A stretch of 24,910 bases of DNA, taken from the IMG/VR virus record IMGVR_UViG_3300027821_000028, positions 1 through 24,910 of that record; one strand, written 5' to 3'. Shown here one piece after another: positions 1-24,910 of the stretch (positions are counted from its first letter, which is position 1; every line of letters begins with the position of its first letter). The stretch is from a virus. The translations under genes and the position numbers were made by a program. Under the pieces are notes generated by a model, which searched no databases, had not been told where the DNA came from, and was given only the letters and a program-made list of their open reading frames with translations.

Positions 1-13
1 TAAAATAAAGTTC

Positions 14-42
14 TTGACCGTGTAATTTTTTACGCCTAAAGT
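14..42 (+). promoter_or_regulatory. Candidate sigma70-like promoter for the leftmost early genes
   Basis: TTGACC at 14-19 and TAAAGT at 37-42 are separated by 17 bp, giving reasonable -35 and partial (4 of 6) -10 matches upstream of the first gene at 92. The surrounding DNA is AT-rich and has no convincing ORF. Transcription may also enter from genes left of the window, so this site is only a candidate. Confidence 0.35.
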
Positions 43-91
43 TCGTTTCAAGCAGTTGGGCAACAGGAATTGACCACATAAGGGGAACGAA

Positions 92-289
92 ATGAAAACA
101 GTTAAATACATAGATGTAGTCTTTGGAGTCCCGGATGAGTATAACTTCATTGCGGCAGATGATAACGGGTATGTTTATGCTTATACACATAGACCCATTC
201 GGACAGAGGACCACTATAGCAAAGGTCATGGAAAAGTAGCCTGTGTAGGGACAGTAGCATTCCCCCTTATGGAGATTGGCGATGACTGA
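92..289 (+). CDS. Small hypothetical phage protein (65 aa)
   Basis: I do not recognise this protein. It is short, soluble-looking, rich in aromatic and acidic residues, and has no membrane segment or cysteine motif. The ATG at 92 follows an AGGGGAA-type ribosome binding site about 5 bases upstream. Its last 8 bases overlap the next gene, so the two are probably co-translated. The coding DNA is visibly more AT-rich than the replication genes downstream, as expected for fast-evolving phage accessory genes or recent acquisition. That it is a real gene rests on the RBS, the spacing and the overlap, not on homology. Confidence 0.6.
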   Translation: MKTVKYIDVVFGVPDEYNFIAADDNGYVYAYTHRPIRTEDHYSKGHGKVACVGTVAFPLMEIGDD

Positions 290-566
290 CAAAATACTGG
301 AAGCATTGGGAATTGGACTAGCCTATATAGGTGCTTCATTAGACGAAGTGATATTAGATGAGGACGTAATTGAGACAATGCTCGGTGACATTGAAAAGAT
401 CAAAGCGGCTATTAAGCTTTACAAATCAAACAAACCGATCGCGCATGCATGGTTTCATAGAGGGATGGTAAATTTTGATGCAGAACCGGAATTAGTGTTA
501 CTTGATTGTGCTGGAAAGCCAATTCCGTTATACGTCATCCCATTAGCAAAAAAGGTGACGAAATGA
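282..566 (+). CDS. Small hypothetical phage protein (94 aa)
   Basis: I do not recognise this protein. The first half looks helical and acidic, and the second half contains short hydrophobic strand-like stretches. I chose the ATG at 282 over an upstream TTG (276) because GGAG at 271-274 sits 7 bases before the ATG. It overlaps the upstream gene by 8 bases. Its stop overlaps the start of the outer-membrane-protein gene as ATGA at 563-566, so translation of all three is probably coupled. Like its upstream neighbour it is AT-rich. No function can be assigned. Confidence 0.6.
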   Translation: MTDKILEALGIGLAYIGASLDEVILDEDVIETMLGDIEKIKAAIKLYKSNKPIAHAWFHRGMVNFDAEPELVLLDCAGKPIPLYVIPLAKKVTK

Positions 567-1258
567 AACATATCGCGTTTGTTTGTTGGGCCTTTATGCT
601 TTTCTGCTTGGTATTTTTTACGGCAAGAGAGAGCAAAGCCGCCGACTTGGAAGTGGGTATCGGCGCTTCACAGTACTTAAAGAAAACCGACGGCTATTGG
701 TACCAAGACGGTTTTCAGAACAATCTCGATTTGAAAGCACCCGTTATCGAAGTCGGCGTCACCGGTCCTTTATGGCGTCAGCGAAATTATGGGCTGGACT
801 ACCACGCCGATTGGGTGTATCTGGGGACCGTTCATACCCAAGCGGTGGCCGTAACCGATGACGCCAATTACAACACGGTAACGAAGCAGTGTAACGGACC
901 CTGCGGGCCGCAAGCGAACTTCGTGGGCAGCGGCCACGATCAAGGGTTTGCCTTCACACTAGAACCCTATTACGAATACGGCGGGTGGCGCTACGCTGTA
1001 GAAGCCGGGCCATACCTGCACAGGTCCACGTTCTCCGAAGCCGTCTACGATTGGCGCATGACGTTCGATCAACCCGGTAGAACGGTCTACGTGCAGACGA
1101 AGCGGGAATGGAAGGTGTCTTATGTTGTCGGCGCGTCGGTTGGCAAAGGGCCTTTCACGGTCGCCTACCAATACTTTTCCAGCGACGCTCACGGTGACAG
1201 CATGTCATCAACGGTTTGGAAGGGCACACATGTGCTGTTATTGAAGTATAAATTTTAA
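563..1258 (+). CDS. Secreted, predicted outer-membrane beta-barrel protein
   Basis: The 231-aa product starts with a classical Sec signal peptide: Lys at position 2, a hydrophobic core at about residues 4-19, and an SKA|A-type cleavage site near residue 26. The mature part is rich in Tyr, Trp, Gly and Thr in alternating patterns, and it ends in a hydrophobic strand with a terminal Phe (LLLKYKF), the usual signal for insertion by the BAM machinery. There is no lipobox. I chose the ATG at 563 over an upstream GTG (506) because the signal peptide begins there and it forms an ATGA overlap with the preceding gene. The topology is read from sequence. A role in altering the host surface (superinfection exclusion, as with Lom-like proteins) is inference. 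Two Cys flank a short Gly-Pro-containing loop (CNGPC, about residues 112-116). Confidence 0.7.
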   Translation: MKHIAFVCWAFMLFCLVFFTARESKAADLEVGIGASQYLKKTDGYWYQDGFQNNLDLKAPVIEVGVTGPLWRQRNYGLDYHADWVYLGTVHTQAVAVTDDANYNTVTKQCNGPCGPQANFVGSGHDQGFAFTLEPYYEYGGWRYAVEAGPYLHRSTFSEAVYDWRMTFDQPGRTVYVQTKREWKVSYVVGASVGKGPFTVAYQYFSSDAHGDSMSSTVWKGTHVLLLKYKF

Positions 1259-1274
1259 ACAGGAGGTCATCGCG

Positions 1275-1490
1275 ATGGATGAGAAAGACGAAGGGGTATT
1301 GCGATATTTTGCGGAGGGAGAAGAACGTGCAAGGATAGCGCTTGACGATTTAGCTATGAGAAATTGTTCATCGCTGAACGCCTTCGAAAAAGCGAAACTA
1401 CGGTTGGAGGTTCAGGTAGCGAAAAATAAATACCTGTACATGAAAAAAGAACTTGAAGCAACAATTCAGCTTATCGCCGATAAATTTTAA
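1275..1490 (+). CDS. Small charged helical protein, unknown function (71 aa)
   Basis: The start has a near-perfect AGGAGG ribosome binding site at 1261-1266, eight bases before the ATG, which suggests strong translation. The product is highly charged (many Glu and Lys), almost wholly helical in appearance, and could form a short coiled coil in its second half. There are no catalytic or metal-binding motifs. It sits between the outer-membrane protein and the replication module in the same direction. I do not recognise the family. Confidence 0.6.
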   Translation: MDEKDEGVLRYFAEGEERARIALDDLAMRNCSSLNAFEKAKLRLEVQVAKNKYLYMKKELEATIQLIADKF

Positions 1491-1503
1491 CTAGGAGAAA
1501 CAA

Positions 1504-1917
1504 ATGTCACTCGAATCAAGCATCGACCTACTTACCAAAGCTATCAACGATTTAATCGCCGTCCACGGCGTGAAAATCCCCGAGCGTACGGGGGAATTGG
1601 GGGTCTTCAACCCTTTGAAGATTATCGAAACTGAACCGAAAAAGGAGAAAGAAACAAAAAAGTCGGAGCCTACGACGCCGAAGTCGTCCGAAGCGTCTGC
1701 ACCGACTACCGCCGAATCTTTGCCAGAGCCGACTTACGACGACGTCAAGAAAATCATCCTGGCGATCTCAGGAAAGAGCCGTAACAAAGTCATCGCTCTG
1801 CTTGCCCGTTACGGCGCAGCAAAAGGCCCGGACCTGAAACCCGAACAGTACGCGCTGTTTGTGGTGGAGGGCAACGCCGTTTTAGCAGGGGAACTTGATC
1901 CTGAAGCGGGGGCGTGA
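1504..1917 (+). CDS. Hypothetical protein with phage-type C-terminal helical domain
   Basis: The 137-aa product has three parts: an N-terminal helical segment (about 1-40), a low-complexity linker rich in Lys, Glu, Pro, Thr and Ser (about 45-80), and a compact C-terminal segment (about 80-130) with a pattern like VKKIILAISGKSRNKVIALL followed by an Ala-Gly turn. Similar helical tails occur in many phage proteins encoded beside recombination and ssDNA-binding genes, though their function is unknown to me. AGGAG at 1493-1497 precedes the ATG by 6 bases. The gene ends immediately before or overlapping the DUF2800 nuclease gene, so a role near DNA replication or recombination is inferred from context only. 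Confidence 0.6.
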   Translation: MSLESSIDLLTKAINDLIAVHGVKIPERTGELGVFNPLKIIETEPKKEKETKKSEPTTPKSSEASAPTTAESLPEPTYDDVKKIILAISGKSRNKVIALLARYGAAKGPDLKPEQYALFVVEGNAVLAGELDPEAGA

Positions 1918-3167
1918 TGGCAGAAGAATACCACGCTCTTCTAAGCCCTTCGGGGTCGTCGAAGTGGATCAATTGCCCTAACGCCTTGGCGGCTGAAGCA
2001 GACCAGCCTGAAGTTCGGGACATGTCCGCCGCCGATCTGGGTACCGACAAACACGAACTGCTATCGGCTTGCCTGTCTTCTGGTGTATCGGCGCAAGGGT
2101 TGCTAGGTAGTGTCATGTCCAAGGGTCACAGGGTCGATCAGGATTTTATCGACGACGTGCAACAGGTGGTCGACAACGTAAATGCCCGTATCGATGCATA
2201 TAAGTTGGCGGGCGCTGAGGTGCAAGTAGAGGTAGAACAGGACCTGCCCATCTCTCATATCACGGGGGAAACAGGAGCCACAGGTCGCGGTGACATTGTC
2301 CTGCTGGCGACTTGGAAAGACGGACGCGGGGAAGTTTGCGTCATTGACGCGAAGTTCGGTTACAGGGAAGTTTCCGTAGAGGGCAATACCCAGCTGCATA
2401 TGTACGTCGCGGGGGCGCTTGAGAAGTTCAACCTTGTGGCCGAATTCCAGACGGTAACAGAAGTCATCGACCAGCCGGCATTAGGCGCGCCAAGAGAGGT
2501 GACCTACGAAGCGAGTTTGATTCATGAATGGGTGGATTTAGTAGCCAAGCCTGCCGCTTCTAAAGCGATTCTGATACACCGCATGCGCAGTGAACGCCCT
2601 TTGAAAGAGGAGGATTTTACCCCCGGCAAGGCGTGCCAATGGTGCCGCGCCAGCGCGGTGTGCCCGGCGCGGTCTGAGAAGGTGAAAGAGGTTATGGCTT
2701 TGGACTTCGACGAAATGCGGCCGCCGGCCGAAGTGGTGATGCTCACCAATGAAGATCTCGGAGATATATGGCCGGCGCTGGACTTTATTGAAGATTGGAC
2801 CAAGGCCGTACGCGGGCGTATTGAGTACGAACTTTTGCAAGGCCGTGAAGTGCCTGGCACAAAGCTTGTCGAAGGGCGCAAGGGAAACCGCGCGTATGAA
2901 TCGGAAGAGGAAGCCGAAAAGCTGTTGAAGTCCTTCCGGCTCAAACAGGAGGAAATGTACAGTTTCAAACTGTTGGGTCCAACCCCGATTCTGAAACTGC
3001 TTAAAGATCAACCACGTAGGCTAAAGAAAGTGGAGGGAATTATCACGCAGAAGCAAGGCAAGCCGCATGTTGCGCATGTGTCGGATAAACGCCCGGCACT
3101 TGAAATACAACCTGTTGCGGAAGATTTTGACACCGTCGCCCCCGATCCGGGTTCGGATTTAGTTTAA
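1917..3167 (+). CDS. DUF2800-family PD-(D/E)XK nuclease (Cas4/RecB-like)
   Basis: The 416-aa product matches the DUF2800 phage family. It has an N-terminal LSPSGSSKWINCP segment with Cys20, a DKHEL motif (about 44-48), then a nuclease core with GRGD (Asp126), IDAK (Asp144 and Lys146) and NTQL (Gln159). A C-terminal cluster has Cys240, Cys243 and Cys249. One N-terminal Cys plus three C-terminal Cys spaced C-x2-C-x5-C is the arrangement seen in Fe-S-containing RecB-type nucleases such as Cas4 and AddB, so a 4Fe-4S cluster is likely. This family is usually encoded beside DUF2815 and family A polymerase genes, as here, so it probably trims DNA ends during phage replication or recombination. I prefer the ATG at 1917 to the GTG at 1914. 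The exact substrate is not known from sequence. Confidence 0.85.
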   Translation: MAEEYHALLSPSGSSKWINCPNALAAEADQPEVRDMSAADLGTDKHELLSACLSSGVSAQGLLGSVMSKGHRVDQDFIDDVQQVVDNVNARIDAYKLAGAEVQVEVEQDLPISHITGETGATGRGDIVLLATWKDGRGEVCVIDAKFGYREVSVEGNTQLHMYVAGALEKFNLVAEFQTVTEVIDQPALGAPREVTYEASLIHEWVDLVAKPAASKAILIHRMRSERPLKEEDFTPGKACQWCRASAVCPARSEKVKEVMALDFDEMRPPAEVVMLTNEDLGDIWPALDFIEDWTKAVRGRIEYELLQGREVPGTKLVEGRKGNRAYESEEEAEKLLKSFRLKQEEMYSFKLLGPTPILKLLKDQPRRLKKVEGIITQKQGKPHVAHVSDKRPALEIQPVAEDFDTVAPDPGSDLV

Positions 3168-3180
3168 AGGAGAAGTAAAA

Positions 3181-3729
3181 ATGAAAGTGAAATTAAGCAA
3201 TGTTCGTATCGCGTTCTGCCAATCGATTTTCGAAGCGGAGCAGTATCAAGGTAAAGGCGTCTTCCGGCACAGTGCCACGTTCCTGGTGCAACCGGGATCG
3301 GATAACGACAAGGCTATCCTTGCGGCGATTGAGGCCGAAGCGAAGCTGAAATGGCCTAAAAAGCACATGGCGATGCTGGAATCCATGCGTGGAAACTCGA
3401 ACAAGTACTGCTACCAGAAAGGCGACCTGAAAGAATACGACGGTTTTCAGGGGATGATGTATATAGGCACACACCGTAAAGCCTCTGACGGCGCTCCGCT
3501 GTTGATCGACCAATTCAAGAACCCCCTGGTGCAATCGAGCGGCAAACCCTACGCCGGCTGTTACGTGAATTGCTCCTTCGACATTTACGCGCAGGACGGT
3601 GAAAACAGCGGCATCCGCGCAGGACTATTGGGCATCCAGTTCGTAAAGGATGGCGACGCCTTCGGCGGCGGGGGCAAGGCATCAGTGGATGATTTCGACA
3701 GCATCGAAGCGCCGGACGACTTGGCTTGA
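3181..3729 (+). CDS. DUF2815-family single-stranded DNA-binding protein
   Basis: The 182-aa product resembles the DUF2815 phage family, which has a T7 gp2.5-like OB fold and binds ssDNA. Features include an N-terminal beta segment, a conserved KDG-type central region with many aromatic residues (Tyr and Phe at about 80-130), a glycine-rich hinge (about 160-165) and a strongly acidic C-terminal tail ending in EAPDDLA. Acidic tails of this kind in phage SSBs contact polymerase and helicase partners. AAGGAG at 3167-3172 gives a strong ribosome binding site. It lies between the nuclease and polymerase genes, a common order in phages with this replication module. It is followed at once by a terminator hairpin. 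Confidence 0.85.
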   Translation: MKVKLSNVRIAFCQSIFEAEQYQGKGVFRHSATFLVQPGSDNDKAILAAIEAEAKLKWPKKHMAMLESMRGNSNKYCYQKGDLKEYDGFQGMMYIGTHRKASDGAPLLIDQFKNPLVQSSGKPYAGCYVNCSFDIYAQDGENSGIRAGLLGIQFVKDGDAFGGGGKASVDDFDSIEAPDDLA

Positions 3730-3734
3730 TCAAC

Positions 3735-3760
3735 AGCCCGGGAAACCGGGCTTTCTTTAT
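3735..3760 (+). terminator. Intrinsic terminator between SSB and DNA polymerase genes
   Basis: A perfect 7-bp stem, AGCCCGG (3735-3741) paired with CCGGGCT (3746-3752), closes a GAAA tetraloop and is followed by a T-rich tract (TTCTTTAT). It starts a few bases after the SSB stop codon and ends 8 bases before the polymerase ATG. The likely effect is to lower readthrough into the polymerase, keeping SSB more abundant than polymerase. The T-tract is interrupted by C and A, so termination is probably partial. Confidence 0.7.
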
Positions 3761-3768
3761 TTGGCGAT

Positions 3769-5850
3769 ATGAAAAAACTTTGGTGGGACTTGGAAACATA
3801 TAGCGAGACGCCGATAAAAAACGGCACTCACGCCTACGCGGAAAACGCGGAGATTTTGCTGTGGTTATGGGCTGTTGACGACGGTGAGGTGAACTGCTGG
3901 GACGTGACCGAAGATGATATGGGTATGCCCGACGATCTGGTGCTGGCGCTAAAAGAATGCGGCGAGCATTGGGGGCACAATTCTGGGATGTTCGATAACG
4001 TTGTCCTCAAGAACGCAATGCCGATAACATACGCCATCATACCCCGCGCAAAGCAACGCGATACGATGGTGCAAGCGCTGTGCCATGGATTGCCGGGGTC
4101 GCTGGATAAACTTTGTGAGATTTTCAAACTTCCCGATGACCTGGCGAAACAAAAACGCGGGAAGCAGCTAATTCAACTGTTTTGCAAACCCCGCCCACAA
4201 GGGCAGAAGCTGCGCCGGGCGACACGTGAAACGCACCCCGTGGAGTGGGAAGAGTTTAAAGAGTATGGAAAATCGGATATCCGGGCGATGCGTGCGCTGC
4301 ATTCCAAGATGCCGAAATGGAACTACCCGAATAACGAATTCGAAGTCGGTCTGTGGCATCTGGATCAGGAAATCAATATGCGCGGTGTGCTGGTAGATAC
4401 AAAACTCGCGGAGTGTGCCATCGCCGCCGTAGATATCGCGCAACAGGGCCTGGCAGAACAAACATCAGCCGCGACAGAGGGCGCTGTCACTGCGGCGACG
4501 CAGCGGGATAAGTTGCTTGAATACATCCTGGCAGAACACGGCGTCTACTTACCCGACATGCAGGCAGACACCCTAGAACGCAGATTAATGGACCCAGAAT
4601 TGCCGGATAGTGTTAGGGACTTGATCCACATCCGCTTGCAGTCGTCCACTATTTCGGTAAGCAAGTACAAGCGGATTGTGAAGGGTATCTCATCGGACGG
4701 CCGCATGCGCGGGCTGTTGCAGTTTTCCGGAGCCAGCCGCACGCAGCGCTGGGCCGGCAGATTGTTGCAGCCGCAGAACTTCCTGCGGCCAACGTTGAAG
4801 CAAAAGGATATCGATATCGGTGTTGCCGCTTTTAAACTGGGCTGCGCGGACTTGATCGCTGATAACGTGATGGAACTGGCCGCCAACTGCATGCGATCGG
4901 TGATCATAGCGCCTGCCGCCTGCAAACTTGTAGTCTCGGACTTGTCCAATATCGAGGGACGCGCAGCGGCGTACCTGGCGGGTGAGAACTGGAAACTGCA
5001 AGCTTTCCGGGATTTTGACGCCGGAACCGGTCCCGACCTTTATAAGCTTGCTTACGCCAAGGCCTTTGGCATCCCGCCGGCAGAAGTAGACGACGACATG
5101 CGGCAAATTGGTAAGGTGTTGGAATTGGCGCTAGGGTACGGCGGCGGGGTAGGCGCGTTCTTGACTTTCGCGGCAACGTACAGGCTGGACCTGGCCGCAA
5201 TGACGAACGCCGTCATGGGTACTATTCCCCCAAACGTATGGGAAGAAGCGAGAGGGTTCCTTCGCTGGACGGTAGAGCAAAAACGGTCTACTTTCGGTCT
5301 ACCCGATGAGGTGTTCTGCACTTGTGATTCGCTTAAACGTATGTGGCGCGCAGCGAACCCGAACATCGCCAGAATGTGGGGAGATTTAGAAAGTGCGGCG
5401 AGATCGGCTATATACAGCCCTGGCGTGGTGTCGCCGCTCGGCAAGGTCGGCTTTCGGCGAGACGGCAATTGGCTGCGCATGCTACTGCCTAGCGGAGACT
5501 ACTTGACGTATCCCTCCCCCAAACTTGACGATTCTGGGGGGCTCACATATATGGGGCTGAGTCAATATTCCCATAAGTGGGTACGAATTAAAACGTATGG
5601 CGGTAAGCTATTCGAAAACCTGTGCCAGAAGTTCGCCCGTAACGTCATGGCGCACAATATGCCCGGTATAGAAGCGGGGGGCTACAGCATACGGTTGACG
5701 GTTCACGATGAAATTATTACCCACGCAGCCAACGAACCTGGCTACAACCCGAAGCACCTATCAGGGTTATTGGCGCGAAACGTTGACTGGACGAAAGGGC
5801 TGCCGTTAGCCGCAAAAGGATTTGAGGCTTATCGCTACAAAAAAGATTGA
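3769..5850 (+). CDS. Family A DNA polymerase with 3'-5' exonuclease domain
   Basis: The 693-aa product has a proofreading exonuclease domain: ExoI DLET (Asp7, Glu9), ExoII HNSGMFD (Asp76) and ExoIII YGKSD (Tyr166, Asp170). A family A palm and fingers follow: motif A as SDLSNIEGR (Asp391, Glu396, Arg398), motif B as RQIGKVLELALGYGG (Arg445, Lys449, Tyr457) and motif C as VHDE (His646, Asp647, Glu648). All key catalytic residues are present, so it should be an active replicative polymerase. There is no 5'-3' exonuclease domain, as is normal for phage replicative enzymes. The start directly follows a terminator hairpin and has only a weak ribosome binding site (GGCG close to the ATG), pointing to low expression. 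Motif A has Leu in place of the usual Tyr after Asp, and Asn in place of Gln two residues before Glu. Confidence 0.95.
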   Translation: MKKLWWDLETYSETPIKNGTHAYAENAEILLWLWAVDDGEVNCWDVTEDDMGMPDDLVLALKECGEHWGHNSGMFDNVVLKNAMPITYAIIPRAKQRDTMVQALCHGLPGSLDKLCEIFKLPDDLAKQKRGKQLIQLFCKPRPQGQKLRRATRETHPVEWEEFKEYGKSDIRAMRALHSKMPKWNYPNNEFEVGLWHLDQEINMRGVLVDTKLAECAIAAVDIAQQGLAEQTSAATEGAVTAATQRDKLLEYILAEHGVYLPDMQADTLERRLMDPELPDSVRDLIHIRLQSSTISVSKYKRIVKGISSDGRMRGLLQFSGASRTQRWAGRLLQPQNFLRPTLKQKDIDIGVAAFKLGCADLIADNVMELAANCMRSVIIAPAACKLVVSDLSNIEGRAAAYLAGENWKLQAFRDFDAGTGPDLYKLAYAKAFGIPPAEVDDDMRQIGKVLELALGYGGGVGAFLTFAATYRLDLAAMTNAVMGTIPPNVWEEARGFLRWTVEQKRSTFGLPDEVFCTCDSLKRMWRAANPNIARMWGDLESAARSAIYSPGVVSPLGKVGFRRDGNWLRMLLPSGDYLTYPSPKLDDSGGLTYMGLSQYSHKWVRIKTYGGKLFENLCQKFARNVMAHNMPGIEAGGYSIRLTVHDEIITHAANEPGYNPKHLSGLLARNVDWTKGLPLAAKGFEAYRYKKD

Positions 5851-5873
5851 CACCCTTTACCAATTGGTATAAC
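5847..5873 (+). promoter_or_regulatory. Strong extended -10 promoter candidate with embedded operator palindrome
   Basis: A perfect TTGACA (5847-5852) overlaps the polymerase stop codon. It is followed after 15 bp by TATAAC (5868-5873) preceded by TGG, an extended -10. The perfect 12-bp palindrome TACCAATTGGTA (5858-5869) occupies the spacer and first -10 bases, a typical place for an operator. It lies in the 55-base gap before the next gene, so it would drive the small coiled-coil, VRR-NUC and helicase genes independently of the early promoter. The 15-bp spacer is shorter than ideal, and the extended -10 may compensate. Confidence 0.6.
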
Positions 5874-5908
5874 CTGAATTCGTAACACAACAACTATTGG
5901 AGAAAATG

Positions 5909-6091
5909 ATGAAAAACTTATTACAGCGGTACCTCCTTCGCCGCCAAATACGCAGTATCGCGGCACATCTGGACGCCCTAGACCGCGAACGCGCGAATCT
6001 CGAAACCTCCGTCAGGTACTACGAACGTAAAAGCGTAGTAGCGCATACCAAACTGCTGCATCTTCAACTGCGGAGCACCCGCCATGCGTGA
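5909..6091 (+). CDS. Small basic coiled-coil protein, unknown function
   Basis: The 60-aa product is rich in Arg, Leu and Glu and appears to be a single long helix with heptad-like spacing from about residue 10 to 45. Two adjacent ATG codons (5906 and 5909) follow TTGGAG. The second has the better spacing (6 bases from GGAG), so I chose it. The stop overlaps the start of the VRR-NUC gene by 8 bases. No catalytic residues are visible. A basic helix of this size could bind nucleic acid or a protein partner, but that is only inference. Confidence 0.5.
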   Translation: MKNLLQRYLLRRQIRSIAAHLDALDRERANLETSVRYYERKSVVAHTKLLHLQLRSTRHA

Positions 6092-6365
6092 ATCCAAAGT
6101 CGAAGCGTATCTCAAAAAGCGGGTAAAAGAGGTGGGCGGCATATCCCGTAAATTCGTAAGTCCAGGGCATATAGGTGTTCCTGATCAGATTGTCATCCTA
6201 AGTGGAACCGTTTTCTTCGTCGAAGTAAAAGCACCGGGGGAGAAGTTAAGAGATACCCAAAAAAGGGAACATAAAAAGTTCAATTCTGCCGGCGCGCAGG
6301 TGTTAACTATCTCGGATATGGAAATGGTCGACAATTTTTTACACGCCGTGTTTCGGATGTTTTAG
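6084..6365 (+). CDS. VRR-NUC domain nuclease
   Basis: The 93-aa product is a minimal stand-alone VRR-NUC protein of the PD-(D/E)XK superfamily. An N-terminal helix carries Glu5. GVPDQIVI gives Asp34, FFVEVKA gives the Glu47-x-Lys49 catalytic pair, and Gln59 follows in the next helix. Phage VRR-NUC proteins of this size are thought to act as structure-specific or junction-resolving endonucleases in replication and recombination. The gene overlaps the upstream reading frame by 8 bases and is followed by a Cys-containing small protein and a SNF2-like helicase, a combination frequent in phages. All the core residues are present, so activity is expected. The DNA substrate is not evident from sequence. 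Confidence 0.9.
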   Translation: MRESKVEAYLKKRVKEVGGISRKFVSPGHIGVPDQIVILSGTVFFVEVKAPGEKLRDTQKREHKKFNSAGAQVLTISDMEMVDNFLHAVFRMF

Positions 6366-6381
6366 TGACCAAGGGAATAAC

Positions 6382-6600
6382 ATGAAATTTTGCAAAGACT
6401 GCCAGAACTTCAGGGATAGTGTCGTGGATGACTACTTCGGGTTTTACTCGCCAGCGTCCTGCGGCATCCTTACCGACCCTCCGAAATATGACCCAGTACA
6501 TGGAGAACGACTGTATATGTTTTCAGGCCGTCCCTCAGAATTTAGAGAGGGGGCAGGAGTGTGCGGCCCTGACGCTAAGTATTTCGTACCTAAAGAATGA
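6382..6600 (+). CDS. Small Cys-containing protein, possible zinc ribbon (72 aa)
   Basis: The product begins with FCKDCQNF (Cys4 and Cys7), has a third Cys near residue 30 and a fourth near residue 63, before a KYFVPKE end. The two N-terminal Cys as CxxC and two later Cys suggest a small zinc-binding fold. Comparable short proteins with a CxxC start and a C-x-P-x-G/A-K-Y-F ending are common in phages between nuclease and helicase genes, but I know of no defined function. AGGG lies upstream of the ATG, and the stop overlaps the helicase start as ATGA (6597-6600). Confidence 0.7.
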   Translation: MKFCKDCQNFRDSVVDDYFGFYSPASCGILTDPPKYDPVHGERLYMFSGRPSEFREGAGVCGPDAKYFVPKE

Positions 6601-7988
6601 CCCGAAAAATATACGTCCCGCGAGGGTATCAAGACCTGATAGCTGACTTCGAAATAGAGCACCCACGCGGGAATGTTTTCGCGGGTATGGGGTTAGGGAA
6701 AACGGTATCGACAATGACGGCGTTGGAAAGGCTTTATCTGTCCGGCGAGGAAACCCAACCGACCCTGGTACTGGCTCCTTTACGGGTGGCACAATCCACT
6801 TGGCCGGATGAGGCCAAGAAGTGGGAGCACCTGAGAAACATAGAGGTGCAACCGATTTTAGGGACCAAGGATCAACGCATAGTTGCCTTGAATAACCGAA
6901 ATGCTTCTGTCTTTACTGTCAACTATGAAAACATACCGTGGCTTGTGGATTGGTACAAACACAACCCGAAACCGTGGCCGTTTGCCACCGTTATCGCCGA
7001 TGAATCTACGAAGCTTAAGGGCTTCCGTTCGCGCCAAGGAACGGCTAGGGCTAAAGCAATTGCGTCGGTCGCCCATACCAAAATACGCCGTTGGATCAAT
7101 CTCACCGGAACCCCTGCGCCCAATGGCGTTAAAGACCTGTGGGGGCAGCAGTGGTTCGTTGACGGGGGTACTAGGCTTGGCCGCTCGTACACGGCTTTTA
7201 CTCAACGCTGGTTCAAACCAAGTTATGACGGCTTCGGCGTGGAGGCACTGCCCGGCGCTCAAGAGGCTATACAAGAAGCGATAGCGGATTGCTCTTTAAG
7301 TCTGGATGCAAAAGATTGGTTCGATCTGAAAGAACCGATCAAGAATATTATTCCGGTGCATTTACCGATGAAAGCGATGCAGCAATATCGGGATATGGAA
7401 AAGAAGATGTTTTTGGAGTTGGAAGCAGAAGTAGAAATCGAAGCGCTCAACGCCGCCGCAAAAACACAAAAGTGTTTGCAGTTGGCGAACGGCGCGATTT
7501 ACACGGATGAGCAACATAACTGGACAGAGGTGCACGATGCAAAACTACAAGCTTTGGACGATATTATCGAAGAGTCTGCGGGTGCTCCTGTTCTTGTTGC
7601 GTACCATTTTAAGCATGATCTTGCTCGGATACGCGCTGCATTTCCTAGGGCTCGTGTTTTGGATGGTGATGCAGCAGTTATCGCAGATTGGAATGCTGGG
7701 CGTATCCATGTTCTTTTGGTGCATCCTGCAAGCGCGGGACACGGTTTGAATTTGCAGGACGGCGGCAACATTCTGGTGTTCTTTTCCGTTAATTGGAATC
7801 TCGAAGAACACCAGCAAGTTATCGAACGTATAGGCCCTACCCGGCAGATGCAAGCCGGGCACGATCGGCCAGTATTTATACACTACATACTCGCACAGGG
7901 TACTTTGGATTATGAAGTGATGGAGCGGTTGGAAACCAAGCGCAGCGTGCAGGACTCGCTGCTTAACGCAATGAAACGGGGGAAATAA
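6597..7988 (+). CDS. SNF2-like DEAD-box-fold helicase/ATPase
   Basis: The 463-aa product carries the SF2/SNF2 motifs in order: Walker A GMGLGKT (30-36), motif Ia LVLAPLRV (57-64), motif II ADEST (Asp135, Glu136), motif III LTGTPAPNG (169-177), motif V SAGHGLNLQ (379-387) and motif VI QQVIERIGPTRQ (406-417) with an arginine finger candidate. This two-lobed ATPase should translocate on duplex DNA. Phage members are found beside VRR-NUC nucleases and family A polymerases and presumably assist replication or recombination by remodelling DNA or stripping proteins. Motif II is DEST rather than the common DEAH, and motif VI has GPTRQ rather than HRIGQ. It overlaps both neighbours (ATGA and TAATG), suggesting coupled translation. 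Confidence 0.9.
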   Translation: MTRKIYVPRGYQDLIADFEIEHPRGNVFAGMGLGKTVSTMTALERLYLSGEETQPTLVLAPLRVAQSTWPDEAKKWEHLRNIEVQPILGTKDQRIVALNNRNASVFTVNYENIPWLVDWYKHNPKPWPFATVIADESTKLKGFRSRQGTARAKAIASVAHTKIRRWINLTGTPAPNGVKDLWGQQWFVDGGTRLGRSYTAFTQRWFKPSYDGFGVEALPGAQEAIQEAIADCSLSLDAKDWFDLKEPIKNIIPVHLPMKAMQQYRDMEKKMFLELEAEVEIEALNAAAKTQKCLQLANGAIYTDEQHNWTEVHDAKLQALDDIIEESAGAPVLVAYHFKHDLARIRAAFPRARVLDGDAAVIADWNAGRIHVLLVHPASAGHGLNLQDGGNILVFFSVNWNLEEHQQVIERIGPTRQMQAGHDRPVFIHYILAQGTLDYEVMERLETKRSVQDSLLNAMKRGK

Positions 7989-8326
7989 TGGACAAGGATA
8001 CGCAGTTTTTACGCACGGATGTCGAAATGATTTTGCAGGACATTCAGGCGCTGACAAAAAGAATAGTTGCTCTTGAGACGAAAAAAGAACCTTTGACACT
8101 TCAAAGAAGTTTCGCAGGTAACGGTTTCGTATCATTGAACAAAGCAGGCATCTCTGTCGGTCCTGAGCAAGGTTTCAATCGAACCGGCGTTGTCGGGCCA
8201 GATAGCAACGTTAAAACGATCCTGGATTACCGGGCGTTTATCGAAAGCCTCCTGGACTTCAGCGAAAGGGGCATGAACGTCACGGAAGAAGTGCGTAGCG
8301 CCGCCCGCAAGCTGTTGGGGCGTTGA
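7988..8326 (+). CDS. Hypothetical protein with N-terminal coiled coil (112 aa)
   Basis: I do not recognise this protein. Residues 1-35 look like an amphipathic coiled coil. Residues 45-75 contain short Gly-rich strand-like stretches, and the C-terminal 35 residues form a charged helix ending in AARKLLGR. There are no catalytic motifs and no membrane segment. Its ATG overlaps the helicase stop as TAATG, and its stop lies one base before the next start, so it is the second-last member of the rightward operon. It could be a helicase accessory or oligomerisation factor, but this rests only on position. Confidence 0.6.
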   Translation: MDKDTQFLRTDVEMILQDIQALTKRIVALETKKEPLTLQRSFAGNGFVSLNKAGISVGPEQGFNRTGVVGPDSNVKTILDYRAFIESLLDFSERGMNVTEEVRSAARKLLGR

Positions 8327-8327
8327 T

Positions 8328-9197
8328 ATGCACGGTGTCTTTTCGACGAAAGACGCGCTTGCGGCGACGATTGCAGCGTATGACAAATTTACGCATGTAG
8401 TCGTTGGCCGGGCGTATTCGTGCACCAATCCCGTTTATTTCAAGAGCGCGGGACTGGTGCAATTTCCAGTGTTCTTTTACGCGGATTGGGATACGCGGAC
8501 GCATAGCCAGTTGGACAAGTGGCGTAAAAAAGAAGGTATCCTGATAGATAGCTCCAACCGATGCAAGTTAGGGGACGCCGACGCCCGGATTCTCGTTGAT
8601 AGTCCCCTTTCCTTGAGTGGACTTGCGCTTGAAGATTGCCCCCAAGTCGTCATAACGAAACCGGTATCGTGGCAATCGCATATCGACACGATAAACGTAA
8701 AGTACCCGTCAGGGGAATTGTGCCGACAATTCGCGAAAGGGCTGCATGACGTCCCCGAAAGGGCCAAGGTTGCGGAGGCGTCCCGTTTTCCGGGCAGCCT
8801 TATCGTGTTGACCGACAGCGAACTCTCTACCCATAGCGGGTTGACGGTGCGCCAGATTCACAGCATGCGGCGCACCTTCGAAGGTAGCGAGGTGTGGGCA
8901 ATACGAATGCGCCTGCGTCCGGAGGATGCTTTGCTAACGGCGGTGTGGGACGAACTGGAAAAAGTGCAGCCGTTTAGGGGAACGCGGTACTGTATGAAGG
9001 TGCGGGGGTTGGGGGTGCCCTGGCGGCGGGCACTGCGCGAGATGGGTCGGTTGGGGAACATCACGGCCACCAAGTTTTACGTGTACCCCTCGCAGTGGGT
9101 AGACATAGATCGAGCGCAAAAAGCCCACGTCAGGGCTATGCTTGATTTTCAAGAGTTACAACGTTTTGTCGAGAAATTGCCGGAGTATCCGACATAG
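8328..9197 (+). CDS. Unknown 289-aa protein ending the rightward operon
   Basis: I do not recognise this protein. It is a mixed alpha/beta, basic, soluble protein with several Trp residues, scattered Cys, and a C-terminal helix rich in Arg, Lys and Ala preceded by a strand-rich stretch. A region near residues 165-210 contains an SELSTHSGLTVRQIHSM stretch that looks helical, but no defined DNA-binding motif is convincing. The coding potential is clear: one long frame in register with the upstream operon, starting one base after the preceding stop. The last 62 bases overlap the convergent leftward gene. It is the last gene of the early/middle block. Nothing in the sequence allows a functional call. 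Confidence 0.65.
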   Translation: MHGVFSTKDALAATIAAYDKFTHVVVGRAYSCTNPVYFKSAGLVQFPVFFYADWDTRTHSQLDKWRKKEGILIDSSNRCKLGDADARILVDSPLSLSGLALEDCPQVVITKPVSWQSHIDTINVKYPSGELCRQFAKGLHDVPERAKVAEASRFPGSLIVLTDSELSTHSGLTVRQIHSMRRTFEGSEVWAIRMRLRPEDALLTAVWDELEKVQPFRGTRYCMKVRGLGVPWRRALREMGRLGNITATKFYVYPSQWVDIDRAQKAHVRAMLDFQELQRFVEKLPEYPT

Positions 9198-9669
9198 TGA
9201 CCACCGTAGTGCGTATCTCCCGAATCCGAGGCGCGTTGGCTTGGTAAAGCTGGTTCAATTCAACCAATGCCGCTTCGGTTTCCCCATTCCCGCCGCCATG
9301 CCCCGCGCCGCCCTTCAGCGCCAGCGCGGCGTCGAGTTTAACCTTGGCTAACGCCGCTGAATCGCCGTATTCCATCATCGCCAGCCGGTGCACTTCATTC
9401 AGCCCGTCCAGTTTGTAGGATCGGGACAGAGCCGTTACCTGAGCGTCGAACTGCTGCGCGCTCATGCGGTCGTAGCCGGGATCGTTCTTGACTTGCTCCA
9501 CGCTGGCCGCGAACGATTGCAGTACCTGAGACCTGCGGATGTACTGGTCCAGTTCGCGAACCGTGCAATCAAGAGCGCATGCCGCAAGGAATAAATCGCC
9601 CTTTACTTCCGTCAGGACGGTTTTGATGGATGCCTCAGAAATGAGGCCGGAACGCATGGAGCGGCGCAT
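9136..9669 (-). CDS. Helix-turn-helix protein, possibly small-terminase-like
   Basis: The 177-aa product has a likely helix-turn-helix near residues 15-50 (pattern AACALDCTVRELDQYIRRS), a central helical region, a Gly-rich linker (about 119-127) and a polar C-terminus. HTH plus helical oligomerisation segments is reminiscent of phage terminase small subunits, which bind the packaging site. A transcriptional regulator is the alternative. I chose the ATG at 9669 because GAGG (9675-9678) sits 5 bases upstream and overlaps the ATP-grasp stop codon. The longer frame to 9771 lies wholly inside the ATP-grasp gene. It is the last gene of the leftward late block, an unusual place for a small terminase, which usually precedes the large subunit. 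Confidence 0.55.
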   Translation of the reverse strand: MRRSMRSGLISEASIKTVLTEVKGDLFLAACALDCTVRELDQYIRRSQVLQSFAASVEQVKNDPGYDRMSAQQFDAQVTALSRSYKLDGLNEVHRLAMMEYGDSAALAKVKLDAALALKGGAGHGGGNGETEAALVELNQLYQANAPRIREIRTTVVTMSDTPAISRQNVVTLENQA

Positions 9670-9676
9670 AATATCC

Positions 9677-11011
9677 TCAGTATGAAAGCCCGATTGCGTA
9701 ACCGGCTTTTTGTAAATCCGGCAGCTGTTTTTTAAGGCGGCCACCGCCGATATCCGTACGGTATTGCGCACCGTTAGGGATTTTAATGCGTTTCACTGTC
9801 GAATATACGCTTTTTCGCGCCCCCGTTATCGTAGTGCCTTTACCGGTGGCGACATACACGTAATCGGAAGAAGTTACTATTGAAGGGAGCGTGACAATTT
9901 TATTACCCACCAAAGTGGGCGCTTCACCCATCTTCACCTCTACCAAGTGGACGTTATCGTCAGCGTTCACATTGTAGATAGGGACGTTGTCAACGTCTTT
10001 CAGTTCTTCAGCGGGGAAAGGGTAGGGAGGGATAGAGACGACAACCGAAACGCTAACTTCCGGTTGGAAAATCTGGGAGTCCTTCCCCTCAAGTAAGTCC
10101 GTCATCCACGTGGCTGGGTCGCCGTTACGCAGTGCGATCATGTTATATCGCACGGGGCAGCCGTCGCGCATGGTGAACTCCAAAGGCCAAGGGCCTTCCT
10201 TATCGATGATGCAATTCACGTCTACGTAGCCGACGTAGTTCAACTTGTGAAGTGTTTCGGCGAGAGGCAGCACCACTTCGTTTGCCAGCTTGGATTTAGT
10301 GACGCAACGGGCAAGTGTTCCCTGCTCACCTGTCGTGATCCCAAGATCGTCATTCATGAGTTTTTTATACTCCCAGTTCTCGCAAAAGAATTTGGAGAAC
10401 CCGCCGGGACCAAACCACCCACCCGCAGCCATTTCGCAGCCTACTTTTTTCTCCTGGAGGATGAAACCGTCTTTCTTGGCGGCGGCTTTAAGATCTGGCC
10501 GCTTGCTCCACCTATCCAGCATATAGACAAGATCGCCGGCATCGTGTGCAACGTAGGACAAGGCTTTAGCGGCGTCGCCCGATGGCTTGCTTACCAAAAA
10601 TTGAGGATTCTTTTTGACAAAGGCGATAGCGTCCCCGTAATCGTGGAAACGTTTTGTAGGTATGATCCTCATGCCCGCGTCTTGCATGGCCTTTTGCCCT
10701 AAAGCGCGGTCAAGTTCCAACTTTACCGATTCGACATTGCAGCCATACACCGGAACCCCGGCGCGCACATAAGGCTCCAGCATCTCCAAGTAATAGGCGT
10801 TGTCCATCAATACGACTAGGTCGGCCCACCACAGCCATTTTTTGCGCAGCGAGTCGTAATCCTCAATCTTGTCCACAAGTCCGTAACCGGCGGTAGGCCA
10901 CCCGTCTTTTTTTGACGGCTGGTCATACCACATAACTTTATGGCCGTGCGCCTTGCACCGTAGCGCCAAGTCAAGCCCGTTACTTTTAACATCTAAAATT
11001 AATATTCTCAT
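9677..11011 (-). CDS. PurD-like ATP-grasp ligase
   Basis: The 444-aa product resembles phosphoribosylamine-glycine ligase. It has an N-terminal MRILILDV strand-loop typical of the PreATP-grasp fold, a central ATP-grasp domain with FLVSKPSGDAAKAL (about 138-151, with Lys142 as ATP-binding candidate), ILQEKKVGCE (about 184-193), and GYVDVNCII followed by PLEFTMRDGCP (277-286), which matches the EFNxRxGDPE signature of PurD imperfectly. The usual Asn is Thr or Met and the GDPE is GCPV, so the substrate may differ from that of host PurD. The start overlaps the upstream gene as ATGA (11008-11011). Placement after ejection-protein genes means late expression. Candidate roles are nucleotide metabolism, DNA-base modification or peptide ligation. 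Only the fold is well supported. Confidence 0.75.
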   Translation of the reverse strand: MRILILDVKSNGLDLALRCKAHGHKVMWYDQPSKKDGWPTAGYGLVDKIEDYDSLRKKWLWWADLVVLMDNAYYLEMLEPYVRAGVPVYGCNVESVKLELDRALGQKAMQDAGMRIIPTKRFHDYGDAIAFVKKNPQFLVSKPSGDAAKALSYVAHDAGDLVYMLDRWSKRPDLKAAAKKDGFILQEKKVGCEMAAGGWFGPGGFSKFFCENWEYKKLMNDDLGITTGEQGTLARCVTKSKLANEVVLPLAETLHKLNYVGYVDVNCIIDKEGPWPLEFTMRDGCPVRYNMIALRNGDPATWMTDLLEGKDSQIFQPEVSVSVVVSIPPYPFPAEELKDVDNVPIYNVNADDNVHLVEVKMGEAPTLVGNKIVTLPSIVTSSDYVYVATGKGTTITGARKSVYSTVKRIKIPNGAQYRTDIGGGRLKKQLPDLQKAGYAIGLSY

Positions 11012-12993
11012 GGTGGCGTAGGTATCTGGTCGGATGTTGCGGGCATAGCTCTTGCGGCGGTAGCGCCCGCCTGCGCCGCTGGTGCGGCAACTTCGGCGGT
11101 GGCGTATGTCGCTTTTAACGCGTTCACCGCCAGCGTTCTCGCCGCAGCCGAAGGAGCGGTCGCGGCCTGCCGCAATAGGTCGCGGCCTTGCTGCGTAAGC
11201 AGCGCTTTCGACATAGCGTAGGGGGTAAGTACCGCGGTGATCGCCGCCATAGGGTGCGAGAACGCTAACGACGCAGCGCCGCCCATATGTATTGCGCCGG
11301 AAGTGCCGGAAGGGTTCGCACCTGTTTTATCCCCTGCCCTCGCCATGGTGTCGGTCACGTCCTTGATATCTTTTATCTCTTTCGGGGTGAAACCCATCTC
11401 TTTCATTTTTGGCTCCACTCTCTCCATCTCCCTACGGAATTTACCGAACGCCATCGCGGGCTGTCCCGGTACCTCATTTTTCGCGGCGTCAAGGCCGTTG
11501 CGCAATACGAAGGCTTTCGCGTCTTGCAGCACTTCAGGGGAGTGTTCCCTGAGTATTGAAGTTACTTGCGCAGATTGACTAGGGGTCATCGTCAGGTAGC
11601 GCTTAGCGATGGCCTCTGGTGCTTTTGTGCTGAAGGTTTCACCCGTAAAGGCGGCGTCTGTCACGTCCTCGCCCAGCAGCTTGCCAAGCGCGGATTTTTT
11701 GATGTAGTCGATGGACTGCGACGCTTTGGAGTAATTCGTGTTGGCTTCTTTCAGTGCCTTGCCGATCGGTGTGCCGACTGTCGAGGCCTCATCAAAATCC
11801 TTATTGATCGCGCCGAAGAGACGCTTCGCCAGCACCTGATTAGCGTTCTGATCGATATCGGAGAACACGTTACCCGAACGGCGGGCAGCTTTGCCCCACG
11901 CGCTGCGGGTCTTCATGGCCGCGTCAATTGTGGCGGTCTGAGGCCCCGATACGGGGGGCGCGGCCATCCTGGCGGGTTGACCGTTCGGGCCTAGGATAGA
12001 GGGGGCGGTTTCTGTTGGCGCGGTTTCAGCCAACATCTTGCGCATGCCAACGGCTTGGGCATATACCTTTTTGCCGTCGCCTGACGGAACATCCTTGTTT
12101 TCGGCGATGATCTTGTCCAGTGTGTCGAGCGTGTTCTGGTATTTTATTACGGGTTTGTCCCCGGCAAGCTTGCGCACCGCGTCGTAATCGGTCTTCGCTT
12201 GCGTATCGCGCAAGGTGTCGATTTTCTTGACCGTGTTCGTGTAAGCGCTGCGCAGCTGGTTGCCGATACCCTCCTGGTTCAACTGGTTTGCGCTCAGCTG
12301 ATCGGCCAGCTGATTGACACGGTTCGCACCGGCGGTTACCTGCTTCATCTCGTCGGCGGCGGCCGTCCCCTTGGAAGGGAACAGTTCCCGCAGTCTGTTT
12401 TCAGTGAATTGTAAGCCTTTGCTGCCTGTTTCTTGACCAATTGTAAGGGGAATGCCCGACGCTTTAGAAGCGCGCACGGCTTCGCTTGGCGGCTTTGGGA
12501 TACCGCGCAAACCTTCCACTTCACGGCCAAGCGCCGGTAATTTCGGCACTCTCTGGATGCCGGGGCCCTCCACAGGCATACCCGCAAGCTTGCTTTCCTC
12601 AAACGTTTCGCCCGCTTTTTGCAGATACTCTTGCCCTGTTTTTGTACGCGGCTGGTACGTCAGTTTTTCGGCTAGATCGGCGCCGGCGGCTTCGCCTTCC
12701 CTGACTCCTTGGGGTGTGCCGTACTTGCCGCCGGTAACGCCCTTGCCCACACCGTAGATAGCGCCAGCCAGCGCGGCGGGGATGCCGCTGAGCATAGACA
12801 GCCCTGCTTCGCCCGCGCCTAGCGCTTTCTCCCCGAAACTTGGCGCATTGGGCGTCGCGGGTGCTTTCGGCTGCGAGGGAGCGGAACCTAGCTTTTGTTG
12901 CAGGATGCCGAACGCCTGCTCTTTGGTCGCGCCTTCTGGCCCCTCAATATCGTAGGTCTTCCCTTCGGGCGACGTGAATGTGAATTTAGGCAT
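11008..12993 (-). CDS. Putative DNA-ejection/internal virion protein (661 aa)
   Basis: The N-terminal 38 residues have the form FTFTSPEGKTYDIEGPEGAT, a short beta module that often begins phage ejection and internal virion proteins. A Pro/Ala-rich linker and a small-residue membrane-like stretch (about 55-90) follow, then long charged helical regions. Near the C-terminus is another hydrophobic segment (about 575-605), ahead of an Ala-rich tail. This composition and position, third of three large low-complexity genes after the tail and lysis genes, suggest an ejection protein similar in role to P22 gp16/gp20 or T7 gp14-16, delivered into the cell envelope with the DNA. No lytic transglycosylase motif was seen. 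It overlaps both neighbours (TAATG at 12991-12995 and ATGA). Confidence 0.65.
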   Translation of the reverse strand: MPKFTFTSPEGKTYDIEGPEGATKEQAFGILQQKLGSAPSQPKAPATPNAPSFGEKALGAGEAGLSMLSGIPAALAGAIYGVGKGVTGGKYGTPQGVREGEAAGADLAEKLTYQPRTKTGQEYLQKAGETFEESKLAGMPVEGPGIQRVPKLPALGREVEGLRGIPKPPSEAVRASKASGIPLTIGQETGSKGLQFTENRLRELFPSKGTAAADEMKQVTAGANRVNQLADQLSANQLNQEGIGNQLRSAYTNTVKKIDTLRDTQAKTDYDAVRKLAGDKPVIKYQNTLDTLDKIIAENKDVPSGDGKKVYAQAVGMRKMLAETAPTETAPSILGPNGQPARMAAPPVSGPQTATIDAAMKTRSAWGKAARRSGNVFSDIDQNANQVLAKRLFGAINKDFDEASTVGTPIGKALKEANTNYSKASQSIDYIKKSALGKLLGEDVTDAAFTGETFSTKAPEAIAKRYLTMTPSQSAQVTSILREHSPEVLQDAKAFVLRNGLDAAKNEVPGQPAMAFGKFRREMERVEPKMKEMGFTPKEIKDIKDVTDTMARAGDKTGANPSGTSGAIHMGGAASLAFSHPMAAITAVLTPYAMSKALLTQQGRDLLRQAATAPSAAARTLAVNALKATYATAEVAAPAAQAGATAARAMPATSDQIPTPP

Positions 12994-14537
12994 TAGCGCT
13001 CCGTAACCGACCAGCCGGCAGGGATACCGCCGCCTGTTTCGGTGTTTTTGCCCGATATACGCTCGTGTTGCGCGGCCTTTACTTCCTTCGGCGCGGCTCT
13101 CGCCGCAGACATTTCTTTTTCCATCATCTTAAGAACGGCGTTTAACTGCTCAGGGGTATTTGCCGTTGACATTAGTTCACGCGCATGTTCCTTGTCGGTT
13201 TGCGTAGGCGTACCCGATGGACTGATAGCGCGGGAGTAAGCATTAACTGCGGTATTGATAGCCGTGCCAAGGGCAATGACCCGCGGGTCGCCGGTATTTG
13301 TCTGAGCGGCTTGTAGCGCACGGTTCGCGGGTACGAACTCGGAACGCGGCAACGCCGCCGATGCTTCGCGCACAAGCGGGAAGGTCTTTTGCGCTTCGGC
13401 TGCGGCCAATTCCACGTTAGTGGCCTTGACGCCAGCGGTCCTTGCTGCTGCTTTTTCGCCCATGTATCCGACATTGGCCGCCGCGATATCTGCGCCCGAC
13501 ATGCCTCTTTCGTTCGCCATTTTCACGACTTCTTTACGTAAGTTGACGACATTTTTCGCGCCTTGTACGCCTCGCCCAAGGTTTTGATATACAGAATTGT
13601 CACCCGCTAGTTGCTGCTCGGCGAGGAATTTCAAGTCGTCTTTACTGAAGGCGGCATCACCGCCCGCAGCAAGGGTTTGCTTGCGCAAGGCAATGGATTC
13701 CCTCTGTATGCCTATTGAATCAGCATGTGCTTGGGCGCGCTGAGCGCGATCGAGTGAACGATCCTCTGCGCGCTGATCGGCTTCGCGTTTGCGTTCTTCA
13801 AGGTTGTCATGCGCCGTTTTCAGCTGTTCAACCTTGATTTGCTGGTTAAATTGCTGTTGCGCGGCAGCGGCTTGCGCCTTGGATTGCGCGTCAAGCATCG
13901 GCATGAGGTGCTGCAAACCCACCATTAAATCCGCGCCTTGAAGCCCTTGCGCTTGAAGGGTCTTAACTGCGCCTTCCAGCGTCATCTGACCCTGAGGTGG
14001 TGCTGGCGGCTGCGCGGGTTGCGGCGGCGCGCCGATAGCCTGCGGCCCTTGCGGTTGAGCGGGGGGCGTTGTCGGCATTGCCTGGTACGGGGGAGGTTGC
14101 TGCGGCTGGCTGGTTTGCTGAAACTGCTGCGCGCCACGTGCGAACGCCTGCGGGTTCTGCCGCATTAACTGCTGCTGCATCTGTGGCGGTACGCGTGACA
14201 AGTCCAGCCCCTGCGGTTGTTGCGGGGGCGGCGGCATCTGCTGCATAGGCTGCGAGGGCTGCCCCGGCATTGGCGGCTGCGGAGGCGGTACGCCCATCGC
14301 TTGCGCGGGTGCCTGTTGAGGCTGTTGCGGTGGTGGCGCGAACATTTGCGGCAAAGCGTTCCCCACTGCCGCCTGTGCCTGCGCCTGGCGCTGCCGGTCT
14401 TGCTGCTGCTGCTGGAACAGAACTTGCTGCTGCTGCGACTGCTGCTGTTGAATAGCCGCCAGTTGCTGCGCGCGTTGCTGATCCTGTAATTCGCCCTGGT
14501 ACTTGATAAAGTAGGGCATCCCGCCTAATCCGGCCAT
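12993..14537 (-). CDS. Gln/Pro-rich putative ejection protein (514 aa)
   Basis: Residues about 20-195 are extremely rich in Gln, Pro and Ala, with runs of Gln near the start. A coiled-coil-rich middle follows (about 220-290, many Glu, Arg, Lys and Ala). The C-terminal 150 residues form a compact helical domain with the pattern NTAVNAYSRAISPSGTPTQ, then DKEHARELMS. I recognise this C-terminal pattern as recurrent in phage ejection-type virion proteins. The start has AGGGGGA just upstream of the ATG. The gene is the middle of three putative ejection genes. The Gln/Pro tract is probably flexible, which would suit passage through the narrow tail. It has no enzymatic motif. Confidence 0.65.
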   Translation of the reverse strand: MAGLGGMPYFIKYQGELQDQQRAQQLAAIQQQQSQQQQVLFQQQQQDRQRQAQAQAAVGNALPQMFAPPPQQPQQAPAQAMGVPPPQPPMPGQPSQPMQQMPPPPQQPQGLDLSRVPPQMQQQLMRQNPQAFARGAQQFQQTSQPQQPPPYQAMPTTPPAQPQGPQAIGAPPQPAQPPAPPQGQMTLEGAVKTLQAQGLQGADLMVGLQHLMPMLDAQSKAQAAAAQQQFNQQIKVEQLKTAHDNLEERKREADQRAEDRSLDRAQRAQAHADSIGIQRESIALRKQTLAAGGDAAFSKDDLKFLAEQQLAGDNSVYQNLGRGVQGAKNVVNLRKEVVKMANERGMSGADIAAANVGYMGEKAAARTAGVKATNVELAAAEAQKTFPLVREASAALPRSEFVPANRALQAAQTNTGDPRVIALGTAINTAVNAYSRAISPSGTPTQTDKEHARELMSTANTPEQLNAVLKMMEKEMSAARAAPKEVKAAQHERISGKNTETGGGIPAGWSVTER

Positions 14538-14545
14538 GACTCCCC

Positions 14546-15517
14546 CTAGTAGCTACCCGTGTAGCCTGAAAATTGCGGCGACAGGTTGAAACTCCCACCG
14601 GTTGCCGATTGGCTGTTGTCTGCGGTGCCGTAAGGGGAATAACTGCCCCCGCCAAACAGATTTTGCCCAAAGCTTGAATTACCAAGCGCTGAAATACCTT
14701 GACCGACAAGCGCACCTGTCGCGCCCGCGTTTTGCGAAGCGGCGTTGTAAGCGTTCCCGACAGCTCCCTGTCCGTAGTTCATGTAAGGAATTTGCTGAGA
14801 TTGAATACCTTGCGCCTGCCCCAACTGGTTATTCGTGATGCCCTGCGCGGTCTGGTAGGGTAGCTGCCCTGCCATGTTGTAATATCCCGCGCCTTGCGCG
14901 CCGGTAGCCAAGCCCTGCGCTAGATCGGCGTTACCTAATTGACCATAGCTGCCGGCTTGGTTATACAAGTTGCCAAGAGCGCTTGCGCCTTGCGTCGCCC
15001 GTTGCAGCTGGTTGTTCTGCCAATCAATATTGAAATTGGACATGCCCTGATTGTATTCGGAGCCGCCAACGGCAGACCCGCCTAACCCCCGCTGTGCCTG
15101 GCCGACGTTGATCTGGTCGCCCAGCTGTTGCTGGGTGCGGTTGTAGAGCGCATTTTGCGGGTCCCTCGCAAGGTTGTAGATGTCCTGGCCCGCGCCTTGC
15201 AGATAATTCTGCGCGCCGTAAGCTTGCTGTGCTTGCTGGCCTAGTGCACCCGCAAAGGCATCTGCGGAATGCCCAAGAGCGTTATACGTTCGCCCAGCGG
15301 TGTTAGCGGCGTCCTGGTACCCTCCGGCGTAGGGGTTCCCCTGGTTGTATAAACCCATCTGGCCGGTGTTTAAGCGCTGCCAATCCTGATCCGTTGCCCT
15401 CAAACCTGAAGGGACGTATAAATTCGCGTTGCTCCCCGTACCGCCGCCCGAGGAATCGGGGGCGAGTGCCGAACTCACCACACTACCGGCCACCGCCGCA
15501 GCTACTCCCCAAGGCAT
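14546..15517 (-). CDS. Gly/Gln/Asn-rich putative ejection protein (323 aa)
   Basis: The product begins with a short hydrophobic helix (about residues 2-19, MPWGVAAAVAGSVVSSAL). The remainder is dominated by Gly, Gln, Asn, Ala and Tyr in irregular repeats such as QGAGYYNMAGQ, with almost no Lys, Glu or Cys. Proteins beginning with a similar small-residue hydrophobic helix occur as the first ejection protein in several podoviruses, comparable in place to P22 gp7. AGGAG lies 7 bases upstream of the ATG, inside the end of the cupin gene. It is followed by two other large virion-type proteins. The role is inferred from composition and gene order, with no catalytic residue to support it. Confidence 0.65.
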   Translation of the reverse strand: MPWGVAAAVAGSVVSSALAPDSSGGGTGSNANLYVPSGLRATDQDWQRLNTGQMGLYNQGNPYAGGYQDAANTAGRTYNALGHSADAFAGALGQQAQQAYGAQNYLQGAGQDIYNLARDPQNALYNRTQQQLGDQINVGQAQRGLGGSAVGGSEYNQGMSNFNIDWQNNQLQRATQGASALGNLYNQAGSYGQLGNADLAQGLATGAQGAGYYNMAGQLPYQTAQGITNNQLGQAQGIQSQQIPYMNYGQGAVGNAYNAASQNAGATGALVGQGISALGNSSFGQNLFGGGSYSPYGTADNSQSATGGSFNLSPQFSGYTGSY

Positions 15518-15519
15518 GA

Positions 15520-15816
15520 TTATTCTCCTTTGATCAAAACATGATCGATTTTATCGGCATCGGTTTCACTGGTTGCGTGAACGCAAAACCAAGTAATGTC
15601 CGTCAATGCGGTAATTCTATGCTTTTTACCCGCTTTAATCTCTACTACACAAGGACCCTCGTAAACTTCTACGCTTCCGTCCAATTCTACGGCGGCGGTA
15701 CCCGAACCCAGAATGCCGAAGTGGTCGTAGTTGTGTTTGTGAGTCTCTACGGCTTGGTGTGCGCGTAAGTCCTGCTCTCTTACATACGTTCCGGCCGAAA
15801 AGTGGTGTTTGATCAT
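15520..15816 (-). CDS. Small cupin-fold protein (98 aa)
   Basis: The product has a cupin metal-binding pattern: ETHKHNYDHFGILGSG (His26, His28 and His32, the last where Glu is usual) and a second half with GKKH (His66). This suggests a single-domain cupin binding one divalent metal. The substrate cannot be told. I chose the ATG at 15816, which overlaps the oxygenase stop as ATGA, over a GTG at 15825. The pairing with a Fe/2OG oxygenase gene directly upstream, with translational coupling, suggests they act together. Phage late operons sometimes carry such pairs without a proven function. The end of this gene carries the ribosome binding site of the next. Confidence 0.75.
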   Translation of the reverse strand: MIKHHFSAGTYVREQDLRAHQAVETHKHNYDHFGILGSGTAAVELDGSVEVYEGPCVVEIKAGKKHRITALTDITWFCVHATSETDADKIDHVLIKGE

Positions 15817-16376
15817 TTTTCGCACCTAATGCAAATAATTAATGTGATTCTGTCGTCCTGGCCGTCGTTGATAACTTCGTGTTCCTTGGTGTTGTCGAAG
15901 TACCATACTTCGCCGGGGGCCATGCTCACCACGTCATCTTCTACCCGATTGGTGCATTGCGGGTTCGATTGCAGCACCACATAAAGCTTCGTGTTGTAAT
16001 GCTTGGCGTGCCAGCCGTCATCGCTGTGCGGGGCTATCCTACCGCCCGGCGGTATCTTCGTGATCATCACGCCGCCTAGCCGCACGCCTTCCACTCTCGC
16101 CATCAAGCCCATAACGATCGGTCGGGCTTGCGGCAGAGCATACCACTCTGGGTAAAACACGGCGTCGTGAGGGTCATTGAACCCGGCGTAGTCACCCGTC
16201 AGTTCATAGTCTTTCACGTCGTTGTACCGCAACCAGATATCGGACATTTCCGAATGCGGGGTGCCTGGTGCTTCCTTGCGCACCTTGTGGCGGTTCCACA
16301 GCTTCGGCTGGCGCTGCACGGCCAGCAGCAGCGGTACCACGTCAATGCCTTGCGCTATCTTTAGTAAGTTCTTCAT
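15813..16376 (-). CDS. Asp/Asn beta-hydroxylase-like Fe(II)/2-oxoglutarate oxygenase
   Basis: The 187-aa product has the double-stranded beta-helix signature of the aspartyl/asparaginyl beta-hydroxylase group: IAPHSDDGWHAKH (His117 and Asp119 of the metal triad), GEVWYFDNTKEHEVIN (distal His166), and RITLIICIR with Arg176 as a 2-oxoglutarate anchor candidate. The metal-binding triad is intact, so it is probably active. Family members hydroxylate protein side chains or small peptides. It overlaps the 3TM holin stop as ATGA (16373-16376) and the cupin start likewise, so it is expressed with late genes. Possible targets include virion proteins or host factors, and none can be named from sequence. 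Confidence 0.85.
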   Translation of the reverse strand: MKNLLKIAQGIDVVPLLLAVQRQPKLWNRHKVRKEAPGTPHSEMSDIWLRYNDVKDYELTGDYAGFNDPHDAVFYPEWYALPQARPIVMGLMARVEGVRLGGVMITKIPPGGRIAPHSDDGWHAKHYNTKLYVVLQSNPQCTNRVEDDVVSMAPGEVWYFDNTKEHEVINDGQDDRITLIICIRCEK

Positions 16377-16951
16377 GGTTGATTGTCATTCGGTGTTGAT
16401 TGCGCAAGCAGTTCTGTTTTCCTTGCGCTGCCCTGCGTATCTCCGAAATAGAAGGCCAGTACGGCTTTAGCCTCCCCAAACAGGTAGCCGATAACGGTGC
16501 CGACCATGGTCGCCGTAGTGGTGTCGCCCATGGCAACATGCCCTGTCAGGATGGCCCCGGCTGCGCACAATGTGCCCATGATGATTGCCGAACCGAATAC
16601 GGCGGGGATGACGGACTTTACGGCCACCTGCATGCTTCGGGCGCTAGACCTGTCATCTACAAAAGCCTTGGTCACGGCTTCGTCGTGCGCCGCGTTCAAC
16701 TTTTGCACGTCAATGCCCTGCTGCGCCATGATTTCGGCGTGTTTCTGATCGGCGGCGCGAACGGCGGCGATGGTGTCGGGCGTCATCGCGCCCGTTTGCA
16801 GAACCTGAGTGATACCGTCAGTTCCGGCGCCGGGCTTTAGGCCGAATGCGCCTTCCAACGCCGTAACGGCAACGCCCGCTAACGGGCCCCCCAACATCGT
16901 GGCGAGTGTGGGGGCGATAGAAGCGATAACGCTTTTTAGATCAAAGTTCAT
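16373..16951 (-). CDS. 3TM holin (GTA-holin-like)
   Basis: The 192-aa product fits the 3TM holin family first noted in gene-transfer-agent and phage lysis regions. It has an N-terminal hydrophobic segment rich in small residues (about 7-37), a charged helical stretch with the conserved DDRSSARSMQ motif (99-108), and two further membrane segments (about 112-137 and 145-170). A polar tail follows. It lies right after the lysozyme, where holins normally sit, so it probably permeabilises the inner membrane to release the lysozyme. The start overlaps the stop of a 31-aa ORF. A second, smaller holin candidate lies upstream of the lysozyme, and which one triggers lysis is unknown. Confidence 0.75.
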   Translation of the reverse strand: MNFDLKSVIASIAPTLATMLGGPLAGVAVTALEGAFGLKPGAGTDGITQVLQTGAMTPDTIAAVRAADQKHAEIMAQQGIDVQKLNAAHDEAVTKAFVDDRSSARSMQVAVKSVIPAVFGSAIIMGTLCAAGAILTGHVAMGDTTTATMVGTVIGYLFGEAKAVLAFYFGDTQGSARKTELLAQSTPNDNQP

Positions 16952-17046
16952 TATTCACTGTCCTTATCGTTTCCGCTGTACGTTAGAAGAAAAAGTAATA
17001 TAACCACTGTCTTAACCGCCAGCGCTACGTCGAGGAGGGTTGGCAT
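16951..17046 (-). CDS. 31-aa single-pass membrane microprotein (candidate lysis regulator)
   Basis: A short frame begins within the last codons of the lysozyme gene (ATG at 17046) and ends exactly at the start of the 3TM holin with a TAATG junction. Translation gives MPTLLDVALAVKTVVILLFL then LTYSGNDKDSE: one strongly hydrophobic helix and an acidic tail. There is no Cys or lipobox, so it is not an Rz1-type spanin. A role as antiholin, pinholin-like factor or translational leader for the holin is possible. The ribosome binding site is weak (GGG 11 bases upstream), so it could also be a chance frame. Confidence 0.4.
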   Translation of the reverse strand: MPTLLDVALAVKTVVILLFLLTYSGNDKDSE

Positions 17047-17477
17047 GGCGATGTCATCCCTAGCCTAAACAGCGCGGCCCCTGCGGCTCTGCGCTTCACT
17101 AAACCCGGCAGTACTCTACCTCCTGCATAAATCCATCGCCCAAACTCATCCGCAGCGCCTTCGTAATCCTCTGCGTTGAGTTTTTTCAGTAACGTTGACG
17201 ATTCAAAATTCCCCATGCCAACGTTAAACACAAAATCGGCCAGAGCCGTTTTCTGATTATCCGTCAATGGCACCTTGACGAAATGCGCCACCGTACTACA
17301 GGCTACCGCCAAGTCATCGGCTAGCCACTGGTCCGCCTGTTCTGGCGTGCAGGTGTCGCCTTCCTTAACGCCCTTGGTGTGGCCGTCCCCTATGGTCCAA
17401 GGTGCGCCACCCGTACCCGGATCGGGATAGGCGGTAAGACGGCGTCCCTCGAATTGCTTTGTGAAATCAATATTCAT
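17025..17477 (-). CDS. Endolysin: GH24 (T4/lambdoid-type) lysozyme
   Basis: The 150-aa product has the glycoside hydrolase 24 core: FEGRRLTAYPDPGTGG, with catalytic candidates Glu10 and Asp19, then WTIGDGHTKG with Thr28. The middle contains the conserved LTDNQKTALADFVFNVG stretch, and the C-terminal half ends in GLVKRRAAGAALF, typical of the family. It cleaves the glycan strands of peptidoglycan. There is no signal peptide or SAR helix, so it needs a holin for export. I chose the ATG at 17477, 6 bases from GGGG (17484-17487), over the ATG at 17483. It overlaps the small holin gene upstream. The family usually reads GYGH where this one has GDGH. Confidence 0.92.
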   Translation of the reverse strand: MNIDFTKQFEGRRLTAYPDPGTGGAPWTIGDGHTKGVKEGDTCTPEQADQWLADDLAVACSTVAHFVKVPLTDNQKTALADFVFNVGMGNFESSTLLKKLNAEDYEGAADEFGRWIYAGGRVLPGLVKRRAAGAALFRLGMTSPCQPSST

Positions 17478-17640
17478 GCGCATCCCCTTTTTTATTCAGC
17501 CAATCCTGCACTGTTTTGGATTCGTATATCCTAATAAGCATCCACGCAATCGTTAGTACGCTGGAAATTGCAGGGAACCACCCTAGCAGAGAAGCCGCTG
17601 TCACCGTTACGGCGGCTCCGTCACATGCGTCTTTAAACAT
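17467..17640 (-). CDS. Small putative holin (57 aa)
   Basis: This short gene lies between the Cys-containing protein and the lysozyme. Three consecutive ATGs (17646, 17643, 17640) follow GGGGGA, and the last has the best spacing. The protein reads MFKDACDGAAVTVTAASLLG, then a hydrophobic stretch WFPAISSVLTIAWMLIRIYE, then a basic and acidic polar tail. One or two membrane segments and a length below 70 aa resemble small phage holins (T7 gp17.5-like class). Its stop overlaps the lysozyme start. The position just upstream of an exported lysozyme strongly favours a holin role, though no family-defining motif exists. Confidence 0.7.
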   Translation of the reverse strand: MFKDACDGAAVTVTAASLLGWFPAISSVLTIAWMLIRIYESKTVQDWLNKKGDAHEY

Positions 17641-17642
17641 CA

Positions 17643-17924
17643 TCATTCCCCCTTTAAGCGCTGCGGCGCTGTACGCGCTATTTGCACGGCGTTGTTTAAA
17701 ACATCCTGGCGTTGGATTACCTCATTGCGCATAGATTCCACGGAAGAAGCAACGCTATGCGTTTGCCTGGCGGCTTCGGTGATCATTACTGGAATCCATT
17801 TAACGGCACAGTCCCAGTGATCCATGTCCTTGCCTGTTTGAGGGTCCTTGCCTATTACGTGGGTGTACCACGCGCAATTGTGCCCTGCGCACTCTTTCTT
17901 AAGCAGGGGGCAAATAGTCTTCAT
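17643..17924 (-). CDS. Conserved Cys-containing phage protein, unknown function (93 aa)
   Basis: The product begins MKTICPLLKKECAGHNCAWY, with Cys5, Cys12 and Cys17, and has a further Cys near residue 39 (HWDCAVKW). The pattern CPLL-x-K-x-C-x3-x-C-x-W, then TGKDMDxWxCAxxW and a helical ESMRNEV region, is one I recognise from conserved hypothetical proteins in the late operons of short-tailed phages. Four Cys plus His could bind zinc or an Fe-S cluster. I chose the ATG at 17924 because it overlaps the collar-fibre stop as ATGA. It sits between the tail fibre and lysis genes. Function is unknown. Confidence 0.65.
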   Translation of the reverse strand: MKTICPLLKKECAGHNCAWYTHVIGKDPQTGKDMDHWDCAVKWIPVMITEAARQTHSVASSVESMRNEVIQRQDVLNNAVQIARTAPQRLKGE

Positions 17925-18550
17925 GATTTTATGCACATGATCATGTCGGTGTATTTTACTAACGGGGTTGTTATGGATGGCGTGATAGATGCCCCCGAAC
18001 CCGCTGTGCCGGACGTGAAGTTGATGTTGTGGTTGTGGTTCGACAAGTCGGTAGCGCCCGTTTGTGTCACCGTAGGACTTGTATTTAGCCTGACGAAGGC
18101 ACCAGACCCGCCACCGATTAAATTTTGGTCCGACGTTTCCGCCCCGCTGTGCGTGTGGTTCAACGACTGATTCGAAAATCCTGTAACGCCCGTTACCGCG
18201 TGTGTATGCGCGGGCATTTGTGATATCGATAACGTAAAAGGGGTCAGGTTAAAAGCGCCTCCTAGATTCCAATTCGACCAAAGTACGGAACCCCCCATCG
18301 TGCCCCCCGCGCCTATGACTATTCGCATCCCCGTATCGGAAAGCGAAGCGCTCACGTCCTGCGTCCAGCCCACCGGCGCAGAAGGCTGATTAAATATCGT
18401 GCGTGTGCCTGTCGGCGCAGTTAGCGTCCCCGTAGGGTTCGCGTTCGCGTTGACCTGGTTCACGATGAAATTAAAATCGGCCATTAGCGGCGTTGCGTCC
18501 GCTAATTGCCCATTCTGAATATTATTCGGCAAGGTGCCTATGATCGCCAT
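17921..18550 (-). CDS. Collar-type tail fibre protein with HxH motifs
   Basis: The 209-aa product has a collar-type fibre layout: a PVGW motif (59-62), then three His-x-His motifs (HTH 115-117, HTH 132-134, HNH 172-174) in Gly/Ser/Asn-rich repeats, and a compact C-terminus ending MIMCIKS. In T4 gp12- and gp37-type fibres, similar HxH motifs coordinate metal along a trimeric needle. It probably forms a short receptor-contacting fibre attached to the tail hub encoded upstream. AGGAAA directly upstream supports the ATG at 18550 over an earlier ATG at 18580, which lies inside the hub gene. The trimer and metal binding are inference from the motif. Confidence 0.8.
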   Translation of the reverse strand: MAIIGTLPNNIQNGQLADATPLMADFNFIVNQVNANANPTGTLTAPTGTRTIFNQPSAPVGWTQDVSASLSDTGMRIVIGAGGTMGGSVLWSNWNLGGAFNLTPFTLSISQMPAHTHAVTGVTGFSNQSLNHTHSGAETSDQNLIGGGSGAFVRLNTSPTVTQTGATDLSNHNHNINFTSGTAGSGASITPSITTPLVKYTDMIMCIKS

Positions 18551-18558
18551 GTTTTTTC

Positions 18559-20199
18559 CTACATGAGTGTGTAGCCGCAATCCTGATAGCGGGCGTAAAA
18601 AGTACCGATTGATACGCTATTATTAGCCACAGCGGTGATATTGAAAACAAATTTCTTAAATACTATCGGCGCGGACCAGGGAACCCGATACGTAGAGGGT
18701 ATATTTACCGCCGACGCCCACGTGGTGCCATCCCCCCAATTGAAGGAACCCCAAATGCCCCCCAGGTTCATTGACGTGATACCCGCTGTTCCGAGTGTGT
18801 TACCAGTGGGCGACAACGCCGTCATGTTGTACGCCACCGCCGCGCCAACAGAGGATAGCTCTATTGTCGACTCCACTACTTGCTTTTCGGCCATGTGCCC
18901 CGTTTTTGGGAAAGACGAACTCTGCAAGATGACTTCTACAGGTGCGCCTACGTCGCTATACGTGGGCACAATATTCGCCTGCGGTTGCGCCAGCCCCCTG
19001 TAGAGTGCTCCCGGATTTGCGGCGGAAGACAGCAGAAAGTAGGAGCCGGTAGCCGCCCCCGATACCATCGACACGCAATCGTATTGGAAGGTGTGGGGGC
19101 CGTTCCACCGACGTCGGTATAGATCGAACCAGTAGTCATTGACCACGTTCCCGTTCGGTGAGGTCGTCGGAACGCTGACCCTGAATACGTTTCCCTGAAA
19201 GCCCGCCGCTATGCGAGAGGGGGCTGTCGTGTCCTGGAAAGGCGTTTGCACATCTGACGGCGCGCCTCCGCTCAAGTCCTTATTTATCGGATATACCGCG
19301 CCAAGGCCGCTTAAAAAGTAAGGCCCTGAAATGCCGATAAATGCCAGCCCGAAACTTGTGGGTACAACGCTTCTAGGCGCTACGCATCCAGTTGTCAGCG
19401 TTAGGTAATTTTGGGACAGACTGTTTGTGATAGCGGCGTCGCCGGTTACCTGCCACATGGACGCCGGTTTGAACACCACAAGCGCGCCTACTACCCCGCT
19501 GGAAGTTGTCGTGATCGGCAAACCAGCCAAAGCAGTTACGGCGGTGTTATCTCCCACCGTTAGCGATTGCCCTGCGTTAGTCGCCACAAGCGGGCTTAAG
19601 GAATCCGAATAGAACAACTTGTTGCCAAAACTAAAATACGCCCTGTTGTTAAAGTTGGCGACGTTCGTCGGCACTCCCGGCAGCGGGTTTGTAGTCAGGT
19701 TCCCCGCGCTCCATACCGGGGCGGCGGGATTGGTCAAATTGATAGCGCCGAAAACGTTTGTGGTTCCGCTAAAACCGGGGTGGGTAATCAGCAGATACAC
19801 CCCTACCATCGCCATCGTCGGCGGGGTCCATGTCCCTGACGTGGCTGGCGAAACGGGTGTGTTGGCGGCGGTAACACCCGTTATCGTAATAAATGCCCCC
19901 GCGGCGTTATCGTAGCAAAAAGGTTCATCTCGCCCCGCATTACGGCCGGTGGCGATCATGCCGAAAGTCAATGTCCCTAGCGTTACGTGAATCGACACGA
20001 AACCCGGCGTTGTAAAGCCCGGAAACGTCGTTATCGCCGTCCCTACGCCGGGGCGCGCGGTCATCAATTCCGGGTTCGCTTGATCGAAGATGAGATTTTG
20101 CAACACGCTGCATGCACCCGGAAAGGTGTCTGTTGCGTCGAATGCGTCGCATATTCCCTTTGGGGTGAACCTTACGGGGTAGGATTTAGGAATCGGCAT
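18559..20199 (-). CDS. Tail hub / packaged-DNA stabilisation-like protein (P22 gp10-like)
   Basis: The 546-aa product is almost all beta: repeated short strands with Gly, Thr, Val and Asn, and few charged residues. This is consistent with a beta-propeller-type tail hub comparable to P22 gp10. Recurrent segments such as AYFSFGNKLFYSDS and FKPASMWQVTGD look like propeller blades. It follows directly after the adaptor gene (AGGGG ribosome binding site, 8-base gap), the order seen in P22 (gp4 then gp10). It should close the tail channel and anchor fibres. Similarity is judged from composition, order and blade-like repeats rather than a catalytic signature. It is somewhat longer than P22 gp10. Confidence 0.7.
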   Translation of the reverse strand: MPIPKSYPVRFTPKGICDAFDATDTFPGACSVLQNLIFDQANPELMTARPGVGTAITTFPGFTTPGFVSIHVTLGTLTFGMIATGRNAGRDEPFCYDNAAGAFITITGVTAANTPVSPATSGTWTPPTMAMVGVYLLITHPGFSGTTNVFGAINLTNPAAPVWSAGNLTTNPLPGVPTNVANFNNRAYFSFGNKLFYSDSLSPLVATNAGQSLTVGDNTAVTALAGLPITTTSSGVVGALVVFKPASMWQVTGDAAITNSLSQNYLTLTTGCVAPRSVVPTSFGLAFIGISGPYFLSGLGAVYPINKDLSGGAPSDVQTPFQDTTAPSRIAAGFQGNVFRVSVPTTSPNGNVVNDYWFDLYRRRWNGPHTFQYDCVSMVSGAATGSYFLLSSAANPGALYRGLAQPQANIVPTYSDVGAPVEVILQSSSFPKTGHMAEKQVVESTIELSSVGAAVAYNMTALSPTGNTLGTAGITSMNLGGIWGSFNWGDGTTWASAVNIPSTYRVPWSAPIVFKKFVFNITAVANNSVSIGTFYARYQDCGYTLM

Positions 20200-20207
20200 A
20201 CGCGCCC

Positions 20208-20897
20208 CTAACCTGTAACTTTTGTGGGTTTAAGCGTTCTGTTCGTGTGGAATCGGCGCGGGTCAAGTCGGACGGACTTAACTACCGATTGCTCATCGCC
20301 TTCCATGATCAAGTGGATACGCAGCATCTTATCGGCTTCAGCTACAAAGCTGTCATGCCGCGCGTCGTCCGTAATCCTCATCATCCTGTACGCAGTCGCG
20401 TGGATCAGGTAATCCGTATCTGGAAACCACGGAACCATCGACGATGTTTCGGGAGACGCGATATCCGCACGTTGCAACATGTAGCGGTGCGTCAGTTGGA
20501 TAATGCCTGACGATTGCGGGTAAATAAAAAGAAGACCCAGCCCGCCGGTAGCCTGAGGGGATAAGTCAGTTGCGAATTCATACGGATAATTCGCAATGGA
20601 AGGGTCTTTAAACTCTTGGTCGTATTCCTCCATCGAAATAGGATGCAGGAAATACGGCAGATTATTTTGCGAAAAGAATAAATCGTAGGTGCGCAAGTAA
20701 TCGGCTTCGAGATTAAAAGGCCCGTTGTTATTTGCTTGCACCGTGATCGTGTTCGTTACGCGATTTATTTTTAAATCCCGATGCAAAACCAAGTCCTGCA
20801 AGACCAGATTGAGCGATTGCCCCCCTTGTTGCGTAAAGCCGGGGCATTTCGCAATTTGGAGGGCGTAGGTAACAATCTGGCTTGCAGTGAGCGCCAT
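20208..20897 (-). CDS. Head-tail adaptor / tail accessory factor (P22 gp4-like)
   Basis: The 229-aa product begins with LTASQIVTYALQIAKCPGFT, a helical N-terminus typical of phage connector proteins that dock under the portal. The remaining portion has mixed helices and strands, with conserved-looking Tyr- and Asp-rich stretches in the middle (about 60-110) and a basic C-terminus. Its position after capsid genes and before the hub gene fits a head-tail adaptor. GAGG lies 6 bases upstream of the ATG, and the start overlaps the preceding stop as TAATG (20895-20899). No enzymatic residues are expected. The assignment is by pattern and synteny, so the exact family is not certain. Confidence 0.65.
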   Translation of the reverse strand: MALTASQIVTYALQIAKCPGFTQQGGQSLNLVLQDLVLHRDLKINRVTNTITVQANNNGPFNLEADYLRTYDLFFSQNNLPYFLHPISMEEYDQEFKDPSIANYPYEFATDLSPQATGGLGLLFIYPQSSGIIQLTHRYMLQRADIASPETSSMVPWFPDTDYLIHATAYRMMRITDDARHDSFVAEADKMLRIHLIMEGDEQSVVKSVRLDPRRFHTNRTLKPTKVTG

Positions 20898-21295
20898 TAT
20901 GCAACCTCGATCGCTTTCAGCTTTTCTTCGCCTTTGCTAATTTCGGCTTTGATCTGCTTCAGTTGCGTCGGGTAGTTTTGCAGGTGCTGCGACTCCGAAA
21001 CTGGGAGTTTACGGACGTTGTTCTTTTCCAGCAGGTCGAGATACGCTTTTTCGATATGCGCTTCTTGCTCCTTGAGCATTTTTACGCGCTCTTCGAGCAC
21101 GGGCTTCTCAAGAACCTGCTGCTGCCGCAATAGCGCTTCGCGGCAGATATCCATGCGCTCATGCAGTGACACGGTATCTTCCCCAGCGTACACGTACCCC
21201 GTAATGCGCAAGCTTGCGCCGTTCGGCGCCGGCAGAGTGATTTCAAAATTGCCTGTGATCGGCGCTGCGCCGATGTCCATTACTTCTTTGTTCAT
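20897..21295 (-). CDS. Hypothetical virion-region protein, strand-rich N-terminus with coiled-coil C-terminus
   Basis: The 132-aa product has an N-terminal strand-rich part (about 1-45: GNFEITLPAPNGASLRITGY) and a long charged coiled-coil region (about 45-130), rich in Glu, Lys, Gln and Leu. This shape suggests a structural accessory of the capsid or connector. AGAGGA 8 bases upstream supports the start. It overlaps the adaptor start as TAATG. I do not recognise the family. Assembly chaperone, decoration protein or minor head protein are all possible from its place between capsid and connector genes. Confidence 0.6.
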   Translation of the reverse strand: MNKEVMDIGAAPITGNFEITLPAPNGASLRITGYVYAGEDTVSLHERMDICREALLRQQQVLEKPVLEERVKMLKEQEAHIEKAYLDLLEKNNVRKLPVSESQHLQNYPTQLKQIKAEISKGEEKLKAIEVA

Positions 21296-21296
21296 A

Positions 21297-21776
21297 TTAT
21301 CGTCCTCTTCCGCTGATAGTTTTGTTCATTTCGCGACGGTAAAAATTCTCATTGCTGCCCTGGATGCTTGCTTCGTGCCCCCAAGAGCGTTGCACGATCT
21401 CCTTGATCGTACGCAGCAAGTCCGTCTCAAAGGTGTATGTCTCCCCGTGGTAGTAGGGGATCATGTTCACTTTGATATCCGTGCCACCTGAAGGTGGCAG
21501 GTCGATTTTGTATTTCCACAAGTCTTTTCCATCCGCATTCTTACCCATGTGAATTTCGGTGGTTGTGGAGTTGAACAAGAGAACACTTTGCGCGGCGGCG
21601 GCGTTGTGCGCCGCTTGCTCAAGTGCTTTTTCCTCAGCGGTTTTAGAAGCCGCGAGTTGCGCTTCCAGTTCGGCTATTCGTTGTTTAAACGACGCCTCCG
21701 TGTTCGGTACTTCTTTGATTTCTTCTTTTGGTTTTTCAGGTACGGGTGTATCCCCGCCCGGTGCGCGTGTAGCCAT
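21297..21776 (-). CDS. Hypothetical virion-region protein, coiled-coil N-terminus (159 aa)
   Basis: Residues about 20-60 are a strongly helical, Glu/Ala/Lys-rich coiled coil following a Pro-rich start. Residues 70-159 are mixed strands and loops with a Trp- and Tyr-containing core (DLWKYKIDLPPSGGTDI). GGGGA about 8 bases upstream supports the start. It is the first gene after the capsid terminator and precedes the second coiled-coil protein, and the pair may form a complex. I do not recognise the family. The N-terminal coiled coil and the globular C-terminus together suggest an anchoring or assembly role. Confidence 0.6.
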   Translation of the reverse strand: MATRAPGGDTPVPEKPKEEIKEVPNTEASFKQRIAELEAQLAASKTAEEKALEQAAHNAAAAQSVLLFNSTTTEIHMGKNADGKDLWKYKIDLPPSGGTDIKVNMIPYYHGETYTFETDLLRTIKEIVQRSWGHEASIQGSNENFYRREMNKTISGRGR

Positions 21777-21797
21777 TTTTGCTATCCCCAGCTAGTT

Positions 21798-21821
21798 AAA
21801 AAACCGGGGCCGAAGCCCCGG
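21798..21821 (-). terminator. Intrinsic terminator after the major capsid gene
   Basis: On the minus strand, CCGGGGC TTCG GCCCCGG forms a perfect 7-bp GC-rich stem with a very stable TTCG loop, followed by six T residues (plus-strand A at 21798-21803). It begins within 10 bases of the capsid stop codon. It should stop or reduce transcription so that capsid protein is made in excess over the connector, tail and lysis genes. Some readthrough is required because no clear promoter was seen just downstream. Confidence 0.9.
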
Positions 21822-21827
21822 ACGTTA

Positions 21828-23246
21828 TTACGGCGTAGTTACTGTGCCTGCGGTGTATGTCGCGGAGAATGCGGAACCTGCTTCAACACGCGCAAGGAAG
21901 GCTTGATTCAAGATGATCGAACCGTAAAACACCTTCCACGAAACTACACGGGTTTGGTTCAACGGGTCCGACTTATCGGCGCCGGTCAGGTAGTGGAATT
22001 CTGGGTTTTCCAGCAGTACCTGGCCGTAACTGTGATTGCCGATGAAGATCGTCGGGAACACGGTTACGCCCGTCGCCGGTGCCGCAGGCGGGGTTTGCGC
22101 CACGCCGATACCGGTCAAGGTAACGGTTTGGTTAGGTGCCAACTGGGTAGCCTGGCCTGCCAAAGCGCCGACGGTAGGACCCGAAGGCGACAACGCCAGA
22201 TTCGCAGGATTGGCCGAAGTACCAATGTAAATGCTGAAGGTATAACCCACCAGCTGTGGCAATACAACAGAAATGGAACCCGTTGGGCCCGTTACGCTGA
22301 TCGCGTTCGATACCTGGTAGATTTGCTGCTCTACCGAAGTTTGCGACGGCGAAGCGGTCACGATGATCTGGTAGCCCGCGTTAGTCGCCAACGCGCCGCC
22401 GGACGCCGACGCCGTGCCCTGGATAGCGGCATTGCCTACGAAGTAAGGCATGAAGTTTGTCTCGACGTACCGCGCACCGCCGAAGGGTCCGAGTTCGTTG
22501 TTATACAAGCGATTGACGTCGCTATAAGACCACGCGTTGACCACGACGGTATTTTCACGCATGTCCTGAGCCGATAGCGGGTGGATCAACGCGACATAGT
22601 GTTGCATGACCGCAGGCGATTTCGAAGGATCGCGGTACGAACCCGCTTCGATCATCATGTCCTCGCGTTCGTCGCCCATGAAGCGCGGCACACCGTAGGT
22701 AAGCATAGTGCCCACGATACGGTTGTTTTCGTGCGGCGTCATGACGTCGGTAGCCAGCAAGTTCGCCCGGCTAGATTTTCCGTTGGCGAAGTTGACCTGT
22801 GTGGCCGACATGAGGGTGTTCAGGGTGTTGCGCTCCAAGGTTTCCGGCATCTGCAACCCCACCAATTCGCAAGCTTGTTGGAACAGCGGATGCTTGATCG
22901 TCAGGTTCGCCACGTCGGTGATGATGACGCGATCGCCCCATTGCTGTGCCGTAGCGGTAACTTGTTGCAGGGTCATCGCTTCGCCCGGTGGCGCAACGCC
23001 TTCTTGCAGCGGCGCAAACGGCAGCGGCAGGCGGGTATAACGCGAAGCCGTGTAAGTCGTGCCGCGATTGGTATCGAGATGCAATGGCTTGCCGAACTGG
23101 TACGCGACCAGTTGGCGGCGCGCCAAAGGCTCGACTTCCTCTTGGATGTATGCTTCAACGTCAGCGGTAAAGCTGGTTGAAGCGTTTGTCACCTGCGGAA
23201 ACAAGCTGTGCGCCACCGCGAGGATGGCAAGGTAAAAGGTCTTCAT
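21828..23246 (-). CDS. Major capsid protein, N4-gp56 family
   Basis: The 472-aa product matches the N4-gp56 HK97-fold capsid family. It has SFTADVEAYIQEEVEPLARR (about 25-44), PLQEGVAPPGEAMTLQQVTA (79-98), QWGDRVIITD (102-111), and the conserved VVVNAWSYSDVNRLYNN and GPFGGARYVETNF region (234-265). An inserted Gly/Thr/Val-rich beta segment lies at about 273-397. AAGG six bases before the ATG at 23246 supports that start over the ATG at 23252. The first 22 residues are hydrophobic and resemble a Sec signal peptide, which is odd for a capsid protein. A GTG at 23192 would begin the protein with MTNASTSFTAD, closer to the usual family N-terminus. It is followed at once by a strong terminator, consistent with high expression. 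Confidence 0.92.
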   Translation of the reverse strand: MKTFYLAILAVAHSLFPQVTNASTSFTADVEAYIQEEVEPLARRQLVAYQFGKPLHLDTNRGTTYTASRYTRLPLPFAPLQEGVAPPGEAMTLQQVTATAQQWGDRVIITDVANLTIKHPLFQQACELVGLQMPETLERNTLNTLMSATQVNFANGKSSRANLLATDVMTPHENNRIVGTMLTYGVPRFMGDEREDMMIEAGSYRDPSKSPAVMQHYVALIHPLSAQDMRENTVVVNAWSYSDVNRLYNNELGPFGGARYVETNFMPYFVGNAAIQGTASASGGALATNAGYQIIVTASPSQTSVEQQIYQVSNAISVTGPTGSISVVLPQLVGYTFSIYIGTSANPANLALSPSGPTVGALAGQATQLAPNQTVTLTGIGVAQTPPAAPATGVTVFPTIFIGNHSYGQVLLENPEFHYLTGADKSDPLNQTRVVSWKVFYGSIILNQAFLARVEAGSAFSATYTAGTVTTP

Positions 23247-23264
23247 GGTCATCCTTTTTGGTGG

Positions 23265-23999
23265 TTAAATCGGTTTGTCCATCAAGCGCTCACGTGCGCC
23301 CGATGCACTTCGGTTATTGCCCTTGGAACGAACATCGCTTCTCGCCGCAGGAGTTTTACCCCGTGGCACGTTCGCAGCCGCCGACGCTTTCTTCGGCGCG
23401 GCTTTCAGTTTGCCTTCCGCGATGTCTTTACCTAACTGGTAAAAATACAGCGTTTCGCGGTCGACATTCTGCCCTTTGGATCGCAACGTCGTCAATTCTT
23501 TCTCGACGCGGTCCTGATACTTGGCGCGGCGCGGGTCGCTTGTCGCCTTCGACATGAAAGCGGCGCGGTCCTGCATGTCCTGTGCTTGCATCAATGCCTG
23601 CTTGGCAGCGCCTTGCGTTTCGCGCAAAGTGCGATTGGCGTTAATCTGCCACTTCGTCAGTTCATTGACGTTCGGGTCGGCTAGCTGCCTATCCTCTTCC
23701 TGCCGTGTGCGTTGATCTTCCGAAGGTGCGCCTGAGCTACGCTTCAGGTTCTCTACATCCTCTTCAAGACGCCGGGCGCGCTCCAATGCCGCTTGCATTT
23801 CGCGGGTGCCGCTGGTATCGCGTGATGCCGCACGGCGCGGGCGTTCTTCCGGTTCGTCGTCGACTATGTCGTCTACCTGATCGTCGTCGGGCTCGTCTAC
23901 CGGCTCGTCGTCCGGCGCGTCGTCGGGAAGTTCCGGCAGGTCGTCATCGTCGACCGCCGGAAACAAGCTTGCAAGAAGCTTCTTAAGGTAATCGTTCAC
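23265..23999 (-). CDS. Capsid scaffolding-like protein
   Basis: The 244-aa product has an extremely acidic stretch (about 15-55, dominated by Asp with Glu and Pro), a central coiled coil rich in Arg, Glu, Gln and Ala (about 60-175), and a basic C-terminal tail with Lys and Arg. Acidic, helical, with a basic end, and directly upstream of the major capsid gene, it fits a scaffolding protein whose positive tail binds the coat. The only sensible start is a GTG at 23999, overlapping the preceding stop as GTGA, with GGGGA 8 bases upstream. The longer frame to 24146 lies inside the upstream gene. Family assignment is from features and synteny. Confidence 0.7.
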   Translation of the reverse strand: MNDYLKKLLASLFPAVDDDDLPELPDDAPDDEPVDEPDDDQVDDIVDDEPEERPRRAASRDTSGTREMQAALERARRLEEDVENLKRSSGAPSEDQRTRQEEDRQLADPNVNELTKWQINANRTLRETQGAAKQALMQAQDMQDRAAFMSKATSDPRRAKYQDRVEKELTTLRSKGQNVDRETLYFYQLGKDIAEGKLKAAPKKASAAANVPRGKTPAARSDVRSKGNNRSASGARERLMDKPI

Positions 24000-24496
24000 G
24001 ATGTTGTCCCCGTGCCGATTTGTTGCAGGGTTACCGCTGCGGATGCCCCAACGCCCGTTACCGTCCAAATGAAATCCCGGAAAGTGCCGACGGCAATTGT
24101 CATCGTTCCCGTCAGAGTCCACCCTGTGGCTGTCGTTACCGTCCACGTTCCCGTAGTGCCGATGATACGCAGCACGCCAGACGCGCCGACGACTTGCGCC
24201 ACCGGCGGGAGTCCCGCTATAAAAATAGCGGCTGTCGGCACTGTTGCGGTGCCCGCCGTGCCCGTCAAATTGATGACGCTGTCCTGGCCTGCCGACATTT
24301 GGGAACTCGTAAGCGTAACCGGCGAGTTCGTCGCAACGGCGTTGAACGCCGTGGCGGAAAAAGGGTTAATCCCCTGTAACGTGGTGATAAGCGCTGCCTG
24401 GTCGGGCATTGCGCCGATATCCGTTACGGATACGGGACCCCCGGCGATGGCCGGGAAAATCGAGCCGATTAACGCGGCGAGGGAAGTTTTTTGCAC
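23996..24496 (-). CDS. Conserved beta-rich phage protein near capsid genes, unknown function
   Basis: The 166-aa product starts with a helical, hydrophobic N-terminus (QKTSLAALIGSIFPAIAGG) and continues as Thr/Gly/Val/Ala-rich strand-turn repeats, with motifs such as TGTWTVTTATGWTLTGT. It has no Cys and few charges. I recall similar proteins next to scaffold genes in short-tailed phages, and a head decoration or fibre role is plausible but unproven. I chose a GTG at 24496 because GGAG lies 6 bases upstream. The longer TTG frame to 24508 begins inside the ribosome binding site. It overlaps the scaffold start by GTGA. Confidence 0.6.
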   Translation of the reverse strand: MQKTSLAALIGSIFPAIAGGPVSVTDIGAMPDQAALITTLQGINPFSATAFNAVATNSPVTLTSSQMSAGQDSVINLTGTAGTATVPTAAIFIAGLPPVAQVVGASGVLRIIGTTGTWTVTTATGWTLTGTMTIAVGTFRDFIWTVTGVGASAAVTLQQIGTGTTS

Positions 24497-24523
24497 AATA
24501 ATCTCCAAGAAATATTTAAGAGG

Positions 24524-24552
24524 GTTTTACTACTTTTAGTAATATAAGTCAA
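24524..24552 (-). promoter_or_regulatory. Candidate promoter upstream of capsid morphogenesis genes, with palindrome
   Basis: On the minus strand TTGACT (24552-24547) and TAAAAC (24529-24524) are separated by exactly 17 bp. A perfect inverted repeat TTACTA-CTTT-TAGTAA (24527-24542) covers the spacer and the first -10 bases, so a protein could bind there. It lies in the 56-base gap between the glycine-rich fibre gene and the beta-rich gene. The -10 is only 4 of 6. The hairpin has no T-run after it, so it is a poor terminator. Confidence 0.45.
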
Positions 24553-24910
24553 TTACGCGTACTCATAAATGATGCAAACGCCTGGCGCACCCGCGCCTCC
24601 TGATACGGCCGCCATACTCGCAGTAAGAATATTTCCACCGCCTCCCGAACCAAACCCGCCGGCGGCGTTACCGTTGCCGTTGGCGACAGCATCGCCGCCC
24701 CCGCCGTACAAAGTTCCCGCGCCGGGGTTACGCGGAAAAGCCGCGCCAAGAATAGCAGCAGCGCCGCCGCCTCCTGTACCTCTCGCATTGACCAAGGTCC
24801 CTCCCGTTGCTATGGCGGCAGGAGTCCCGCCACTCGCATCGGCAGATGACGTCGTCGCGGTGGCAGCGGAAATCTGCCCCCCGCCTCCTCCTGGTGCCGT
24901 CAGTATCGCC
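24553..24910 (-). CDS. C-terminus of a glycine-rich fibre/adhesin (partial at window edge)
   Basis: An open frame enters from beyond position 24910 and stops at 24553. It gives about 118 residues of Gly, Ala, Ser, Thr and Asn with runs of Gly (GGGGG, GGGG) and ends GAPGVCIIYEYA. Gly-rich tails closed by a short hydrophobic strand of this kind are typical of the C-termini of phage tail-fibre adhesins, which form receptor-binding polyglycine helices. Of the two overlapping minus-strand frames, this one is chosen for its glycine periodicity and because it stays open to the edge. No start is within the window. Confidence 0.7.
   Translation of the reverse strand, partial: AILTAPGGGGGQISAATATTSSADASGGTPAAIATGGTLVNARGTGGGGAAAILGAAFPRNPGAGTLYGGGGDAVANGNGNAAGGFGSGGGGNILTASMAAVSGGAGAPGVCIIYEYA

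Follow-up and report, generated by a model that had tools for sequence, protein, structure and literature searches.

An exchangeable enzyme slot before the first ejection gene of short-tailed phages and its relation to residue 2 of the ejection protein

In the podoviruses T7 and P22, the genes for gp13 (PF11090) and gp14 (PF11039), respectively, occupy the same position: each follows the tail genes and immediately precedes the first ejection gene. The role of such non-channel proteins beside the podovirus ejection proteins, including the GNAT counterparts found in other phages, is a long-standing question. One phage GNAT, 'pc40', has already been likened to T7 gp13 and linked to virion morphogenesis (PMC6775973). 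In the open-access literature searched, we found no paper on N-terminal modification of ejection proteins and no link between the enzyme encoded at this position and residue 2 of the ejection protein. Here we compare with these systems the corresponding region of the window, by which we mean the whole stretch of virus DNA analysed (24,910 nucleotides of IMG/VR record IMGVR_UViG_3300027821_000028).

The locus and the enzyme slot

A sequence-only reading had named three enzyme genes on the minus strand, for an Fe/2OG oxygenase, a cupin and a PurD-like ATP-grasp protein, and all three open reading frames are intact and lie where it placed them (Table 1). The two ATGA overlaps that it described, between oxygenase and cupin and between the third ejection-type gene (ej3) and the ATP-grasp gene, were verified, and a third joins the upstream gene for a 192-aa protein to the oxygenase gene. 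The cupin starts at GTG 15825 in the open reading frame list (15520-15825) and the coupled ATG is at 15816; residue numbering counts from the GTG. The first ejection-type gene, ej1, starts with ATG CCT TGG (Met-Pro-Trp), preceded by a strong ribosome-binding site. The ej1 protein of the window has no family match, and homologous or positional equivalents of it match T7 gp14, P22 gp7 and DNA-ejection families.

Table 1. Genes of the enzyme and ejection region of the window
Feature	Position	Strand	Remarks
PurD-derived ATP-grasp ligase (predicted)	9677..11011	-	444 aa; K142, E193, D264, E278, R282 invariant; T280 >90%
ej3, third ejection-type gene	11008..12993	-	661 aa; ATGA-coupled to ATP-grasp gene
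ej2, second ejection-type gene	12993..14537	-	514 aa; control gene, residue-2 pattern absent
ej1, first ejection-type gene	14546..15517	-	323 aa; proposed slot-enzyme substrate
4-His cupin	15520..15816	-	His29, 31, 35, 69 and invariant His83
Fe/2OG oxygenase (PF05118, L-proline-hydroxylase/AspH-like)	15813..16376	-	187 aa; ligands H117, D119, H166; R176 conserved
192-aa protein, phrog_1544, candidate holin	16373..16951	-	upstream of oxygenase, ATGA-coupled to it
Lysozyme/endolysin	17025..17483	-	PF00959

The earlier family assignments also held. The oxygenase passed the Pfam cut-off for PF05118 (61 bits against 22.6), the proposed triad of His117, Asp119 and His166 is invariant across 29 relatives, and Arg176 is kept in at least 90% of them. 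Profile comparison with the PDB gave L-proline cis-4-hydroxylase (5e-10), proline hydroxylase 1e5r (5e-7) and AspH (4e-5), the nearest solved relatives being the L-proline hydroxylases. The cupin is Cupin_2-like, slightly under the Pfam cut-off; structure prediction gave a beta-barrel with high confidence (pLDDT 90), and the set of four His in the cupin is conserved. In the largest cupin subclass K-H-H-R stands in place of the four His, and some members may therefore not bind metal. The three families also co-occur in related phages: the ATP-grasp gene is present in 101 of the 109 loci that have oxygenase plus cupin and sufficient downstream sequence, and the co-occurrence reaches past the window's own Burkholderiaceae prophage clade. 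Because it is found again in more than 100 related loci, the arrangement is not due to chance.

The sequence-only reading did not foresee that the oxygenase and cupin share with other enzymes an exchangeable gene position, or slot, linked to ej1, or that the ATP-grasp gene forms a module of its own, linked to ej3. The slot lies directly upstream of the T7 gp14/P22 gp7-like ej1, where T7 has gp13 and P22 has gp14, and contains oxygenase and cupin, a cupin, a cupin-SET protein, a SET protein, a GNAT, or oxygenase and GNAT. The slot enzyme adjoins ej1 in phages of the window clade, bog-lake phages, a T7-like phage and P22-like phages, and this adjacency is kept even where the surrounding gene order is rearranged. 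Neither the oxygenase nor the cupin matched PF11090 or PF11039, and their folds are unrelated to these. The slot GNAT profile did not match T7 gp13 or P22 gp14, each compared as a single sequence only; it matches Naa30, weakly. A single-protein GNAT scan of viral contigs returned the query contig only.

Slot enzyme and residue 2 of ej1

From the kind of enzyme in the slot one can predict which residue ej1 has at position 2. Where the slot has a 4-His cupin, as in the window, ej1 starts with Met-Pro in 62 of 63 non-redundant cases, the lone exception being L310, in which the cupin precedes MVW. With a non-4-His cupin, residue 2 is Pro in 0/67 and is Ser, Thr or Ala instead; with a GNAT it is Gly, Ser, Cys or Val (Pro in 0/18), and with oxygenase and GNAT ej1 starts with Val or Gly (Pro in 0/15). 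Thus, Pro was found in 0/100 for all cupin or GNAT classes other than 4-His, and the association of the 4-His cupin with Pro has a Fisher p of 9e-45 before correction for kinship. Because phages with oxygenase and GNAT start with Val or Gly, the oxygenase by itself does not set Pro; Pro goes with the 4-His cupin or, in one case (L004), with an oxygenase that has no other slot enzyme beside it.

The control genes ej2 and ej3 show no comparable pattern at residue 2. An ATGA overlap makes codon 2 begin with A, and we considered whether the pattern is an artefact of this; without the overlapping genes, Pro is still found in 60/61 as against 0/50. Apparent exceptions to the Pro rule in L099, the L133 group, L237 and L222 are errors of start-codon calling; in L028/L078 a cupin is present elsewhere, outside the slot.

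The ATP-grasp module

The altered PurD signature PLEFTMRDGCP is present in the ATP-grasp protein as first quoted. Among 45 relatives, Glu278 and Arg282 of this signature are invariant and Thr280 is more than 90% conserved, and since the alteration is conserved family-wide it is neither decay nor sequencing error. K142, D264 and E278 are invariant in the 45 sequences, with the roles of ATP lysine and metal-binding acids assigned by homology. The possibility that this protein is a phage PurD supplying nucleotides has in its favour a profile match that is PurD-like across most of the length and a model (pLDDT 89.9) with the complete fold of PurD N, ATP-grasp and C domains, aligned with PurD 2yw2 over 395 residues (Z 32.6, rmsd 3.3); fold and domain order are those of PurD (glycinamide ribonucleotide synthetase). 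However, the score against TIGR00877 is 73.5 bits, under the curated cut-off of 288, and when the family is aligned with four true PurD sequences the motifs GGREHA, GNxGTA, VGPExPL, GPNTGGMG and EFNxRxGDPE are all replaced; the PurD substrate motifs are gone and a family-specific DVNC...EFTxRxGWP core is conserved. Furthermore, each of the four genomes searched has its own PurD above the cut-off (557-573 bits), and the ATP-grasp gene is late, after ej3. We regard a phage PurD as scarcely credible, the score, the lost motifs and the separate PurD genes ruling it out. As the earlier reading had supposed, the protein is not PurD, and is predicted to be a distinct, PurD-derived ligase.

The ATP-grasp gene is also found with a GNAT slot, with a cupin-SET slot or with no known slot enzyme, and loci with oxygenase and cupin or with oxygenase and GNAT exist in which no ATP-grasp gene was detected. 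Because it is a separate module in this sense, a single pathway for all three enzymes is not supported; the earlier reading had itself noted that the three need not share one. The protein would be a separate amide ligase, made together with ej3. That it also modifies an ejection protein is a weak guess; we saw no conserved C-terminal tag on ej1-ej3 that could be its substrate.

Possible function of the slot and its known relatives

The explanation that we favour, at about even odds, is that the slot enzymes modify the N-terminus of ej1 after removal of Met, the oxygenase and cupin acting here on Pro2. These two would be late maturation enzymes: the host methionine aminopeptidase would presumably take off Met1 and expose Pro2, and the 4-His cupin and Fe/2OG oxygenase may then oxidise or otherwise modify the free N-terminal Pro, most simply by hydroxylation. 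In related phages with the same gene position, a GNAT would act on ej1 with Gly, Ser, Cys or Val, presumably by N-alpha-acetylation, and a cupin-SET protein on ej1 with Ser, presumably by methylation. The purpose may be to prepare the hydrophobic ej1 tip for assembly, to stabilise it or to help it enter the membrane. What the comparison shows is the conserved slot, the exchange of enzymes within it and the way in which enzyme type and active site covary with residue 2 of ej1; all of the enzyme chemistry is inferred. In favour of this explanation are the slot position, the residue-2 pattern with its ej2 and ej3 controls, the natural swaps and the concordant ej1-body tree described below, as well as the proline-hydroxylase relatives of the oxygenase, the weak Naa30 match of the GNAT and the TM1459-like His spacing of the cupin. 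Against it stand the Val/Gly starts beside oxygenase and GNAT, the single split of the cupin tree, the adjacency of enzyme gene and ej1 5' end, L310, and the absence from the oxygenase of the C-terminal part of free-proline hydroxylases. Among the targets first suggested, a virion protein is now favoured, with the N-terminus of ej1 as the candidate site, and a host protein or a small molecule explains less. The covariation points to one concrete substrate and residue, residue 2 of ej1. As a tentative generalization, possible rather than probable, short-tailed phages might carry exchangeable, residue-matched N-terminal enzymes for the first ejection-channel protein: an acetyltransferase for Gly, Ser or Val, a SET methyltransferase for Ser, and an oxygenase with a 4-His cupin for Pro.

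The slot proteins could instead be dedicated chaperones or assembly factors that bind the N-terminus of ej1 without chemical change, using enzyme folds for binding. Such a role was suggested for T7 gp13, named in Pfam as a probable scaffold protein, which shares the slot with P22 gp14; the earlier tie of a GNAT at the slot to gp13 and virion morphogenesis (PMC6775973) and the K-H-H-R cupins also suit it. However, the catalytic ligands are strictly conserved in the oxygenase and the 4-His cupin, and five enzyme kinds in one slot suit chemistry better than binding, so that we consider pure binding unlikely. Linkage has to be weighed too, in which enzymes of unrelated function travel together with the 5' codons of the gene that follows, the recombination joint lies in the conserved ej1 body, and the residue-2 pattern is hitchhiking. 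In fact, in the sister pairs L044/L070 and L060/L029 the enzyme and the first 29-38 codons of ej1 were exchanged jointly, and because the enzyme gene and the 5' end of ej1 are adjacent, some of the linkage is due to their being transferred together. The cupin tree has a single split between 4-His/Pro and non-4-His/non-Pro, and with only this one transition it is not counted as repeated evidence. On the tree of ej1 bodies (residues 41 onward), however, the enzyme changes 6 times and Pro changes 6 times, always concordantly (3/3 on well-supported branches), four more mixed ej1 families agree with the rule, Pro is retained across ej1 bodies that cannot be aligned, and the drift at residue 2 expected within 4-His lineages is nearly absent (1/63). 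Linkage as the whole explanation therefore seems to us quite doubtful. More improbable still is late chemistry on the envelope or on a small molecule, with lipid A as the substrate of an LpxO-like oxygenase, or with a metabolite as the product of the three enzymes. The oxygenase has weak NCBIfam matches to LpxO, the hydroxylase of lipid A (25.9 bits against a cut-off of 500), and to an ornithine-lipid hydroxylase, and ATP-grasp proteins and cupins are frequent in biosynthesis, but this leaves the gene position and the covariation with ej1 unexplained, the oxygenase and cupin are replaced by GNAT or SET, and the oxygenase and ATP-grasp genes each occur without the other.

If short-tailed phages do carry a residue-matched set of N-terminal enzymes, the oxygenase would rank as the first viral N-terminal prolyl hydroxylase with a virion protein as its substrate, and the slot enzymes would have functional relatives in T7 gp13 and P22 gp14. 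If the N-terminus of ej1 is indeed modified, phages in general would finish the tip of their ejection channel post-translationally in the course of assembly or infection, by a chemistry that varies among phages and is exchangeable as a cassette.

Compared with the free L-proline cis-4- and 3-hydroxylases (4p7w, 1e5r), the phage oxygenase aligns at the HxD, the distal His and the Arg. Those enzymes have about 290 aa, whereas the phage protein stops at the core, without the C-terminal part; their C-domain gave no match at E<=1. They act on free Pro, and the proposed substrate of the phage oxygenase would be an N-terminal Pro of a protein. The His spacing of the cupin (29/31/35/69) is identical to that of the TM1459-type Mn cupin (52/54/58/92; PMC5031596), and both are small single-domain barrels, although there is no significant sequence match between the phage cupin and TM1459. 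The amidoligase/ATP-grasp clusters of LUZ24-like phages (PMC3890496) are likewise phage-borne and include ATP-grasp ligases suspected to modify proteins or metabolites. Their neighbours are early genes, GATase and amidoligase among them, whereas the ATP-grasp gene of the window lies among late ejection genes and is derived from PurD.

Late enzyme genes of the window

The window is part of a short-tailed phage genome from an IMG/VR record and encodes a major capsid protein of the N4-gp56 type. The minus-strand order is capsid, tail genes, lysozyme, a 192-aa gene, oxygenase, cupin, the three ejection-type genes (ej1, ej2 and ej3) and ATP-grasp. As the sequence-only reading had described, the three enzyme genes lie among the late genes, and ATGA overlaps are present at the oxygenase/cupin and ej3/ATP-grasp junctions; we found a third between the 192-aa gene and the oxygenase. 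All three open reading frames are intact. The ligand residues named in that reading are invariant or nearly so among relatives. The start of ej1 has a strong ribosome-binding site, AAAGGAGA, followed by ATG CCT TGG.

Coordinates of the enzyme genes of the window and of related features
Feature	Position	Remark
Oxygenase (Fe/2OG, PF05118)	window 15813-16376	
Cupin	window 15520-15816	
ATP-grasp (PurD-like)	window 9677-11011	
192-aa gene	window 16373-16951	match to phrog_1544 (no function given); candidate holin in the sequence-only reading
Free SET-domain protein, then sulfotransferase-like protein, before ej1	L154:4096-5029	Saccharibacteria-binned phage
136-aa slot protein	L026:1277-1687	no Pfam match; GNAT-like C-terminus
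Second 4-His cupin	L028 and L078, about 1.4-2.2 kb	GNAT-type phages; upstream of tail genes, outside the slot

In related phages, the proposed co-occurrence was borne out: the cupin was found in 53/53 oxygenase contigs (L086-L138) and ATP-grasp in all but three, two of which are < 5.4 kb long. Of the oxygenase+cupin loci whose sequence continues downstream of the oxygenase for 7.5 kb or more, 101 have ATP-grasp and 8 lack it; all these figures are counts of loci, not of independent phages, because many rows were fetched twice from the same contig. The 8 loci belong to other phage lineages, and some may stop short of the ATP-grasp position. Close relatives with named hosts are phages of Paraburkholderia species, and a distant lineage (L044, L047) also has the cupin, an oxygenase (29% identical) and ATP-grasp.

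The PurD signature of ATP-grasp is indeed altered: the substrate motifs are lost and the score is below the PurD cut-off. The suggested structure prediction (pLDDT 89.9) gave a full-length match to PurD (Z 32.6). Among 45 relatives, Lys142, Glu193, Asp264, Glu278 and Arg282 are invariant and Thr280 is kept in > 90%. Four genomes that carry an ATP-grasp gene of this kind have their own PurD, which, with the missed cut-off and lost motifs, makes PurD itself very unlikely; together with the predicted fold, we infer a ligase derived from PurD that uses a different acceptor. Regardless of the enzyme in the slot, the ATP-grasp gene of most lineages begins where the last ejection gene stops or very close to that point. 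Its acceptor might be an ejection protein, as a guess; a search of ej1-ej3 for a conserved C-terminal substrate tag found none.

Slot enzymes and the second residue of ej1

In non-redundant sets, residue 2 of ej1 was predictable from the enzyme encoded in the slot, the gene place directly upstream. Cupins with four histidines (His 29, 31, 35, 69) precede a Met-Pro ej1 in 62/63 cases, as does the single oxygenase-only phage. Proline was absent after cupins without the four His (0/67; Ser, Thr or Ala), after GNAT (0/18; Gly, Ser, Cys or Val) and after oxygenase+GNAT (0/15; mostly Val), where a few ej1 starts are uncertain and no alternative start gives Pro. With overlapping genes left out, the counts were 60/61 versus 0/50. 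No comparable residue-2 pattern was seen in ej2 and ej3. A large class of slot cupins (L312-L385) has K-H-H-R as a conserved, not random, replacement of the four His, which suggests other chemistry or binding without metal; ej1 there starts with Thr, Ser or Ala.

Such covariation could reflect kinship as well as function. The cupin tree has one split only, a real limit on the residue-2 evidence. In the tree of the ej1 body (residue 41 on) of one large family, six changes of enzyme class and six of Pro always occurred together, with well-supported branches under only 3/6 of these pairs. Four further ej1 families with mixed enzyme classes agree with the rule, and ej1 families are mostly unalignable with one another. 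By our count, about ten contrasts all point in one direction (two-sided sign test, ~0.002; ~0.016 for well-supported contrasts alone). In their DNA, L044 and L070 share 97% identity as far as the end of the tail gene, diverge across the enzyme genes and 38 initial ej1 codons, and are then alike again; a similar exchange, cupin-SET versus GNAT, separates L060 and L029. Thus, the enzyme genes and the ej1 tip move as a unit, and by these two natural exchanges alone functional matching is indistinguishable from linkage. The covariation is strong, and it narrows the sequence-only reading from some late modification to the ej1 N-terminus as its proposed target, with a chemistry that is our inference.

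The oxygenase profile matched L-proline cis-4-hydroxylase best in the PDB (5e-10), then 1e5r (5e-7; a proline hydroxylase labelled proline oxidase) and AspH (4e-5). The simplest proposal would be hydroxylation of the N-terminal Pro of ej1, because this residue exposes a free proline ring. The GNAT profile matched acetyltransferases of general type and, as a weak hit, Naa30, which acetylates N-termini. A proline in that position is not commonly acetylated, in keeping with the mutual exclusion of Pro and GNAT. However, an oxygenase with a GNAT partner precedes Val, against a strict oxygenase-Pro rule; the substrate of this oxygenase may be a different residue, or whatever the GNAT leaves behind. 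The predicted 4-His cupin fold is a small barrel near biosynthetic cupins and the manganese cupin TM1459, with which it has the ligand spacing in common (PMC5031596).

The slot in other phages

Among the fetched loci, the slot enzyme varies from phage to phage and its location, immediately ahead of the first ejection gene, is constant. The occupants are GNAT, cupin, a fusion of cupin and SET domain (PF00856), SET together with a sulfotransferase-like protein (L154; possibly two further modification enzymes), oxygenase+cupin or oxygenase+GNAT. The cupin-SET fusion (C-terminal SET, phrog_34170) occurs in bog-lake phages (L058, L060, L063, L066, L074, L075), always with a Met-Ser ej1. Oxygenase adjoins GNAT in Limnohabitans phage DC33 (PQ492659.1, L003; 39 kb), which is filed under Inoviridae yet has tailed-phage-like genes. 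Databases and phage records call the cupin families PHROG 24280 and 12032 'tail fiber adhesin' and 'short tail fiber protein'; judged by where the genes lie and how the proteins fold, this looks like a misannotation. In rearranged phages, the cupin follows a terminase-like gene, yet still precedes an ej1-like gene.

The window's own ej1 had no family match; ej1-position proteins of several lineages matched DNA-ejection, T7 gp14 or P22 gp7 families. The slot is occupied by gp13 in T7 and by gp14 in P22, and a likeness of a slot GNAT to T7 gp13 was proposed earlier from position (PMC6775973); the 136-aa slot protein of L026 could be a bridge to gp13-like proteins. Furthermore, Sphaerotilus phage R1, which is T7-like, has a cupin exactly in the slot, between tail tubular B and a gp14-like protein; the gene after the cupin matches PF24072.
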